From Muribaculaceae bacterium (GTDB lineage Bacteria; Bacillota; Clostridia; Lachnospirales; Lachnospiraceae), in the NCBI GenBank assembly GCA_023666425.1, contig JAMPCA010000002.1, positions 124,001-188,000 of the forward strand: a stretch of 64,000 bases of DNA, given 5' to 3'. Under the pieces are notes generated by a model that saw nothing but the letters and a program-made list of their open reading frames with translations, made no database searches and was not told where the DNA came from. Of the stretch, positions 1-64,000 are shown piece by piece; within the stretch, counting starts at the first letter, position 1; the number at the start of each line of letters is the position of its first letter. The position numbers and the translations under genes are program-made.

Positions 1-174
1 CTTATTGCTGTTTCCGGGCTCAATCACCTGATGATTCAGCATGTCCTCCCGCTGATCCACCTTTATCTGAATGTTCTGCTGATCCACAACCGGCTTCACA
101 TCCTCCTGGTGCTTCATCAGATTCACATCCACGGTCCTCTGGATCATCGCATTGTTAATCGGTGTAATTGCCAT
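1..174 (-). CDS. Small flagellar-operon protein, N-terminal 58 residues only
   Basis: An open frame starts at an ATG (172-174) preceded by an AGAGGTGG ribosome site and runs off the left edge after 58 codons. It begins MAITPINNAMIQRT and is rich in Gln, Val and Asp, with no membrane segment or known motif visible. It starts 11 bp after the stop of the sigD/fliA gene, so it is probably the next gene of the same operon. I do not recognise the family; it could be a small uncharacterised protein found downstream of sigD in related bacteria. The 3' end lies outside the window. Confidence 0.7.
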   Translation of the reverse strand, partial: MAITPINNAMIQRTVDVNLMKHQEDVKPVVDQQNIQIKVDQREDMLNHQVIEPGNSNK

Positions 175-185
175 AAGCCCACCTC

Positions 186-950
186 TCAATCCACAAGAAT
201 ATTCATATATACACCCATCTTCTTACGCATTTTTACAAGTGCCTTGGTATGAAGCTGGGACACTCTCGACTCCGACACCTCAAGGATCATACTGATTTCC
301 TTTAAGGTCATCTCCTCATAGTAATAGAGCTCGATCACTCTCCGCTCCTTCTCCGTCAGAAGCTCCAGCGAGGCGAGAAGCATATCCTTAAGCTCCGCCT
401 CCTCGACAACCTCCTCCGGCTGTGCAAAATGGGATTTGTTGCTGGTATCCATCGCAGGCTCCGGACCGTTTTCCTCAAACTCATTCAAAGAAACCACATT
501 GGTCACCTGCATCTGCGACTGCCAGTCACAGAGCTCCTCATTTGAAAGTCCCAGCTCCGCCGCCAGCTCCTCGTCTGTCGCGGTGTGCCCGGTGCGCATC
601 TCAATCGCCTTGATTGCCTCATCCATCTTGCGCTGCCGCTGGCGCACCGTTCTCGGGATCCAGTCCATTTTGCGAATCTGATCCAGAATCGCCCCGCGAA
701 TCCGAAGACTTGCATAGGTCTCGAACTTGACATTTTTTGTAAGGTCAAATTTGTCTATGGCATCGATCAGCCCAAAGATTCCATAGCTCACCAGATCTTC
801 ATATTCTACATTGTGTCCGAGATACATGCTCAGTCTCCCAGCAACCAGCTTCACCAGCTGGGAGTATTCAATAATCAATTGTTCCCGAAGCTCCTTTGAC
901 GGTCTCCTGCGATACTCGTCCCAGAGCTTTTCCTTGTCAACAGTCTTCAT
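186..950 (-). CDS. fliA: Flagellar sigma factor, sigma-28 family (FliA/SigD/WhiG type)
   Basis: A 254-residue sigma factor of normal length for the FliA/SigD family, which directs RNA polymerase to late flagellar, motility and chemotaxis promoters. Region 2 is recognisable around residues 28-85 (YEDLVSYGIFGLIDAIDKFD), region 3 around 95-150, and the region 4 helix-turn-helix near residues 215-240 (LKEISMILEVSESRVSQLH). It lies at the end of the fla/che operon, after cheC and cheD and a small membrane-protein gene, as sigD follows cheD in Bacillus subtilis. No anti-sigma factor FlgM is encoded in the window. The position suggests it is made late in a long transcript and then activates flagellin and other genes elsewhere, which is inferred from family knowledge. 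Confidence 0.95.
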   Translation of the reverse strand: MKTVDKEKLWDEYRRRPSKELREQLIIEYSQLVKLVAGRLSMYLGHNVEYEDLVSYGIFGLIDAIDKFDLTKNVKFETYASLRIRGAILDQIRKMDWIPRTVRQRQRKMDEAIKAIEMRTGHTATDEELAAELGLSNEELCDWQSQMQVTNVVSLNEFEENGPEPAMDTSNKSHFAQPEEVVEEAELKDMLLASLELLTEKERRVIELYYYEEMTLKEISMILEVSESRVSQLHTKALVKMRKKMGVYMNILVD

Positions 951-967
951 TCAACCCGCCTTCTTGG

Positions 968-1291
968 TTACTCGCTCTCATTTTGCGCATCGATATTTTC
1001 CAATGCCTCTTCCGCCTCTCCGGCTTCCTTCGCGGTCACGGACTCTGTGACGTCCTCCTCTGTAGACGGAGTCTCCTCCTCTGCTGCCGGCACATCCTGC
1101 ATCTGCGGAAAATTGATATCCACAACCAGCTTTACCACACTGCCCAGTATGTAAAAAATCACCAGCACGATCAACAGCCGCCTGGTAAACTCCAGCATCG
1201 ACAAATGCCCGATAATTGATACCACGCAATCAATGGCTCCCGCCGTAAGCATAATAAGCGCCGGCAGCAAATTTGTCCTTCTCGTTTTCAT
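968..1291 (-). CDS. Small membrane protein of the che operon, function unknown
   Basis: A 107-residue protein with two predicted membrane helices (about residues 8-27 and 39-59), followed by a strongly acidic, Glu/Ala/Thr-rich tail of about 45 residues. The ATG is preceded by AAGGTGATAT at workable spacing. It sits between cheD (5 bp upstream) and sigD (17 bp downstream), so it is almost certainly co-transcribed with them. I do not recognise a named family. B. subtilis has an unrelated-looking small gene, ylxL, on the other side of sigD. A role in assembling or regulating the flagellum or chemotaxis apparatus is only implied by position. Confidence 0.75.
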   Translation of the reverse strand: MKTRRTNLLPALIMLTAGAIDCVVSIIGHLSMLEFTRRLLIVLVIFYILGSVVKLVVDINFPQMQDVPAAEEETPSTEEDVTESVTAKEAGEAEEALENIDAQNESE

Positions 1292-1295
1292 TCTT

Positions 1296-1781
1296 CTATA
1301 TCACCTTTGAAAATTTGCCCACCGCTTTAATCAGATACTCTCCATTCATACAGTTCAGTTCCACGGTACGCCCGTAATTCAGTCCGGTATCCTCTGCAAC
1401 CAGTGGAATCTTAAGCTGCCGCAAAATAATTTTCGCCGCTTCCGCATTGCGCTTGCCGACGTTACCCATGGCGGAGCTTCCGCTCATCTCAAACATGCAG
1501 GCTCCCCCGGCAATCTTGGCCACAAGGCGTCTCGGGTCTCCTCCAATCCTCTGCACCTGCCGCAGAAGCTCCCTAATACCCGTATCTCCAAATTTTGCTA
1601 TGTTCTCATTGTTCTTTAGCTTGGTGCTGTCCGGCAGCATATAATGTACAAGTCCTCCAACCTTGGTTACCGGATCGTACAGTGTCAGCCCAATACAGGA
1701 GCCGAGTCCGAGCGTCGTCAGTATATCCGGTGAACGAGCGACTTTTAAATCTGCCATTCCCACCTTGATTACGTTTCCCAC
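1296..1781 (-). CDS. cheD: Chemoreceptor glutamine deamidase CheD
   Basis: A 161-residue CheD, the enzyme that deamidates glutamines of chemoreceptors and in Gram-positive bacteria also binds CheC and raises its phosphatase activity. The family signature is clear: the catalytic Cys is about residue 29 in LGSCIGLTLYDP and the His about residue 46 in GGLVHYMLP. Length is normal. It follows cheC by 14 bp, so the two interacting partners are adjacent, as in B. subtilis. No chemoreceptor gene lies in the window, so its substrates are encoded elsewhere. Confidence 0.96.
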   Translation of the reverse strand: MGNVIKVGMADLKVARSPDILTTLGLGSCIGLTLYDPVTKVGGLVHYMLPDSTKLKNNENIAKFGDTGIRELLRQVQRIGGDPRRLVAKIAGGACMFEMSGSSAMGNVGKRNAEAAKIILRQLKIPLVAEDTGLNYGRTVELNCMNGEYLIKAVGKFSKVI

Positions 1782-1795
1782 TGTCAGTTCATCTC

Positions 1796-2416
1796 CTAAA
1801 TTTGAATTCCGAGGGAGGTCAGAATTTTTCCATAGGAATCCTCCTCCGGCATTAAAATAAAGTATCCTCCGATCATCACTTCGTCCCCGAACTCAGTCTC
1901 TATCAGCAGCGCATTGTTGCCGTACTGTCCAAACTGTATCGCGGGAACAGACAAAATCGCACCTGCCATATCCACTGCAATATAGGGGATAGAGGGCGCA
2001 ATCGTTAAATTGGTGAGACCCGCAAGTGCCGTCAGGTAAGAAGCCGCAATAATATTGCCAATCTCCTTCATGGCAGACAAATCCATCTCATCAAAGGGCT
2101 CCATATTGTCCTCCGGTTTTCCCATCAGCCGGTTGACCAGATAATGCGCGGAATCCATTTTCATCAAAAACATCATGCTGCCGGAGATGTCATGGGTCAC
2201 CTCCAAAAAGATTCCCACTATGATTTCTTCTTCCGGACAGATTGCCGTATTCAGTTTCGCCACATCCATAAGCTCAACCTTCGGCACATTCATCTGTATC
2301 GTCTCATTGAGCATACTGGCGAGGGAAGTTGTTGCATTTCCCGCGCCAACATTACCGATCTCCCGCAGGACGTCGATATAGATTTCGTTAATATTATCCA
2401 TTGAAAACTCGCCCAT
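1796..2416 (-). CDS. cheC: CheY-P phosphatase CheC
   Basis: CheC removes phosphate from CheY-P and is regulated by CheD. The protein carries both copies of the family active-site pattern, EIGNVGAGNATTSL near the N-terminus and EIGNIIAASYLTAL in the middle, so both phosphatase sites look intact. I chose the ATG at 2416 (MGEFSMDN) because GCGAGG lies 5 nt upstream. An ATG at 2434 that overlaps the cheW stop, or the ATG at 2401, are also possible. It is tightly coupled to cheW upstream and cheD downstream. The homologous FliY is encoded near 15 kb. Confidence 0.95.
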   Translation of the reverse strand: MGEFSMDNINEIYIDVLREIGNVGAGNATTSLASMLNETIQMNVPKVELMDVAKLNTAICPEEEIIVGIFLEVTHDISGSMMFLMKMDSAHYLVNRLMGKPEDNMEPFDEMDLSAMKEIGNIIAASYLTALAGLTNLTIAPSIPYIAVDMAGAILSVPAIQFGQYGNNALLIETEFGDEVMIGGYFILMPEEDSYGKILTSLGIQI

Positions 2417-2426
2417 AGGCACCTCG

Positions 2427-2897
2427 CTATCCATTATCCTTTTCTTCAATAATCGCACTCAGCTCCAAGAGCGAGATCAGCTGGTCTCCCTTCTTCCCGA
2501 CGCCGCTGATAAACGCTTCCTTGCCGTGGCTGCTGTGGGAATCATACGGCTCAATCTCCTCACCCGAGAGAGTGACCACCTCACAGACAGCGTCCACGAT
2601 TACACCGATCATTCCCCGATCCTTGATCTTCAGGATAATAATTCTTGTTGTGTTCGTGAACACATCCTTTTCCAGCCCCATCTTGATCCGAATGCTCATA
2701 ACTGGAACCACCTCGCCGCGGAGGTTAATGATTCCCGGGAAATACACCTGCGCCTTCGGCACTCTCGTGATTTTCTGCATCCGCACGATATTGTCAATGT
2801 AGCCGATATCGATGCCGTACTTCTCGCTGCCGATCTGTACGACTATGTACTGCTTCTTCTCTTTCTCAACTGTTGTATCTAACATAAAATCCGCCAT
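2427..2897 (-). CDS. cheW: Chemotaxis coupling protein CheW
   Basis: A 156-residue CheW that links the kinase CheA to chemoreceptors at the inner face of the membrane. It consists of a single CheW (SH3-like) domain: a beta-rich start (IVVQIGSEKYGIDIGYI), the conserved FPGIINLRGEVVPVM segment, and a typical receptor-binding C-terminal half. It lies 13 bp after cheA and abuts cheC. Length and motifs are ordinary; nothing suggests a CheV-type receiver fusion. Confidence 0.96.
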   Translation of the reverse strand: MADFMLDTTVEKEKKQYIVVQIGSEKYGIDIGYIDNIVRMQKITRVPKAQVYFPGIINLRGEVVPVMSIRIKMGLEKDVFTNTTRIIILKIKDRGMIGVIVDAVCEVVTLSGEEIEPYDSHSSHGKEAFISGVGKKGDQLISLLELSAIIEEKDNG

Positions 2898-2910
2898 GTC
2901 TTCACCCCCG

Positions 2911-4995
2911 TTACATCAACGTGTTGGCATCCAGAATCAGAGCCACCTCGCCATCGCCGAGAATCGTCGCTCCGCTGATGAGCTTGTTGCCGTTTATGTA
3001 CTTTCCTAACGACTTGATAACTATTTCCTGCTGTCCCATAAGGTTATCCACCACAAGACCCACCTGAGAGTCACCTCTCTTGACAATAACAACGGTAAGG
3101 TTCTCCGGCTCCTCCTCACGGTCCTCGATATCCAGCACCTTATCCAGCCGTACCAGCGGAATAACGCTGCCTCTTAAGTGAATGACCTCCTTGGCCTGCA
3201 CATATTTGATATCCGTAACCGGTATGTTCTCAATGTTCGCAATCGAGCCAAGGGCAATCGCATATTTCTCATCGCGAACCTCCACCATGAGAGCCTGGAT
3301 AATCGCAAGCGTCAGCGGCAGACGAACTGTAAAGGTCGTGCCCTCGCCGAGAGACGTCTTTACCTCCACATCGCCGCCCAGCTGTTCAATTCCAGACTTC
3401 ACTACATCGAGTCCAACGCCCCGGCCGCTGATATCCGTAATCTTTTTCGCCATGGAAAAGCTCGGAAGGAACAGCAGATTGATGACTTCCTTCTGGCTCA
3501 TCGACTCCGCCTGCTCTGCCGTAACGGCGCCGCGCTCCACAGCTTTGGCTCTCACTGCCTCCACATCAATTCCGTTACCGTCATCGCCTACCTGGATAAT
3601 GACGTTATTTCCCTCCTGGTAAGCATTCAGGAAGATGGTTCCTGTCTCCGGCTTACCCCGCTGTGCACGGAGAGCCGAATCCTCAAGACCATGATCTGCG
3701 GAATTGCGGAGCAAATGCTGCAGCGGATCTCCAATCTGATCCACCACGGTGCGGTCAAGCTCGGTGTCCTCACCGGTCATTACCAGCTCCATCTTCTTAT
3801 TCAGAGTCCTTGACAAGTCGCGGATCATACGCGGGAACTTGTTGACAACGCTCTCAATGGGAACCATTCGAACCTTCATCACAGACTCATGGAGATTGGT
3901 CGTAATGCGCTCCAGATATTCAATTTGCTCGTGGAAACTCTGGCTGCCAAAGCTTCCGCCCTCTGTAGAGCTGATAGAAACCAGACTGTTCTTCGCGATA
4001 ATCAGCTCGGATACCTGGTTCATCAGCGCATCCAGCTTCTCAATATCTACTCTGACTGTACGGTTTGTCGCAGGCTTTCCTGCCGCTTTCTTCTGGGGCT
4101 GTGCCTGCGCTTTATTCTCCGCCGCCTTGGCTACCGCCGTCTTCTTGGGAGCCTCCGCCGGCTGTGTCGTCTGTGCCTGCTCCACCTCCGCAGGAGCGGA
4201 AAAATCTGTCAGCTCCTCACCGAATACATGCTCGATCTCTGAGACATGATCCGCCGCCGCATACAATTTATCGTAACTCTCCGCCGATGCGATATAAAAG
4301 CTGAAATCAAGGTCAAATTTCTCGTCCTCAATATCCTGCGAGCTCGGTCTGTACACGAGTATCTGCCCGAACTCCTCCACCGCCCGGAATACCAGAAAGG
4401 CTCTTGCCGCCTTAAGCAGGCACTCCTTCTGGATCTGGATGGTCATCCCGTAAATGTGCTGACCGCTCTCCTTCGTCTCCACCACAAGCCTGCGCTCGCT
4501 GTCGCTCAGCTCGATTTCGAGATATTTCTTTCCGACGCCCTCCGCCGCCTTCTTTTCTCCGGCAGCCGCTTTCTCCTTCGGCGCAGCGCTTTCGCCGCCG
4601 CTCCCGCCGTTTGCCTTGGCAATCGCTTCATTGAGTTCTTTGATGATCATCTCGTTGTCTTCGGTTCCCTCATCGGAGCTCGCCTTGATGTTGTCAAGAT
4701 AACCCTCGATTGCATCGAGACACTTGAACAGCAGATCAATCATCGGACTGTCTACGGACAGCTTATCGCTTCTGACCTCCTGAAACACATTTTCCATGTC
4801 ATGGGTCAGATGCTGCATCCGCTTAAAGCCCATGGTTCCTGCCATACCCTTTAGGGAGTGGGCCGCGCGAAAGACCTCGTTGATCGTGTCCTTATTGTCC
4901 GGCTCATTCTCCAGAGTCATAATGCAGTCGCTTAAAGTCTGCAAATGCTCTGCACTTTCATCAATAAAAATTTCAAGATACTGGCTAACATCCAT
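2911..4995 (-). CDS. cheA: Chemotaxis histidine kinase CheA
   Basis: A 694-residue CheA with the standard five-domain order. P1 is an Hpt domain with the phosphorylated His at about residue 46 (RAAHSLKGMAGTMG). P2, the response-regulator-binding domain, spans about 155-265. A long Ala/Lys/Gln linker follows, then the P3 dimerisation helices (about 315-380), the P4 ATPase with N-box HLLRNSADHG and G-boxes GDDGNGID and SGRGVGLDVV, and the CheW-like P5 (about 560-694). It autophosphorylates and passes phosphate to CheY and CheB. cheB lies 1 bp upstream and cheW 13 bp downstream. No cheY was found in this cluster. Confidence 0.97.
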   Translation of the reverse strand: MDVSQYLEIFIDESAEHLQTLSDCIMTLENEPDNKDTINEVFRAAHSLKGMAGTMGFKRMQHLTHDMENVFQEVRSDKLSVDSPMIDLLFKCLDAIEGYLDNIKASSDEGTEDNEMIIKELNEAIAKANGGSGGESAAPKEKAAAGEKKAAEGVGKKYLEIELSDSERRLVVETKESGQHIYGMTIQIQKECLLKAARAFLVFRAVEEFGQILVYRPSSQDIEDEKFDLDFSFYIASAESYDKLYAAADHVSEIEHVFGEELTDFSAPAEVEQAQTTQPAEAPKKTAVAKAAENKAQAQPQKKAAGKPATNRTVRVDIEKLDALMNQVSELIIAKNSLVSISSTEGGSFGSQSFHEQIEYLERITTNLHESVMKVRMVPIESVVNKFPRMIRDLSRTLNKKMELVMTGEDTELDRTVVDQIGDPLQHLLRNSADHGLEDSALRAQRGKPETGTIFLNAYQEGNNVIIQVGDDGNGIDVEAVRAKAVERGAVTAEQAESMSQKEVINLLFLPSFSMAKKITDISGRGVGLDVVKSGIEQLGGDVEVKTSLGEGTTFTVRLPLTLAIIQALMVEVRDEKYAIALGSIANIENIPVTDIKYVQAKEVIHLRGSVIPLVRLDKVLDIEDREEEPENLTVVIVKRGDSQVGLVVDNLMGQQEIVIKSLGKYINGNKLISGATILGDGEVALILDANTLM

Positions 4996-4996
4996 G

Positions 4997-6046
4997 CTAC
5001 ATTACCCCCACATTCTTCGTGATCGTTTTCGCAACATCCTCCAGAGATACGACCTCATCCACCATCCCGGATTCCGCAATCGCCCGCGGCATCCCATAGA
5101 CCACACAAGTCTGTGCATTCTGTGCAATTACATGAACCGGCTTGTGCTGGGCCAGAGAGAGAATCCCATTCGTCCCATCTGCCCCCATGCCGGTGAGCAC
5201 CACACAAATGATCTCATCGTAACCCGTGCCGGAAAGGGAATCGTAAGTGATATTGGCACAAGGCTTTAAACCGCCGATGGCAGGCATATCGTTCAGCGCA
5301 ATCTTGTGAACGCCGCCCGGGCATTTGGCCACACCCATGTGCTTTCCGCCGGGAGCGATATATACATGCCCTTTCTCGAGCACATCTCCCTCCTCCGCTT
5401 CCTTCACCGCGATCTCACTGATCTCGTCCAGACGGTCTGCCATGGATTTTGTAAATCCCACCGGCATGTGCTGTACGAGAACCATCGGAGCATTCAGGTT
5501 CTTAGGCAGAAATGGAATCACGCTCTGCAGTGCTTTTGGCCCTCCCGTGGAACAGGCAAGTGCGACCAGCTTATTTTTTCCGGTCGCCTTCAGCCTTGCA
5601 GGCACAGGCTTTTTCTCCGGCCGTTTCGGTGCGCGCACATAGCTTTTGGATGACAGCACCGCTGTGAGCACAGAGAGCAGACGCCGCTTAAACTCCTCAC
5701 CCTTGGCTTCGATGACATTGCCCGGCTTTGTCACAAAATCAACCGCTCCCAGCTCCATCGCCCGAATGGTCACCTCTGCATCCCTGACGGTCAGGGTGCT
5801 GACCATCACAACGGTCGCCCTGATTCCATCCTTTCTGAGCTGCTCGAGCAATTGCAGACCGTCCATCCTCGGCATGTTGACATCCAGAACAACACCATCG
5901 TAGGTTGTCTTCCTGAGCCTCTCATAGGCCTCAAGACCGTCTCTGCAGTAATCTGTTGCTTGAAAATTGTTATCTGAGTTAATTATATCACAAATAACCC
6001 TTCTCAGGAGTGCAGAATCATCAACAACCAAAATGTTTTTCTTCAT
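4997..6046 (-). CDS. cheB: Chemotaxis response regulator and protein-glutamate methylesterase CheB
   Basis: CheB demethylates chemoreceptors once phosphorylated by CheA. The N-terminal receiver has the acidic pair at DD9-10 and the phospho-acceptor Asp at about residue 55 (LDVNMPRMDG). The C-terminal esterase has the catalytic Ser at about 166 (CSTGGPKAL), His at about 193 (QHMPVGFTKSMA) and Asp at about 290 (LTGMGADGTNG). I start it at the ATG at 6046 (MKKNILVVDD) because GGTGAG lies just upstream and upstream sequence is not CheB-like. That gives 349 residues. The methyltransferase partner CheR is not in the window. Confidence 0.96.
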   Translation of the reverse strand: MKKNILVVDDSALLRRVICDIINSDNNFQATDYCRDGLEAYERLRKTTYDGVVLDVNMPRMDGLQLLEQLRKDGIRATVVMVSTLTVRDAEVTIRAMELGAVDFVTKPGNVIEAKGEEFKRRLLSVLTAVLSSKSYVRAPKRPEKKPVPARLKATGKNKLVALACSTGGPKALQSVIPFLPKNLNAPMVLVQHMPVGFTKSMADRLDEISEIAVKEAEEGDVLEKGHVYIAPGGKHMGVAKCPGGVHKIALNDMPAIGGLKPCANITYDSLSGTGYDEIICVVLTGMGADGTNGILSLAQHKPVHVIAQNAQTCVVYGMPRAIAESGMVDEVVSLEDVAKTITKNVGVM

Positions 6047-6050
6047 ATAC

Positions 6051-6794
6051 TCACCCGATTTCCTTTTTGCGCATTCTGCGCTCTTCCTCAAACACAAAAC
6101 GAACAATCTTCTCCCTGTCCCGCAGATCCTTGTAGATGAACTGGACACGGTTGCTGAACTTATCCTCTAAGCTGGGATGCCGGCTGCTCTCCACAACCCT
6201 GCATACCAGATAAAAGGTTTCGTCCAGCCATGCGCTGTTTAAATGAACCAGCAAAAGCAGATAACTCCCCTTCTCGTACATCTCTCCCGAGAGAAATTTT
6301 GCGCCGCCCCCACTGATATCCTGCAGCGTCCCCATCCGCATGGACGCCATATTCTCCGGCTCCCGAATGGCCGCCAGAAGCTGGTTCGTAGTCTCCAGTC
6401 TCGCGGTCTTCTCCGTAATCAGATAATATTGTATCTCTGCCAGAAAATCGATGCGGAAATACTCCCGCCGCTGGAATTTCTGTGGCAGCTCCTTCACCTG
6501 GATGGAGAGAAAGTACAGATTCCCTTTTTTATAGCGTCCCTTTACGGTAGCAATCCCATGGTACATCCCCCGCTTTGTATAGAATACCAGATCGCAGACA
6601 GCACCTACCTGAAAGAGCACCATTCTTCCGCCCTGCATGGGCATCGTAATCTCTGTCTCCATATCCGAAAGCATATCCGAGACGCTGCTCTGATAGACAA
6701 CTGCCTTCTCCCCGCCGTTGTCCTCCGCCACTTTCGCTCTAAGCAGCTTTACGTCTATTCGATTTCCCAGTTGAATTACATCTGAAAGTACCAT
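6051..6794 (-). CDS. PilZ-domain c-di-GMP-binding flagellar protein, YcgR/MotI type
   Basis: A 247-residue protein with an N-terminal YcgR-like beta domain (about 1-100) and a C-terminal PilZ domain. The c-di-GMP signature is intact: RREYFR at 109-114 and DISGGG at 159-164. Family members (YcgR, B. subtilis MotI/DgrA) bind the stator or rotor when c-di-GMP is high and slow the motor. Its place between flhG and cheB in the fla operon supports that role. It lies 12 bp after flhG, and its stop is 4 bp before the cheB start. Confidence 0.9.
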   Translation of the reverse strand: MVLSDVIQLGNRIDVKLLRAKVAEDNGGEKAVVYQSSVSDMLSDMETEITMPMQGGRMVLFQVGAVCDLVFYTKRGMYHGIATVKGRYKKGNLYFLSIQVKELPQKFQRREYFRIDFLAEIQYYLITEKTARLETTNQLLAAIREPENMASMRMGTLQDISGGGAKFLSGEMYEKGSYLLLLVHLNSAWLDETFYLVCRVVESSRHPSLEDKFSNRVQFIYKDLRDREKIVRFVFEEERRMRKKEIG

Positions 6795-6806
6795 ACATTC
6801 GCTCTC

Positions 6807-7685
6807 CTATTTCCGGTTCGTGAGAAAATTTGAAAACATCTGGGTAATTCCCCAGCGCATTGCCACCTGCTCATGGGTTCCGTTCAGAAGATTTCTGGCG
6901 AGAACCTCAAAGGCCTTGGCCGATCTGGCATTTGGCTCCTGCAGGGAGACGGTCTTCTGCTGGCGCACCAGCCGCTCCAGCGCCGCGTCCTGCGGAACCA
7001 TGCCGAGATAATTTAACGTTCCGTGTAAAAACTGCGCCACGACAGAACTCAGCTTGTCATAAACACACTGCCCCTCCTCCGCCGATATGACCTTGTTGGA
7101 GATCACATGGATGGTTGTGGCGTCGGCGTCAAAGCCCGAATTGCGGTACAAAGCCTTGAGCAGGGAATACGCATCTGTCAAGGAGCTGGGATCCGGCGTG
7201 GACACCAGTATGATCTCGGGACTTGCCACGACAAATTCCATGACCTGATCCGAGATTCCCGCTCCCGTGTCAATGATAATAAAATCTGCGAGATCATTCA
7301 ACTCCTCAAGCTTTTGAACCACAAGTATAATCTGTTCTAAGCTTAGATGATTCATCCCGATAATGCCGGAGCCGCCGGAAATAAAGCCTATATCCATCGG
7401 ACCGCTCGTGATCACCTCGCGAATGGATTTCCCGCGATAAATCACGTCAGATAAATTATATTCAGGCCTCGTGCCAAACATAATCTCTACATTTGCCAGA
7501 CCGATATCTGCGTCAAAAATAAGCACCCGCTTGCCCGCCATCTTCAGCTGCACTGCAAGGTTTACCGCGACATTCGACTTCCCAACGCCTCCCTTTCCAC
7601 TCGTGACCGTCACTACCCGGGCTGTATTCTGATTGTTCTGGTTTCGCTTCCTGACAACATCCCGAAGCTGTTGCGCCTGATCCAT
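6807..7685 (-). CDS. flhG: Flagellum number regulator FlhG (YlxH), MinD-like ATPase
   Basis: A 292-residue ParA/MinD-family ATPase with the deviant Walker A motif SGKGGVGKS at about residues 29-37, a Walker B region around FIIIDTGAG, and a switch segment LIFDADIGLANV. FlhG works with the SRP-like GTPase FlhF to set flagellar number and position and to deliver C-ring proteins such as FliM/FliY. Its start overlaps the flhF stop (TAATG), the usual translational coupling of this pair. The C-terminus has a short amphipathic stretch but was not analysed further. Confidence 0.95.
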   Translation of the reverse strand: MDQAQQLRDVVRKRNQNNQNTARVVTVTSGKGGVGKSNVAVNLAVQLKMAGKRVLIFDADIGLANVEIMFGTRPEYNLSDVIYRGKSIREVITSGPMDIGFISGGSGIIGMNHLSLEQIILVVQKLEELNDLADFIIIDTGAGISDQVMEFVVASPEIILVSTPDPSSLTDAYSLLKALYRNSGFDADATTIHVISNKVISAEEGQCVYDKLSSVVAQFLHGTLNYLGMVPQDAALERLVRQQKTVSLQEPNARSAKAFEVLARNLLNGTHEQVAMRWGITQMFSNFLTNRK

Positions 7686-8926
7686 TATTTATTTCCTCCC
7701 AACAGCTGTTTTACGATCTTTTGTGTGTCGAAAATCTCAATATCGTCCGGCACATTCTGTCCCGTAGTCGCATAGGACAAGTCAGCTCTCGCATAGAGCT
7801 TGATATTCAGGATGTTCCCATAGGTTGTCGTCTCGTCCAGCTTTGTAAAAATCAGCTTAAAATCTGTAATCTCCCGGTAAGTGTCCACAATGTCCAGCAG
7901 ATCTCTGTACTTGGTGGTCGCACTCAAAACCAGATAGACCTCCTTCGCGTACTTCTTATCCAGCCCTCGCAGCAGCTCCTTCATATCCCCTCTCTGCTGT
8001 ACATTCTTGTGGGAAAAGCCCGCGGTATCCACAAACACAATTTCCGGTGCAGCAAAGCCCTCCAGCTTCTCATTCATCTCCTGGGCAGAGTATACAATCT
8101 CCATCGGCGCCTCTAAAATATTGGCGTAGACCTGGAGCTGCTCCGCCGCCGCGATCCGGTAAGTATCCGCCGTGATGAATGCCACGCTCTTATTGTAATC
8201 CACTTTGTACTTAGATGCAATCTTTGCTATTGTTGTAGTCTTTCCCACACCGGTAGGTCCGATAAAAAAGACTACCTTGGGCTTCTTTTTGCCAATCTCG
8301 ATGGTTTTGGGCTGGCCAAGCTTCAAAATCAGTTTCTGGTAGACATTGGAGAGAATAATATCCACACTGTTGCCGGGGCGGATAAAACGCTCCACCTCCT
8401 GCAGCACCTGATTGACATAGATTTCATTGACCTCGTTGGAAATCAGCGTATTGTACAGGATTCGCACAAAGTTGAGCTCCTCGGAGGAGGGGGACTTTGC
8501 CTTTCTCTCCTCCGCTCCTGCCTCCAGCTTCTCCCGCAGGCGCTCGGAGAGGAGATCCAGCCGTTCGTCAAATTCCTCCTTCTCTGGCGCGCTCTTTGGT
8601 TCCGCCTCCGGCTGAAAGGAAAACTTTTTCTGCACGGGCGGCTTCGGCATGGCGGAAACCTCCTCCGTGAGATCAATTTTCTCGTCCGCCGCCAGATTGA
8701 TGCTGTCATGCGTCCCCATGGTATTGAATGCGCGCAGAGTACTCGTGGGATTCTCCTTTTCTTTCATAGCCGCCGTCACCTCATAGGAAGATTTTTTAAA
8801 CACAGCAAGCAGACCCTTGGGCTTGATCTCCTTGGTGTACATAATCACCGCATCCTCGCCGTATGCCTCTCTCGCGGCTGCAACCGCTTCTTCTTCTGTT
8901 TTCCCTCTAAATTTGTTTACATTCAT
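7685..8926 (-). CDS. flhF: SRP-type GTPase FlhF for flagellar placement
   Basis: A 413-residue FlhF with a charged N-terminal B domain (about 1-140, low complexity between 85 and 150), an N domain and a C-terminal SRP-like GTPase G domain. The P-loop GPTGVGKTTT is at about 223-232, followed by DTYRIAAAEQL, DTAGFSHKN and TKLDETTTYG, which match the SRP GTPase motifs. FlhF recruits the export gate and marks the site of flagellar assembly. It lies directly after flhA with no spacing and overlaps flhG by one base. Confidence 0.95.
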   Translation of the reverse strand: MNVNKFRGKTEEEAVAAAREAYGEDAVIMYTKEIKPKGLLAVFKKSSYEVTAAMKEKENPTSTLRAFNTMGTHDSINLAADEKIDLTEEVSAMPKPPVQKKFSFQPEAEPKSAPEKEEFDERLDLLSERLREKLEAGAEERKAKSPSSEELNFVRILYNTLISNEVNEIYVNQVLQEVERFIRPGNSVDIILSNVYQKLILKLGQPKTIEIGKKKPKVVFFIGPTGVGKTTTIAKIASKYKVDYNKSVAFITADTYRIAAAEQLQVYANILEAPMEIVYSAQEMNEKLEGFAAPEIVFVDTAGFSHKNVQQRGDMKELLRGLDKKYAKEVYLVLSATTKYRDLLDIVDTYREITDFKLIFTKLDETTTYGNILNIKLYARADLSYATTGQNVPDDIEIFDTQKIVKQLLGGNK

Positions 8927-10963
8927 TTATATCATCACCATTCCTACGGACTGCAGCTCTACATCGGCTTCCACCTCATTGTAGGATACGACCGTAAGAT
9001 CCTTGAAATAATCCTCTGTCAGTCTCTTGAAATACATGCGGACAATCGGCGAAGTCACTACCATCGCAGGCTTTCCAATGCTCTCGAGCTTCTGCACTTC
9101 CTCCTCCAGCGACGTCATAATCGCCTTCGTCTTGTCCGGGTCTAAGGTCAGATAAGCTCCCTGCTCTGTCTGCTTCACTGAGGACATGATCTCCTGCTCC
9201 ACCTTCGGGTCTACCGTAATCACACTGGTAACCTCATTCGGTGGAAACAGCTGGTTCGAAATCGCCCGCTTTAAGCTCTGCCGCACATACTCGGTCAGCA
9301 CATCGGTATCTCTCGTGGTCTGTGCATGATCCGCCAGCGTCTCAAAAATGGTGAGCAGGTCGCGAATCGAGATGCCCTCATTGAGCAGATTCTGCAGCAC
9401 CTTCTGCACCTCACCAAGCCCAAGCAGCTTCGGCGTAAGCTCCTCCACAAGCACCGGATTGGACTCCTTTAAATTGTCCACCAGATGCTGTACATCCTGC
9501 CTGGTCAGCAGCTCTGCGATGTGGCTCCGGATTACTTCCGTCAGATGGGTCGCAATGATCGAGGGCGCATCCACCACCGTATAGCCAAGACTCTCCGCCC
9601 GCTCCCTCTGTGCCTCTGTAATCCAGATTGCAGGCAGATGGAAGGAAGGCTCAAATGTCGGGATACCCGTAATCTCCTCCTCCACATAACCGGGATTCAT
9701 CGCCATATAGTGGTCAAAGAGAATCTCTCCCTCCGTGACCTGGATGCCCTTGATTTTAATAATATACTGGTTCGGGTTGAGCTGGATATTGTCCCGCAGA
9801 CGAATGATTGGAACCACAGTTCCCAGCTCCAGCGCAATCTGCCTTCGAATCATAACCACGCGGTCCAGAAGATCGCCGCCCTGATTGACGTCTGCCAGCG
9901 GAATGATACCATAACCGAATTCCAGCTCGATGGGATCCACCTGCAGAAGAGACACCACATTTTCCGGTTTGCGGATTTCCTCCGCCTCGGTCTCCTGCTG
10001 CTGAACCTCCTCCTCAATATGCTCCTCACCGATTCCGGTCGCAATACTGCGCCCTGCAAGGATAAACGCCAGGCCAAGTCCGATAAACAACACCACATTC
10101 AGAGGCGTTACAAACCCGAGAAAAACCATAACAGCTCCAACGATATAGAGTACCTTGGGAATACCAAAAAGCTGTTTTGTGAGCACGCCGGAAAAATCCG
10201 CCTCGTTTGAGCCCTTCGTCACCAGAATACCTGTAGACAAAGAAATCAGGAGCGAGGGAATCTGGGACACCAGACCGTCACCGATGGTCAGAAGTCCGAA
10301 CTGCAAAATCGCGGCATTAAACTCCATTCCCTGATTCATCACACCCATCACTGTTCCACCGATCAGGTTGATAAAAGTAATGATCAGGCCAGCGGTCGCA
10401 TCTCCCTTCACATACTTGGTAGCACCGTCCATGGAGCCGAAGAAACTGGACTCCCTCTGAATCTTTTCTCTTCGCTGCTTGGCCTCCTCGTCGGTGATCG
10501 CGCCGGTATTTAAGTCCGCGTCAATCGCCATCTGCTTACCGGGCATCGCATCCAGGGTAAAACGCGCCGTAACCTCAGACACGCGCTCAGAACCCTTGTT
10601 AATGACAATAAACTGAATCAGCACCAGCACGATAAATACAATCGTGCCGACTACCATATCGCCGCCGCCCACGAAGTTGCCGAAGGTCGTCACGACATTT
10701 CCCGGATCACCCGTCAGAAGAATCAGACGGGTAGAGGATACGTTTAAGGAAATACGAAAAATTGTCGTAAACAAAAGCAGCGTCGGGAAGAAGGACATGT
10801 CAAGTACCTCCTGCACGAACAGCGAATTAAACAAAATAATGAGTGCAATGGAAATATTGATGGCAAGCATGACGTCCAGCAAAAGGGATGGAATCGGTAC
10901 AATAAAAAAGATAACTGCCGCCAATAAATACAGGCCGACTCCAATATCCGCTTTTTTGATCAT
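8927..10963 (-). CDS. flhA: Flagellar type III export gate protein FlhA
   Basis: A 678-residue FlhA with about eight N-terminal membrane helices, the conserved FHIPEP-type cytoplasmic loop around residues 135-185 (ERVSEVTARFTLDAMPGKQM), and a C-terminal cytoplasmic export-substrate docking domain. FlhA is the major export-gate subunit and couples proton flow to secretion. I chose the ATG at 10963 (MIKKADIGVG), which has an excellent AGGAGGTG 5 nt upstream; an in-frame GTG 18 bp further up lies before that ribosome site. It follows flhB by about 45 bp. Confidence 0.97.
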   Translation of the reverse strand: MIKKADIGVGLYLLAAVIFFIVPIPSLLLDVMLAINISIALIILFNSLFVQEVLDMSFFPTLLLFTTIFRISLNVSSTRLILLTGDPGNVVTTFGNFVGGGDMVVGTIVFIVLVLIQFIVINKGSERVSEVTARFTLDAMPGKQMAIDADLNTGAITDEEAKQRREKIQRESSFFGSMDGATKYVKGDATAGLIITFINLIGGTVMGVMNQGMEFNAAILQFGLLTIGDGLVSQIPSLLISLSTGILVTKGSNEADFSGVLTKQLFGIPKVLYIVGAVMVFLGFVTPLNVVLFIGLGLAFILAGRSIATGIGEEHIEEEVQQQETEAEEIRKPENVVSLLQVDPIELEFGYGIIPLADVNQGGDLLDRVVMIRRQIALELGTVVPIIRLRDNIQLNPNQYIIKIKGIQVTEGEILFDHYMAMNPGYVEEEITGIPTFEPSFHLPAIWITEAQRERAESLGYTVVDAPSIIATHLTEVIRSHIAELLTRQDVQHLVDNLKESNPVLVEELTPKLLGLGEVQKVLQNLLNEGISIRDLLTIFETLADHAQTTRDTDVLTEYVRQSLKRAISNQLFPPNEVTSVITVDPKVEQEIMSSVKQTEQGAYLTLDPDKTKAIMTSLEEEVQKLESIGKPAMVVTSPIVRMYFKRLTEDYFKDLTVVSYNEVEADVELQSVGMVMI

Positions 10964-11008
10964 GCTCACACCTCCTTTCACTGTAGTGCCTTATTTTCAG
11001 AATATTTC

Positions 11009-12169
11009 CTACGCTGACTGCCCCTTTTTGCGGTATATCGCCGCCAGGATTCCCGCTACCGCCTCATAGAGCTCTGGCGGAATCTCCGCCCCGAGATCTA
11101 CATTGTGATAGAGCATCCTTGCCAGAGGCTTGTTCTCCACGACCTCAATGCCGTTCTCCTTTGCCTCTTCCTTAATCTTCTGTGCCAGATAGTCCGCGCC
11201 CTTTGCCAGCACATAGGGGGCGCTGCGCGAATCGTCATATTTCAGTGCAACCGCAAAATGTGTCGGGTTGGTAATGACCACGTCCGCCTTTGGCACATCC
11301 TGCATCATACGCCTCTGGGATACCTCCTGCATCTTCCGCCTCTGACGACCCTTGATCTGGGGATCTCCCTCGGTGTTCTTGAACTCATCCTTGACCTCCT
11401 GCTTGGTCATCTTCATCTCATCGTTGAACTTCCATTTCTGGTAGGCGTAATCTGCAATCCCGATCACCAGATAGACAAGACTGATCTTCAGTCCCACGTC
11501 GAGGATGATCGAACCCACAAGAGCCACTGCCTGACGCACACTCAGCTCATAGAGAATGAAAAGCTGGTTGGCATCATCCCGTATCGAAGTATATGCGATA
11601 TAAATGATAATCGACACCTTCAAAATCGACTTCACCAGCTCAAAGAGCGTATCCTTGGAAAAAATCCGCTTAAAGCCGTTGATCGGATTGAACTTGGAAA
11701 GCTTCGGCTGCATAGGCTTTGCCGAGACCGTCCAGCCCACCTGCACAATACTCACGAGAAGCGCCACCACCACGCCGAAGGCGAAAAACGGAAGCACCGT
11801 GAGCATCCACTGGATAATCGCCTCGAAAAGTACGGAGGACACCGCATGGGAATTCAAACCGCCCTCGTTGATGAGCACGAAATCCGCCATGTTTCCATAG
11901 ACAAAGGAAAACAGGTTCAAAAGATTCCCGCTCACATAGGAAATAAAAATCCGCAGACAGAGAAACAGTACAATCAGGGAAAAGGCAGAGTCTAACTCCT
12001 TGCTCTTGGCAACCTTTCCCTCCTCTCTTGCATCCTTTAGTTTCTTGGCGGTCGCGGGCTCGGTCTTCTCTCCGCCCTCCCCATCCTTCGCAAAAAACTG
12101 CAGATTCAGATATATTTTCGGGGAAAATGTATCTTCTATTCGGTTTTCTTCAATACATTCCCTCAGCAA
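11009..12169 (-). CDS. flhB: Flagellar export gate switch protein FlhB
   Basis: FlhB has four membrane helices and a C-terminal domain that self-cleaves at NPTH to switch export from hook to filament substrates. The NPTH motif is at about residues 301-304 (VVITNPTHFAVAL). The conserved N-terminal stretch LNLQFFAKDGEGGEKTEPAT is complete. The start is odd: between the preceding in-frame stop and this conserved region there is no ATG or GTG. The drawn start is the TTG at 12169. An ATT at 12154, overlapping the fliR stop and 6 nt after GAGG, is an alternative. Translation is probably coupled to fliR. Confidence 0.93.
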   Translation of the reverse strand: MLRECIEENRIEDTFSPKIYLNLQFFAKDGEGGEKTEPATAKKLKDAREEGKVAKSKELDSAFSLIVLFLCLRIFISYVSGNLLNLFSFVYGNMADFVLINEGGLNSHAVSSVLFEAIIQWMLTVLPFFAFGVVVALLVSIVQVGWTVSAKPMQPKLSKFNPINGFKRIFSKDTLFELVKSILKVSIIIYIAYTSIRDDANQLFILYELSVRQAVALVGSIILDVGLKISLVYLVIGIADYAYQKWKFNDEMKMTKQEVKDEFKNTEGDPQIKGRQRRKMQEVSQRRMMQDVPKADVVITNPTHFAVALKYDDSRSAPYVLAKGADYLAQKIKEEAKENGIEVVENKPLARMLYHNVDLGAEIPPELYEAVAGILAAIYRKKGQSA

Positions 12170-12929
12170 AACGCACCACCATCGTCTTTATCTCAGATAA
12201 AATCATATCTGCCACATTCGGCAGAAGGAAAATTGTCAAAAACAGCACCGCATAGCCTACCAGAATCTTTAACTGCATACCCACCGCAAACATATTCATC
12301 TGCGGGGCTACCTTCGCCATGATACCGAGCACACAGTTTAGGATCATAATGCAGGCAAAAAACGGGAGAAAAATACGAAAGCCCAGCACAAACAGATCTC
12401 CCATATACTGTAGCATCGAGTTCATCAAATGCTCCCAGTTAAAGCCCGAATTCCCAATCGGAATCACCGTGAAGGAATCGCTGATGGCACGAATCAGATA
12501 TCCCTGCAGATTCGAGGTCATAAGCAGCAGGAGCACCAGATAGTAATAGAGATTACCTGTGATCGTCGTCTCGCTTCCCATGTCAGGATTAAACTCTGTC
12601 GCCATGGACAGACCGATATCCATATCAATCACACTGCCTGCAAACAAAATAATAGAATTACAGATATTCGCCGCCAAGCCCAACAGCAAGCCCGTAATTC
12701 CCTCACTGAGCACCACCACCCCGTAACCGACCACGCTTACATAGTCGAGCTCCGGCCTCTGGGCCACATTGTAAATAATGAACGAGACAAAGACCGCAAA
12801 ACCAGCCTTCGTCCGGTTCGGCACCCCGGAATGCCCGAAGAAGGGGGCGATAGATATAAACGAAACAAGCCGCACCAGAATCAGCAGCCAGTATTCAAAA
12901 TTGTCCAGAGTGAACGCATAGTTTACCAT
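12150..12929 (-). CDS. fliR: Flagellar export gate protein FliR
   Basis: A 259-residue integral membrane protein with about six helices and the FliR family features, such as the early LVRLVSFISIAPFFGH segment and a C-terminal hydrophobic stretch. FliR forms the core of the export gate with FliP and FliQ. Start ATG at 12929, 3 bp after fliQ. Its 3' end overlaps the drawn flhB reading frame by 20 bp. Gene order fliP-fliQ-fliR-flhB-flhA is the standard one. Confidence 0.96.
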   Translation of the reverse strand: MVNYAFTLDNFEYWLLILVRLVSFISIAPFFGHSGVPNRTKAGFAVFVSFIIYNVAQRPELDYVSVVGYGVVVLSEGITGLLLGLAANICNSIILFAGSVIDMDIGLSMATEFNPDMGSETTITGNLYYYLVLLLLMTSNLQGYLIRAISDSFTVIPIGNSGFNWEHLMNSMLQYMGDLFVLGFRIFLPFFACIMILNCVLGIMAKVAPQMNMFAVGMQLKILVGYAVLFLTIFLLPNVADMILSEIKTMVVRFAEGMY

Positions 12930-12932
12930 AGC

Positions 12933-13217
12933 CTACCCTATTCCCAGACTCAGATAATAACTGAAATTCTCCCACAGCCTCGTCATAAAGCCGCTCATAT
13001 TATCCAGCATCCAGGAACCCAAAAGCATCATCGTCACAAACACGCCCAAAATCTTCGGCACAAAGGTGAGCGTCTGCTCCTGAATCGAGGTGACCGTCTG
13101 AAAAATACTGACGATCAGACCGATAATCAAAGAAACCAGAAGTAACGGCGCCGACGTGATAATAATTGTATAGATTGCCTCCTGCGCGATGTCTAAAACC
13201 GCCTCCTGCGTAATCAC
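12933..13217 (-). CDS. fliQ: Flagellar export gate protein FliQ
   Basis: A 94-residue protein with two membrane helices (about 18-40 and 53-72) and the FliQ core SLIIGLIVSIFQTVTSIQEQ. It is a few residues longer than the usual 88-90. The start is a GTG at 13217 with AGGAGG 8 nt upstream, which is a strong ribosome site. FliQ assembles around the FliP-FliR core of the flagellar type III secretion gate. It lies 48 bp after fliP. Confidence 0.96.
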   Translation of the reverse strand: MITQEAVLDIAQEAIYTIIITSAPLLLVSLIIGLIVSIFQTVTSIQEQTLTFVPKILGVFVTMMLLGSWMLDNMSGFMTRLWENFSYYLSLGIG

Positions 13218-13265
13218 CGTCTATCCCTCCTCTACCGCCCCGCAAAAGCAGGGCTTTCTAATATG

Positions 13266-14153
13266 TCAGTAAAAGGTCTGCACCAGACTTCCCACCACCA
13301 GATCCCAGCCGTCTGCCAGAATGAACAAAAGTACCTTAAAGGGCATCGAGATCGTGGTCGGCGGAAGCATCATCATACCCATGGACATGAGCACAGAGGA
13401 TACCACCATATCAATCACAATGAACGGAATATAGATCAAAAAGCCCATGATAAACGCTTTCCTGAGCTCACTTAAGATGAACGCAGGCACCAGCGTCGTA
13501 AAGGGAACGTTGTACAATTCCTCCACGGTCGCGTATGTCTCCCCGGACATATCCGCAAACAGATTGATATCGCTGACCTGAACCTTACAGTCCTCAATCA
13601 TAAAAGACCGGATCGGCGCCTCCACCCGCTCGAAAAACTCCTGCTGGCTGATCTCACCTCTGTCGAGCGGCTGAACCGCGTTTGTATTCATTTCCTGAAA
13701 AGTGGGCCACATAATAAAAAAGGTGAGAAACAGCGCGAGCCCGACTAATATCTGGTTCGGCGGCGCCGTCTGCGTACCGATGGCAGCCCTCACAAAATGC
13801 AGCACAATGATGATCCTTGTAAAGCTGGTCATCATTATAAGAATCGAGGGTGCAAGGGATAAAATCGTCAGCACTAAAAGCATCCGCACCGGCGTGGACA
13901 CGCTCCCCTCATCATTGTTCCAGAGAATCGAAAGCCCGGTTCCAAGCTCATCGACATCGGCCTCCTCCGTGTTTTGCGTGAGGTCGTCGATATCATCTCC
14001 GGTTGGGAGCGGCAGCTCATCTGCCGCAGCCTCCGAATTCGTCCCCGTCGCATATACCATGGTCGGGCGGGCACATAATACAATTGTCAAAATTATGATT
14101 GCGCAGGCAAAAAGGAAGCTTGCTGCGCAATAGAACTTTTTATGTCTGCTCAT
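13266..14153 (-). CDS. fliP: Flagellar export gate protein FliP
   Basis: A 295-residue FliP. The N-terminal hydrophobic segment (about 10-35) looks like the cleavable signal known for FliP, followed by an acidic periplasmic stretch (residues 40-75) and then the conserved membrane core. Typical family sequences are LTILSLAPSILIMMTSFTRI, RAAIGTQTAPPNQILVGLAL and FIMGFLIYIPFIVIDMVVSS. FliP pentamers form the export pore with FliQ and FliR. It follows fliO by 1 bp. The acidic insert after the signal is longer than in E. coli FliP but common in Firmicutes. Confidence 0.97.
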   Translation of the reverse strand: MSRHKKFYCAASFLFACAIIILTIVLCARPTMVYATGTNSEAAADELPLPTGDDIDDLTQNTEEADVDELGTGLSILWNNDEGSVSTPVRMLLVLTILSLAPSILIMMTSFTRIIIVLHFVRAAIGTQTAPPNQILVGLALFLTFFIMWPTFQEMNTNAVQPLDRGEISQQEFFERVEAPIRSFMIEDCKVQVSDINLFADMSGETYATVEELYNVPFTTLVPAFILSELRKAFIMGFLIYIPFIVIDMVVSSVLMSMGMMMLPPTTISMPFKVLLFILADGWDLVVGSLVQTFY

Positions 14154-14154
14154 A

Positions 14155-14544
14155 TCAATCCTGCTTTTTCGGCCATTTTTCTTTCAGCTTGTCCAAAATC
14201 TCTCCAAAACTCTCTGTGGAGACAGCGCCGGTATTTTCCTCCAGCACGGACAGATCCCTAAGCTCCTCTTTCGTAAGCTCTGCCAAAAGGTGCACCTCGT
14301 CCTTGCCGATGGAAACCACCAGATATTTCGTTCCGGCCTCCACAATACTAATCATCTTATTATTGCCGACGCCGATCGTCTCCACGATCCGAAGATTCCG
14401 ATTACTGCCTCTCGCCTTCTGAAAGCCGCCCATCCAGCGTGTTACCAGATAAGTAATGCCCAGCACAAAAATAAATATAATGAGAGTACCAATAAGCCGC
14501 AACAAGCTGTCCAGTGTACCCACCGCCAAAATACCCATATACAT
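14155..14544 (-). CDS. fliO: Flagellar export accessory protein FliO
   Basis: A 129-residue protein with a single membrane helix (about residues 14-35, LLRLIGTLIIFIFVLGITYL) and a cytoplasmic FliO/FliZ-like domain (KARGSNRNLRIVETIGVGNN, then YLVVSIGKDEVHLLAEL). FliO helps the FliP complex assemble. Position between fliY and fliP is the conserved one. In many relatives a cheY gene lies between fliY and fliO; here only 6 bp separate them. Confidence 0.9.
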   Translation of the reverse strand: MYMGILAVGTLDSLLRLIGTLIIFIFVLGITYLVTRWMGGFQKARGSNRNLRIVETIGVGNNKMISIVEAGTKYLVVSIGKDEVHLLAELTKEELRDLSVLEENTGAVSTESFGEILDKLKEKWPKKQD

Positions 14545-14550
14545 CGCTTA

Positions 14551-15750
14551 CTATGTCACCTGCACCTTCACCGGAGAACTTACAATCTCCGTGATACGCA
14601 CACCGAAACTCTCCTCGATCACGACCACCTCGCCCTTGGCGACATACTTGCCGTTTACCAGCACATCGATCGGCTCCCCGGCAATCTTGTTCAGCTCTAT
14701 GATCTTGCCCGGCCCGAAGTCAAGAATCTCAGAAATCAGCTTAGAGGTACGACCCAGCTCTACCGTCACCTCCAGGGGGACGTCCATGATCAAATCTATA
14801 TTTTCCGGCTGGTACACGCCCATCGGGCTGCCGGAAAAAGCAGTAAACTGTGCGGGCTGCACATTCACCGGCTGTCCCATGATCTGCTGACCCATCGGCT
14901 GCATCATGGGCTGACCCATCATCGGTTGTCCCATCATAGGCTGACCCATCATCGGCTGTCCCATCGGCTGCATCATGGGCTGACCCATCGGCTGCTGGGG
15001 CATCGGCTGTGGAGCAGGCGCAGGCTCTGGAGCAGGCGCAGGTGCAGGATTCTCCTTGACACTGTCGCTGTCCGCCTTCATATTCGCCGTAACACTTGAA
15101 CACATATCCTTCGCAAAGGAAACCGGATAAAGCTGCATGATCTGACTGTCCACCAGATCCCCGATTTCCAGGTGAAATGCGATTTTAACAAACGTTCCGG
15201 TCAGAAACTTGTCAATCTGCCCCTCATCCACATTCTCTGTCAGATCCACCAGATCCGCCACTGGCGGGCTGATGTCGATCATCTTGTTCAGCATAGAGGA
15301 AAGGGAGGTCGCGGCAGAACCCATCATCTGGTTCATCGCCTCGCTGATCGCGCTCAAATGCAGCTCACCTAATTCCCCGTCTGTATTACTGCCGTCACCG
15401 CCCATCATCAAATCTGTGATGATCTTGACGTCATGCTCCTTCAATATCAGGATATTGCTTCCGTCAAGTCCTTCGGTATAGGCAATCTTAATAAAGACAC
15501 ACGGTCTCTCATACTGTGCTGAAATCTCATCCCATGTAGAATAGGATACGACCGGCGTCGAAATCTCCACCTTACGGTTCACGAGGGAAAACAAGGTCGT
15601 CGCAGCCGTCCCCATGCTGATATTGGCAATCTCGCCAATGGCGTCTTTCTCAGAATCCGAAAGTTCTCCTATCCCCGGCTCCAAACCAGAGGACTCCTTC
15701 GGATCGTTGAGCAATGCGCTGATTTCCTCTTGTGATAATACTCCATCCAT
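14551..15750 (-). CDS. fliY: C-ring protein and CheY-P phosphatase FliY (CheC-like and FliN domains)
   Basis: A 399-residue FliY. The first 15 residues (MDGVLSQEEISALLND) form a FliM-type CheY-P-binding peptide. Next come two CheC-like halves with active-site patterns DAIGEIANISMGTAATTL and ISEAMNQMMGSAATSL. A low-complexity linker of about 50 residues rich in Gln, Pro and Met follows (about 246-293), and the protein ends in a FliN/SpoA domain (about 320-399, DVPLEVTVELGRTSKLISEI). FliY forms the C ring with FliM and hydrolyses CheY-P at the motor. It starts 4 bp after fliM. There is no separate fliN. Confidence 0.95.
   Translation of the reverse strand: MDGVLSQEEISALLNDPKESSGLEPGIGELSDSEKDAIGEIANISMGTAATTLFSLVNRKVEISTPVVSYSTWDEISAQYERPCVFIKIAYTEGLDGSNILILKEHDVKIITDLMMGGDGSNTDGELGELHLSAISEAMNQMMGSAATSLSSMLNKMIDISPPVADLVDLTENVDEGQIDKFLTGTFVKIAFHLEIGDLVDSQIMQLYPVSFAKDMCSSVTANMKADSDSVKENPAPAPAPEPAPAPQPMPQQPMGQPMMQPMGQPMMGQPMMGQPMMGQPMMQPMGQQIMGQPVNVQPAQFTAFSGSPMGVYQPENIDLIMDVPLEVTVELGRTSKLISEILDFGPGKIIELNKIAGEPIDVLVNGKYVAKGEVVVIEESFGVRITEIVSSPVKVQVT
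14872..15011 (-). repeat. GQPM-type low-complexity repeat inside fliY
   Basis: Within fliY the sequence encodes about ten short near-copies of Gly-Gln-Pro-Met-Met or Gln-Pro-Met-Gly (roughly residues 246-293), with matching 15-bp DNA repeats of the CCCATCATCGGCTGT type on the plus strand. It connects the CheC-like part to the FliN domain and is probably a flexible linker. Near-identical DNA units could change in copy number by slippage without shifting the reading frame. Confidence 0.85.
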
Positions 15751-15753
15751 CTC

Positions 15754-16734
15754 TTATTGCTCCTCTCTGATCACCGAAGTGACCCTGACTGCATAATCAT
15801 CTCCCGCCGAACCTGGCATAGCTGTAAACTTGCGGATATTTCCCACATAAACATCCAGCTCGTCATCCACATGGCGGTCTAAAAGAATAATGTCTCCGGG
15901 CGTCAGCGTCGCAAAATCGTTGACCGATATCACGCTGTTACCGAGTACTGCTTTGACCGGAATAAGCGCGTGCCTGATAAGCGACTCAATCGCCTGTCCA
16001 TAATCTGTGTCATCCCTCGCGGTCATATTCGCATACCAGTACTTGGTATTCAGCTTGTCAATCACATCCTCCACCGTAATGTAAGGCAGACAGATATTCA
16101 TAAGCCCTTCCACATCACCGATTTTCAGATTGATCGTGACAATCGCAATCATCTCGCTCGGGGATATAATCTGCGCATACTGGGAATTCGTCTCAATGCG
16201 CTCCAGCCGGGGGTGAATGTCAAGCACATTCTGCCACGGCTCCCTGAGAAGATTCACACAGACAATCATGATGCGCTCAATGATCAAAAGCTCAATCTCT
16301 GAGAACTCCCGCACCTTGTCCAGCGGATCCCCCCTGCCTCCCAGCATCCGGTCTACCACACAGTAGCCCAGATTCGAAGCGATCTCAATAATAATATTTC
16401 CCTGAAGCGGCGCAAAATTCACAATTCCCAAAAGCACTGGATTCGACAATGCGTTTGAGAATTCAGAATAGGTTACCGCCTCCGAATTCATAACCTCCAC
16501 CTGCACATTCTTACGCAGATACACCGGAAGGTTGGTAGATAGCAGGCGCCCATAGTGTTCAAAAATAATCTCTAAGGTTCTCAGATGCTCCTTCGAGAAT
16601 TTGGACGGACGGGCAAAATCATAATTCTTTACCTGCTTTTCATCCTTGTCTTTAATTTCATCTACGTCCAGCTCACCGGCACTTAGAGCCGCCAGCAAAC
16701 TGTCAATTTCATTCTGGGATAAAACGTCACCCAT
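15754..16734 (-). CDS. fliM: Flagellar motor switch protein FliM
   Basis: A 326-residue FliM. The N-terminal CheY-P-binding motif LSQNEIDSLLAAL is at residues 4-16, followed by the CheC-like middle domain and a C-terminal SpoA/FliN-like domain (LTPGDIILLDRHVDDELDVY). It forms the C ring with FliG and FliY and sets rotation direction. I start at the ATG at 16734 (MGDVLSQNEI) with GGTGG 7 nt upstream; an in-frame start 39 bp further up adds residues unlike FliM. fliL is 60 bp upstream and fliY 4 bp downstream. Confidence 0.96.
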   Translation of the reverse strand: MGDVLSQNEIDSLLAALSAGELDVDEIKDKDEKQVKNYDFARPSKFSKEHLRTLEIIFEHYGRLLSTNLPVYLRKNVQVEVMNSEAVTYSEFSNALSNPVLLGIVNFAPLQGNIIIEIASNLGYCVVDRMLGGRGDPLDKVREFSEIELLIIERIMIVCVNLLREPWQNVLDIHPRLERIETNSQYAQIISPSEMIAIVTINLKIGDVEGLMNICLPYITVEDVIDKLNTKYWYANMTARDDTDYGQAIESLIRHALIPVKAVLGNSVISVNDFATLTPGDIILLDRHVDDELDVYVGNIRKFTAMPGSAGDDYAVRVTSVIREEQ

Positions 16735-16793
16735 CTGTCTTCCACCACCCGTAACTGTGATAGAACCGGCCAAAGGTCAGTCCTTCCAAATTT

Positions 16794-17324
16794 TTACTCC
16801 ATGGTAAACTTTGAAAAGTTCACCGCAATAATATAATCCCCGCCAAAAAGCATCTGCATCTGCTCGAGAACCTCATCCTGCATCGCCTGTTTGGTCTCCC
16901 GGTTGCGCAGATCGTCCACCGTATAACGGTTGAGCGCGTCGGTAATGGTCGCTCTTATTGTGGAATCCTGCCCTGCCATAAACTCCTGATTATAGGTCTT
17001 ATAGTTCTCACTGCCCTTATTCAGGACAAGCGTCACATTGACCACTGCGTAATGGCTTCCCTTGTCTCCTTCGACAGACGCGAGCGTCGCCGTGATGTCC
17101 GCCCCGGAATTGACCGCATACTCCTCTCTGTCCTCCACCGGAATATTGTCCAGTGAGGAGGAATCTCCGCTGTTTAAGTCCAGATCAATGGCCTGACACA
17201 CCTTGTCGATCAGCGCATTCGCTTTCTTGGTCTGGGGAAGCACTGAAAACATCAAAATTGCTGTGAGCACAAAATTTGCAAACACAAGCGCCAAAATTAG
17301 TACGGAAATAAGATTTTTCTTCAT
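16794..17324 (-). CDS. fliL: Basal-body-associated stator protein FliL
   Basis: A 176-residue single-pass membrane protein: N-terminal helix (about 5-28, LISVLILALVFANFVLTAIL) and an extracytoplasmic FliL domain with the typical C-terminal DALNRYTVDDLRNRETKQAM segment. FliL surrounds or stabilises the stator and links it to the basal body. Its location between motB and fliM is the standard order. It starts 13 bp after motB. Confidence 0.93.
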   Translation of the reverse strand: MKKNLISVLILALVFANFVLTAILMFSVLPQTKKANALIDKVCQAIDLDLNSGDSSSLDNIPVEDREEYAVNSGADITATLASVEGDKGSHYAVVNVTLVLNKGSENYKTYNQEFMAGQDSTIRATITDALNRYTVDDLRNRETKQAMQDEVLEQMQMLFGGDYIIAVNFSKFTME

Positions 17325-17337
17325 CGTTCTGCCCTTT

Positions 17338-18162
17338 CTAGTTCGTCCCTGAACTGTAGGAATTATACACTTTAATCTCTACCCGGCGGTTCCTCGCGCG
17401 TCCCTCCGCGGTAGCATTGTCTGCCACCGGCACATAGGCGCCGCGCCCCGAAAACTTAATATTCGCGTCCGGAATATCCACATCGGGATCATTTCGAAAA
17501 TAATTCGCAACGCTCCTCGCCCGGTACATGGAAAGCACATCGTTATCCTCAAACTGGCTGGAATGAATCGGCACATTATCCGTATGCCCTTCCACCTCAA
17601 TGATATGATTCTTGTATTTTTCCAGAATAAGCCCCAGCTTATGTACAATCGGATAAGCCTCGCTCACCAGCTCCGCCTTGCCGGATTCAAAGAGGATAGC
17701 GCCGCTTAGATCGAGCTGCACATACTGGGAATTGAAATCCACATCCACCAGATCCGACAAGCCCGCAGCCGCAATCTCCTGCTCTAAATCCTCTGCAATC
17801 TGCTCGGATTCCGCCAGCGCCTGCCGCTCGTACTCCTCCATGATATCGTTCTTTCCATTCTCCTGCTCCTCACTGTCCTCCTCCGCCTTGGAATTGGCCA
17901 TCTCGTGATAGTAGGAATCCAAAAATTCAAGCTGTCTTACTCCGGCGGAAATCATCTCGCCGTCTCCAATGGTCGCCCCGCCGGAGGGCAGAATGCTCAC
18001 GGTGCTCTGCAGGGAAGCGATCACCTGCTGGAATTTCTCCTCCTCCACTGAGGACATGGAAAACAAGAGCACGAAAAAGCACAAGAGCAAATTCATCAGG
18101 TCGGAAAAGGTTGACATCCAGGCCGGCGATCCCTTTGGCGGGTCTTCCTGCTTTTTGACCAT
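17338..18162 (-). CDS. motB: Flagellar stator protein MotB
   Basis: A 274-residue MotB with a single N-terminal helix (about 18-40) that carries the proton-binding Asp at about residue 21 (STFSDLMNLLLCFFVLLFSM), an acidic and Gln-rich plug/linker region, and a C-terminal OmpA-like peptidoglycan-binding domain (EGHTDNVPI, then GRGAYVPVADN and RARNRRVEIKV). It overlaps the motA stop (TAATG). The residues after the Asp suggest a proton-type rather than sodium-type stator, but I would not insist on that. Confidence 0.96.
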   Translation of the reverse strand: MVKKQEDPPKGSPAWMSTFSDLMNLLLCFFVLLFSMSSVEEEKFQQVIASLQSTVSILPSGGATIGDGEMISAGVRQLEFLDSYYHEMANSKAEEDSEEQENGKNDIMEEYERQALAESEQIAEDLEQEIAAAGLSDLVDVDFNSQYVQLDLSGAILFESGKAELVSEAYPIVHKLGLILEKYKNHIIEVEGHTDNVPIHSSQFEDNDVLSMYRARSVANYFRNDPDVDIPDANIKFSGRGAYVPVADNATAEGRARNRRVEIKVYNSYSSGTN

Positions 18163-18974
18163 TACTCTTCACCTCCAGCACCCGGTGCATCCGCTCCCAC
18201 GCCGCCTCTTGCAGCAGGAGCAAGGAAGGACTTGAGCTTCTCCTCGATGACACGGGGATTTTCCCCGGCCTGAATAGAGAGAAGTCCTTCTATCATAATA
18301 TTGCGCATCGTAACCTCAATATCGTTGTTCACCTTAAGCTTGGTTCCTATCGGATTACACAGCCAGTTCGCGATCAGGGAACCGTAAAGTGTCGTCAGAA
18401 GGGCTGTCGCCATGGAAGGACCGATACTGGAAGGGTCGTCCATGTTGTAGAGCATGATAACCAGTCCGACCAGCGTACCGATCATACCCCAGGCAGGACC
18501 CAGCTCCGCCCATTTCTCCCAGAAGCCGATTCGGTTCTTATGTCTCTCCTCCAGACACATGAGGTCTGTCTCCAGAATGCCGCGCACAAGCTCCGGATCT
18601 GTACCGTCCACGACAAGCATGATTCCCTTTTTGAGAAATTCGTCATCAATATTGTTCGCCGCCTCCTCCAGCGCGAGCAGACCTTCCTTTCTACCCACAT
18701 TCGCGAGGTCGATGATCGTTTTGATGATTTCCGACGGATCCGCGGAAGGCCCTCCCTTGAATGCAAGCGAGATACTCTTAAGGCCTCCGATAAAGTCCTC
18801 CATCTTATGGCTGCTGAGCGTACCACTGATCGAACCTCCGATCGTGATAACGACTGACGGCACATCAATAAAGTATTTAAACGCACTCGCCCCGCCACTA
18901 GTGATAATACCGAAGACGACCATGACCGCTCCCAGTATAATACCAATCAAAGATGCTAAATCCAATTCATTCAC
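18162..18974 (-). CDS. motA: Flagellar stator protein MotA
   Basis: A 270-residue MotA with four membrane helices, the cytoplasmic loop with conserved charged residues (RKEGLLALEEAANNIDDEF), and the paired C-terminal helices including GPAWGMIGTLVGLVIML and MATALLTTLYGSLIANWLCN. With MotB it forms the torque-generating ion channel. It is the first gene of the second transcription unit of the cluster: a terminator lies upstream after flgE, then a sigma-A-like promoter at 19015-19043. In many Clostridia a small flbD gene lies between flgE and motA; none is present here. Confidence 0.96.
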   Translation of the reverse strand: MNELDLASLIGIILGAVMVVFGIITSGGASAFKYFIDVPSVVITIGGSISGTLSSHKMEDFIGGLKSISLAFKGGPSADPSEIIKTIIDLANVGRKEGLLALEEAANNIDDEFLKKGIMLVVDGTDPELVRGILETDLMCLEERHKNRIGFWEKWAELGPAWGMIGTLVGLVIMLYNMDDPSSIGPSMATALLTTLYGSLIANWLCNPIGTKLKVNNDIEVTMRNIMIEGLLSIQAGENPRVIEEKLKSFLAPAARGGVGADAPGAGGEE

Positions 18975-19014
18975 CTTCCATCTCTAAATTGAGCAAATTA
19001 CACCCTCAAATATG

Positions 19015-19043
19015 ATTTTACTAAACTTTAGCCCGATTGTCTA
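19015..19043 (-). promoter_or_regulatory. Sigma-A-like promoter for the motA-to-sigD unit
   Basis: Reading the minus strand: TAGACA (-35, plus positions 19038-19043), a 17-bp spacer, then TAAAAT (-10, 19015-19020). This is close to consensus and lies 41 bp upstream of the motA start, just downstream of the flgE terminator. It would allow motA, motB, fliL and all following genes to be transcribed without read-through from flgB. Confidence 0.65.
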
Positions 19044-19069
19044 CTTTCTTTTTGTGGAAAAGAGTAAAA

Positions 19070-19128
19070 AAATGTGAAAAAAAGATGGAAAATAGCACAA
19101 AGGCTATTTTCCATCTGGCTTTTTTATT
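19070..19128 (-). terminator. Strong intrinsic terminator after flgE (usable from both sides)
   Basis: A perfect 13-bp stem (GATGGAAAATAGC at 19084-19096 and GCTATTTTCCATC at 19103-19115) with a 6-nt loop. On the minus strand the stem is followed by seven U then CACAUUUUUUU. On the plus strand it is followed by GGCUUUUUUAUUU, so it could act in both directions. It begins 22 bp after the flgE stop and splits the flagellar cluster. Confidence 0.9.
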
Positions 19129-19137
19129 TAGAAACGA

Positions 19138-20673
19138 CTAGCGTTTCAGGTTAATCAGCTCCTCCAGGAGTGTATCTGAAACCGTAATCACGCGGGAATT
19201 CGCCTGAAAGCCTCTCTGGGTAATAATCATATCCGTAAACTGTCCTGACAGATCCACGTTGGACATCTCCAGCTCGCCGGAGTTGATCTTGCTTCCGTCT
19301 GAGCTGACCTCTACACCGATGCCGTCGAACTCGCCGGAGTTTAAGGTCGTCTGGTAACAGTTGTCGCCCACCTTCTCAAGACCGGAAGCGTTCGCAAACT
19401 GCGCCACTGCGATCTGGCAGAGAAGCACGGTATTACCATTGTCATAGGAACCGTACACGCAGCCCTGCTGGTCAACCTGAAGTCCGGTCAGCCGGCCAAC
19501 CTTCTTGCCCGCGCCGTCTCCGCCGTCTTCCTTGCTGTTGGTGCCGCGAAGCGCCTTCATGGTAGAAACCTTGCTGTTGTTCTGGTTCAGTGAGTTCGCA
19601 AAATCAATCTCGATATTTTTAAAGTTACTCGCCTGTGTCGGAGGTACATTGTCCGCTCCCAGATCCGTCGTAAAGCCGGTATTCAGGGAAGATAAATTCA
19701 GGGACTGCCTTTTTGTGATTGTAACGCCTCCGGTTGTACCGTTCGTATCACTCGGCTTGGTTGTATCGGTTTCCGTGATTGCCACAAAAGTACCCTTGTT
19801 CGAATCGTACACAAGATCGTAGCCGCTCTTGTTATTGGAACCCCAAATCTCTGTCAGAGCCGCCTGAAGACCATCATCAATGCCATCGTTATTGGCATCC
19901 TGGCTGGTTACGGCCGCAGAAAGCTGGGAAATCCGCTCGCTGTTGGCGTCCACGATATCCACCAGGTCAATGTGGTAGTAGCCCGCAATGTCCGTGCCAT
20001 CGTCATTTTTCTTCTGTGTCACGGAAAACTTTGCGGTGTAGGTGTAACCGAGGTCATCGTAGAAGCCGAGCGTCATCACATAGCCGCCCTCCGCCTCAAT
20101 GTTCGGGTCAAGCTTATCGAGAATACCGGAAATATACGCCTTCTCGGTCGCCTCCGGGGAAGCGGTCTGGTTCTGCGCCGACATTACCTGTAAGGGAGAA
20201 ACGGTATCCTTGCGGATCTCTCCGGTCGCCTGGTCTACCTGCCATCCCTGCAGGGTATAACCGGTCGAGCTCATGCACAGATAGCCGTTGCCATCCACAT
20301 AGAAAGAGCCCGCTCTTGTAAACAATGTATTGCTTCCGTCGCTGACAATGAAGAAATTGGTTGTCTGGCTGTCGGAAAGTCTTAAGTCAAAGGGATATCC
20401 GGTCGTCTCCGCCGCACCTGCTCCCGTAATGTTGCACATGGTCGAAGCGGTCGCTACACCAAGACCGATCTGCTTTGCGTTGACGCCGCCGATTCCGGTA
20501 GCGCCGTCGCCCGCCGATGCGGATGAATTGGTCTGATACATGATTTCGCTGAATCTTACGTTGGACGCCTTGAAAGCCTCCGTGTTGACATTCGAGATGT
20601 TGTTACCGATAACATCCATTCTCGTCTGATGTGTCTTAAGTCCTGACACAGCAGAAAAAAGTGATCTCATCAT
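19138..20673 (-). CDS. flgE: Flagellar hook protein FlgE
   Basis: A 511-residue hook protein. The conserved rod/hook/filament-axial N-terminus (MMRSLFSAVSGLKTHQTRMD, then VIGNNISNVNTEAFKAS) and the C-terminal FlgE segment (ELEMSNVDLSGQFTDMIITQ, then RGFQANSRVITVSDTLLEEL) are both complete; the middle is the variable exposed domain, rich in Asp, Asn, Ser and Thr. It is exported through the flagellar type III gate and assembled under the FlgD cap. It is preceded by an unusually long, structured leader and followed by a strong terminator. The two adjacent ATG codons at the start are 10 to 13 nt after GGAGG. Confidence 0.95.
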   Translation of the reverse strand: MMRSLFSAVSGLKTHQTRMDVIGNNISNVNTEAFKASNVRFSEIMYQTNSSASAGDGATGIGGVNAKQIGLGVATASTMCNITGAGAAETTGYPFDLRLSDSQTTNFFIVSDGSNTLFTRAGSFYVDGNGYLCMSSTGYTLQGWQVDQATGEIRKDTVSPLQVMSAQNQTASPEATEKAYISGILDKLDPNIEAEGGYVMTLGFYDDLGYTYTAKFSVTQKKNDDGTDIAGYYHIDLVDIVDANSERISQLSAAVTSQDANNDGIDDGLQAALTEIWGSNNKSGYDLVYDSNKGTFVAITETDTTKPSDTNGTTGGVTITKRQSLNLSSLNTGFTTDLGADNVPPTQASNFKNIEIDFANSLNQNNSKVSTMKALRGTNSKEDGGDGAGKKVGRLTGLQVDQQGCVYGSYDNGNTVLLCQIAVAQFANASGLEKVGDNCYQTTLNSGEFDGIGVEVSSDGSKINSGELEMSNVDLSGQFTDMIITQRGFQANSRVITVSDTLLEELINLKR

Positions 20674-20803
20674 AGTGCAAAGTCCTCCTTTTCGAGCCGT
20701 ATTCCTCCCGGGAATACAGCCATACCTCTGAGGGCTCAGTAAGCGGGCTTCCTCTGTCAGTCAGAAGCCCTTCGCCTCCGCGGCTAACGCCTTGGGCCGG
20801 TTC
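20674..20803 (-). promoter_or_regulatory. Structured 5' leader of flgE, candidate RNA element
   Basis: This 130-bp gap follows the upstream gene stop inside an otherwise tightly packed operon. On the minus strand it holds, in order: a small stem with CGGC/GCCG, a 7-bp stem GGGCTTC/GAAGCCC with a 12-nt loop, a short CTGA/TCAG stem, and a 10-bp stem GCTGTATTCC/GGAATACGGC with loop CGGGA. The flgE ribosome site AGGAGG comes about 8 nt after the last stem. GGA occurs repeatedly in or near loops and in the ribosome site, as in CsrA targets. I could not match it to a c-di-GMP riboswitch or another known element. Confidence 0.55.
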
Positions 20804-21208
20804 CTAAATAATTACTGCGCCATCAATGTTTGTGAATACGTTACTGTTGGTTTCGTCTTTGTCCATTGCTGTGACAACTGTCCGGTTCGGCACGTTTACG
20901 ATGAATGCAAGTGAGTCTACCAGCACGAGGGATTCATTGATTCCCTTTGCCTGCGCCCGCTCCACTCCGCTCTCCAGCCTCGCGCTCTGCTCGATGGAAA
21001 GATTGATGCCTCTGCTCTCCAGCCTCGAAGCCGCATGTTTGGAAAATCTCAGCTCCGAATCTGACCCAGCCGCCGCATCCCGATGCTGCCTTAAAATTTC
21101 CTCAAAGGATATATCGGGTTCCCTGACCGTTTTATTAACACTCTTTTGTGTTAAAAACTGATCTGTAATCTGTTCAATGGACGTATACTGATTCGCTATT
21201 GGCTTCAT
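20804..21208 (-). CDS. Flagellar operon protein, TIGR02530 type
   Basis: A 134-residue protein of the small conserved family found between flgD and flgE in Firmicutes and some other bacteria. The core is FSKHAASRLESRGINLSIEQ followed by LESGVERAQAKGINESLVLV and DSLAFIVNVPNRTVVTAMD, which matches what I recall of TIGR02530 (flagellar operon protein). The function is not established. Gene position suggests a hook-assembly role, perhaps with FlgD. It is soluble, without signal peptide or membrane segment. flgD ends 28 bp upstream. Confidence 0.85.
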   Translation of the reverse strand: MKPIANQYTSIEQITDQFLTQKSVNKTVREPDISFEEILRQHRDAAAGSDSELRFSKHAASRLESRGINLSIEQSARLESGVERAQAKGINESLVLVDSLAFIVNVPNRTVVTAMDKDETNSNVFTNIDGAVII

Positions 21209-21236
21209 ACCTTTTCCTCCATTGTCTGCCTATGGC

Positions 21237-21947
21237 TTATGCGGTCTCTCCTGCTACGGTTTCCGCTTCCGCCGTGCCTTCCGTATCTGTCTTGCCTGCG
21301 TCTGCCACCTCCTGCGCAGCCACGATATTCTTCATCGTTGCGCGGTACTCCTCAAGCAGCTTAACCGTCTCTATATCCATGAACTGCTTCTGGTAATCTG
21401 TCATGCCGTCATAGAGGTCTGTAATCTGTCCGACCATGATCTTGTGCTCAATCGTAAGATTCTCTACGTTCGGCATCTGTCCCAGCATGTTCTCGATGGA
21501 TTTGGAAAGTCCCACTGCTTCGTAGTACTCATTGTCCGCCACCGTATCCAGTGAGGACAAAGGATAAAGCGCGTTGTTCACTGACAGATATACATCGTTA
21601 TTCTGGTAAAGCACATAATCAACCTTGCCATCAACCCAGTCTGTCTTGCCTGTCGTCTCGTTCTCCACCTTGATAATGACTGTCTTGCCCACCAGATTGT
21701 TCGCCATCGCGTTCTGCTCTGTACTCTGCAGCGCAATCGTCGCCTCAAGCTGTGAGAATGTCGCAAGCTGTGCTACATACTCTGTATTGCTGGTCGGCTC
21801 CAGCGGATCCTGATACTGCATCTCCGCACACAGAAGCTGTAAAAACTGGTCATAGCCAAGCTCTGAACCCTTCGGCAGCTCTTCTTTATTATTGTCTGTA
21901 TAGCCGTCTACCAGTTTGCCGTCATTTACACTTGCTATATATGCCAT
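21237..21947 (-). CDS. flgD: Hook cap/scaffold protein FlgD
   Basis: A 236-residue FlgD. The N-terminal hook-capping signature is clear (LGYDQFLQLLCAEMQYQDPL followed by EPTSNTEYVAQLATFSQLEA), then a short beta domain and a C-terminal alpha-helical, acidic tail (residues about 190-236) not seen in E. coli FlgD. It caps the growing hook so that FlgE can polymerise. It lies 24 bp after fliK, as in other Firmicutes operons. Confidence 0.93.
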   Translation of the reverse strand: MAYIASVNDGKLVDGYTDNNKEELPKGSELGYDQFLQLLCAEMQYQDPLEPTSNTEYVAQLATFSQLEATIALQSTEQNAMANNLVGKTVIIKVENETTGKTDWVDGKVDYVLYQNNDVYLSVNNALYPLSSLDTVADNEYYEAVGLSKSIENMLGQMPNVENLTIEHKIMVGQITDLYDGMTDYQKQFMDIETVKLLEEYRATMKNIVAAQEVADAGKTDTEGTAEAETVAGETA

Positions 21948-21971
21948 ATTCTCTTCCTTTCTAAAAATTTT

Positions 21972-23606
21972 TTATGCTGACAAATCCATGGAATTGCCAT
22001 TTTCCCGCATCATCTGCGCTACCAGGGCTTCTTCTTCGCTGATCACACCGGAAAGCTCATCCAGCGAATCAAGCTTTAAGTTCCTTCTGTGGGATTTCTC
22101 CTCTGCCCTCTCTCCTTCCTGCTTCTCTCTCTCGGCTCCCTGCTCCAGATTCTGCTCAAACTCGTGGGATGCAACGGTTACTTCAATGGCATCCACCTTG
22201 ACGCCCGCCTGGTTTAAGCTCTCCTTGAGCTCTGCCATCTGCACCTCAAGCGCCTGCCTCACTGCTTCGTTGGCGGCTGCAAGCTGCGCATGTACTGCGC
22301 CCTCTTTGGCGGTAACCTGCAGATATACCTTGCCGAGATTCTCCGGATTCAGCTGCATCTCGATGGAGCTCTGCGCTTCTGAGATATGCACCTTCACCTG
22401 CTCTGCGATCTGCTCAATGATATCCATGGCGTCAATCGACAGATATGCGTCGTTTTGCAGCTCCGGCACGGTGTTAAACTCCTGCGGAAGCACTGCATTT
22501 GTTACCGGTTCACTCATGGCAAAATTTTGCTGCGGCCTGGCCTGCTTCTGAAACAGTCCGCTCTGCGTGTCTGCATTCGGATTCCCGGCTCCGGCCTCCT
22601 CTTTTGTCTCCGCCCCTGCCGTCTCCGGCGTCAGCTCCGGTACAGCCTTTGTCTCCTCATGCTGCTCCACGGATAACTCCTTCTGCTGCTCCACGGGCAC
22701 TTCCTTAGAAATCTCCACAGCCACCTGCGTCTGCTTCTGCTCCTGCACAGCCGGCACAGATTCCTGCTCATTCTGCACGGCCGGCTTTGCCTCCTGCATA
22801 GTCTGCGTCTGCAATTCCTGCACGGGCTTCTCCTGCTCCTGCTCATTCTGCACGGCCGGCTTAGCCTTCTGCGCTGTCTGCGTCTGCAATTCCTGCACGG
22901 GCTTCTCCTGCTCCTGCTCATTCTGCACGGCCGGTTCTGCCTTCTGCATAGTCTGCGTCTGCAATTCCTGCACGGCTTCCTGCGGTCTGTCCGTCTCCGG
23001 CTCCACTGTCACTGTCTGCTGTGCATCCAGCTGCGCGATCAATGCGTCCATCTGGTTCTTTGGAAGCTCCAGACTCTCCATCAGCTTATTTCCCAGCGCC
23101 TCTGTCTCCTGCATGAGTTCCATAAACTTCGGATTCGTCAAAAGTTCCGAAGAATCCGTGGCTCCGGTAAGTTCCATCGCAAGCTGTACCAGCTTCTGCG
23201 GATCCATAAGATCAAAGACTGTCAGGCCAAGCGTCTCCATTGCGGAAACGACCTCATCCTCTGTGACCTCAAGTTCCTCTGCAACCACTGCTGTAATCTG
23301 CTCTTTAAAATCACTGAGCTCATCTGTGGCTTCCACAATTTTGTCAGCGATCTCCGGCGTCTGTGTCTGCGCGATATCTGCTTCTCTGCGCTGGTATCTG
23401 TCATAGGCCGCCGACGCACTGCCCTGTGGCGCCTGCACCGGCTTTTGCTCCGTCTGCGGACTGGCCGCCCGGTAACCCATGTGCATCATGGAAGCAAAGG
23501 CTCCCGTAACTGTGGATCTGGCGTCCCCTGCTTTGGCCGGGGCAGCATTTGCATTTAACGCCGGGCCGGTATTTGCCGCCCAGTTAAATACATTTGCACT
23601 CGTCAT
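21972..23606 (-). CDS. fliK: Hook-length control protein FliK
   Basis: A 544-residue FliK. The N-terminal half is low complexity and Gln/Glu-rich, with three tandem 25-residue repeats (about residues 208-282). The C-terminal Flg_hook domain is recognisable (HISEAQSSIEMQLNPENLGK, then VYLQVTAKEGAVHAQL and GVKVDAIEVTV). FliK is a secreted ruler that, on reaching the right hook length, makes FlhB switch export specificity. The repeat region is the part that would set length. It follows the MotE-like gene by 37 bp. Confidence 0.92.
   Translation of the reverse strand: MTSANVFNWAANTGPALNANAAPAKAGDARSTVTGAFASMMHMGYRAASPQTEQKPVQAPQGSASAAYDRYQRREADIAQTQTPEIADKIVEATDELSDFKEQITAVVAEELEVTEDEVVSAMETLGLTVFDLMDPQKLVQLAMELTGATDSSELLTNPKFMELMQETEALGNKLMESLELPKNQMDALIAQLDAQQTVTVEPETDRPQEAVQELQTQTMQKAEPAVQNEQEQEKPVQELQTQTAQKAKPAVQNEQEQEKPVQELQTQTMQEAKPAVQNEQESVPAVQEQKQTQVAVEISKEVPVEQQKELSVEQHEETKAVPELTPETAGAETKEEAGAGNPNADTQSGLFQKQARPQQNFAMSEPVTNAVLPQEFNTVPELQNDAYLSIDAMDIIEQIAEQVKVHISEAQSSIEMQLNPENLGKVYLQVTAKEGAVHAQLAAANEAVRQALEVQMAELKESLNQAGVKVDAIEVTVASHEFEQNLEQGAEREKQEGERAEEKSHRRNLKLDSLDELSGVISEEEALVAQMMRENGNSMDLSA
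22761..22985 (-). repeat. Three tandem 75-bp repeats within fliK
   Basis: Three nearly identical 75-bp units (about 22761-22835, 22836-22910 and 22911-22985), each encoding a 25-residue unit of the form VQELQTQTMQKAEPAVQNEQ plus five more residues. The period keeps the reading frame. Copy number could therefore vary without disrupting fliK. Confidence 0.9.
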
Positions 23607-23643
23607 TCTCTCCCTCCTTTCTTAATTTGTTTTGTCAGATTCC

Positions 23644-24513
23644 CTACTTCTTCACAGGCTCCATGATTTCTGTCAGCCTTGCGGCGGTCTCCGGATCCAT
23701 CTGTGAAAGTATGTCCGCCCGCGCCTTGGTTCCCATGTTGTTAAGGATATCCGCTACCAGCCCCAGATTATTGGTCATCGTGTCAAAGATGGCCGCCGCA
23801 TCCTTAGGCTGCATCTGCGAATAGGTCTTTACATAATCCTCGACGCTTTCGTCGTAGGTAATCTGCTCAATCACTTGTTTATACAGGACAGCGGCATTTT
23901 CCGGATCAATGCTCTCATAATATGCCCTATATTCATTTATATCGGGTGCTACATCGGATAAAACAACCTCTTCGTAAAATTTTTCTTTTTCTCTTTCAAA
24001 GGCCGCCTCGTCCTCTTTGTAGACGGAAAGTTCTGCAATCTGCGCCTTCAAATCCCTGATGGTGTCGGCGTCGTCCGAGTTCTTGCCAAGAGCCGTATCC
24101 AGCTCCTGCTCCAGCTCCCGGATTCTTGCCCTCGCCTCCTCCAGCGTCCCGTAAGGGGACTGGCTCTCCTGCTCCACATACACGCCCGCCTCCGGCTCCG
24201 GAAGAATCTGGTTGATATAGGGCACATCCTTAAGCATCGGATAAAGTACCGATGAACCGAAGCCGCCCACATCGCTCTTGATCAGAATCGCTATGATGCC
24301 AAGCCAGATCGCTATAATTAAGAGCGTCACAAAGAAAAGAACCAGTTTGCCGCCGGCTTTCTCTTCTCCCTCATCGTCGTCGGCCTCTGCCTCCTTATTC
24401 TTTTTGCGCTCCTTTTTTTCCTGCTTTTTTCTTTCCTTCTCTTCTTTTTTGATTTCCTTCTTGCTCTTGCCGGAGTTCTCCTCCTGCTCCATGAGCTCGT
24501 CATTCTTCGCCAT
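23644..24513 (-). CDS. MotE-like flagellar protein (MgtE_N-type domain, membrane anchored)
   Basis: A 289-residue protein: a highly charged Lys/Glu N-terminus (about 10-50), one membrane helix (about residues 56-77, LVLFFVTLLIIAIWLGIIAI), a coiled coil (about 115-165) and a C-terminal domain like the MgtE N-terminal fold (YVKTYSQMQPKDAAAIFDTM, then MGTKARADILSQMDPETAA). This architecture and its place between fliJ and fliK match YlxF/MotE-type proteins, which in other bacteria chaperone MotB or support stator function. Exact function here is inferred. Confidence 0.8.
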   Translation of the reverse strand: MAKNDELMEQEENSGKSKKEIKKEEKERKKQEKKERKKNKEAEADDDEGEEKAGGKLVLFFVTLLIIAIWLGIIAILIKSDVGGFGSSVLYPMLKDVPYINQILPEPEAGVYVEQESQSPYGTLEEARARIRELEQELDTALGKNSDDADTIRDLKAQIAELSVYKEDEAAFEREKEKFYEEVVLSDVAPDINEYRAYYESIDPENAAVLYKQVIEQITYDESVEDYVKTYSQMQPKDAAAIFDTMTNNLGLVADILNNMGTKARADILSQMDPETAARLTEIMEPVKK

Positions 24514-24537
24514 TGTAACTGCTCCTCTTGGTTCCTT

Positions 24538-24978
24538 TTACCGGTGATTGAAGGTATAGCTCACCAGCTCGTCAATCTCCTTCGTCTCCTGCACGGCAAG
24601 CTCGTGCTTAAACTCGTCAAACGCCTTTTCCCTGAGCTTCTCCTGAACCTTCCGCTCCTGCATGACCTCGTTTAAAGCCTGCCTCGCGTCCTCCAGCTCA
24701 CGCTCCGCCTTATGTACCTCCATCATCTGCCGCCGCACGATGGTCTTCATTGCGTTGACGTCCGCCCGGGCGTTCGTAACCGACTTCACGTCGATCGTCC
24801 CCGCCATCAGCTCCTTTAATCGTTTCTCATACCCGACTCTGCGCACCAGAAGCGCCTGGAGCTTCTCCTGCTCCTCCATGTATGCCTGGTTCGCCAGCGC
24901 AAATGCCATCTGCGCCTGCGTCTCAAGCTTTTCCTTAATGTCCAGTATGTTCTGCATACGGTAGACAAATTTTGCCAT
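24538..24978 (-). CDS. fliJ: Flagellar export chaperone FliJ
   Basis: A 146-residue, almost wholly alpha-helical coiled-coil protein (FVYRMQNILDIKEKLETQAQ and following) of normal FliJ length. FliJ sits as a stalk in the FliI ATPase ring and helps substrate entry into the export gate. It lies 37 bp after fliI, in the conserved order fliH-fliI-fliJ. Sequence conservation of FliJ is low, so the call rests on coiled-coil pattern, length and position. Confidence 0.9.
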   Translation of the reverse strand: MAKFVYRMQNILDIKEKLETQAQMAFALANQAYMEEQEKLQALLVRRVGYEKRLKELMAGTIDVKSVTNARADVNAMKTIVRRQMMEVHKAERELEDARQALNEVMQERKVQEKLREKAFDEFKHELAVQETKEIDELVSYTFNHR

Positions 24979-25015
24979 ATATCTCTCCTATGTCCCGTGA
25001 CAATTCGAAACCGCT

Positions 25016-26326
25016 TTAATTCGAAAAGACCTCTTCCAAAAGAGCAATCTCCTCGTCAAACAAAAACTTTTCATGCGTGTCCTGGCACAGAAAGGTATTC
25101 ACATCCCGAATCTTTCGAATCGCGTAGTCGATATCCGGATTGGAGCCGTTCTTGTAGGCTCCGATGTTGATGAGATCCTCCGCCTCGCTGTAGGTCGCCA
25201 GCACGCTTTTCAGCTTCCCTGCCAGATCTCTGTGCTCCTTTGTCACGATCGAGGTCATTACACGGGAGATGCTCTGCAATATGTCGATCGCCGGATAATG
25301 GTTCTTGTGTCCAAGCTTTCTGTCCAGCATAATATGTCCGTCCAGTATGCCTCTGGCCGTGTCTGTAATCGGCTCGTTAAAGTCGTCTCCATCTACCAGA
25401 ACCGTGTACAGTCCGGTGATGGAGCCTTTCTCGTTCGTGCCCGCCCTCTCTAAGAGCTTCGGCATCTCCGAGTACACGCTGGGGGGATACCCCCTTGTCA
25501 CCGGCGGCTCCCCGGAGGCGAGGCCGATCTCCCTCTGCGCCTGTGAAAATCTGGTCAGGGAATCCATCATCAGAAGCACATCCCTGCCCTGATCCCGGAA
25601 ATACTCCGCCACTGCCGTGGCGGTCTTGGCACACTTGTTGCGAATCAGCGCCGGCTTGTCAGAGGTGGCCACCACCACCACAGACCGCGCCATGCCCTCC
25701 GGCCCTAAGTCCCTCTCGATAAACTCACGAACCTCACGGCCGCGCTCGCCAATCAGGGCAATCACATTGATATCTGCCTTCGTGTTTCTTGCAAACATGC
25801 CAAGCAATGTGCTCTTTCCCACTCCGGAACCTGCGAACACACCGATTCTCTGTCCCCTGCCGACGGTAATCAGGCCATCTACGGCCTTGACGCCAAGCGG
25901 CAGCACCTCGTCTATGATTTTCCTCGCCATCGGATCCGGGGGGTCGCTCTCCAGCGGGTAATACTCCCCGTGAATGGTCTCCTCACCGTCGGAGATGCGC
26001 CCGATGCCGTCTAAGGTATGGCCAAGCAGCTCATCCCCCACCAAAACAGATAATGGATGTCCCGTATTTTCTACGATACATCCAACACCAACGCCCTCCA
26101 CACTGTCGATCGGCATCAGAATCAATTGGGAATCGCGAAAGCCCACAACCTCGGCAATCACATTTTCCTCGCTGTCCTGATAGGGGTAAATCCTGCACAA
26201 ATCCCCCAGTCTGGCCTCCGGCCCAATGGATTCAATTGTGAGTCCCACGACCTTTGCAACCTTGCCATAGCATTTGTAATACTGCCGGTCCATCAGCTGC
26301 AGGTACTTTTCTGCCTCTGCAATCAA
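25016..26326 (-). CDS. fliI: Flagellar export ATPase FliI
   Basis: A 436-residue FliI, related to F1 ATPase beta subunits. Walker A GSGVGKST is at about 166-173, the FliI signature LIGERGREVREFIERDLG follows, Walker B is LLMMDSLTRFSQAQREIG, and PPVTRGYPPSVYSEMP is typical for flagellar and type III ATPases. The start at 26326 gives the expected length; its N-terminal docking segment (EAEKYLQLMDRQYYKCYGKV) looks complete. It follows fliH by 12 bp and energises unfolding and delivery of export substrates. Confidence 0.96.
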   Translation of the reverse strand: MIAEAEKYLQLMDRQYYKCYGKVAKVVGLTIESIGPEARLGDLCRIYPYQDSEENVIAEVVGFRDSQLILMPIDSVEGVGVGCIVENTGHPLSVLVGDELLGHTLDGIGRISDGEETIHGEYYPLESDPPDPMARKIIDEVLPLGVKAVDGLITVGRGQRIGVFAGSGVGKSTLLGMFARNTKADINVIALIGERGREVREFIERDLGPEGMARSVVVVATSDKPALIRNKCAKTATAVAEYFRDQGRDVLLMMDSLTRFSQAQREIGLASGEPPVTRGYPPSVYSEMPKLLERAGTNEKGSITGLYTVLVDGDDFNEPITDTARGILDGHIMLDRKLGHKNHYPAIDILQSISRVMTSIVTKEHRDLAGKLKSVLATYSEAEDLINIGAYKNGSNPDIDYAIRKIRDVNTFLCQDTHEKFLFDEEIALLEEVFSN

Positions 26327-26338
26327 CTATATAACTCC

Positions 26339-27184
26339 TTATACCAGTGAACGGATCTCCTTAATCAGATTCTCAAACTGTGTGTCGATTCCGCAATCGA
26401 ACACCCCATAACTGGTCTCAAGCTGGCACTGGCCATCTTCCATCTTCAAATCCTGCAAAAGTTCGATGGACACATCGTTGCCCGCGTGTTCGCGGATCTC
26501 TTCCAGATGCTCCATGAGAAGCTCTTTATCCGCCTCGCTTGTGCGGATCCTGACCTTGCCGCCAACCTCTACATTCATCAGTGTATTGTTCAGCAGCGCA
26601 AGCAGAACCTCGCGCCGCCCTTCAAGCTCAATGTGAAAAATCTTGTCAAATACCGGAATCAGCGCATCTACGATATCGCCCTCCAGCTCTTCCATGCGAA
26701 GCTGAAACTCCGACTCAAGCTCTGTCCGCTTCTGCTCCTGCTCCTTAAGAAGCTGTTCCCGCAGCTGCTCAAGCTCCTGCTCCTGTCTCGCCAGCTCTGC
26801 CTCTCTCTCCTTCGCGCCCTCGGTAAAGCCCAGCGCCTTCTGCTCTTCAAATGCAGCATGCGCCTGCTCCCTGGTATCGGCCAGCAGGCGGTTCGCCTCG
26901 GCATTGGCTTCGTTCAACATCTGATCCGCCTGTTCCCTCGCATCGTCGAGAATCTGCTTTGCAATCTCATTCGGATCCGGCTGTGGTTCCGGCTCTATCC
27001 TCTGCGCAGCAATCCCCCCGGAAAAACCGTCGGAATCGCCGGGAAAACGCAGCCTCTCCGTCTCCGGAACCTGCGCTCCCACCGCCAGCTTGCGTATTTT
27101 TTCTTCCGCAGGACCGTTGGAATTGATTACGCGCTTTTTATCCTCCTGACGGACGACATAGTATTGCTTTAACAAATTAGACAA
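26339..27184 (-). CDS. fliH: Flagellar export ATPase regulator FliH
   Basis: FliH, the negative regulator and stalk partner of FliI. The middle is a long Glu/Gln-rich helix with a typical FliH coiled coil (about 90-190), followed by the globular C-terminal domain (DALIPVFDKIFHIELEGRRE, then ALLNNTLMNVEVGGKVRIR). I place the start at a TTG at 27184 (SNLLKQYYVVRQ) because GGAGGTGA lies 8 nt upstream, inside the fliG end. An in-frame ATG at 27205 would add seven residues and overlap fliG by 29 bp. It continues directly into fliI. Confidence 0.9.
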   Translation of the reverse strand: MSNLLKQYYVVRQEDKKRVINSNGPAEEKIRKLAVGAQVPETERLRFPGDSDGFSGGIAAQRIEPEPQPDPNEIAKQILDDAREQADQMLNEANAEANRLLADTREQAHAAFEEQKALGFTEGAKEREAELARQEQELEQLREQLLKEQEQKRTELESEFQLRMEELEGDIVDALIPVFDKIFHIELEGRREVLLALLNNTLMNVEVGGKVRIRTSEADKELLMEHLEEIREHAGNDVSIELLQDLKMEDGQCQLETSYGVFDCGIDTQFENLIKEIRSLV

Positions 27185-28181
27185 CGATATCGTCACCTCC
27201 GCCACGGGAAATTACAATCTCGCCGGCATCCTCGAGCTTTCGAATAACGCCGACAATCTTCTGCTGTGCCTCTTCTACATCCTTCATACGAACCGGACCC
27301 ATGAAATCCATATCTTCTTTGATCATGGCAGCCAGACGCTTGGAGAGGTTCTTGAATATTACATTCTGAACCTCCTCGTTGGCACTCTTTAGCGCCAGCT
27401 CCAGATCGGAATTGTCCACCTCACGCAGCACGCGCTGAATCGCACGGTCGTCCAGAAGCAGGATATCCTCGAATACGAACATCTTCTTGCGGATCTCGTC
27501 TGCCAGCTCCGGCTCTTCGATTTCCAGAGATTCCATGATATGTTTCTCTGTACCTCTGTCTACTGTATTTAAAATGCTTACGATTGCATCGATGCCACCC
27601 ACAATCGTGTAATCCTGATTGACAAGGGATGCAAGTCTTCTCTCCAGCACGCGCTCTACCTCCTTGATGACATCCGGGGAGGTTCTGTCCATTGTCGCAA
27701 TACGCCTTGCAACGTCCGCCTGTTTTTCCGGCGGCAGGGAACCCAGTACAAGAGCCGACTGTCCGGGCGCCAGATAGGACAAGATCATGGCAATCGTCTG
27801 CGGATGCTCATCCTGGATAAAGTTCAGCAGCTGGCTCGGGTCAGTCTTTCGGACAAACTCAAAGGGTCTAACCTGCAGGGATGCCGTCAGCTTTGCAATG
27901 ACGCCCTGCGCCTTGTCGCTGCCAAGCGCTTTCTCCAAAAGCTCCTTGGCATAGCCGATACCTCCCTCTGCGATATACTGCTGGGCAAGACATACCTGGT
28001 AGAATTCCTCCAGCACGTCCTCCTTGGTCTGCGGCGCAACGCTCCGCGTATTCGCAATCTCAAGAGTCAGTTCTTCAATTTCGTCTTCCTTTAGGTGTTT
28101 AAAAATGGTAGCCGCTTTCTCGGGTCCCAGCGTGATCAGCAAGATGGCCGCCTTCTGCACCCCATTGTATGTTTCAGCCAT
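27177..28181 (-). CDS. fliG: Flagellar motor switch protein FliG
   Basis: A 334-residue FliG in normal length with the N-terminal FliF-binding domain (AAILLITLGPEKAATIFKHL), the middle EHPQ motif (DEHPQTIAMILSYL, about residues 125-138) and the C-terminal torque domain (FVFEDILLLDDRAIQRVLRE, followed by ALKSANEEVQNVIFKNLSK). It joins the MS ring to the C ring and contacts MotA. I start at the ATG at 28181 (MAETYNGVQKA); its GGAGTAGGAG ribosome site overlaps the fliF stop. The 3' end overlaps fliH slightly. Confidence 0.96.
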   Translation of the reverse strand: MAETYNGVQKAAILLITLGPEKAATIFKHLKEDEIEELTLEIANTRSVAPQTKEDVLEEFYQVCLAQQYIAEGGIGYAKELLEKALGSDKAQGVIAKLTASLQVRPFEFVRKTDPSQLLNFIQDEHPQTIAMILSYLAPGQSALVLGSLPPEKQADVARRIATMDRTSPDVIKEVERVLERRLASLVNQDYTIVGGIDAIVSILNTVDRGTEKHIMESLEIEEPELADEIRKKMFVFEDILLLDDRAIQRVLREVDNSDLELALKSANEEVQNVIFKNLSKRLAAMIKEDMDFMGPVRMKDVEEAQQKIVGVIRKLEDAGEIVISRGGGDDIVV

Positions 28182-28186
28182 ATCTC

Positions 28187-29806
28187 CTACTCCCAATCCT
28201 CGTTCAGCCAGTTGCGCAGCAGGATTGCCGCCGCATCCGGATTTTCGTCTACGAATTTTTCTATCATCAGTCTGGTCTCGGATTTCTCGGAATAGCCGAT
28301 ATCCTCAAGCGATTCCTGATCCTCTGCGGTGGATTCCAGGAGAGCCTCCACCGACAGCTCCGGCTCCGGCTCGACTTCCTTCTGCTTTCTCGTGCTGCGG
28401 AATACCACATAACCTAGCAGGGCAAAAATCAGCACTGTAAGCAGAATCTGTAAAATGTCCGTGACGCCGATGCTCCGGCCTGCCTCATCTACAAACAGCG
28501 GTCTCTCGATACAGATAAATTCCACCTCTGTCTCCGCACAGCCCACGACTTTTGCCACCATGGATATGTACGCCGGATCCACGTCCACCTGCGTGTTGTC
28601 CGCATGAGCCGCCTTATACTCTTCCCACGTCATATCCTGCAGCTCGCCGTTGCCTCTTACAATCTCCTCCTTGTAGAGGACGTCGCGTATGGCGACCACG
28701 GCCGCCGAACAGTTGTCGTAATTGACAGAGCCGCCCCGGTTCTCAGTGGTGATGATCTCTTCGTTGTTGTTGTAGTTGATTTCTTCTTTATTGACACTCC
28801 ACTCACCGTTATTGGTGCCGGTGTAGTAACTGGTGTCGTCATTGTTGCTGGTCGTCCCGGGAACGCCCTCCACCGATCCGGTTCCGGTGGCGGAATAGCT
28901 GGACTGGTTTGCAATTTCTCCGGTATCCATCCCATCGTTATGCCAGAAGCGGTGGGTCGTACTCGTAACCGCATCAAAGCTCATATCCAGCTTTAAGCCG
29001 ACCTCGACCTTTGAGAACAGGCCGGACTCCTCAAAGGCATCCTTGATTTCTGCCTTCATGGCCGCCGCCGTCTGGTTCTGCTGGTCCAGCTGGTCGGAAA
29101 TCAGGGTGCTCTCCGAATCCTCGTCCGCCCCGGAATACAGAATCTTCGAGTCGCTCTGATTCAGTATCGTCACATTGTCAGTAGATTTGTTCCCGAGCTG
29201 TGTCGCGATGAAGCGGGCGATGGAATACGCCTGTTCCGCGCTTATGGATCCGTTCAGATCCAGACTGACGCTCGCCGAACTCTCCTGCATCTGGGAAACC
29301 AGCGTTCCGTCATCCTTTGCAATATCCAAAGAGACCGTGGCGGAATTGATAAGCTCCTGCGCCGCCAGATCCTCCGCAAGCTTTCGCTCCAGATAGAGCT
29401 TATACTGCTTTTGTTTGTCCGCCTCCGTGGTAGAAAAACTGCTGTCCAGATAATCGGAAAGATTCGCGCCGGAGAGCGTGTATCCATTCGTCGCATAATT
29501 GTTGGAACCCAGCAACATGTTGGCGTCCGATTCGTCATCTTTATCGACTTCAAACTTCGTCGTGTTGTTCACCCGGTATTTGATGGTGCCGTCCGCCTCC
29601 AGAAGATCCTTGATTGCGCTGGCTTCCTTGTAATCGCTCGCGTCAATCAGCGGCACATAGACAGGCCTCGTCATAACGACAGCCAGAATAGCCAGTGCTA
29701 TAATGACTATCGCCGTAAGGCTTAGCATCAGCGCTTTCTGTCTGGATGTAAACTTTTTCCACCATTCTGATATTTGATTTATAAGCTTCTGTAACTGTTC
29801 CGGCAT
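28187..29806 (-). CDS. fliF: Flagellar MS-ring protein FliF
   Basis: A 539-residue FliF with an N-terminal helix (about 26-46), the periplasmic ring-building domains (YKLYLERKLAEDLAAQELIN, then FIATQLGNKSTDNVTILNQS), a Ser/Asn/Thr-rich region, a second helix (about 440-462, DILQILLTVLIFALLGYVV) and the C-terminal FliG-binding tail (MIEKFVDENPDAAAILLRNW). It is the first-assembled ring of the basal body and the platform for the C ring and the export gate. It follows fliE by about 40 bp. Confidence 0.95.
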   Translation of the reverse strand: MPEQLQKLINQISEWWKKFTSRQKALMLSLTAIVIIALAILAVVMTRPVYVPLIDASDYKEASAIKDLLEADGTIKYRVNNTTKFEVDKDDESDANMLLGSNNYATNGYTLSGANLSDYLDSSFSTTEADKQKQYKLYLERKLAEDLAAQELINSATVSLDIAKDDGTLVSQMQESSASVSLDLNGSISAEQAYSIARFIATQLGNKSTDNVTILNQSDSKILYSGADEDSESTLISDQLDQQNQTAAAMKAEIKDAFEESGLFSKVEVGLKLDMSFDAVTSTTHRFWHNDGMDTGEIANQSSYSATGTGSVEGVPGTTSNNDDTSYYTGTNNGEWSVNKEEINYNNNEEIITTENRGGSVNYDNCSAAVVAIRDVLYKEEIVRGNGELQDMTWEEYKAAHADNTQVDVDPAYISMVAKVVGCAETEVEFICIERPLFVDEAGRSIGVTDILQILLTVLIFALLGYVVFRSTRKQKEVEPEPELSVEALLESTAEDQESLEDIGYSEKSETRLMIEKFVDENPDAAAILLRNWLNEDWE

Positions 29807-29845
29807 CTATGTACCATCCTCCTCATCGACCCGTAACAAACTTTA

Positions 29846-30157
29846 TTATACCTGCATCTGCATAATCTGATTGTAACCCTCTATGAGCCTGTCACGCACT
29901 GCCACTGTATACTGTAAGGCAATATTGGCCTTCGATGCTGCAATCAGTAAATCGTGTGTATTCTCCGCCTCGCCCATGGCGAAACGGATCTCCTCTGCCT
30001 CCGCCCTGTTCTGCAGGGTGTTCGTCTCCTCCAGAGAGCTCATCATCGACTCCAGCACAGAGCTAAACGTCTCGTCGTCTGTCTCCACCAGAGAATTCCG
30101 CTTTGCAAAGGTATTCAGATAATCCGATGTAATACCGGTCAAATTCGCAATATCCAT
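29846..30157 (-). CDS. fliE: Basal-body rod adaptor FliE
   Basis: A 103-residue FliE of normal length, with the conserved C-terminal half AENTHDLLIAASKANIALQY then VAVRDRLIEGYNQIMQMQV. FliE sits between the MS ring and the rod. It follows flgC by 21 bp. Nothing unusual. Confidence 0.95.
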   Translation of the reverse strand: MDIANLTGITSDYLNTFAKRNSLVETDDETFSSVLESMMSSLEETNTLQNRAEAEEIRFAMGEAENTHDLLIAASKANIALQYTVAVRDRLIEGYNQIMQMQV

Positions 30158-30178
30158 GTCAGTGATTCACCTTCCCTC

Positions 30179-30622
30179 TTATGACTGTCCGATCGTCAGT
30201 CCGGTCTGCGCCATGCTCTTGCTCGCCTCAAATGCCGTCGCATTCGCCTCGTAGGAGCGCGTGGCATCGATAAGATCCGTCATCTCTGTGACTGTGTTCA
30301 CGTTCGGGTACGACACATACCCGTTCTCGTCTGCATCCGGATTGGCCGGATCATACTCCATAATAAAATCTGTGGAATAATCCTCCGTCACCCGGGATAC
30401 CTTCACACCGTTCCCCACCGAGGGGTTCTTGGAAGTGGAGAAGAAATAGCTAAAGGGCGTCACATTCTTCTCCTGGAAGGTTACGATCTTCCTCCGGTAC
30501 GGCTCATCATTCTCATTGCGCGTCGTGTTCACATTCGCAATGTTCTCCGCGATAATGTCTGTGCGGAACCGCTGTGCCGTCATACCGGTGGCGCTAATAT
30601 TAAAAGCCTGAAATAATCCCAT
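30179..30622 (-). CDS. flgC: Flagellar proximal rod protein FlgC
   Basis: A 147-residue FlgC with the rod-protein N-terminus (FQAFNISATGMTAQRFRTDI, then IAENIANVNTTR) and the conserved C-terminal segment (GYVSYPNVNTVTEMTDLIDA, then TRSYEANATAFEASKSMA). Length is normal. It is the second gene of the operon, 19 bp after flgB. Confidence 0.96.
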   Translation of the reverse strand: MGLFQAFNISATGMTAQRFRTDIIAENIANVNTTRNENDEPYRRKIVTFQEKNVTPFSYFFSTSKNPSVGNGVKVSRVTEDYSTDFIMEYDPANPDADENGYVSYPNVNTVTEMTDLIDATRSYEANATAFEASKSMAQTGLTIGQS

Positions 30623-30641
30623 TTATGTATCCTCCTGCCTC

Positions 30642-31028
30642 TTACGAAAGAACTGTCCGCATCCGCGAAAATTCCTGATTGATGCTCGTAGTGACCGCCG
30701 TGTAGCGAATCTGCTCCGATGCAAGCTCCACGTTCTCCGTGTCAATGTCTACATTGCCTCTGTCCATACGGTAGGAATATCCCGCCATATCCGTGTAGGT
30801 CATGGGATTGAGCTGTGTGAGATCCGCACGGCCAATCTTCGCGTCCAGTGACTCATCCTTATATCCCAGCTCTTCCTTAAGGAGCGACTGGAAATCCAGA
30901 TCCTTCCTCTTGTAGCCGGGGGTGTCTACATTGGCAATATTGTTGGCGAGCAGATTCTCTCTCTTCCAGCTGGCGTCCGCCGCCTTATCCAATACATTCA
31001 CATAGTTAAAAGCGTTTGTACTAATCAT
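30642..31028 (-). CDS. flgB: Flagellar proximal rod protein FlgB
   Basis: A 128-residue FlgB with the conserved LLANNIANVDTPGYKRKDLD motif (residues about 26-45) and the C-terminal helix AVTTSINQEFSRMRTVLS. It is the first gene of the fla/che cluster. The ATG is preceded by AGGAGGTGC. A sigma-A-like promoter and the codY terminator lie in the upstream 180 bp. Confidence 0.96.
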   Translation of the reverse strand: MISTNAFNYVNVLDKAADASWKRENLLANNIANVDTPGYKRKDLDFQSLLKEELGYKDESLDAKIGRADLTQLNPMTYTDMAGYSYRMDRGNVDIDTENVELASEQIRYTAVTTSINQEFSRMRTVLS

Positions 31029-31094
31029 TCTGCACCTCCTGTAATGCTGTGGAAAAATATTACATCTTGTGCCTCTAACAATCCTATCATACTA

Positions 31095-31122
31095 ATTATA
31101 GTAGAAATTGTGAAAAACACAA
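31095..31122 (-). promoter_or_regulatory. Promoter of the fla/che cluster (flgB)
   Basis: On the minus strand TTGTGT (-35, 31117-31122), a 16-bp spacer and a perfect TATAAT (-10, 31095-31100), about 65 bp upstream of flgB. The -10 fits sigma-A well, the -35 moderately. No sigma-28 type site was found here, consistent with an early flagellar promoter. Confidence 0.65.
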
Positions 31123-31154
31123 GAGCTTTTTCGGATTTTTTACAAAATAACTTC

Positions 31155-31190
31155 AAAAAAGGACCTATACCCGCATATAAGTCCCTTTTT
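31155..31190 (-). terminator. Intrinsic terminator after codY
   Basis: On the minus strand an imperfect stem of about 14 bp (AAAAAGGGACTTATA pairing with TATAGGTCCTTTTT, one bulged G and one G-U pair) ends in six U. It lies about 20 bp past the codY stop and separates codY from the flagellar promoter. Confidence 0.8.
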
Positions 31191-31210
31191 CGCGCCCCTT
31201 TCGGTGTATG

Positions 31211-31993
31211 TCAAAGCTTTGTGTTCTTTCGCTTTAAAGCCTCAAGCTCCTCGAACACTACGTCGTTCACCACCTTTATGTAGGTTCCCTTCATCCCTGA
31301 AGATCTCGATTCGATTACGCCCGCGCTCTCAAATTTGCGCAGAGCGTTTACAATGACTGACCGGGTAATCCCCACCCGGTCTGCGATCCGGCTGGCTACA
31401 AGGATTCCCTCATTGCCGTCCAGCTCGTCAAAAATATGGGTGATTGCCTCCAGCTCTGAGAAGGAAAGCGTATTGATCGCCGATTTGACGATTGCGACCT
31501 TTCTGGCCTCCTCCGCGCTCTCCTCATTGACTGAACGCATCATCTCCAGCCCCACCACCGTAGTACCGTACTCTGTCAGAATAATGTCGTCGATATCGTA
31601 CTCTTTATCGCTCCGGTATTCAAATAAGGTGCCAAGTCTCTCCCCCGCAATGTCGATGGGGGTGATGATTGCCCGGTACTTTTTCGACTCCCCGCCAAAG
31701 CCCAGGGTCTCCAGATTGACATTCTCCTTTGTGGAGAGAATGCCGAGAAGACGCTCGTTCAGCTCCGGGTCAATGAAATCTCCCACCTCGTCCACAATCA
31801 GTTCCTTTAGTTCATCGACGCCCTTGCAGAGGCCGGAGCCTAAGACTTTTCCCTTCTTGCTGATCACAAGGATATCCGAGTCGAGGATCCCCGTCAGCAC
31901 CTCGCAGATATCGTTGAACACCACCTTTGAAGAACTGTTGTTGTGGAGCAGTTTGTTTATTTTTCTCGTTTTATCCAAGAGCTGTACACTCAT
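31211..31993 (-). CDS. codY: GTP-sensing and branched-chain-amino-acid-sensing global repressor CodY
   Basis: A 260-residue CodY of normal length. The N-terminal GAF domain (MSVQLLDKTRKINKLL onward) binds branched-chain amino acids in the family, and the C-terminal winged helix is typical (ILVASRIADRVGITRSVIVN, then ALRKFESAGVIESRSSGMKG). The ATG at 31993 has GGAGG 7 nt upstream. CodY represses nutrient-acquisition, motility and sporulation genes in rich conditions in Bacillus and Clostridium. Here it is the last gene before the fla/che cluster, and its own promoter carries a CodY box. Confidence 0.96.
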   Translation of the reverse strand: MSVQLLDKTRKINKLLHNNSSSKVVFNDICEVLTGILDSDILVISKKGKVLGSGLCKGVDELKELIVDEVGDFIDPELNERLLGILSTKENVNLETLGFGGESKKYRAIITPIDIAGERLGTLFEYRSDKEYDIDDIILTEYGTTVVGLEMMRSVNEESAEEARKVAIVKSAINTLSFSELEAITHIFDELDGNEGILVASRIADRVGITRSVIVNALRKFESAGVIESRSSGMKGTYIKVVNDVVFEELEALKRKNTKL

Positions 31994-32031
31994 TTTCTGT
32001 CCTCCCGTCGCCAAACCCTGGTTGCACTTCT

Positions 32032-32060
32032 ATCTTATCACAATTTTTCAGACAATTCAA
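32032..32060 (-). promoter_or_regulatory. codY promoter
   Basis: On the minus strand TTGAAT (-35, 32055-32060), a 17-bp spacer and TAAGAT (-10, 32032-32037), 38 bp upstream of the codY start. It lies between topA and codY, so codY can be transcribed apart from comM-dprA-topA. Confidence 0.65.
32042..32057 (-). promoter_or_regulatory. codY: CodY-binding box in the codY promoter
   Basis: The minus-strand sequence AATTGTCTGAAAAATT matches the CodY consensus AATTTTCWGAAAATT at 13 of 15 positions. It overlaps the -35 element and most of the spacer, where a bound repressor would block RNA polymerase. This implies autorepression of codY. Confidence 0.7.
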
Positions 32061-32089
32061 GCTAATTCATAATATTTTAAGAATAGCAT

Positions 32090-34165
32090 TTATGTTTCCT
32101 TTTCTTTCGGCTCTGTGTAACCGCAATGCGTGTCGGCGCAGGCCAGCCTGCCGCCCTTTTCCACCATATAGCCGCCACAGTTCGGGCACTTCTTCTCCAC
32201 CGGGCGTCCCCAGCTCATAAAGTCGCATTCCGGGTAGCCGATGCAGCCGTAATAGCGCCTGCCCTTTTTGGTCATCTTAATGACCACGTCCCTGCCGCAC
32301 TGGGGACATGCCACGCCGATTTTTTCATAGTAGGGCTTTGTGTTCCGGCAGTCCGGGAAGCCCGGGCAGGCTAAAAACTTGCCGTGCGGCCCGTATTTGA
32401 CGACAAGGTTTCTGCCGCAGAGCTCACAGACCTCCTCTGTCACCTCGTCCTCGATCGTCACCTTTTCCAGCTCCTTCTCCGCCACCTGTACGGCCGCCTC
32501 CAGATCCGGATAAAAATTCGACACCACGCTCTTCCACGGCGCTTTGCCCTCCGCCACGCTGTCTAAAAGACTCTCCATGTTCGCTGTAAAATGCTCATCC
32601 ACGATCGTGGGAAAGGAGGATTTCATAATTGAGTTGACCACTGTGCCGATCTCCGTCACATAGAGGTTCTTGTTCTCCTTCGTAATGTAACGGCGCGCGA
32701 TGATGGTGGTAATAATCGGAGAGTAAGTGCTGGGACGTCCGATGCCCAGCTCCTCCAGTGTCTTGACAAGGGAGGCCTCTGTATAATGTGCCGGCGGCTG
32801 GGTAAAATGCTGCTTCGGTTCAAACTCCACGAGGGAGAGCTCCGTGTCCATATCCATGGACTTAAGCATCGCCTGCTTCTCCTCTTTCTCATCCTCCGCC
32901 TCTGTGTAGGCGAGCATAAAGCCGTCAAAAGCAAGCTTTGAGGTGGAAACTCTGAAACGGTACTCCCCCGCCCCGAGCGTGACGCTCATCGTCTCATACA
33001 CGGCGTTTGCCATGCGGCTCGCCGCAAAGCGTCTCCAGATCAGCTGGTACAGACGGAACTGGTCGCGGCTTAAGGAATCCTTGATATCCGCAGGCGCCCT
33101 CTCAATGTCCGAAGGACGGATGGCCTCGTGGGCGTCCTGAATCTTGGCGCTTCCCTTTCTGCTCCGCTCTCCCTCCGAGAGATAGGCCGCACCGTAGTTT
33201 TCCTCCACAAAGGCGCGGGCGGCCGCATCCGCCTCCTCGGAGATCCGGACGCTGTCGGTACGCAGATAGGTGATCAGACCCACGGTGCCCTGCCCCTTGA
33301 TATCCACGCCCTCATAGAGCTGCTGGGCAATGCGCATGGTCTTGGAAATCGGAAAATTCAGTGCTTTGGAGGCCTCCTGCTGCAGCGTGCTGGTGGTAAA
33401 AGGAAGCGGCGCCTTTTTGATGCGCTCCCCTTTTTTGATATCCTGCACCGTGAATTTTTCACCTGCAAGCTCTGCGAGCACCTGCTTCATCTGCTCCCCG
33501 GAGGTAATCTCAAGCTTCTCTCCCCCCTTTTCCACAAGCTTCGCCACGATGGGCTTTTTCTCCCCCGCGGGGAGCAGGGACGCTTCCAGTGACCAGTATT
33601 CCTCGGGAATAAATGCCTCTATCTCCTCTTCCCTGTCGCAGACGATCCGCAACGCCACGGACTGCACCCTGCCCGCGCTGAGTCCCCGCTTGACCTTCGC
33701 CCACAACAAGGGGCTGATCCGGTAGCCCACCATCCTGTCCAGCATTCTTCTGGTCTGCTGGGCGTCCACCAGATCCATGTCGATCTCCCGGGGATTTTTC
33801 AGGGAAGCCGTGACCGCGCTCTTCGTGATCTCGTTAAAGCTGATCCGGCTCACCTTTTTATCCTCCAGGCGAAGCGCCTGCATCAGATGCCACGAAATTG
33901 CCTCCCCCTCCCGGTCAGGGTCGGTCGCGAGATAGATTTTATCCGCCTTTTTTACCTCTTTGCGGAGCTTCGCCAGCACCTCTCCCTTCCCCCGGATGGT
34001 AATGTACTTCGGCTCGTAATCCTCCTCCGGCGAGAAGCCAAGCCTGCTCTTGGGCAGATCCCTGACATGCCCGTTCGATGCCATAACCTCGTAATTCCTG
34101 CCGAGAAATTTCTTGATCGTCTTCACCTTGGCCGGTGACTCCACGATAACCAGATACTTTGCCAT
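32090..34165 (-). CDS. topA: DNA topoisomerase I TopA
   Basis: A 691-residue type IA topoisomerase that relaxes negative supercoils. The TOPRIM domain is at the N-terminus (YLVIVESPAKVKTIKKFLG; TDPDREGEA near 81-89), the catalytic Tyr is about residue 300 (GLITYLRTDSVRIS), and there are three C-terminal zinc ribbons with CxxC pairs (CELCGR, CPQCGR, CPNCGG and partners). The ATG at 34165 has AAGGAG 8 nt upstream. It follows dprA by about 30 bp, the conserved dprA-topA-codY arrangement of Firmicutes. Confidence 0.97.
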   Translation of the reverse strand: MAKYLVIVESPAKVKTIKKFLGRNYEVMASNGHVRDLPKSRLGFSPEEDYEPKYITIRGKGEVLAKLRKEVKKADKIYLATDPDREGEAISWHLMQALRLEDKKVSRISFNEITKSAVTASLKNPREIDMDLVDAQQTRRMLDRMVGYRISPLLWAKVKRGLSAGRVQSVALRIVCDREEEIEAFIPEEYWSLEASLLPAGEKKPIVAKLVEKGGEKLEITSGEQMKQVLAELAGEKFTVQDIKKGERIKKAPLPFTTSTLQQEASKALNFPISKTMRIAQQLYEGVDIKGQGTVGLITYLRTDSVRISEEADAAARAFVEENYGAAYLSEGERSRKGSAKIQDAHEAIRPSDIERAPADIKDSLSRDQFRLYQLIWRRFAASRMANAVYETMSVTLGAGEYRFRVSTSKLAFDGFMLAYTEAEDEKEEKQAMLKSMDMDTELSLVEFEPKQHFTQPPAHYTEASLVKTLEELGIGRPSTYSPIITTIIARRYITKENKNLYVTEIGTVVNSIMKSSFPTIVDEHFTANMESLLDSVAEGKAPWKSVVSNFYPDLEAAVQVAEKELEKVTIEDEVTEEVCELCGRNLVVKYGPHGKFLACPGFPDCRNTKPYYEKIGVACPQCGRDVVIKMTKKGRRYYGCIGYPECDFMSWGRPVEKKCPNCGGYMVEKGGRLACADTHCGYTEPKEKET

Positions 34166-34194
34166 ATACACTGCTCCTTTTTATTTTCTGACGC

Positions 34195-35271
34195 TTACAG
34201 CTTCTTCCTATAATAATTGGGAACGGTCTCTTCAATCCATCCCTTTTGCTCCAGCCGCTCCAAAATCCCTAAAAGCTCCAAAAGACTGTAGGGGCCGTTC
34301 TGCACCAGCGAGCCGATGCCCAGCGGAGCAAAATCGAATAAACTATACACCAACTGTTCATCTTTTTCAAGAAGATTTTTTCGAAAGTCCATTTGCACAC
34401 AGCTTTGGCCGCTGCTTAAGGAGAGTTCCTCCATAAAGCTTTCCACCGACGCGAGTACGCCCGCGCCCTGCCGGATCAGCTCATTGCAGCCGCCGCTCAG
34501 CTCGTCGGTGATCCTCCCCGGAAGGGCGTAAACCTCCCGCCCCTGCTCTAAGGCATAGTCCGCCGTGATCAGCGAGCCGCTCCTGCTTCTCGCCTCAATG
34601 ACCACCGTATACTCGCACAGCCCGGAAATGATGCGGTTCCTCTGTGGAAACAGCATGGGTCTTGGCGCTGTTCCCGGCGGATATTCGGAGAGTATGCCAC
34701 CTTTCACCGGGATTTTTTCATACAGATATCGGTTTTGGGCGGGATAGCAGACGTCTATGCCGCAGCCTAAGACCGCGTAGGTTCTGCCGGATACATCGAG
34801 CACGCCCATATGGCCATCCGCATCGATGCCTCTCGCCATTCCGCTCACCACATCGACATCCGCCTGTGCCAGTTCTTTCGCAAGCGCCCGGGCAATCTGG
34901 CTTCCGTAAGCGCTCCGTCCCCTCGCGCCGACGATCGCAACGCTCCTTTTGGAGGAATCGGGCAGATTTCCGAGATAATACAGGCCATAGGGCGGCTTTG
35001 GAATATTCCGGAGCCTTTGGGGATACGCCGCCTCCTCAATGGTCACAAAGCCTATGCCCCGCTCCTTAAGCTTCATCCACTCGCCTTCAAGATTCCATTT
35101 CCTCCGGCTCTCCAGGATGCGCTCCCTGTCCGCCGTCTCCAGTCCCGGCAGCCTGCGAAGAGCCGCATCGCTCAGCCCGTACAGCTCCTCTGCCGAAGTG
35201 CAGGATTCCAGGATGAGCTGCCGCTTGCATGGCGTGATGCCGGCAATATTTGAAAACCACAATCCGTACAT
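34195..35271 (-). CDS. dprA: DNA-processing protein DprA
   Basis: A 358-residue DprA/Smf, which loads RecA on incoming single-stranded DNA during natural transformation. It has an N-terminal HhH/SAM-like part, the Rossmann-like DprA core (VAIVGARGRSAYGSQIARAL, SGMARGIDADGH, FPQRNRIISGLCEYTVVIEA, GSLITADYALEQGREVYALP) and a C-terminal winged-helix domain. It starts 1 bp after the comM-like gene, which suggests a small DNA-processing operon. Whether the host is naturally competent cannot be told from this window. Confidence 0.96.
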   Translation of the reverse strand: MYGLWFSNIAGITPCKRQLILESCTSAEELYGLSDAALRRLPGLETADRERILESRRKWNLEGEWMKLKERGIGFVTIEEAAYPQRLRNIPKPPYGLYYLGNLPDSSKRSVAIVGARGRSAYGSQIARALAKELAQADVDVVSGMARGIDADGHMGVLDVSGRTYAVLGCGIDVCYPAQNRYLYEKIPVKGGILSEYPPGTAPRPMLFPQRNRIISGLCEYTVVIEARSRSGSLITADYALEQGREVYALPGRITDELSGGCNELIRQGAGVLASVESFMEELSLSSGQSCVQMDFRKNLLEKDEQLVYSLFDFAPLGIGSLVQNGPYSLLELLGILERLEQKGWIEETVPNYYRKKL

Positions 35272-35272
35272 G

Positions 35273-36787
35273 CTATATCCCTCCCCAGAATTTTTCGTCC
35301 ATACTGCGGTAGCAGACGGCCTCTGCCAGATGCTTTACCCCAATCCTCTCACAGTGGTCGAGATCCGCCACCGTCCGGGCCACCCGGAGAATCTTGTGGC
35401 AGCTTCTGGCTGTCAGCTGCAGCTTGTCGTACATCTGCTCCATATAGCACAGCTCCTTATCCTTTAACGGACAGTATTCCTCCAAAAGCCCCGCAGGAAT
35501 CCGGCTGTTGCAGGAGAAGCTCTGCGCGGCATAGCGGATGCGCTGTAAGCTGTGGCACTCCTCCACTCTCTTCCGAATCTCTGCCGAGCTCTCATTTTTG
35601 CTCCTTTCCATGAGCTCCTGATAGGTGACGACAGGCGCCTCCACGCAGATATCCATCCGGTCGGCCAGCGGCCTCGACAGCCGTCCCAGGTACCGCTGCA
35701 GCATGGCGGGGGTGCAGCGGCATTTCTGCATGTCGGGATAATAGCCGCAGCTGCAGGGATTCATGGCGGCCAGCAGCAGAAAATCCGAAGGGTAGTCCAC
35801 GCTGCCCGCCGATTTCACCAGATGCACCTCATGCTCCTCCATGGGCTGGCGCAGCGTCTCCAGTGCGGTCTTATCGAACTCGGTCAGCTCATCCAAAAAC
35901 AGCACGCCCTTGTGGGCGAGGGAAATCTCCCCGGGACTTAGCATTGCGCCTCCTCCCACAAGTCCCGCCCGGCTGATGGTGTGGTGCGGACTGCGGAAGG
36001 GACGCTCCGGCATCCGCCCGTCTTCCAGCGCGCCCCGCACACTGTAGATTTTTGCAAGCTCCAGCCGCTCCTCCCCGGAAAGCGGCGGGAGTATTGTCGC
36101 CATGCGCTCTGCAATCATGGTCTTTCCCGCCCCCGGCGGCCCGACCATCAGCATATTGTGCATTCCGGCAGCCGCCACCTCCGCCACCCTGCGCAGAAAA
36201 GGCTGTCCGTTTATCTCGGAGAAATCCATCACCGGCCTCTCCCGGACAGCGGCGCAGGAGACCTCCACGGGTTCTTCATACGCGGCTCCTCCCAAAAAAG
36301 CCAGCAGGGCGGGAAGACTGCCAAAGCCTAAGATATTCTCCCTTCCTGCAAGCTTTGCCTCCTGCAGGCTGTCCGACGGAACGATAACGCTTCCGGTAAA
36401 ATCCCCGGCATCTGCCACAATGGGAAGAATTCCGCTCACCGGCAAAATATCTCCGCGCAGATTGAGCTCTCCCACATACATAAATTCTGCTGTTTTCGCC
36501 CCCAGTATTCCCAGCGCGGCCAGCAGGGCAACCGCAATGGCAAGATCAAAGCCCGTACCCTTCTTTTTGATATTGGCGGGGGAGAGATTGACTGTAATGC
36601 GCTTCGCCGGAAGCGCGATTCCACAGTTGTGAAGCGCCGTGCGCACCCTCTCCCTCGCCTCCCGCACCTCGGAGGAGAGAAATCCCACCATCTCAAAAGC
36701 GGGCAGACCCGCACGGATATCCACTTCCACCCGAACCGGAACCGCACGGATTCCAATCCGCATGGAAGTCATAATTGTACTATACAT
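35273..36787 (-). CDS. comM: ComM/YifB-type Mg-chelatase-like AAA+ ATPase
   Basis: A 504-residue member of the YifB/ComM family, an AAA+ helicase that promotes branch migration during natural transformation in other bacteria. The N-terminal Lon-protease-like fold (GLPAFEMVGFLSSEVREARE, then ITVNLSPANIKKKGTGFDLA) is followed by Walker A GPPGAGKT (about 216-223), Walker B LFLDELTEF and the Cys-rich CSCGYYPDMQKCRCTP segment typical of the family. The ATG at 36787 (MYSTIMTSMRIG) has AGAGGC 4 nt upstream; an upstream in-frame start adds hydrophobic sequence unlike ComM. Confidence 0.94.
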   Translation of the reverse strand: MYSTIMTSMRIGIRAVPVRVEVDIRAGLPAFEMVGFLSSEVREARERVRTALHNCGIALPAKRITVNLSPANIKKKGTGFDLAIAVALLAALGILGAKTAEFMYVGELNLRGDILPVSGILPIVADAGDFTGSVIVPSDSLQEAKLAGRENILGFGSLPALLAFLGGAAYEEPVEVSCAAVRERPVMDFSEINGQPFLRRVAEVAAAGMHNMLMVGPPGAGKTMIAERMATILPPLSGEERLELAKIYSVRGALEDGRMPERPFRSPHHTISRAGLVGGGAMLSPGEISLAHKGVLFLDELTEFDKTALETLRQPMEEHEVHLVKSAGSVDYPSDFLLLAAMNPCSCGYYPDMQKCRCTPAMLQRYLGRLSRPLADRMDICVEAPVVTYQELMERSKNESSAEIRKRVEECHSLQRIRYAAQSFSCNSRIPAGLLEEYCPLKDKELCYMEQMYDKLQLTARSCHKILRVARTVADLDHCERIGVKHLAEAVCYRSMDEKFWGGI

Positions 36788-36834
36788 ATATGCCTCTTTC
36801 CATCTGTAGGGAAATCTGCATAGAATCACGCATG

Positions 36835-36875
36835 AAAAAAAGATGAATCCATTGTACCACAAAATCCATCTTTTT
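36835..36875 (-). terminator. Intrinsic terminator after the SigK-like gene
   Basis: On the minus strand AAAAAGATG pairs with CATCTTTTT (9 bp, extendable by weaker pairs) around a loop of about 20 nt and runs into seven U. It lies about 25 bp after the sigK stop and before comM. A TACAAT inside the loop could be a -10 for comM, but its -35 is poor. Confidence 0.6.
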
Positions 36876-36900
36876 CCACCATTTTTTTATTTAGTTTATC

Positions 36901-37524
36901 CTACTCACTGAGAATTTTTCGAAGCTTGAGAAGCGCTTTTTTCTCGATGCGGGACACATAGGATCTGGAAATCCTAAGGTATTCGGAAATCTCTCTCTGC
37001 GTGCACTCCTCCTCGCCATCCAGACCGAAACGCTTGCGGATGATCAGATACTCCCTGGGGGAGAGCACTGCCTCCATCTGCCTGCGGATCTGGGCGATCT
37101 GCTCTCTCTGTTGTATGTCTGCCGCCACATCGGCGTCCTCCTGCTCCAGCACATCTACAAGATGAATCTGATTGCCCTCCTTATCTGTCCCGATGGGCTC
37201 AAAGAGGGAAACCTCACCCTTCGTCTTTTTCCTGCTGCGAAAGTGCATGAGCATCTCGTTGTCGATACAGCGGATCGCATAGGTTGCAAACCGGCTCCCA
37301 TAGTCTGTCTTAAAGCTCCCCACTGCCTTTAGAAGTCCTATCGTCCCAATGGAAATCAGATCCTCCATATCCTCCTCAGAGCTCTGATACTTTTTTGCCA
37401 CATGCGCAACCAACCGCATATTGTGTAAGATCAGTTCGTCTCTTGCGGCCGGGTTCCCCTTCGCAATTTCCTGCAGACACCCGGCTTCCTCCGACCGTGA
37501 CAGCGGAGCTAAAAAGGTTTTCAC
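36901..37524 (-). CDS. sigK: Sporulation sigma factor, SigK-like
   Basis: A 207-residue sigma-70 family factor closest in recalled sequence to the mother-cell sporulation factor sigma-K (LIxHNxRLVAHxxKK, EDLISIGTIGLLKAV, ATYAIRCIDNEMLMHFRSRK, PIGTDKEGNQIHLVDVL, TQREISEYLRISRSYVSRIE all match). Region 2 is about 20-95 and region 4 about 150-205. The start is a GTG at 37524. It lacks the roughly 20-residue hydrophobic pro-sequence of B. subtilis pro-sigma-K and is not interrupted by a skin element. SigE is a less likely alternative identity. Confidence 0.85.
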   Translation of the reverse strand: MKTFLAPLSRSEEAGCLQEIAKGNPAARDELILHNMRLVAHVAKKYQSSEEDMEDLISIGTIGLLKAVGSFKTDYGSRFATYAIRCIDNEMLMHFRSRKKTKGEVSLFEPIGTDKEGNQIHLVDVLEQEDADVAADIQQREQIAQIRRQMEAVLSPREYLIIRKRFGLDGEEECTQREISEYLRISRSYVSRIEKKALLKLRKILSE

Positions 37525-37610
37525 TCAGCACTCTCTCTGACATCTTTCTATCATTTTATGTGCTGAATGACTTTAACGTGCTTTTCCCACTCAAATTGGG
37601 ACTTCTACGG

Positions 37611-38213
37611 CTATTCCTCTTTCTGCGGAAGCCTCTGTGTCAGCTGCTCAAGCGCCCACCGCTCATACGGCACGCGCCCCTTTAACACCCGGCTCCTGAT
37701 ATAGGCAAAGGTATATTTCTCCCCCCGCACTGCGAGCATCGTCAGCAGATACTTAAGCAGAGCCTCTGTATCCGCGTGCATCATGTAATGCCCCTGCCCC
37801 TTTTTGTAATAAATGAGGGGACTGCTGTCTGTATACTTTTCCTTCTGGTAGTTCTTGGAGGCGCCGATGCGGTCCATAAACATCTCCACGACATACCTGA
37901 CCGGCATTTTCATGCCCGTCATGCCGCCGTGCCCGTCCTTTTTCGCCTGATAATCAATCCAGTACTCCAGATGATGCTTATTGCGCCCCTTGTGATGCAG
38001 CCATGCGGCGGAATAGCCCTTATCCTCCCGCTCCGCATTGTTCGGGCTGCGGTCGCCCTGATAATATTTGCAGCCCACCAAAAACTCTACAGGGGAATAC
38101 TTCGACCAGTCATGCATGATCCCCTGCCGGTAGAGTCCCACCTGAAAGCAGCCGGAGCGTACCAGCCTTTTATGTCTGACTATTGTTTTCAAATGCTCCC
38201 ATGCCTTGTTCAT
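37611..38213 (-). CDS. DUF5662 family protein
   Basis: A protein of about 200 residues that I recognise as DUF5662 (HLKTIVRHKRLVRSGCFQVG, HDWSKYSPVEFLVGCKYYQG, LHHKGRNKHHLEYWIDYQ, YMMHADTEALLKYLLTML). His, Asp and Lys residues in these motifs are strongly conserved in the family as I recall it, suggesting a metal-binding or HD-like enzyme, but no function is established. I start at the ATG at 38213 (MNKAWEHLKT). This overlaps the 3' end of the upstream GH13 gene by 44 bp. No good ribosome site is close, so translation may be coupled. Confidence 0.8.
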   Translation of the reverse strand: MNKAWEHLKTIVRHKRLVRSGCFQVGLYRQGIMHDWSKYSPVEFLVGCKYYQGDRSPNNAEREDKGYSAAWLHHKGRNKHHLEYWIDYQAKKDGHGGMTGMKMPVRYVVEMFMDRIGASKNYQKEKYTDSSPLIYYKKGQGHYMMHADTEALLKYLLTMLAVRGEKYTFAYIRSRVLKGRVPYERWALEQLTQRLPQKEE

Positions 38214-40110
38214 GTTTTTTACTACGCCTCTTTTTTTCAGATTTCCCAGGCCTGCTGACCAGTACACAGATGGACTGGGGCTTTAGATGTATGTACGCCT
38301 GCTGCTCCTGCCAGACGGGCTCCTCATAGCAGGGCGTCTCGCTGGCGCTGTCCATCACCAGATACCATTCCCTGTTCCCTGCAAGCTTCGGCAATGCAAG
38401 ACGGGAGACCGCCGCAAAAAAGTTGTATGCCACATAGACGTCGTCCGTCTTATCCGCCTCCCTGGAATATGCGCCGCAATACATCATTCCCAGACACATC
38501 TGCCCCACGTCCGGCTCTAAAATCCAGGCATTCTCCCCGTGGAAGGAGAGATCCGGCGCGCCTAATGAGCGGTAATCGCAAAACTGGAAGGGCGTCTCGT
38601 TAGAGAGAATGGGATGCTCTCTCCGAAAAGCCGCAAGCTGCCGTAAAAACTGCAATTCTTTTCTGTGGGAGCTCTCGTTACGCCAGTTCAGCCAGCCAAC
38701 CGTATTGTCCTGACAGTAGGCATTGTTGTTGCCCTGCTGGGAGTTGCCAATCTCGTCTCCCGCCCATACCAGCGGCACGCCCTGCGCCAAAAAGAGCATC
38801 ATCATACTGTTGCGCCACTTGATGCGCCGCAGGGAATTGATATACCGGCGGCGGCTGGGTCCCTCCACGCCGTAATTGTTGCTGAAATTCCAGGCATTCC
38901 CGTCCAGATTCCCCTCTCCGTTCGCCTCGTTGTGTTTATCGTTATACATGAACAGATCCGCCAGTGTAAAGCCATTATTGCCCGCTATGTAGTTCACATA
39001 GCCAAGCGTCGCCCCCTGCTTGCGCTGCTGGTCTGCAAACTCCCGCATATTGCTGTTGAGATGATTCAGGATTTTTCTGGCCGGATACATATATTCTTCC
39101 TTGTAAACAAAGAGCGTCCCGCGCCTCAGTTCCCCCGCCACTTCCGCAGGAAAGCTCTCACAGAACAGCTTCGTGCGGCTTAACATATTATCCTGCACGA
39201 CCGCTGTCAGGGGAATGCTGGGTCCCAGCAGATGAAAGCCGTCCACATGGTATTCTTTGACCCAGTAGCGCAGCGCATCCAGTATCAGGTTATGGTTCGT
39301 CCCCTCCGGGAAAAACATCTCCATGATGCACTCCATGCCGTGCTCGTGCAAACGCCGGATCAGCGTCTTGTACTCCACAGCCGCATTCTCCGGGTTCGAA
39401 GCGTAGGAAGCCTTCACCGCGAAGTAATCCCCCGGCCCATAGCCCCAGTAGTTGAGCTTTCCCCGCTCCTCCTTTGGAGCGGCCGGACGAATCACATCCT
39501 CCTCATCGGATGTCCATGTCACATACTCCGGCAGCTGTATCGTAACCGGAACCGGCATCTCCTCAAACTCATATACCGGCATCAGCTCGACACTGGTAAC
39601 GCCGAGACGCTTCAAATAACCGATCTTGTTCATCAGCGCGGCAAAGGTGCCCGGATGCTTTCCCCCCGCCTCCATGGTGAAGCCGCGCACATGCAGCTTA
39701 TACATAAACAGTTCGCAGGCAGGAATCTCCGGCGCCCGGTCCGCTCTCCAGTCAAACTCTTCCTCTGCAAACCCGGCATATACCTCATAGCCGTTTTCCT
39801 CCCGGCTGCTGTCATTCCAGTGCTCCCTGCCTGTCACCCGGCGGGCATAAGGATCCATCACAACATTCCCATTGATCTCATAATAATACTCATAATCCGG
39901 AACCGCAATCCCCCCGACCTCGACAGAGCGCAGAGAACCAAGGCAGAACTCTCCCGGAACCTCCAGCCGTACCCTGCTCTTATCTTTCCGGTTGACAAGA
40001 ACAACTGCACAGCAATCCTCCTTCTCCCCACAGAAGGTAAAGGTTATTTTATCCTGCCGTCTGCTCACTCCTAATTTCTCGTAATTTCCTTCTCTCATGG
40101 CATTTTTCAT
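38170..40110 (-). CDS. GH13 glycogen-debranching-like protein with degenerate active site
   Basis: A 646-residue protein with an N-terminal CBM48-like beta domain (about 15-110), a GH13 barrel and a C-terminal beta domain. It clearly aligns with GlgX/isoamylase-type debranching enzymes (LRYWVKEYHVDGF, DKHNEANGEGN, GVPLVWAGDEIGNSQQGNNN). Key residues are changed: the GFRFD nucleophile motif reads GFHLL (291-295), HDG reads NNG (378-380), and the region I D-x-x-x-N-H-T is missing. Only the general-acid Glu (about 318) may remain. It is therefore probably not a normal hydrolase; a glycogen-binding or regulatory role is a guess. The frame is otherwise intact. Confidence 0.88.
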   Translation of the reverse strand: MKNAMREGNYEKLGVSRRQDKITFTFCGEKEDCCAVVLVNRKDKSRVRLEVPGEFCLGSLRSVEVGGIAVPDYEYYYEINGNVVMDPYARRVTGREHWNDSSREENGYEVYAGFAEEEFDWRADRAPEIPACELFMYKLHVRGFTMEAGGKHPGTFAALMNKIGYLKRLGVTSVELMPVYEFEEMPVPVTIQLPEYVTWTSDEEDVIRPAAPKEERGKLNYWGYGPGDYFAVKASYASNPENAAVEYKTLIRRLHEHGMECIMEMFFPEGTNHNLILDALRYWVKEYHVDGFHLLGPSIPLTAVVQDNMLSRTKLFCESFPAEVAGELRRGTLFVYKEEYMYPARKILNHLNSNMREFADQQRKQGATLGYVNYIAGNNGFTLADLFMYNDKHNEANGEGNLDGNAWNFSNNYGVEGPSRRRYINSLRRIKWRNSMMMLFLAQGVPLVWAGDEIGNSQQGNNNAYCQDNTVGWLNWRNESSHRKELQFLRQLAAFRREHPILSNETPFQFCDYRSLGAPDLSFHGENAWILEPDVGQMCLGMMYCGAYSREADKTDDVYVAYNFFAAVSRLALPKLAGNREWYLVMDSASETPCYEEPVWQEQQAYIHLKPQSICVLVSRPGKSEKKRRSKKHEQGMGAFENNSQT

Positions 40111-40149
40111 TCTCTACCGCCCATCCTCGCTGTCAATCCCTACTTACAA

Positions 40150-40178
40150 ATTATACCCTTTTTTTCTTTACTTGTATA
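40150..40178 (-). promoter_or_regulatory. Promoter of the GH13-like gene
   Basis: On the minus strand TATACA (-35, 40173-40178), 17-bp spacer, TATAAT (-10, 40150-40155), about 40 bp upstream of the gene. It is divergent to, and 15 bp from, the consensus promoter of the DUF1292 gene. Confidence 0.6.
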
Positions 40179-40192
40179 GCTCCTATTTCAGA

Positions 40193-40221
40193 TTGACAAG
40201 AGAAAATCAACTCTATATAAT
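40193..40221 (+). promoter_or_regulatory. Perfect sigma-A consensus promoter of the DUF1292 gene
   Basis: TTGACA (40193-40198), exactly 17 bp, TATAAT (40216-40221). The gene starts 36 bp downstream of the -10. A perfect match to both boxes suggests strong constitutive expression unless repressed. Confidence 0.85.
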
Positions 40222-40257
40222 GAAAGAACACACAGATTGTAAAACGGGAGGGCTGAC

Positions 40258-40584
40258 ATGGCAGAAAATGAAAAAGCAACGCCTGTAACTGAGGACGAGA
40301 TTGATGATATCCGCGTGACACTGGAGCTGGACACCGGCGAAGTGGAGTGCGAGATTCTCACGATTTTTGAGGCCGGAGACCGGGACTATATCGCGCTGAT
40401 GCCCTTAGATCCCGACGGCGGCGAAAATGAGACCGGAGAGGTCTACCTCTACCGCTATGCAGAGGACGGGGAAGGTCTTCCGGAGATTACAATGATAGAA
40501 AGCGACGAGGAATACGAGACTGCCTCCGACCGTTTCGACGAGATCCTGGATGAAAATCTTTTTGAGGAGATGGAGGAGGATTAA
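40258..40584 (+). CDS. DUF1292 domain protein (YrzB-like)
   Basis: A 108-residue, very acidic soluble protein with the DUF1292 beta domain (VTLELDTGEVECEILTIFEA, then RDYIALMPLDPDGGENETGE and VYLYRYAEDGEGLPEITMIE). B. subtilis YrzB, next to yrzL/yrrK, is a small relative; no function is established. The ATG has GGGAGG 6 nt upstream and a perfect sigma-A promoter before that. It is one of only three plus-strand genes here. Its TAA interlocks with the TAA of the convergent helicase gene in a single TTAA. Confidence 0.9.
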   Translation: MAENEKATPVTEDEIDDIRVTLELDTGEVECEILTIFEAGDRDYIALMPLDPDGGENETGEVYLYRYAEDGEGLPEITMIESDEEYETASDRFDEILDENLFEEMEED

Positions 40585-42404
40585 CTCCTCCCCATCTCCC
40601 TCACAAATCTGGATACTTCTGCTTTTTTATTGTGCAGCTGCTTCACGGCGCACAGACAGAGGGCGGACTTCGCCCGGGTCACTCCCACATAGAACAGGCG
40701 GCGTTCCTCCTCAATCTCTGTATCCAGCACTGCCTTTTTGTAGGGCATAACGCCCTCGTTGACGTCAATCAGAAATACTCTTTCATACTCTAAGCCCTTC
40801 GCGCCGTGCAGCGTCGCTATGCTGACGGCCTCCGGGCTTTCTTTTGTCTGCCTTGCAAGCTCCTGCAGCTTATCTTTGTATTCGCGGATATGTAAAAGCC
40901 ACGCCTCCACGGTTCTATGCTCCTTCGCCGCATGTAAAAGCTCCTCTGCCGTCTCAAGAAGCTCCTCCTTTTCGATTCCCCGGTAAGCGGCATATTCCTC
41001 CAGATAACCGTCATAGCCAATGCCCCGGCGGATGTAGTTGACAGCCGCATAGGGACTCATGGATTTTAAGCGCTCCACATCCCGCCACAGCGTCTCGATG
41101 CGCTCAGCAATCCATGGCTTGTCCCCATACATTTTTATCCATTCGTCGAATGCCACCTCCGGCTCCGGCAGGCTGTCCCTGCCGATATAGCGCTTCGGCC
41201 TATTCATAACCGAAAGAAAATCCGCCCGCGCCCTGCTGCCTCCCGCGATGCGCAGATAGGCAAGGATATCCTTTGCAATCCAGTGCTCGTAGAGATCCGG
41301 CGTGCGCTCTCTCGTGTAAAAGGGAATATTCTGCTCCAGAAGCTGTTCCATGAGAAGCCGCGGCTGCAGGTTTGTCCGGCAGAGCACTGCAAGCTCCCGG
41401 GGACTTGTGCCCGCCGCAAGCGCTTTTTTTATCTCACGGATCACAAAAGCGTTCTCCTGTCTCTGATCTTCAAAGCACTGAAAAATAATCTCCCCCTTTC
41501 CCGCATTCGCAGAAGAAATTTTCTTCGGAAAACGGCGCCGGTTCACAGCGATCAGCCTCCCCGCCGCCGCCACCAGCTCCGGCTTTGCGCGGTAATTTGT
41601 CTCCAGCGTCACCTGCCCTGCCCCCGGATAATCTCTGGGAAAGCCCAGCATGAGCTCCGGCTTTGAGCCCCGGAAGCGGTAGATGGACTGGTCGTCATCC
41701 CCCACCACAAAGAGATTGTTGCGCGGCTTTGCCATCATGCGGATAATCTCATACTGAATCTGGTTGATATCCTGAAATTCGTCAATCAGTATGTAGGGAT
41801 ACCGCCTCTGCCATGCCGCCAGTATGTCCTCCCGCTGGTCGAACAGGTCGTAAGTGTAGGTCAGTATGTCGTCGAAATCCAGCAGCCGGTTTTCGGACAG
41901 CCGTTTCTGATACAGCTCATAGATTTTCCGAAAAATCTCCTCCCCGCAATGGCTGGAATAAAAATGCGCCGGATCTATACGGGAATTTTTAATCATGCCA
42001 ATCTCGGCAAGCAGATCGCCAATAAACTCATTTTCATCCTGATATTCCAGCGAAAACCGGGACAAAAGCTCCCGCATAAGCTGATAGCGCCGCTCCTCTG
42101 TGATTATATTGTCCGGCGTGAGGCGGTAGGCGGATTTCAGCACGCGAAAAAAGACGGAGTGAAATGTTCCGAATGTGACCGGCACTTCCCCCATCCTTCT
42201 GGAAAAACGCTCTCGCATCTCCCTCGCCGCCGCCCGGGTGAAGGTAATGACCAAAATACTGCCCGCCCCGATGTGGCGTTCCTGTATCAGATGGGCGACC
42301 CGCTCTGTGATCACGCTGGTCTTGCCGCTCCCCGGCCCTGCCAGCACAAGCATAGGGCCATCCCCGTGCAGGATGGCCTCTTTCTGTGATTGATTAAATT
42401 CCAT
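40581..42404 (-). CDS. UvrD/PcrA-like ATP-dependent DNA helicase (SF1A)
   Basis: A 607-residue superfamily 1 helicase. Walker A AGPGSGKTS is at about 22-30, motif Ia VITFTRAAAREMRER, motif II LIDEFQDINQIQYE, motif III GDDDQSIYRFRG, motif IV TNYR, motif V TLHGAKGLEYERVFLIDVNE and motif VI RRLFYVGVTRAK. It is about 130 residues shorter than PcrA and lacks the PcrA C-terminal tail, so it is probably a second UvrD-like helicase rather than PcrA itself. It follows gltX by 10 bp. Confidence 0.93.
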   Translation of the reverse strand: MEFNQSQKEAILHGDGPMLVLAGPGSGKTSVITERVAHLIQERHIGAGSILVITFTRAAAREMRERFSRRMGEVPVTFGTFHSVFFRVLKSAYRLTPDNIITEERRYQLMRELLSRFSLEYQDENEFIGDLLAEIGMIKNSRIDPAHFYSSHCGEEIFRKIYELYQKRLSENRLLDFDDILTYTYDLFDQREDILAAWQRRYPYILIDEFQDINQIQYEIIRMMAKPRNNLFVVGDDDQSIYRFRGSKPELMLGFPRDYPGAGQVTLETNYRAKPELVAAAGRLIAVNRRRFPKKISSANAGKGEIIFQCFEDQRQENAFVIREIKKALAAGTSPRELAVLCRTNLQPRLLMEQLLEQNIPFYTRERTPDLYEHWIAKDILAYLRIAGGSRARADFLSVMNRPKRYIGRDSLPEPEVAFDEWIKMYGDKPWIAERIETLWRDVERLKSMSPYAAVNYIRRGIGYDGYLEEYAAYRGIEKEELLETAEELLHAAKEHRTVEAWLLHIREYKDKLQELARQTKESPEAVSIATLHGAKGLEYERVFLIDVNEGVMPYKKAVLDTEIEEERRLFYVGVTRAKSALCLCAVKQLHNKKAEVSRFVREMGRS

Positions 42405-42414
42405 TTTTCCTCCG

Positions 42415-43869
42415 CTATGCCAAAAGCGCTATGCCTTTTCGAATCCGCTTTAAGGATTCCTCCTTCCCCAGCACCTCCATGAGCTCTGTCGCTCCGCCGG
42501 GCGTCATCTGCTTTCCTGAAACAGCGGTACGGACCGGCCACATTACATAACCGTTTTTTACGCCCTTCTCCTCCACATACCCGGCGAGCAGCGCATACAG
42601 CGCATCGTTGCTGTAATCCTCCTGCTGCTCCAGAAGGGGAAGCACCTCTGTGAGCACCGCAAGAGAACTCTCCTGTGTGGTCTTCATCTTTTTGTGGATG
42701 TACATTGCGGAGTCATACTCCGGCAGCTCCTCGAAAAAGTCAATGTGCCCCCGGATATCCGCCAGCGTCTCGATGCGGCTCTGTACCATGCGCGCAATTT
42801 TTCCCAGGTCATAGTCCTTCGTGACCACCTCCCGGATACAGGGCGCCGCCAGCTCATAAAAAGCGTCAAAATCCATCTTTTTCAGATACTCGCCGTTCAT
42901 CCATTTGAGCTTTGTAAAGTCAAACACCGCCGGGGACTTGCTCATATGGCGGTAGTTGAATTTTTGCACCAGTTCTTCCAGGGACATGAGCTCCTCATTG
43001 TCCTCCGGGCTCCAGCCCAACAGCGCCACGAAGTTCACGACCGCCTCCGGCAGAAATCCCTGCTCGGTCAGATCCTCAAAAGAGGCGTGTCCGCTCCGCT
43101 TCGACAGCTTCTGATGCTCCTCGTCCGTGATGAGCGGACAGTGGATGTACACCGGAACCTCCCAGCCAAATGCCTCATAAAGGCGGTTATACTTCGGCGA
43201 GGAGGATAAATACTCGTTTCCCCGCACCACATGGGTGATGCCCATGAGGTGATCGTCCACCACGTTCGCAAAATTGTAGGTAGGGTAGCCGTCGGACTTG
43301 ATGAGTATCATGTCATCAAGCTCGGCATTGTCCACTGTGATATCCCCATAAATCTCGTCCGCAAAGGTCGTCGTCCCCTCCCTCGGGTTGTTCTGACGGA
43401 TCACATAGGGCTTGCCCGCGGCAAGGTTCGCCTCCACCTCTTCCTTCGAAAGATGCAGGCAATGCTTGTCGTATATCGAAATCTCCTTGCCTGCAACCAC
43501 CGTCTTAAGCCCCTCTAAGCGCTCTTTTTCGCAGAAACAGTAATATGCCTCCCCTCTCTCGATGAGCTGCTTTGCATACTCCAGATAAATACCCTTCGCC
43601 TGCCTCTCGCTCTGTATATAGGGACCCACGCCCCCGTCCCTGTCCGGACCCTCGTCGTGCAGAAGTCCCGCGGTTTTTAGCGTGCGGTAAATAATATCCA
43701 CCGCGCCGTCCACATAGCGCTCCTGATCGGTATCCTCGATACGCAGTATAAAATCGCCGCCCTCATGCTTTGCAATCAGGTAGGCATACAGCGCGGTGCG
43801 CAGATTCCCCACATGCATTCTTCCTGTCGGACTCGGCGCAAACCGTGTTCTCACCTTTGCCATCTTCAT
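42415..43869 (-). CDS. gltX: Glutamyl-tRNA synthetase GltX
   Basis: A class I aminoacyl-tRNA synthetase of about 485 residues, the normal GluRS length. The HIGH-type motif is [20 protein letters not shown] near the N-terminus and the KMSKS-type motif is [14 protein letters not shown] at about residue 250; the anticodon-binding C-terminal region is complete. I place the start at the ATG at 43869 with AAGGAG close upstream; the ATG six bases later ([10 protein letters not shown]) is equally possible. No T-box leader precedes it. It lies between the hybrid kinase gene (17 bp) and the helicase gene. Confidence 0.96.
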
Positions 43870-43886
43870 ATTCTCCTTTCCTTCCT

Positions 43887-45968
43887 CTACAGCAGCCACT
43901 TTTTCATCGCCGAGGCAAGCAGCTCTTTATCCAGCGGCTTTGCGATATGCCCGTTCATTCCGCTGGCGTAGGATTTCTCCACATCCTCCGGGTAGGAATT
44001 GGCCGAGGCCGCCACGATCGGCAGCATATAGAGATCCTTTCTCGTGCTGCTGCGAATGGCCTGCGTGGCCTCATAGCCGTCCATCACCGGCATCTTGATA
44101 TCCATGAGCAGCATGTCATAATATCCCGGAGGCGTTGACAGAACCCGTTCCACGGCCTCCTGCCCGTTGACCGCAATCTCCGTCTCACAGCCCAAAACAT
44201 CTAAGAGCATCGCGGCAATCTCCGCATTGATATCGTTATCCTCCACAATCAGAATCCGTTTTCCGGAGAAATCCTCTTCCCCGCCCTTTGTCTGCTCCTG
44301 CTTATGCTTTGTCTCCTCACAAATGTCGCAGGACTTCAGAAAAATGGTGGCGGTAAACGCTGAGCCCTCGCCATATGTACTTTCCAGTTTTACATCGCCA
44401 TACAGCATCCGCGCAATGTTGCGCGCAATATAAAGCCCGAGGCCGTTGCCCGCATGGCGGCTGATGCGGCTGTCCTCCACCCGCTCAAAGGGATTAAAGA
44501 TGCGTTCCTGATCCTCCGGCTGTATCCCGTCCCCGTTATCCTGAACAGTAAACTGATACTTGACGTAGGAATTATGCCGCTCCGGTAATTCCGCCACACT
44601 GACCCATATCCTGCCGCCCTCCCCGGTGTATTTAATGGAGTTCTCCACAAAGCACTGCAGGAGCTGCCCCACCCGCCATACGTCGCAGATTACATGATCG
44701 TTGACCACAGAGGAAGTGTCCAGCTCTATGGTGATATTCTTTTCCTCTGCCTCTTTCTTTTCCTTTCTTACAATCTGTTCTGCGATTCTGGAAAGAACCG
44801 CCTCCTGCTCCACCTGCTCAATCATTTTGTTTTCCAGCAGGCTCGCATCCAAAAGTCTTGAAATCTGATGCAGATGCTCGGTTCCGGCCCGCTCAATCGC
44901 TTCCAGACACTGGAGAATCTGCTCGTCTTTTGTGCGCTCCTTCGCCAGAGATGTCATGCCGATAATCGCATTTAAGGGCGTAAACATTTCGTGGCTCATG
45001 CGGGAGAGAAAATCTGTCTTCACCGCATTGGCCTGCATCGCCATCTCGTAGGCATCCCTCAATGCCTCCCTCTCTCTGCGCTCTTCCTTGCGCTGGGAAG
45101 AAACGTCCTTGCCGATCACGGTGGCCAATAGCTCGCCGCTGGTCTTGTCCTGTATAATCAGCGCGGTGTTGCGGAGCGTGAGCGGAATTCCCCGGCCGAT
45201 CACCGTGTCGAATTCCATCTCCACCTCTTTCTCTCCTCTGGCATAGGCCTGCAACATGTATTCCCGGTTATATTTCTGCAAAAAAATCTCTCTCGATTCC
45301 TCCGGAATCTTATTTTTGCTCCATCTGCGGCAAAATTCGTCAAAGCTGCACGGCGCGGTCAGCCCCACCAGTGCAAGCATGGGATAGCGCTCCCCGTCCA
45401 CAATCTCGTAAAATTCCTCCTCGATGAGGTTGCGCGTCAGATTGATATTGTAAATCAAAATCGCTCCCGACAGCGAAGCCAGCCGAAACTGTTCTTCCTG
45501 GCTGATACTCTTTTTCAGCCTGCGGTTGGTGCGCCTCAGTTTCGCGGTCTGCGCTTCGATCTCCTCCTGCAGATTTAAGGAGGAGAGGTAGACGCAGCCG
45601 TTTTTCGCCGGAGTCATTACAAAGCGGTGCCGCTGCCACCCCTCTTTCCCCCATATACGCAGATCAAAGGACACCTCGTTGGAGAGCTCCCGCAAACGCT
45701 CCATCTCCATAAAGCTGTGGAACAGCTCCCGGTCAGATTCCTTCACAAGAGACTCATACTCTTTATAGAATTCCGTGTACGCCCATTCCGTGTGCGCACG
45801 GCTCTCCTCGGTACGGTCACGCATAATATAGATTGTCTCTGTACTCAGGTTGATCTCCCAGACCATATCCAGGAAAAACTCCATATTGTGAAACAGTGCG
45901 TGATTGTACCTGTGCAGATTTGTCTGTTGTTCTTTTTCTGTCAGTCCGTATTCATTCATCATTTTCAC
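43887..45968 (-). CDS. Soluble hybrid sensor histidine kinase with receiver domain
   Basis: A 693-residue hybrid kinase without membrane helices. Residues about 1-160 and 160-295 look like two PAS-like or uncharacterised sensor modules joined by a short coiled coil. HisKA follows with the phospho-His at about 326 in [14 protein letters not shown], where the usual Arg of HEIRTP is Phe. HATPase_c has an N-box VENSIKYT and G-boxes QDNGDGI and GNGLGLYIA. The C-terminal receiver has its Asp in [12 protein letters not shown]. There is no DNA-binding output domain. The start is a GTG with GGAGG upstream. Its phosphorelay partner is not in the window. Confidence 0.9.
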
Positions 45969-45981
45969 TCATCCTCCCGAA

Positions 45982-47172
45982 TCAGCTGCCGCTTTTCCGA
46001 ACAATCAGTGCATTGGGCATATAACGTCCCCGCCCGGATACGCTGGATGCCTTTGTAATGTAATCCCCGTCATACCACATGACGGCGGAGCTTCCCCCGT
46101 CCAGATTCATCGCCTGGTATACGTCGTAACGCATCAGAATATTTTTGCATTCTTCAACCGTACAGCCGATGCTGTGTCCCACCTGGCGTCCGTCTATGAT
46201 GAGCAGAAGCATGGAGCCGTCCCGCGCCTGTCCCACTGCCGTGCGGGGCTGCAGACCCATGCCGAAGGTTCCGTCCACCACGCTCTCCCCGTCCACTACA
46301 AGCGCCGGGAAAAATTCCGCGCTCCAGCGGTAATCCTCCACGGAAATATTATAGTAATCCCCGATATAAAATTTGTTGTCCTTTTTCATTCCGCAGAATT
46401 TCCAGTAACCCTTGATATCCCGGTTGCCGTATTCCACACCGTCGATGATCAGAGAGCCCTTGACCTGTCCGCCGCTTCCATGTCCGCCAACATCTGTAAA
46501 ACCGCTGGCATTCACCACTAAAAGAGCGTTCTCCTGCTGGCCGAAATCCCCGGCCTCCTGCCCGTAGGAACCCAGATTTTTGGATTTCACCATCTCCACT
46601 TTTTCCGGGTTCTTCACGATGGCAAGCTTTCCCTGATAACTGTCCCCGCTGACCTTTACGATCATCAGCTCGTTCGCCGTATCCAGCACGAGGAGCGGAT
46701 CCCCCTGCGTCGTCGTAAGACCAAGCTTCTCCTCCAGATCCTGCACCAGAAGATTGTCATAACTTTCCCCCGAGGTCTGCATATGCGCTTCCACATAACT
46801 GCGCACCACATCATTATCCAGCTCCCAGTACTTCTGATAGAAGGCGGCTTCCGCCTCCTCCCCGGGATCCGGCTGCTCCGCCGGCGGCTGTGTGTCCTCC
46901 TCCCATGTGCTGGCCAGATTCTCCTGCGCCTTCTGGTTGGCCTCATAATCCGCCATCACTTTATCAATCACGCTCCTGGGAAAAAGCATGGTGGCAAGCC
47001 ACTGGTGGCTGTTCGTCGTCATCGCCGTCTCGATATAGATCGTCCTCCATTTCTCGATAAAGGGGATATGGGAAAATGCTACCGTCAAATACATCACAGT
47101 CAAAATGCACAGGGTTATGCCGGTGCCGATCAGCCATCTTTTTTTCTTTCCTCTTTTGTCCGTCTTCTTCAA
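45982..47172 (-). CDS. Membrane-anchored phosphodiester glycosidase family protein (NAGPA/COG4632)
   Basis: A 396-residue protein with one N-terminal helix (about 12-33) and an extracytoplasmic domain. Residues about 185-395 form a phosphodiester glycosidase (NAGPA) domain: VVNASGFTDVGGHG, PRTAVGQARDGSMLLLIIDG, and the family hallmark NLDGGSSAVMWYDGDY. Bacterial members are thought to act on cell-surface polysaccharides or their phosphodiesters; the substrate here is unknown. The start appears to be a TTG at 47172 with GGAG just upstream. It follows the flavoprotein gene by 16 bp. Confidence 0.87.
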   Translation of the reverse strand: MKKTDKRGKKKRWLIGTGITLCILTVMYLTVAFSHIPFIEKWRTIYIETAMTTNSHQWLATMLFPRSVIDKVMADYEANQKAQENLASTWEEDTQPPAEQPDPGEEAEAAFYQKYWELDNDVVRSYVEAHMQTSGESYDNLLVQDLEEKLGLTTTQGDPLLVLDTANELMIVKVSGDSYQGKLAIVKNPEKVEMVKSKNLGSYGQEAGDFGQQENALLVVNASGFTDVGGHGSGGQVKGSLIIDGVEYGNRDIKGYWKFCGMKKDNKFYIGDYYNISVEDYRWSAEFFPALVVDGESVVDGTFGMGLQPRTAVGQARDGSMLLLIIDGRQVGHSIGCTVEECKNILMRYDVYQAMNLDGGSSAVMWYDGDYITKASSVSGRGRYMPNALIVRKSGS

Positions 47173-47188
47173 TGTCTCCGCTTCCTCC

Positions 47189-48037
47189 TCAGGTGTCTAA
47201 ATACTCAATGATTCCGTGGGCGGCCACGTTGCCCTCCCCCACGGCTTTCGCATACTGATAGGGACGTCCCGTACAGTCCCCCGCCGCAAAACAGCCGGGC
47301 AGATTTGTCTCCTGCTGCCGGTTCACCACGATATGTCCGTGATCCACAGCGAGCTTTTTTAACAGTACGGAAGGGGCAACGGCATTTCTCAATATAAACA
47401 CGCCGTCCACCTCGCAGACCGCTCCGCTCTTTAGTGTGACCTCACAAGCCTTTAAGTCTCCGCCGATCCCCACCGGATAATCCGTGCTGACCCGCACATT
47501 CTCCCTCTCTACCTCCGGTTCCGGGTAGGCCGGGAAATACTCTACTTCCTTCGCCAGGTCTGCGAGAAATTCTACCTCATGCTCGTACTTTTTTGCACTG
47601 GCGTACACCGCGATTTTTTTGTCCTTATAAAAATTCCCGTCGCAGACCGCACAGTAGCTCACTCCCCGGCCAAGGAATTCCTCCTCGCCCTTTAAGGGTT
47701 TTGCGTTCACCACTCCTGTGCATAATGCCAGCGTCCTCGCCTCGTACACCTCGTTGTCCGCCAGCACCATGTAGCTATTTTTGGCCGGCATAATATTGGT
47801 CACCTGCTTCTCCGTAATCTCAATTCCCATCTGGCGGCGGTGGTCGTCAAAGCTTGCAAACAGTTCCGGCCCTGTGACCCCCGCAAGCCCCGGATAATTG
47901 TCAATCCCCGGCGCTTTCTGCACCTTTCCGCTCATATCCCTGCTTCCAAACCACAAAAAGTTTTTGTGGTGTATCTTAAGGTTTAGCGCAACGGAAAAAC
48001 CTGCCGGGCCCGTTCCTACGATCAAACAGTCATACAT
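47189..48037 (-). CDS. Thioredoxin-reductase-like flavoprotein lacking the usual NADPH motif
   Basis: A 282-residue FAD protein resembling thioredoxin reductase but about 30 residues shorter. The FAD motif VGTGPAGFSVAL is at about 7-18, the redox-active CAVC at 129-132 (SYCAVCDGNFYKD), and the C-terminal FAD motif GCFAAGDCTGRPYQYAKAVG is present. In place of the NADPH signature GGGDSA it reads IAVYASAKKYEHEVE (about 142-156), so the glycine-rich loop is missing. Known flavin-dependent thioredoxin reductases of clostridia that use ferredoxin instead of NADPH have this same loss, which I recall from the literature. It may therefore take electrons from ferredoxin. Confidence 0.85.
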   Translation of the reverse strand: MYDCLIVGTGPAGFSVALNLKIHHKNFLWFGSRDMSGKVQKAPGIDNYPGLAGVTGPELFASFDDHRRQMGIEITEKQVTNIMPAKNSYMVLADNEVYEARTLALCTGVVNAKPLKGEEEFLGRGVSYCAVCDGNFYKDKKIAVYASAKKYEHEVEFLADLAKEVEYFPAYPEPEVERENVRVSTDYPVGIGGDLKACEVTLKSGAVCEVDGVFILRNAVAPSVLLKKLAVDHGHIVVNRQQETNLPGCFAAGDCTGRPYQYAKAVGEGNVAAHGIIEYLDT

Positions 48038-48087
48038 AATTTTCCCCTTGTTTTCTCATAGTTTCTGCGATTTTTCTAAAATTCATA

Positions 48088-49146
48088 CTATACCAGTATT
48101 TTGGCAAGAAGCGCGTCATTTTTTACCAGCTCCTTTGCCATATTCCGGTATTTCTCTTCGTGCAGATAGGTGTGGCGGTGCGGCTTGATGGAGGGAGCAA
48201 GGTCAATGGCCTCCAGAAAGTCTTCCCTTCGCATCTGCAGGGAAGCCGCATACTCCCAGAATCCGGTCTTAGTGAGCACTGTATTCACCCGCTCATGGCG
48301 GTGATCCTGCACCTTTGCCATGATGTAGGTTGCAATCCCCACCTGAATCCCGTGAAGCTGCGGCGCCTCTAAGAGCTTATCCAGCGCATGGGAGATCAGA
48401 TGTTCACTCCCGCTGGTAGGCGCACTGCTGCCTGCGATCTCGTTCGCGATCCCGCTCATGGCCAGAGAGTCTAAAAGTTCCTTTAAAAAAAGCTCTTCTT
48501 TGATGCTCATGTAGGGCGTCCGCACGAAGCTGTTCACCGCCTTCTTGGCGATCATCACTGCAAAATCGTTCAGTTCGCTGTAACCCTGCCGCGCCTCAAA
48601 AACCCAGTCATAGATTGCGGTAATCTTGGAAATCATATCCCCGATCCCGGAGTAGATAAACTTCTCCGGCGCCGTCCTGATCACCTCCGTGTCCACCACG
48701 ATTCCGTAAGCCAGCTTCGCCGGTACGGAGGTGCGCCGTCCCTGCACGGTCAGCGAAGCGCTTGCGCTGGAAAAACCGTCGCTTGAGCTGCTGGTCGGCA
48801 CGCTGATAAAGGGGATATTTTTCAAAAAAGCCGCATATTTGCCCGCATCGATGACCTTTCCTCCGCCGATGGATACAATGGCCTGCACGCCGCCCGGCAT
48901 GGAAAATGCCAGCTCAATGATAGCATTGATCTCCACGGTATCCAGCTCCTGATACTCCAGTACGGTAATCTCCTCCGTCCGGAGCGACTCCATGACCCGC
49001 TCTCCAAAAAGCTCGATCAGGCCGTTTCCGAAGAAAATGACCACCTGATGAAATCCGGCTGTTTTCAGACTGCTTCCAAGCTGCTCTATGGTTTTTTGCC
49101 CCACCTTAAGTATGGCGGGTATCGCGATACGGTTATCCACTCCCAT
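48088..49146 (-). CDS. sn-Glycerol-1-phosphate dehydrogenase-like protein (AraM/EgsA family)
   Basis: A 352-residue protein of the iron-containing alcohol dehydrogenase superfamily, closest to AraM/EgsA. The nucleotide region VSIGGGKVIDAGKYAA and TSSSSDGFSSASASLT is typical, and metal-binding residues are likely the Asp in SGIGDMISK and the His residues in SGSEHLISHALD and LHGIQVGIAT. B. subtilis AraM makes sn-glycerol-1-phosphate from dihydroxyacetone phosphate. The partner prenyltransferase PcrB is not nearby. It is the first gene of a run ending in the helicase gene. Glycerol dehydrogenase is a less likely alternative. Confidence 0.85.
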   Translation of the reverse strand: MGVDNRIAIPAILKVGQKTIEQLGSSLKTAGFHQVVIFFGNGLIELFGERVMESLRTEEITVLEYQELDTVEINAIIELAFSMPGGVQAIVSIGGGKVIDAGKYAAFLKNIPFISVPTSSSSDGFSSASASLTVQGRRTSVPAKLAYGIVVDTEVIRTAPEKFIYSGIGDMISKITAIYDWVFEARQGYSELNDFAVMIAKKAVNSFVRTPYMSIKEELFLKELLDSLAMSGIANEIAGSSAPTSGSEHLISHALDKLLEAPQLHGIQVGIATYIMAKVQDHRHERVNTVLTKTGFWEYAASLQMRREDFLEAIDLAPSIKPHRHTYLHEEKYRNMAKELVKNDALLAKILV

Positions 49147-49196
49147 TGTCTCTCCTGTCTATTTTCTTATCTGTATGAGTTGCCATTCCGCTATCC

Positions 49197-49225
49197 ATTA
49201 TATGACAAAACTTGCCATACATCAA
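49197..49225 (-). promoter_or_regulatory. Promoter of the araM-like gene
   Basis: On the minus strand TTGATG (-35, 49220-49225), 17-bp spacer, TATAAT (-10, 49197-49202), about 50 bp upstream of the gene. It may serve the following flavoprotein, glycosidase, kinase, gltX and helicase genes, since no terminator was seen between them. Confidence 0.7.
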
Positions 49226-49272
49226 CTTCCTAATCTATATTTTTTCTTTTCGAAAATTTGCTTAAACATTTT

Positions 49273-49301
49273 TTGACATTTTTTCATAATAATAGTATAA
49301 T
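49273..49301 (+). promoter_or_regulatory. Perfect sigma-A consensus promoter of the hybrid kinase operon
   Basis: TTGACA (49273-49278), 17 bp, TATAAT (49296-49301), 46 bp before the kinase ATG at 49348. It is divergent from the araM-like promoter. Confidence 0.85.
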
Positions 49302-49347
49302 AGCGCTGTATCATTACAGATTTATAAAAATTACCCAGGGGCTTATC

Positions 49348-51522
49348 ATGGAAAGGGAAAAAAGAACCAACTACATAAAAAAATATATGCTGATTGCCCC
49401 TTTTATCGTTGTTTTTTGCGTACTAGGGGCTGTTGTTTTTGCAGCCTCAAGACGGATATCCGTGGAGATGTCCGAGTCGGCAATCAGCAATTTAAGTGAA
49501 AATCTGGAGCTCATCAGCAACACGATGGAGACTCTTTTGAACCAGCAGGTGAATTTTCAGAAAATGCTTGCGCAGGAGCTTGCATCTGAGGACGACCCGG
49601 CTGCTATGATCCGCTCCTACAGCGGGAATAGCGCGATGGTAAAGCTGTCCCTGGTGTTATCCGGAGAGGAAGAAGGGATTTCCAATACCGGCGAAACATT
49701 TACTGCGGATGCGCTGGATTTTTCGGCTGGAAAGGCGGTTGCCTCCCTCCCGCTGTCAGAATCCTATGTGAACAGTATGGGGACATGGGCGTATACGATC
49801 AAGTGTCCGGTTATCAAAGATGGAAAAGAGATTGCGACGCTTTACGCGGAATACATTTATGCGGCCTTTGACGAGGCGCTCCCCGACAGATTCTATAATG
49901 ATGAAGCAAGACTGTACCTGGTTGATACGGCCAGTGAACGGCTTGTGCTCACGCCAAAGGGAGTCGGAGAACGCGATGCGGGGCATATGACGCTGGACGA
50001 TTTTTACAATGCCAATAAGATTGACGACCCGGCTACCCAGTCCAGTGTCGCTACACATATGCGGAATGGAAAAGATATGATGTTCTACCACGATATTCTG
50101 AATGAGGAGTCGCTGGTGTACATGTGGTCTGTCAATGACGGGGCGGTATATCTGATCGGATATGTGCCCATCGGCGCGATACAGCGGGAGGGAAACGCGG
50201 TAAACCAGAACATTTTTATCGTCGTGTTTGTCACGCTGGCTGCATTTTTCAGCTGCTGTCTGCTCTATTTCTTTTTTGAACGGCAGCATAATAAAATCCG
50301 GAAGGAACAGGAAGCGGAACGGGAGTATCACAACAGGCAGCTAAAAGAAGCCCTGCAGGCGGCGCAGATTGCGAGCAGCTCCAAGACGATGTTCCTCTCC
50401 AACATGTCCCACGATATCCGCACGCCGATGAATGCGATCCTTGGGTTTGCCACACTGCTTGAAAAGGATGCGGACGACCCGGAGCGTGTGCGGGATTATA
50501 TAGGAAAAATCAAGGCTTCCGGCCAGCACCTGCTGAGCCTGATCAACGATGTTCTGGACATATCCAAAATTGAGAGCGGGAAAGTCGTGCTCACGGTTGG
50601 GGAGTTTACACTGCAGGGGATGATTGATTCGGTGGATGCGATCATACGCCCCGCGGCAAAAGCCAGAAACCAGAATTTCACCATTGAGGTTTCCGGAATT
50701 GCGCATGAGCGCCTGCTCGGAGATGAAACAAGGCTGAACCAGATCCTGATCAATCTTCTCTCCAATGCGGTCAAATACACGCAGGAGGGCGGGGAGATCC
50801 GCCTGCGTATCACGGGGCTTGCACAGCACACCAGCCAGTATGAGCATATACGGATCGAAGTCGAAGATAATGGATATGGCATGACGCCGGAATTTCTGGA
50901 AACGATTTTTGATGCGTTTACAAGAGCAGAAAACAGCACCACGAATAAAGTGCAGGGAACCGGTCTTGGCATGGCGATTACGAAGAATATTGTGGAGCTC
51001 ATGGGCGGAACGATCGAAGTCGCAAGCGAAATGGGAGCGGGAAGCCGCTTCGTTGTGGAGCTTGAGCTTCGCATTCCGGAAACGGAGGAAACGAAAAGCA
51101 GGGACGATCCGGCTTCCGACGATACAGAGGAGAGCCGCCTGAAAGGAAAGCATTTCCTTGTCGTGGAGGACAATGATATCAATTCGGAGATTCTATGTGA
51201 GATTCTGCGCATGGAAGACGTCACCTGTGATGTTGCAGAAAACGGCAGACAAGCGGTTGACAGCTTTCAACAGGCGCCACCGGGAACATATGACGCAATC
51301 CTGATGGACGTCCAGATGCCGGTGATGAACGGCTACGAGGCCACGCGCGAAATCCGCGCTCTGGCGCGGGAGGACGCGGAATCTGTCCCGATCATTGCCA
51401 TGACGGCGAACGCATTCGCAGAGGACGTAAAGGACGCGCTGGATGCGGGCATGAATGCGCATATTGCCAAACCCATTGACATCGCTTTGCTGAACAAAAC
51501 CATCAGCCAGTATTTAAAATAG
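49348..51522 (+). CDS. Membrane hybrid sensor histidine kinase with receiver domain
   Basis: A 724-residue kinase counted from the ATG at 49348 (MEREKRTNYIKK), after AGGGG. TM1 is about 14-33, then an extracytoplasmic domain of about 250 residues of dCache type by length, TM2 about 288-310, a short coiled coil, HisKA with His at about 355 (NMSHDIRTPMNAILGF), HATPase_c (NLLSNAVKYT, EDNGYGM, GTGLGMAI) and a C-terminal receiver with Asp near 653 (ILMDVQMPVMNG). There is no DNA-binding output. It is followed 12 bp later by a solute-binding lipoprotein gene, which suggests that the lipoprotein presents a ligand to this sensor. Confidence 0.92.
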   Translation: MEREKRTNYIKKYMLIAPFIVVFCVLGAVVFAASRRISVEMSESAISNLSENLELISNTMETLLNQQVNFQKMLAQELASEDDPAAMIRSYSGNSAMVKLSLVLSGEEEGISNTGETFTADALDFSAGKAVASLPLSESYVNSMGTWAYTIKCPVIKDGKEIATLYAEYIYAAFDEALPDRFYNDEARLYLVDTASERLVLTPKGVGERDAGHMTLDDFYNANKIDDPATQSSVATHMRNGKDMMFYHDILNEESLVYMWSVNDGAVYLIGYVPIGAIQREGNAVNQNIFIVVFVTLAAFFSCCLLYFFFERQHNKIRKEQEAEREYHNRQLKEALQAAQIASSSKTMFLSNMSHDIRTPMNAILGFATLLEKDADDPERVRDYIGKIKASGQHLLSLINDVLDISKIESGKVVLTVGEFTLQGMIDSVDAIIRPAAKARNQNFTIEVSGIAHERLLGDETRLNQILINLLSNAVKYTQEGGEIRLRITGLAQHTSQYEHIRIEVEDNGYGMTPEFLETIFDAFTRAENSTTNKVQGTGLGMAITKNIVELMGGTIEVASEMGAGSRFVVELELRIPETEETKSRDDPASDDTEESRLKGKHFLVVEDNDINSEILCEILRMEDVTCDVAENGRQAVDSFQQAPPGTYDAILMDVQMPVMNGYEATREIRALAREDAESVPIIAMTANAFAEDVKDALDAGMNAHIAKPIDIALLNKTISQYLK

Positions 51523-51534
51523 AAGGAGGAAGAC

Positions 51535-52851
51535 ATGAAAAGAAACAGTAAAAAACTAACTGCACTGCTCCTTGCAGCAGCAATGATTCTTACAACCGCA
51601 TCTTGCGGACAGACAAACACACCAGGGGAGAACCTCATCCATGAGGAGGAAAATACTCAGAAAACTATTGCTCTCTATGTGCCAATGGAACGCTCAAAAC
51701 CGGATGTTGAAAATGCCGCCAGATCGGCATTTGACAAGACCGTCATTATGGCGGAGGAAAAACTGGGGATAACCGTAGAGTATAATACTTACACCGCAAA
51801 TGACTATCAGGAGAAATCCTATGATGACGTGGCGCTTGAGCGAATCCAAAACAGCATGGACGATTTTTATCTATTAAACCCTGACGTTCTCCAGAAAATG
51901 GGTGAGGAAGGACGGCTGGCAGATCTGTCGGGTCTTGCCTGCGCACAAAATCTGCGGGAGGTTGTCAGGACAGCGAATACCGTGGATGGAAAGCTGGTGG
52001 GAATCCCGCAGGAGGTGGTTGTCTATGGTCTGTTTGTCAACAAGGATATGTTTGACCAGTATGGGCTTGCGCTGCCGAATACGCCGGAAGAGCTTCTGGA
52101 GTGCTGCAGGGTATTTAAGGAAAACGGCATAGAGACGCCGATTGGGGCAAACCGCTGGTGGCTGGAGACGTTTGTTTTTGCGCAGGCGTATGCGGATCTG
52201 TACAATGGCGGCAATACGGAGGAGGAAATTGCAGCTTTAAACAGCGGTGAACGCAAGTACAGCGATTACATGCGTGAAGGCTTTACATATCTAAAGAAGT
52301 TGATCGACCTGGGATACATTGACGCGAAAACAGCTTATACCTATGAAGCGATTGAGGGGGAGGGACCGGATTTTCTTGCGCAGAAGACGCCGATTGTCAT
52401 GGCGTACTGGGGCGCGGCAAATGCCGATACGGCTTATGGAAAACCGGATTTTAATATGCAGGTCATCGGCTTTCCGAGCGACCGCGGACAGATGCCGGTC
52501 ATGTCCATGACGGGGTTCTCGGTGGTGAAGGACGCCAAACACTTCGATGACACGCTATCTGTGCTCGAGGAGTTGCTCTCCGATGAGGCTCTGCAGGTAT
52601 ATGCAGAGACAAATAAGGTGATATCTCCCTCAAAAAATGTGGAGGTGGAATGCATTCCTGCCTTACAGCCGCTCAACGATCTGGTAAATGACGGGACTTA
52701 TGTGCTGGCCACCAATGCGGGCATGAAGGTGGAACAGTGGGGCAACACCTGCCTGATCGTGCGCGAACTGCTAAACGGCGCGTCCGTGGAGGAATGCATG
52801 GCTGAATTTGACAGGCTGCAGGAAGAGACGCTTGCAGCCAGCGGACAGTAA
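51535..52851 (+). CDS. Extracellular solute-binding lipoprotein (family 1 type)
   Basis: A 438-residue lipoprotein. The signal ends in a lipobox TTASC with Cys at about residue 24. The rest looks like a family 1 carbohydrate-type solute-binding protein (LVGIPQEVVVYGLFVNKDMF, then QYGLALPNTPEELLECCRVF, IVMAYWGAANADTAYG). The ATG has AAGGAGG at good spacing. No ABC permease or ATPase lies next to it; the only partner is the hybrid kinase upstream. A terminator follows 20 bp after the stop. Ligand unknown, likely a sugar. Confidence 0.9.
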   Translation: MKRNSKKLTALLLAAAMILTTASCGQTNTPGENLIHEEENTQKTIALYVPMERSKPDVENAARSAFDKTVIMAEEKLGITVEYNTYTANDYQEKSYDDVALERIQNSMDDFYLLNPDVLQKMGEEGRLADLSGLACAQNLREVVRTANTVDGKLVGIPQEVVVYGLFVNKDMFDQYGLALPNTPEELLECCRVFKENGIETPIGANRWWLETFVFAQAYADLYNGGNTEEEIAALNSGERKYSDYMREGFTYLKKLIDLGYIDAKTAYTYEAIEGEGPDFLAQKTPIVMAYWGAANADTAYGKPDFNMQVIGFPSDRGQMPVMSMTGFSVVKDAKHFDDTLSVLEELLSDEALQVYAETNKVISPSKNVEVECIPALQPLNDLVNDGTYVLATNAGMKVEQWGNTCLIVRELLNGASVEECMAEFDRLQEETLAASGQ

Positions 52852-52869
52852 ACTACACAAAATATCACA

Positions 52870-52900
52870 AAAAGTAACCGCAGCCAGCGGTTACTTTTTT
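52870..52900 (+). terminator. Bidirectional intrinsic terminator between convergent operons
   Basis: A 10-bp stem AAGTAACCGC/GCGGTTACTT with 5-nt loop AGCCA, followed by four more U on the plus strand. On the minus strand the stem also ends in a U run (CUUUUUGUG). It serves the solute-binding gene and probably the convergent DUF3021 gene. Confidence 0.9.
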
Positions 52901-52921
52901 ATGGGCTGCGCCGCCTATCCT

Positions 52922-53362
52922 TCATAGCTTTATTTTTTTCTGAAACTTCATAAGCTCCCTGGTAAGCTGTTTTGCAGAAAAATAGTTATTCATAATTCTG
53001 ATTAAATGGACAAATATAAATATCACAAGCACACTGATCATTACTCCTGCCATAACTTCGGGTTTTTCCGTGTGGATGATGGGACTGATGATACAAGTAC
53101 CTGCTATTTCTGCTTCTATGACCACAAACTGTATCATTTTACGCAGAATGATCTGCCTGTCTGATAACTCTTTTGAAGAGTACATAAGCAGATTCGGAAT
53201 AACTCCCAGAGCCGCAAAAATAAACGGCGAGGCAAGTTCGCTATATCCGAATTTTGCGTCAGGGTCAAAAGTCAGACCAAGGATCATAATTCCTGCTGTA
53301 ATACAGGTGACAAGAATAAAATATATCATAAGTGACCTGTAAAGTATTTCTTTAAGGCTCAT
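52922..53362 (-). CDS. DUF3021 family membrane protein
   Basis: A 146-residue protein with four predicted membrane helices (about 12-32, 42-62, 75-95 and 104-124) and a basic C-terminal end. I recognise it as DUF3021, a family that commonly accompanies LytTR regulators in Firmicutes. It overlaps the LytTR gene by 4 bp (ATGA), so the two are translationally coupled. It probably modulates or senses for the regulator; this is inference from association. Confidence 0.87.
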   Translation of the reverse strand: MSLKEILYRSLMIYFILVTCITAGIMILGLTFDPDAKFGYSELASPFIFAALGVIPNLLMYSSKELSDRQIILRKMIQFVVIEAEIAGTCIISPIIHTEKPEVMAGVMISVLVIFIFVHLIRIMNNYFSAKQLTRELMKFQKKIKL

Positions 53363-53805
53363 ACGTTTCCACCTTTCAAAGCTTTTTTCAGCTCAGGCAC
53401 ATATTTTCTTGAAACAATAATTTTTTCTCCGTTTTGAAGGACAGCCGTAAATCTTCCATTCAGCGAAGATTTTATCGACTCAATCTTCATAAGATTCAAC
53501 AGTACTGATTTTGATACGCGAAGAAAATGCTTTTCCTTTAGAACTTCCTCCAGCTCGTACAGCTTCTGACGTGTTTCATATACTTGTTTTTCACAATAAA
53601 TGAAGTCTTTGTTGTCTACTCCTTCTATATAAAATACGTCGGAAACAAGAATTTCATACTGTGCGCCTTCGATCATGCCTGTAATCTGTCCCTGCATGGA
53701 TTTAACAAAGCGGACAATCTCTGTTATTTCATTGTTTACCTTATGGCAGTATATTTCCAGCCGCTCCTTTTCATCTTTTTTTATTTGAGAAATATTTATA
53801 ATCAT
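53359..53805 (-). CDS. LytTR-family DNA-binding transcriptional regulator
   Basis: A 148-residue protein: a short N-terminal helical part and a C-terminal LytTR domain (about 50-145; EILVSDVFYIEGVDNKDFIY, KEKHFLRVSKSVLLNLMKIE, NGRFTAVLQNGEKIIVSRKY). It has no receiver domain, so it is the stand-alone type that pairs with DUF3021 membrane proteins. Its ATG follows the stop of the upstream hydrolase gene directly (TAAATG). Likely targets are its own operon and possibly a transporter elsewhere. Confidence 0.92.
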   Translation of the reverse strand: MIINISQIKKDEKERLEIYCHKVNNEITEIVRFVKSMQGQITGMIEGAQYEILVSDVFYIEGVDNKDFIYCEKQVYETRQKLYELEEVLKEKHFLRVSKSVLLNLMKIESIKSSLNGRFTAVLQNGEKIIVSRKYVPELKKALKGGNV

Positions 53806-55221
53806 TTACAATATACCTGAAGTTTTCAGAACCGGTCTGTTATGTTTTGAGTAATTTTCCACTGTCTGTGCATTCCAGGGTTCAATATTCGGTTCGCCCT
53901 CTTCTTTTAGATAATAATTAAAATAGTTAAGAATGATACGATTTATTTCGGGAATGAATTCAGATGAATCCACATCGCCTTTTCCCAGCATTTTCGATAA
54001 TGTGGGAGAAAAAAGCGGCAGATCTGTGAAATCCATATGCTCCGTACCGTCGAAATGGGCTTCTCTGCCATCAATCGCATTGTCAAGTAAATATTTGTTT
54101 ACATAGTCTGTTTCTTCATTAAGATAAGACTCCCAATGACTTGCATTGTCAAGTGAAAGTACCGGTATCGGGTAAGGCACGGGGTTGTAGCTGATCTTTC
54201 CGTCGTGAAACGCTATTTGTTCTCCGAGCATTGTACCGTCAATGTCAACGACCGCCATAATGTCGTCGCGCTCTCTGCCAAGCTGTACCGCCGCTGCGCC
54301 TCCGATCGAATGCCCCATAAGTCCGATTTTTTCTGTGTCTGTCATTTCAAGTACTCTTAGAATTTCCTCCTCTGCATCCCCGGATTCCATATACCATGCC
54401 GTATCAAGCTTCCTTAAGTCTTTAGCGGTTTTTATTGTATCAAGGACAAAATTTTCATCCGCTGTACGGATGGACATCCATTCACATATAATGTTAAAAT
54501 CATTCTCAGTCTCCGTAAAATCAGAACTATACTGCATATTGATTGCAGTCTGCATAAACTCTGTGTCAACGATAATGGTTTTGCCCTCTGTGTCCCTGGT
54601 AAAGAACGCGTAATAAGGGTGGTCTATGCTTGCGACCACATAACCGTTGCTTGCAAGTTCTGCATACAATGAATAATTGCTATGATAATAACCAAATGAA
54701 CCGTGAGCAAACAATACCAGAGGACAGTCTGCTGCATCGCTCTTCGGGTAGTAAAAGTGAATCGGTATCTCACGGTTAGAACCGTCATTTTCATTTGTTT
54801 CAAGTCTGCTGCTGTCGATCAGTATTGCCTGTGTTTCCTTTACTTCGTACTGGCCGCTTGTTTTAAGTCCTGAATAGTCTGTGAAAATAAAAGCGGGAAA
54901 AAGTGAGAAAGTGATAAGAATCACGTTCATAACAGTACCGAAAACCGCTTTTGCCTTTGTTTTTTCTTTTGTAGTACTGCCACGCTTTATAAAATATGCG
55001 AGGCAGGATATGGCAAGTCGTATTCCGAGGATTACGAGACAGCCTGTAAATCTCCATTTCTGTCCTGTTACAGGCAAAAGCATGACAAGCAGCATAAATA
55101 CAAACTCAGCTGCACAGAAAAATAATCTGTTTCTGCGCCGAAGGTCTTTGTATTTTGTGAAGCTGAGCACTGTAAGCGCAATCTCCATAACCGTAAATAC
55201 CGCAAATAAAATAACTCCCAT
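53806..55221 (-). CDS. Membrane-anchored alpha/beta hydrolase, PAF-acetylhydrolase-like
   Basis: A protein of about 470 residues. The first 125 residues contain four predicted membrane helices; the rest is an alpha/beta hydrolase resembling PAF acetylhydrolase isoform II (VLFAHGSFGYYHSNYSLYAE, oxyanion region). The nucleophile Ser is in GLMGHSIGGAAA, the Asp probably in VDIDGTMLG and the His in DGTEHMDFTDL. The substrate, a lipid ester or antibiotic-like ester, is unknown. I start at the ATG at 55221 (MGVILFAVFTV) with TGGAG 8 nt upstream. It heads an AT-rich operon with the LytTR and DUF3021 genes. Confidence 0.85.
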   Translation of the reverse strand: MGVILFAVFTVMEIALTVLSFTKYKDLRRRNRLFFCAAEFVFMLLVMLLPVTGQKWRFTGCLVILGIRLAISCLAYFIKRGSTTKEKTKAKAVFGTVMNVILITFSLFPAFIFTDYSGLKTSGQYEVKETQAILIDSSRLETNENDGSNREIPIHFYYPKSDAADCPLVLFAHGSFGYYHSNYSLYAELASNGYVVASIDHPYYAFFTRDTEGKTIIVDTEFMQTAINMQYSSDFTETENDFNIICEWMSIRTADENFVLDTIKTAKDLRKLDTAWYMESGDAEEEILRVLEMTDTEKIGLMGHSIGGAAAVQLGRERDDIMAVVDIDGTMLGEQIAFHDGKISYNPVPYPIPVLSLDNASHWESYLNEETDYVNKYLLDNAIDGREAHFDGTEHMDFTDLPLFSPTLSKMLGKGDVDSSEFIPEINRIILNYFNYYLKEEGEPNIEPWNAQTVENYSKHNRPVLKTSGIL

Positions 55222-55389
55222 CTCAAAAACTCCATTCTTTTTATTTTGTGTTTCAGCTGATAAATCCAACATACATCATGCTGGAAAAGAAATCAACAGA
55301 AAAAATGTAAGATGCAATTTTGAATGGTGAAATGCATAAACGGTTATAGACAACACCGCACAATTCCATACTGAACGTTGAGGGAAAGA

Positions 55390-55423
55390 AACAAGGCCTT
55401 GCAGGAGAGAATCCTGCAAGGCC
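55390..55423 (-). terminator. ppdK: Intrinsic terminator after ppdK
   Basis: A 12-bp perfect stem GGCCTTGCAGGA/TCCTGCAAGGCC with a 5-nt loop; on the minus strand it runs into UUGUUUCUUU. The U tract is interrupted, so efficiency may be moderate. It begins about 30 bp after the ppdK stop. Confidence 0.75.
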
Positions 55424-55454
55424 CTGAATTTTACAAAACATTCGTATCTGTATA

Positions 55455-58091
55455 TTAGTTATTGGCAATCGCTGCCTGTGCTGCCGCAAGTCTTGCAATC
55501 GGCACTCTGAACGGTGAGCAGGACACATAGTCCAGACCGATCTTGTGGCAGAACTCTACGGAAGAAGGATCTCCACCGTGCTCTCCACAAATACCGATGT
55601 GCAGGCTGTTGTTCACCGGCTTGCCAAGCTTAATCGCCATCTCCATGAGCTTGCCGACGCCTGTCTGGTCAAGCTTTGCAAACGGATCGTTCTCGAAAAT
55701 CTTCGCATCGTAGTATGCATCGAGGAACTTACCAGCATCATCGCGGGAGAAACCAAAGGTCATCTGGGTCAGATCGTTGGTGCCGAAGCAGAAGAAATCT
55801 GCCTCCTTCGCAATCTCGTCTGCGGTAAGTGCCGCACGCGGAATCTCGATCATGGTTCCCACTTCGTACTCCAGCTTCACACCAGCTGCCGCAATCTCAG
55901 CATCGGCCGTCTCAACAACCATCTGCTTTACATACTTAAGCTCCTTAACCTCGCCTACCAGCGGAATCATAATCTCCGGCTTCACATTCCAGTCTGCGTG
56001 AGCCTTCTGTACCTCGATTGCCGCACGGATCACAGCCTTCGTCTGCATCTTCGCGATCTCAGGATAGGTGACAGCCAGACGGCAGCCTCTGTGTCCCATC
56101 ATCGGGTTGAACTCATGCAGGCCTGCGATGATCGTCTTAATCTGCTCTACGCTCTTGCCCTGCGCCTTCGCAAGCTTCTCGATATCGGCTTCCTCTGTCG
56201 GAACAAACTCATGCAGAGGCGGATCCAGGAAACGGATCGTAACCGGGCAGCCCTCAAGCGCCTCGTACAGTGCCTTGAAATCTCCCTGCTGATACGGAAG
56301 AATCTTCTCCAGGGCAGCCTCTCTCTCCTCAACAGTATCCGCACAGATCATCTCGCGGAATGCAGCAATTCTGTCCTCCTCAAAGAACATATGCTCGGTA
56401 CGGCAGAGACCAATACCCTCTGCACCAAGCTCGCGGGCCTTCTTCGCATCGGCCGGAGTATCCGCATTCGTGCGCACTTTCAGTCTGCGGTACTTGTCCG
56501 CCCATGCCATCACGCGGCCGAACTCGCCTGCGATCGTAGCATCTACTGTAGCAATCTGGCCGTCATAGATATTTCCGGTCGTACCGTCGATGGAAATATA
56601 ATCTCCCTCATGGTACTCCTTGCCAGCCAGTGTAAACTTCTTATTCTCTTCATCCATAGCGATATCGCCACAGCCGGATACACAGCAGGTTCCCATACCG
56701 CGGGCAACCACGGCAGCGTGGCTTGTCATACCGCCGCGAACTGTCAGGATACCCTGTGCAACCTTCATACCCGTGATATCCTCGGGAGAGGTCTCAAGAC
56801 GAACCAGTACGACCTTCTCGCCTCTTGCAGCCCACTCCTCGGCATCCTCAGCGGTGAATACAACTTTACCGCAGGCAGCTCCGGGTGAAGCGCCCAGACC
56901 CTTGCCAGCCGGAGTCGCAGCCTTAAGGGCAGCCGCGTCAAACTGCGGGTGAAGCAGCGTATCCAGATTACGCGGATCGATCATGGCAACTGCCTCCGCC
57001 TCTGTCTTGTGTCCCTCGTCTACGAGATCGCATGCGATCTTTAACGCCGCCTGTGCGGTTCTCTTACCGTTACGGCACTGAAGCATATAGAGCTTCTTGT
57101 TCTCCACGGTAAACTCCATATCCTGCATATCATGGTAGTGGTTCTCCAGAATCTCACATACCTTTACAAACTCCGCATACGCCTCCGGGAACTCCTGCTC
57201 CATCTGTGCGATCGGCATCGGGGTACGAACACCGGCAACCACGTCCTCGCCCTGCGCGTTCTTTAAGAACTCGCCCATGAGCTTCTTCTCTCCTGTCGCA
57301 GGATCACGGGTAAATGCAACGCCCGTACCGGACTCTTCGTTTAAGTTACCGAATACCATCGGCATAACGTTTACGGCTGTTCCCCAGGAATACGGGATAT
57401 CGTTATCACGACGATATACATTTGCACGGGGGTTGTCCCATGAACGGAACACAGCTTCGATGGCAAGCTTGAGCTGCTCTACCGGATCCGACGGGAAATC
57501 GCTGCCAAGCTGCTTTTTGTACTCTGCCTTAAACTGCTCTGCCAGCTCCTTAAGATCGGCTGCCGTAAGGTCTACGTCAAACTTAACGCCCTTCTCCTCC
57601 TTCATCTTGTCGATGAGCTGCTCGAAGTACTTCTTGCCGACTTCCATTACGACGTCTGAGAACATCTGAATGAATCTTCTGTAAGAATCATACACGAATC
57701 TCTCAAACTTCGGATCGGAATTGCCTGCGATCATCGCAGCCACTACCTCATCATTCAGGCCAAGGTTCAGGATCGTGTCCATCATACCCGGCATAGAAGC
57801 TCTCGCACCGGAACGAACGGATACCAGAAGCGGATTCTTGAGATCGCCAAACTTCTTGCCGTTGATCTCCTCCATCTTCTTCACTCCGTCCATAGCCTGC
57901 GCCATGATCTCGTCATTGATCTTACGGCCGTCCTCATAGTACTGAGTACATGCCTCTGTAGTGATGGTAAATCCCTGCGGCACCGGGAGGCCAATGCTTG
58001 ACATCTCTGCAAGGTTTGCGCCCTTGCCGCCGAGAAGATTGCGCATTGACATGTCGCCTTCACTGAACATATAGACCCATTTGTTCGCCAT
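55455..58091 (-). CDS. ppdK: Pyruvate, phosphate dikinase PpdK
   Basis: An 878-residue PPDK, the normal length, interconverting pyruvate, ATP and phosphate with PEP, AMP and pyrophosphate. The N-terminal ATP-grasp domain (SEGDMSMRNLLGGKGANLAE) is followed by the swivelling phosphohistidine domain with GGMTSHAAVVARGMG (about residue 455) and the PEP/pyruvate-binding barrel with LPTEEAD-like, GHRGCRLA and the terminal CysHis motif GICGEHGGDPSSVEFCHKIG. In anaerobes it often acts in glycolysis or PEP supply. AGGAGG precedes the ATG at 58091. Confidence 0.97.
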   Translation of the reverse strand: MANKWVYMFSEGDMSMRNLLGGKGANLAEMSSIGLPVPQGFTITTEACTQYYEDGRKINDEIMAQAMDGVKKMEEINGKKFGDLKNPLLVSVRSGARASMPGMMDTILNLGLNDEVVAAMIAGNSDPKFERFVYDSYRRFIQMFSDVVMEVGKKYFEQLIDKMKEEKGVKFDVDLTAADLKELAEQFKAEYKKQLGSDFPSDPVEQLKLAIEAVFRSWDNPRANVYRRDNDIPYSWGTAVNVMPMVFGNLNEESGTGVAFTRDPATGEKKLMGEFLKNAQGEDVVAGVRTPMPIAQMEQEFPEAYAEFVKVCEILENHYHDMQDMEFTVENKKLYMLQCRNGKRTAQAALKIACDLVDEGHKTEAEAVAMIDPRNLDTLLHPQFDAAALKAATPAGKGLGASPGAACGKVVFTAEDAEEWAARGEKVVLVRLETSPEDITGMKVAQGILTVRGGMTSHAAVVARGMGTCCVSGCGDIAMDEENKKFTLAGKEYHEGDYISIDGTTGNIYDGQIATVDATIAGEFGRVMAWADKYRRLKVRTNADTPADAKKARELGAEGIGLCRTEHMFFEEDRIAAFREMICADTVEEREAALEKILPYQQGDFKALYEALEGCPVTIRFLDPPLHEFVPTEEADIEKLAKAQGKSVEQIKTIIAGLHEFNPMMGHRGCRLAVTYPEIAKMQTKAVIRAAIEVQKAHADWNVKPEIMIPLVGEVKELKYVKQMVVETADAEIAAAGVKLEYEVGTMIEIPRAALTADEIAKEADFFCFGTNDLTQMTFGFSRDDAGKFLDAYYDAKIFENDPFAKLDQTGVGKLMEMAIKLGKPVNNSLHIGICGEHGGDPSSVEFCHKIGLDYVSCSPFRVPIARLAAAQAAIANN

Positions 58092-58189
58092 TTTTTAATT
58101 CCTCCTAATTTATTATTTGTTTCGAACGAAAAATCCATGATTTTCCGTACTGAACAATCTGGGTGCGAAAAAACAGTCGCACATAAATT

Positions 58190-58217
58190 ATTCTAACATA
58201 AATTCTGTAAATATCAA
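58190..58217 (-). promoter_or_regulatory. ppdK: ppdK promoter
   Basis: On the minus strand TTGATA (-35, 58212-58217), 16-bp spacer, TAGAAT (-10, 58190-58195), about 100 bp upstream of ppdK. The leader after it contains a small GTGCGA/TCGCAC hairpin with no U run. Confidence 0.6.
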
Positions 58218-58241
58218 CCAATATTTCCATAAAAAAGGTAA

Positions 58242-59639
58242 CTAGAATGTGAATTTTTCTTCGAAATAGGACTCCAGCTCCGCAATCGCTATCCGCTCCT
58301 GCTCCATCGTATCCCGGTTCCGTACTGTCACCGCCTGATCCTCCTCAGAATCAAAATCATAAGTGACGCAGAAGGGCGTGCCGATCTCGTCCTGACGGCG
58401 GTAGCGCTTGCCGATGGTTCCACGGTCGTCAAACTCGCAGTTGTAGTGCTTTGACAGCCGGGCAAACACCTTTTCGGCGCCCTCATTCAACTTCTTGGAC
58501 AGCGGCAGCACGCCGATCTTGACCGGGGCAAGCGCCGGATGGAAATGGAATACCGTGCGCACATCCGGCTTCTCCGGCGTGCCGATCTCCTCCTCATCGT
58601 AGGCCGAGCAGAGAACCGCCAGAAGCATGCGCTCCACGCCCAGCGACGGCTCGATCACATAGGGGATATACTTCTCCCCCTTCGCGTCGTCGAAATAGCT
58701 TAAGTCCTCGCCGGAAGTGTTCTGGTGCTGGGTCAGGTCGTAGTCGGTGCGGTCCGCAACACCCCAGAGCTCGCCCCATCCGAAGGGAAACAGAAACTCA
58801 AAATCCGTCGTCGCCTTAGAGTAGAAGCACAGCTCCTCCGGCGAATGGTCGCGCAGCCTGAGCTCCTCCTCCCTGATACCGAGGGACAAAAGCCAGTCAC
58901 GGCAGAAGGTGCGCCAGTACTGAAACCACTCCAGATCCGTCCCCGGCTCACAGAAGAACTCCATCTCCATCTGTTCAAACTCCCGCACGCGGAAGATAAA
59001 ATTCCCCGGCGTGATCTCGTTGCGGAAGGACTTTCCAATCTGGCAGATACCAAACGGGATTTTCTTGCGGGATGTCCGCTGTACATTCTTAAAATTCACA
59101 AAGATGCCCTGTGCCGTCTCCGGTCTTAAATAGACGGTGCTCTTTGCGTCCTCCGTGACGCCCTGGAAGGTTTTAAACATCAGGTTAAACTGGCGGATAT
59201 CCGTGAAATTATGCTTGCCACAGGTCGGACAGCAGATATTGTGCTGATTGATATAGTCCAGCATCTGCCCGTTCGTCCAGCCGTCAACGGATTCCTCCAG
59301 CTCAATTCCGTTCTCTTCGGCGTAATCCCCGATCAGCTTGTCTGCGCGGAAACGCTCATGGCATTCCCTGCAGTCCATCAGCGGATCGGAGAAGCCGCCC
59401 AGATGGCCGCTGGCCACCCACGTCTGCGGATTCATCAGAATTGCGCAGTCCACGCCCACATTGTAGGGATTCTCCTGCACAAACTTCTGCCACCATGCCC
59501 GCTTGATGTTATTTTTGAGCTCCACTCCCAGATTGCCATAGTCCCATGTATTTGCAAGGCCTCCGTAAATCTCGGAACCCGGATAGACAAAGCCCCTCGC
59601 CTTAGCGACCTGAACAATCTTGTCCATTGTCTTTTCCAT
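58242..59639 (-). CDS. glyS: Glycyl-tRNA synthetase, dimeric class II type
   Basis: A 465-residue single-chain GlyRS, the dimeric (eukaryote/archaeal-like) type used by many Firmicutes instead of the GlyQ-GlyS tetramer. Typical sequences include [52 protein letters not shown] (class II motif region) and [18 protein letters not shown]. Motif length and anticodon domain are complete. The ATG at 59639 has AGGAG 6 nt upstream. It follows a lipoprotein gene by 29 bp. No T-box leader was seen. Confidence 0.96.
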
Positions 59640-59668
59640 ATGTATCTCCTCTCAAAATCAAATCACTC

Positions 59669-60490
59669 CTACTTATACACAATATAAGTATATACTTCGC
59701 TAAACTCCCCTGCGCTCTCCTTCTCTTTCGTCTCTTCCTCAAAGTCAAAAACGACCTCTGTCTCCTCCTGCGATACGGCCAGAAGATCTTCATCGGAATC
59801 CGACAGCGCAGACTCATCGATCTGTGTCTCTTCGGTTCCGGTGCTCACCGCCTCTGTTCCTTCCACAGTCTCCGTCGCTTCCTCCTGCGTGCTCCCGGCG
59901 TCCGCCGCCTGACCCAGCAGATAATTTCCCGTCTGCACAGAAATCGTGCTGCTGTCCACATAGCTGGTATTCTCGGTCGATACATAGGCCACATCTCCGG
60001 CCACACAGACATTCGTATTGCCTCTGATGATGGCGACCTTGTAATCGCTCCCCAGAAACTCGCTGACCCGGCAAAGCTCCGGCGTCCCGTTTTTCACTGC
60101 CGCAAATTCCCCGTCGAAGGAATAGCCCGCGGACAAGGCGGACGCCACACTTCCGACATAGAGCTCGATACCGTTAAAGCCGGCATACGCCTCTGCAGAA
60201 GCATACTCCAGGATGAGGGTAGCCGTCCCCTCCTCCACTTTTAGCTCCTTCAATATAACGCAATCCTCGCCGTTCTCCCCGGTATAGGCTGAAATTGCAC
60301 TCTCGATATAGGCCTTTAGGCCTTCCTCATCATATGCAGCTGTGTCAAAAGCCTCCACATCGGTAGAGACAATCCTGCCATCCTTAAGTACAAACACCGT
60401 GTTTGTCTCCGCCTCATAGGACTGCCCGCAGCCAGCCAGAAGTCCGGCACACAGCAGCACAGCAAGCACGATACGTTTCATTCTTCTCAT
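59669..60490 (-). CDS. Putative lipoprotein of unknown function
   Basis: A 273-residue protein with a lipoprotein signal (MRRMKRIVLAVLLCAGLLAG then Cys at residue 21). The body is acidic, with a globular part (about 25-185) and an Asp/Glu/Ser/Thr-rich, low-complexity C-terminal third. I do not recognise a family. The start of the mature protein suggests surface exposure. It has its own near-consensus promoter and precedes glyS. A role cannot be inferred. Confidence 0.8.
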   Translation of the reverse strand: MRRMKRIVLAVLLCAGLLAGCGQSYEAETNTVFVLKDGRIVSTDVEAFDTAAYDEEGLKAYIESAISAYTGENGEDCVILKELKVEEGTATLILEYASAEAYAGFNGIELYVGSVASALSAGYSFDGEFAAVKNGTPELCRVSEFLGSDYKVAIIRGNTNVCVAGDVAYVSTENTSYVDSSTISVQTGNYLLGQAADAGSTQEEATETVEGTEAVSTGTEETQIDESALSDSDEDLLAVSQEETEVVFDFEEETKEKESAGEFSEVYTYIVYK

Positions 60491-60539
60491 AGTCCTGATT
60501 TTGTTTCCTTTCTATAAAATTCATGCCAATATGCAAGAC

Positions 60540-60568
60540 ATTATACACTTTTCATAGAAGGATTTCAA
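60540..60568 (-). promoter_or_regulatory. Promoter of the lipoprotein-glyS unit
   Basis: On the minus strand TTGAAA (-35, 60563-60568), 17-bp spacer, TATAAT (-10, 60540-60545). The -35 overlaps the recO stop codon (60565-60567). It is 50 bp upstream of the lipoprotein start. Confidence 0.75.
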
Positions 60569-61317
60569 CCATTTTTCCCACTGTCCGTCAAATGGATTCC
60601 GAGGGACTTAAATTCATGGTGCACATAGAAATCCATATACTCCTTCAAAACCTTCGTCAGCTCCCCCTGCACTTCTTCTGACAGTGAAAAGGTGTAAAGC
60701 CTTTCGACCGGGGTGGAAATAATAAACTGCATGGCATAGCGGGTGGAATCTAAAATCTCCCTCCCCGGCGCCCCCTGTCCACACTTTTTACAGAGCATAC
60801 CGCCGCGCTTCACAGAGAAAAGACAAAGCGCCTCCCGGCCGCCGCAGCACATGCAGGAAAACAGATCCGGCCCTTCCCCGTTAATCGCCATGGCGCGCAG
60901 CTCGAATACCGCCCTCACCAGCGCCCGGGGAAATTTCGGACTCTCCAGCGCGCGCATGGACTGGTAGAGCAGCTTTAAAAACTCCCGCTCATCATTGTTC
61001 TCCTGACAGTAGTACTCTGCAAACTCCATAAAATAAAAGCCGAGGGACATGGCCTCCAGATCCGCCACCAGCTCCCTGAAATAGTTTTTGATATCCGCCC
61101 TTTTCACATTGTAGGAGCTTTTTCCCTCAAAAAGTTCAAACTCCCCAAAGGAAAAGGGCTCCGTCGCCGCCATCAGCTGGCTCCCCGGCCGCCTTGCGCC
61201 CCTTGCAAAGGCGGTAATTTTCCCCCGCTCGTAAGTAAGTACCGTTATTCGCTTGTCGTAATCACCGACAGGCATGGCGGAAAGTACCATCCCCATCACT
61301 CGCACCGCCTGACCCAT
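60565..61317 (-). CDS. recO: Recombination mediator RecO
   Basis: RecO, about 250 residues, which with RecR loads RecA on SSB-coated single-stranded DNA. The N-terminal OB-like region (VMGMVLSAMPVGDYDKRITV, ITAFARGARRPGSQ) and the zinc-binding CxxC pairs (CMCCGG and CKKCGQ) are clear. I start at the ATG at 61317 (MGQAVRVMGMVLSAM), with AAAGGA two bases upstream. The upstream small gene overlaps this start region by 56 bp. The 3' end contains the -35 element of the following gene. Confidence 0.93.
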   Translation of the reverse strand: MGQAVRVMGMVLSAMPVGDYDKRITVLTYERGKITAFARGARRPGSQLMAATEPFSFGEFELFEGKSSYNVKRADIKNYFRELVADLEAMSLGFYFMEFAEYYCQENNDEREFLKLLYQSMRALESPKFPRALVRAVFELRAMAINGEGPDLFSCMCCGGREALCLFSVKRGGMLCKKCGQGAPGREILDSTRYAMQFIISTPVERLYTFSLSEEVQGELTKVLKEYMDFYVHHEFKSLGIHLTDSGKNG

Positions 61318-61426
61318 TGTCCTTTTGTTCCCTGCCTGCTTTCTCCCGGTCTGCGACCGCATCCCGGTATGTCAGATAATCTGTAACTTTTCCCGACGCC
61401 CAAAAATCGTCCCAGGTTTTCTCCAT
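61262..61426 (-). CDS. YqzL-like small protein
   Basis: A 54-residue reading frame between era and recO, with AGGAGG 8 nt before its ATG. It begins MEKTWDDFWASGKVTDYLTY and recalls the YqzL family (about 45-60 residues, with a Trp and a YL-type core) encoded at this same place in other Firmicutes. It overlaps the start of recO by 56 bp. The function of YqzL is not known. The assignment rests on position, size and the N-terminal pattern. Confidence 0.65.
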   Translation of the reverse strand: MEKTWDDFWASGKVTDYLTYRDAVADREKAGREQKDNGSGGASDGDGTFRHACR

Positions 61427-61524
61427 TGCAGCTCCCTCCTCACTCTCGTTTCCTGATGTATCTCACAGTACTTAGAATCTGCAATGCCCCCCGGAACTAT
61501 TCCCGTGAAAAATTGGAAAAGCTC

Positions 61525-62427
61525 TCACGCCTCGTCAGTGTATCCAAAATTCTTAATTAAAAAATCGCTGTCCCGCCAGTCCTTCTTCACCTTCACCCAC
61601 AGCCGCAGATTGACCTTTGCCTCCAGCAGACGCTCGATCTCATAGCGGGAGTTTGTGCCGATTTTCTTGAGCATACTCCCCTTCTTCCCAATGATGATGC
61701 CCTTGTGGGAATCCTTCTCACAGACAATGGTCGCCTCTATGTCAAACAGACCGTTCTCCCGCTGCTTCATCTGGTCGACAGACACCGCCACGCCGTGGGG
61801 AACCTCGTCGTTTAGGGCATGTAATGCCTTCTCCCGGATAATCTCCGCACAGATTGCCCGCTGCGGCTGATCCGTGACCGTATCCTCATCATAGAACAAA
61901 GGGCCATATGGCAGATACTTAAAAATGGAATCCACCACATCTTCCACATTCTGCCCCCGCAGGGCGGAGGTGGGAATGATCTCCGCAAAATCATAGATTT
62001 GCCGGTAGACGTCAATGTACGCAAGCGCATTCTCCTTCTTCACCGTATCCATCTTGTTGATGACAAGGATGACCGGAATCTGCACTTTTTTAAGCTCCTC
62101 CACAATGTGCCGCTCCCCCGCTCCGATGTAAGTGCCGGGCTCCACCAGCCAAAGAATCACATCCACTTCCTTTAAGGTTCGCTCCGCCACATTCACCATA
62201 TACTCGCCCAGCTTGTTTTTCGCCTTATGGATGCCGGGCGTGTCCAGAAACACGATCTGTCCCCGCCCCGGTTCCGTGTAGACCGTCTGTATCCGGTTTC
62301 TGGTCGTCTGGGGCTTGTTGGAGGTAATCGCAATCTTCTGTCCGATCAGCCGGTTCATCAGTGTGGACTTCCCCACGTTCGGCCGTCCGATAATAGTGAC
62401 AAATCCTGATTTAAAATTTTCTTCCAT
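61525..62427 (-). CDS. era: Ribosome assembly GTPase Era
   Basis: A 300-residue Era that binds the 3' end of 16S rRNA during 30S assembly. The G1 motif GRPNVGKSTLMNRL is at about 14-27, G3 is DTPGIH, G4 is NKMDTVKK, and the C-terminal KH domain (about 210-300, GIIIGKKGSMLKKIGTNSR) is complete. It overlaps the upstream peptidase gene by one base (TAATG), and the yqzL-like and recO genes follow. Length is normal. Confidence 0.96.
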   Translation of the reverse strand: MEENFKSGFVTIIGRPNVGKSTLMNRLIGQKIAITSNKPQTTRNRIQTVYTEPGRGQIVFLDTPGIHKAKNKLGEYMVNVAERTLKEVDVILWLVEPGTYIGAGERHIVEELKKVQIPVILVINKMDTVKKENALAYIDVYRQIYDFAEIIPTSALRGQNVEDVVDSIFKYLPYGPLFYDEDTVTDQPQRAICAEIIREKALHALNDEVPHGVAVSVDQMKQRENGLFDIEATIVCEKDSHKGIIIGKKGSMLKKIGTNSRYEIERLLEAKVNLRLWVKVKKDWRDSDFLIKNFGYTDEA

Positions 62428-64000
62428 TACAGTAAACCTCTTATTTCTCCAAACATATCTGCTTCCTCCCTAATCGCGTTCTCGTTGCCGATCACACACA
62501 GACACGCATCCTCCAGCACCGCGGCGATCAGATCTGCAAGCCTGCGGATATCCTCCGGCGTGGCGGATAAGATCTCGTCACGCTCCCTCTGGATATCCTC
62601 ATACGTCAGCTCTCCCAGCCATGCCGCCATCGAGCGGTTTCCCTTCGCCTCCGGGTTTAACGGCGTATCTAAGGCTCCGAACGTTCCGATGATATACTTT
62701 GTCATATCCCTCTCGTCCGCATCAAAGCCCCGGATATACTCCGGGAGTCGGTTGTAGACCTCGTTGGTCTTCGCCAGATTCGGGTCTCTGTAAGAAGAGA
62801 AATAGCTCTCCCCCGTGCGCAGAAAGGCGCTTCCACATCCATAGGCGCCTCCTACCACACGGATATTCGTCCAGAGATAATCATAATTTAAAATTACTTT
62901 TAATATTTTCAATATTCCGGTATACGCAAAGCCATGCTTTTTAAAATTCCCCGTCCGCGCCACATACTGTATCTGGGAAGCGTCCGTAAAGCCCTCATTC
63001 TTCTTTTCGAGCACAAGCACGGCAGGCTCCCCCGCCGGACTCCCCTCCGGCAGCTTCCCAAGACTCTCCCTGAGCACGGATTCCGCCTCTTTGTACGCCT
63101 GCTCTTTTGCCGTAAAGCTCACGGTGAGGCGCGCCCGGGTAAACACTTTCTGAATCAGTCCGCAAAGCTTCTCTTCCACAGCCTCCGGCGCACGCACAAT
63201 CTCCTCATCCAGCTGCTGAATCAGTCTGTAGTAAGCAATTCCGGAGGTGGCGTCCTGATAAAAGGCATAGGGGGACTGGTAGGACAATGCGCGCATGGAA
63301 GCCACCACATTGCCGCTGCCGCTTAAGCTCATCTGCAGTCTGGACTTCACCTGGGCGATGATCTCTCCCAGCCGCTTGTGGTCAGACAGCTTAGAAGTGC
63401 GCAGAATCTCGTCCGCAAGCTTCACCGCCTGCTCCAGCTGGCTGTGCAAAACCTTGATCCGCACCTCAAAATATACCGGCATCTTCTCTGCCTTCTTCAG
63501 ATTCGGATAAGCGCTGACGCCGCAGGTGATGCCTCCGGTATAGATGTTGATGGCGTTGGAGAGTCCTGCATAGTCGTGCTCCGCCGTGTCCACATAGCCC
63601 AGTACGCTCCGCAGCAGCCCCAGAAGCGGAACCTCCTCCTGCGAAATATCTGTCACATCAAACAAAAGTGTCACATAATCTATGCCGTTTGTGGCAATTT
63701 CATGCCGCACTACAGGAATATCCCCAAGTCTCTCCTCCATATTGGTAAAAGGCTCTGCCGTCCGCTTCATATCCGCCCTTGTCAGCATCGGGATTTTGCG
63801 AAGGTTCTCCTCCGGGGAGGGCTCCTCCTGATAGGCGCGCAGACGTCTTGTCGCCTCAATAAGAGACTGCCTCTCTTCCGCCGTCATGGCTGCCTTGCGG
63901 GCGGCAAGGCGCTCCTTAAGCGCTCTCTCATTCTTTGTGTTGAGCCCCCGCTCGGGGCAGACTGTCACGACCGCCCCGTGGGGATTGTCGAGAAGGTACT
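62427..64000 (-). CDS. M16C-family zinc peptidase, C-terminal part
   Basis: The frame enters from beyond the right edge (residues YLLDNPHGAVVTVCPERG precede the region) and ends at 62427, leaving about 524 residues. It is the C-terminal half of an M16C/PreP-like insulinase-family peptidase (full length about 970): PVVRHEIATNGIDYVTLLFD, LGYVDTAEHDYAGLSNAINI, ENLRKIPMLTRADMK, VVGGAYGCGSAF. The catalytic HxxEH zinc site lies in the missing N-terminal part. A GTG at 63968 is in frame but lies inside the protein and should not be taken as the start. Confidence 0.88.
   Translation of the reverse strand, partial: YLLDNPHGAVVTVCPERGLNTKNERALKERLAARKAAMTAEERQSLIEATRRLRAYQEEPSPEENLRKIPMLTRADMKRTAEPFTNMEERLGDIPVVRHEIATNGIDYVTLLFDVTDISQEEVPLLGLLRSVLGYVDTAEHDYAGLSNAINIYTGGITCGVSAYPNLKKAEKMPVYFEVRIKVLHSQLEQAVKLADEILRTSKLSDHKRLGEIIAQVKSRLQMSLSGSGNVVASMRALSYQSPYAFYQDATSGIAYYRLIQQLDEEIVRAPEAVEEKLCGLIQKVFTRARLTVSFTAKEQAYKEAESVLRESLGKLPEGSPAGEPAVLVLEKKNEGFTDASQIQYVARTGNFKKHGFAYTGILKILKVILNYDYLWTNIRVVGGAYGCGSAFLRTGESYFSSYRDPNLAKTNEVYNRLPEYIRGFDADERDMTKYIIGTFGALDTPLNPEAKGNRSMAAWLGELTYEDIQRERDEILSATPEDIRRLADLIAAVLEDACLCVIGNENAIREEADMFGEIRGLL

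Follow-up and report, generated by a model that had tools for sequence, protein, structure and literature searches.

A conserved GlgX-like protein family of Lachnospiraceae predicted to be non-catalytic and plausibly still able to bind alpha-glucans

The 64,000-nucleotide stretch analyzed here (the window; contig JAMPCA010000002.1, positions 124,001 to 188,000) encodes a protein with the architecture of a GlgX-type glycogen debranching enzyme in which catalytic residues appear to be missing. Hence, the question arises whether this is a damaged gene, an enzyme with a new chemistry or a member of a non-catalytic family. The first-pass annotation had described an intact frame in which the nucleophile motif reads GFHLL, the transition-state motif NNG and the substrate Arg is His, and in which the region I motif is lost and the surrounding motifs are kept, and each of these points was borne out. 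The frame is open throughout (Table 1). The N-domain, barrel and C-domain of the protein are arranged as in GlgX, with the isoamylase-specific beta7-beta8 motifs, KHNEANGE and GNNNAYCQDN among those kept, and no signal peptide was seen by eye. Its Pfam match is Alpha-amylase (35.7 bits), and its best NCBIfam match is TIGR02100 (GlgX/isoamylase-type debranching enzymes, which we take to be GH13_11) with 288.6 bits, which is far below the curated cut-off of 640.9; the intact GlgX paralogue of the same genome (L017) scores 622.7 bits, also slightly below this cut-off. In the alignment with this paralogue, DVVFNHT of region I is replaced by EMFFPEG, after which 44 GlgX residues are deleted, GFRFD of region II reads GFHLL (residues 291-295, with His293 in place of Arg), 14 residues are missing after region II, and CHDG of region IV reads GNNG (residues 377-380, NNG being 378-380), with Asn379 at the position of the transition-state Asp and Asn378 at that of the His. 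A Glu at the general-acid position (Glu318), absent from the first-pass annotation, is present in the window protein.

Table 1. Positions in the window of the GlgX-like gene, its diagnostic motifs and adjacent features.
Feature	Position	Strand	Remarks
Predicted non-catalytic GlgX-like ORF	38170..40110	-	646 aa, uninterrupted; start M-K-N-A-M-R-E-G-N-Y matches the family consensus start
NYWGY, residues 220-224	39439..39453	-	Trp222 and Tyr224, -1 sugar contacts of S. venezuelae GlgX, retained
Region I, residues 260-270	39301..39333	-	D-x-x-x-N-H-T replaced by E-M-F-F-P-E-G; Glu264 at the Asp column
Region II, VDGFHLLG, residues 289-296	39223..39246	-	Arg replaced by His293, nucleophile Asp by Leu295
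Region III, residues 314-320	39151..39171	-	Glu318 occupies the general-acid column
Region IV, residues 376-383	38962..38985	-	HD replaced by Asn378-Asn379
KHNEANGE, residues 392-399	38914..38937	-	Glu399 corresponds to S. venezuelae GlgX Glu470, a sugar contact
GNNNAYCQDN, residues 460-469	38704..38733	-	Asn463 and Tyr465 correspond to GlgX Asn534 and Tyr536, sugar contacts
Promoter-like TATACA-17-TATAAT (10/12)	40150..40178	-	About 40 bases 5' of the start codon; consensus match only
DUF5662 gene, directly downstream	37611..38213	-	44-base overlap if the start is the ATG at 38213; conserved neighbor

The first-pass annotation had proposed to check whether close relatives share these changes. 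We aligned 297 rows of the family, the window's own included, made up of 120 close homologues (the best ones, 54-100% identity, P0001 being the window's own protein), 59 distant loci (mostly one per genus) and 118 profile-found proteins, with a slight overlap between the sets, and none of the 297 was found to keep two or more of the catalytic triad carboxylates. In the close homologues the nucleophile column is L, I or M (120/120), the transition-state Asp column is Asn (120/120) and the Arg column is His (119/120), so that the changes are indeed shared. Among the distant rows, 40 keep no triad residue and 19 keep one; the transition-state Asp persists in 11 of the 59, and an Asp at the nucleophile column was observed in a single one (L126), which lacks both other triad residues. 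The profile-found proteins have either no triad residue (67) or one (51), with an Asp at the nucleophile column in 0 of the 118. The general-acid Glu is not conserved in the family, being present in 21/120 close and 7/59 distant rows. As controls, GlgX proteins of the window's own bacterial family (the 30 best-scoring loci and L017) and uncut GlgX from the same order and class but from other families were aligned, and the triad was intact in 31/31 and 16/16 of them, respectively. The Glu at the region I Asp column (Glu264 in the window), which is not a triad position, is conserved in 119/120 close and 49/59 distant rows. The pseudo-enzyme status of this protein is about as certain as sequence data allow, and we refer to the gene as the pseudo gene. 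Shorter forms, in which the region III loop is wholly deleted, were also observed in L126 (positions 958-2709, + strand) and at loci such as L110, L112-L114, L118 and L120.

How widely is the pseudo gene distributed? The sample comprised 299 genomes of the window's family, which we take as Lachnospiraceae because its named relatives include Blautia, Roseburia faecis M72, Agathobacter, Lachnobacterium bovis DSM 14045 and other Lachnospiraceae. Of these genomes, 243 match the window protein at E < 1e-10; 7 of the 243 seem to carry an active GlgX only (matches of 1e-33 to 1e-43), and among the active GlgX seen the strongest match was 1.1e-53 (G035). When the gene was called present at E < 1e-50, it was found, by score, in 236 of the 299 genomes. 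The sequences were read for 60 of the 236 carriers, counting the window's own (30 from the top of the match list and 30 picked among those weaker than about 1e-88, 3 of the latter being cut by contig ends), most of the others being score-only calls, and none of the 60 has more than one triad residue. The two weakest called genomes (G074 and G130) were among the sequences read, and both carry the pseudo form. With a profile of the protein family (A2), pseudo matches within the Lachnospiraceae score 662-825 bits, and matches outside do not exceed 360 bits (245 class-level and 116 order-level genomes, in sets that overlap and include some Lachnospiraceae). Of the outside matches that were read, 16 were uncut GlgX-like proteins, all with the triad, and 2 were pullulanase-like; 3 very long ones were left unaligned. 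The pseudo form thus looks confined to the window's family in the sampled genomes.

A decaying gene or a sequencing or assembly error, for which no supporting evidence was found, has a negligible probability in our view. The same residue states occur over the 297 rows and at a separate locus, L001, which is 94% identical, and the protein is full length in distant loci not cut by contig ends. The dN/dS values of the pseudo gene (0.126 against L001 and 0.142 against L002) are similar to those of its neighbors comM (0.131 and 0.193) and DUF5662 (0.105 and 0.120). A quick maximum-likelihood tree was computed for 50 rows; its 29 pseudo rows lie on one side of a branch with an SH-aLRT of 100 and adjoin the clostridial GlgX clade, two rows being long-branched. 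Parsimony on this tree required 2 changes at the nucleophile column, 6 at that of the transition-state Asp and 4 at that of the acid, a pattern which fits a nucleophile that was lost once and early and a transition-state Asp that decayed afterwards. A recent mutation or assembly error was rejected, and the suggestion of a pseudo-enzyme belonging to a conserved family is strongly supported on four counts: the number of sequences, their one clade, purifying selection (dN/dS of about 0.13) and the presence in most of the genomes.

The gene neighborhood was then compared. The neighbor set gltX, helicase, DUF1292, pseudo gene, DUF5662, sigma factor, comM, dprA, topA and codY is complete at 10 of 16 close loci; the remainder lack at least one gene, several of them through contig ends, and gltX was not found at the L002 locus. 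No glg gene was seen beside the pseudo gene in the loci examined (16 close and 20 distant). DUF5662, which is downstream in 16/16 close loci and nearby in at least 12 of 20 distant ones, was rejected as a functional partner, because it is about equally common in genomes with (31/38) and without (28/38) the pseudo gene, which indicates no dependence; its protein carries HD-like histidine motifs, as judged by eye (HDxSKY and HHxGRNxHH). Another frequent near neighbor encodes a SigK-like sporulation sigma factor (36901-37524, - strand), with 273.9 bits against NF004471 (cut-off 252) and 270.4 bits against TIGR02846, below the cut-off of 298.65. Promoter-like sites lie back to back between 40150 and 40221, with TTGACA-17-TATAAT (12/12) for DUF1292 on the + strand and TATACA-17-TATAAT for the pseudo gene on the - strand. 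Control of the pseudo gene by CodY was rejected, since no CodY-like box lies near its promoter. With the same motif, 8 CodY-box-like matches were observed in the window against 1.97 expected, and a CodY-box-like sequence with 2 mismatches lies directly upstream of codY (32043-32057), possibly for autoregulation.

If catalysis has been lost, what has selection retained? As a reference, we took the 207 columns that are at least 95% invariant in 31 GlgX proteins, and a column was considered kept when 85% or more of the distant pseudo rows shared its residue. By this measure 61 of the 207 columns are kept, and 33 are deleted in most pseudo rows. The kept columns amount to 32/52 in beta7-beta8, 17/36 in beta1-beta2, 5/7 in the C-domain and 4/25 in the N-domain, and the least conserved part is the catalytic half, beta3-beta6, with 3/87. 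These figures bear on the new chemistry that the first-pass annotation had raised. A protein that has evolved a new enzymatic chemistry at the mouth of the former catalytic barrel would agree with the strong purifying selection, with the conserved carboxylates Glu264 and Glu399 near the old active site and with family-specific stretches of the close relatives, such as EYxYPxRK...QQRKQG; however, beta3-beta6 is the least conserved part of the protein, and neither a carboxylate nor any other conserved residue replaces the nucleophile (L, N, I, Q, M and others occur at this column across the family). New chemistry is thus left with no positive support, and we consider it very improbable.

The retained columns were then compared with the sugar contacts of a GlgX. 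In the accessible part of the report on Streptomyces venezuelae GlgX bound to acarbose (PMC9530166), the contacts at the -1 sugar are Trp222, Tyr224, His271, Asp342, Glu378, Trp380 and His449, and those to the other sugars are Arg212, Glu470, Asn534 and Tyr536. When these residues were mapped by motif register (chain number = paper number + 3), Glu470 corresponded to the Glu of NGE, and Asn534 and Tyr536 to the Asn and Tyr of GNNNAY, so that the beta7-beta8 half carries three of the four residues described there as contacting sugars other than the -1 sugar; the fourth, Arg212, belongs to a loop in whose place the window protein has a different one. The Glu470 column is Glu in 120/120 close and 56/57 ungapped distant rows, the Asn534 column is Asn in 120/120 and 56/56, and the Tyr536 column is Tyr in 120/120 and 53/56 (3 Trp). 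Trp222 is found in 120/120 close and 59/59 distant rows, and Tyr224 in 120/120 and 57/59 (2 Phe). The residues not conserved in the pseudo rows are Asp342, Glu378, Asp450, His271 and Trp380, and the His449 column is Asn in 119/120 close rows, with His still in 26/59 distant ones. The retention of the sugar contacts favors alpha-glucan binding, and on these alignments retained glycogen binding is plausible. In the intact GlgX of Lachnospiraceae the Glu470 column is Trp in 27/31 (L017 and L077-L106), possibly a change in branch preference. We also considered whether the KHNE and GNNN loops, for which the model confidence is low, mark a ligand-ordered site, and rejected this, because an active GlgX control is equally low in these loops (523-541 and 593-601) and the signal is therefore uninformative.

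The retained beta7-beta8 motifs may, on the other hand, merely hold the fold together. The corresponding reading, a non-catalytic protein whose retained motifs are purely structural and whose function no longer involves alpha-glucans, as a scaffold or as a sensor of another ligand, would be in line with the lack of conserved linkage to glg genes and with the breadth of the retained stretch. We rate it as a minority possibility, since hardly any variation occurs at the specific sugar contacts across the 297 rows, and since the pseudo gene is absent from 15/15 genomes in which GlgB was not detected (E < 1e-100; 4 of these genomes are <90% complete) versus 48 of 284 others (Fisher 1.7e-11, uncorrected for relatedness). 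By the curated GlgB cut-off the figure is 15/16 (2.3e-10, also uncorrected for relatedness), the exception being the carrier G181, whose GlgB match lies only below the cut-off. Over curated cut-offs, GlgA is present in 289/299 and GlgB in 283/299 genomes; because both are near-universal in the family, their co-occurrence is of limited information, and that of GlgA was set aside as uninformative.

Does the pseudo protein then serve an active debranching enzyme of the same cell? The partner survey of the 299 genomes scored the best 3-4 candidates in each, and absences are therefore provisional. The TIGR02100 scores are two-peaked, with GlgX at 606 bits or more (plus two fragmentary cases) and the pseudo proteins at 267 or less. 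By this split GlgX is present in 99/299 genomes (61 over the curated cut-off), and type-I pullulanase, by its own threshold, in 68/299 (66 over the curated cut-off). The closest precedent known is plant ISA2: in the accessible part of PMC3787081, six of eight conserved residues of Arabidopsis ISA2 are changed (Asp292 to Glu, Arg373 to Cys, Asp375 to Ile, Glu435 to Asp, His509 to Asn and Asp510 to Ser), and the protein forms a complex with ISA1. A bacterial counterpart would be an obligate non-catalytic subunit that binds, activates or stabilizes the active GlgX. The residue set lost in ISA2, as given in that source, is the one lost here, with Glu264 at the region I Asp and Asn378 at the His, the ISA2 fold is among the closest to the window protein, and the pseudo gene is enriched in genomes with GlgX (92/99 versus 144/200 others, p 1.7e-5). 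However, among the top candidates scored no GlgX was found in 144 of the 236 carriers, and neither GlgX nor type-I pullulanase in 107, which argues against such a subunit role in general. In addition, GH133 GDE_C was lacking in 34 of 35 high-completeness genomes tested that showed neither of the two enzymes, the exception being G098 (25.1 bits, above the family cut-off of 21). A simple ISA2-like partnership is weakened by these counts and, as an obligate role, is improbable, although an ISA2-like role may be facultative where GlgX exists. As a side observation, neither GlgX nor type-I pullulanase was found in many Lachnospiraceae that have GlgA and GlgB, and 34/35 of those tested lack GH133 as well.

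On balance, and with modest confidence, we favor a cytosolic pseudo-enzyme of single origin from a bacterial GlgX-type enzyme, which would now act as a non-catalytic, alpha-glucan-binding accessory protein of glycogen metabolism in Lachnospiraceae. The protein, presumably located in the cytosol, would dock on branched alpha-glucan through the beta7-beta8 side and the NYWGY platform without cleaving it, and the rebuilt beta3-beta6 face might recruit, shield the glucan from or regulate GlgB, GlgA, phosphorylase and, where present, GlgX. In many Lachnospiraceae the pseudo protein was the sole GlgX-like protein found among the top candidates scored. A more specific version of the accessory role, which we put forward only tentatively, is a stand-alone receptor of branched glucan, i.e., a glycogen-bound regulator or scaffold in cells that debranch by another route; since it would work without an active GlgX, it would differ from an enzyme and from an ISA2-type subunit alike.

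Lachnospiraceae are abundant gut bacteria, and the database names of the pseudo proteins, where given, are 'glycogen operon protein (GlgX)' or 'alpha-amylase family glycosyl hydrolase', so that they pass as debranching enzymes or amylases when such genes are counted. Provided that the triad argument is right, debranching capacity is overestimated in this way, and roughly one third of the sampled genomes (107/299) would have the pseudo protein with no GlgX or type-I pullulanase found. With such a counterpart of plant ISA2 in bacteria, among them the named strains R. faecis M72 and L. bovis DSM 14045, the function of a dead isoamylase would become testable without an active GlgX background.

Among known systems, the pseudo protein differs from the GlgX/isoamylase group of TIGR02100 by the lost triad and catalytic loops, as in the scores given above. 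For the CD98 heavy chain (4F2hc), a membrane amino-acid transporter subunit, the alignment began at residue 124 and covered only the barrel and C-domain. GlgD has an unrelated fold and, in contrast to the pseudo protein, acts on the ADP-glucose supply. It is a paralogue in bacterial glycogen metabolism whose partner GlgC is the catalytic subunit, according to the accessible part of PMC10395257. Among the matches listed, in a search that subscription papers and preprints mostly lay outside, we found no description of the pseudo family. In the parts of the sources available, Blautia obeum is credited with two glgX homologues (PMC10395257), and Butyrivibrio hungatei with a glgX1 of 726 aa with CBM48 and a glgX2 of 648 aa without it (PMC5716241); we infer that the extra glgX of B. 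obeum and glgX2 of B. hungatei, the latter by length and domain alone, belong to the pseudo family. The likeness to plant ISA2 is that of an isoamylase homologue without the catalytic triad, but an active isoamylase-type partner, present in the window's genome (L017) and in 92/236 carriers, often went undetected beside the pseudo protein. In the accessible part of PMC12892837, glucan binding by ISA2 is reported to be limited to four glucose units and to the C-terminal segment. With the A2 profile ISA2, which was left out of the tree, scored 217.8 bits, below ISA1 (408.7) and GlgX (380), and on these scores the dead forms of ISA2 and of the pseudo family may well have arisen independently.
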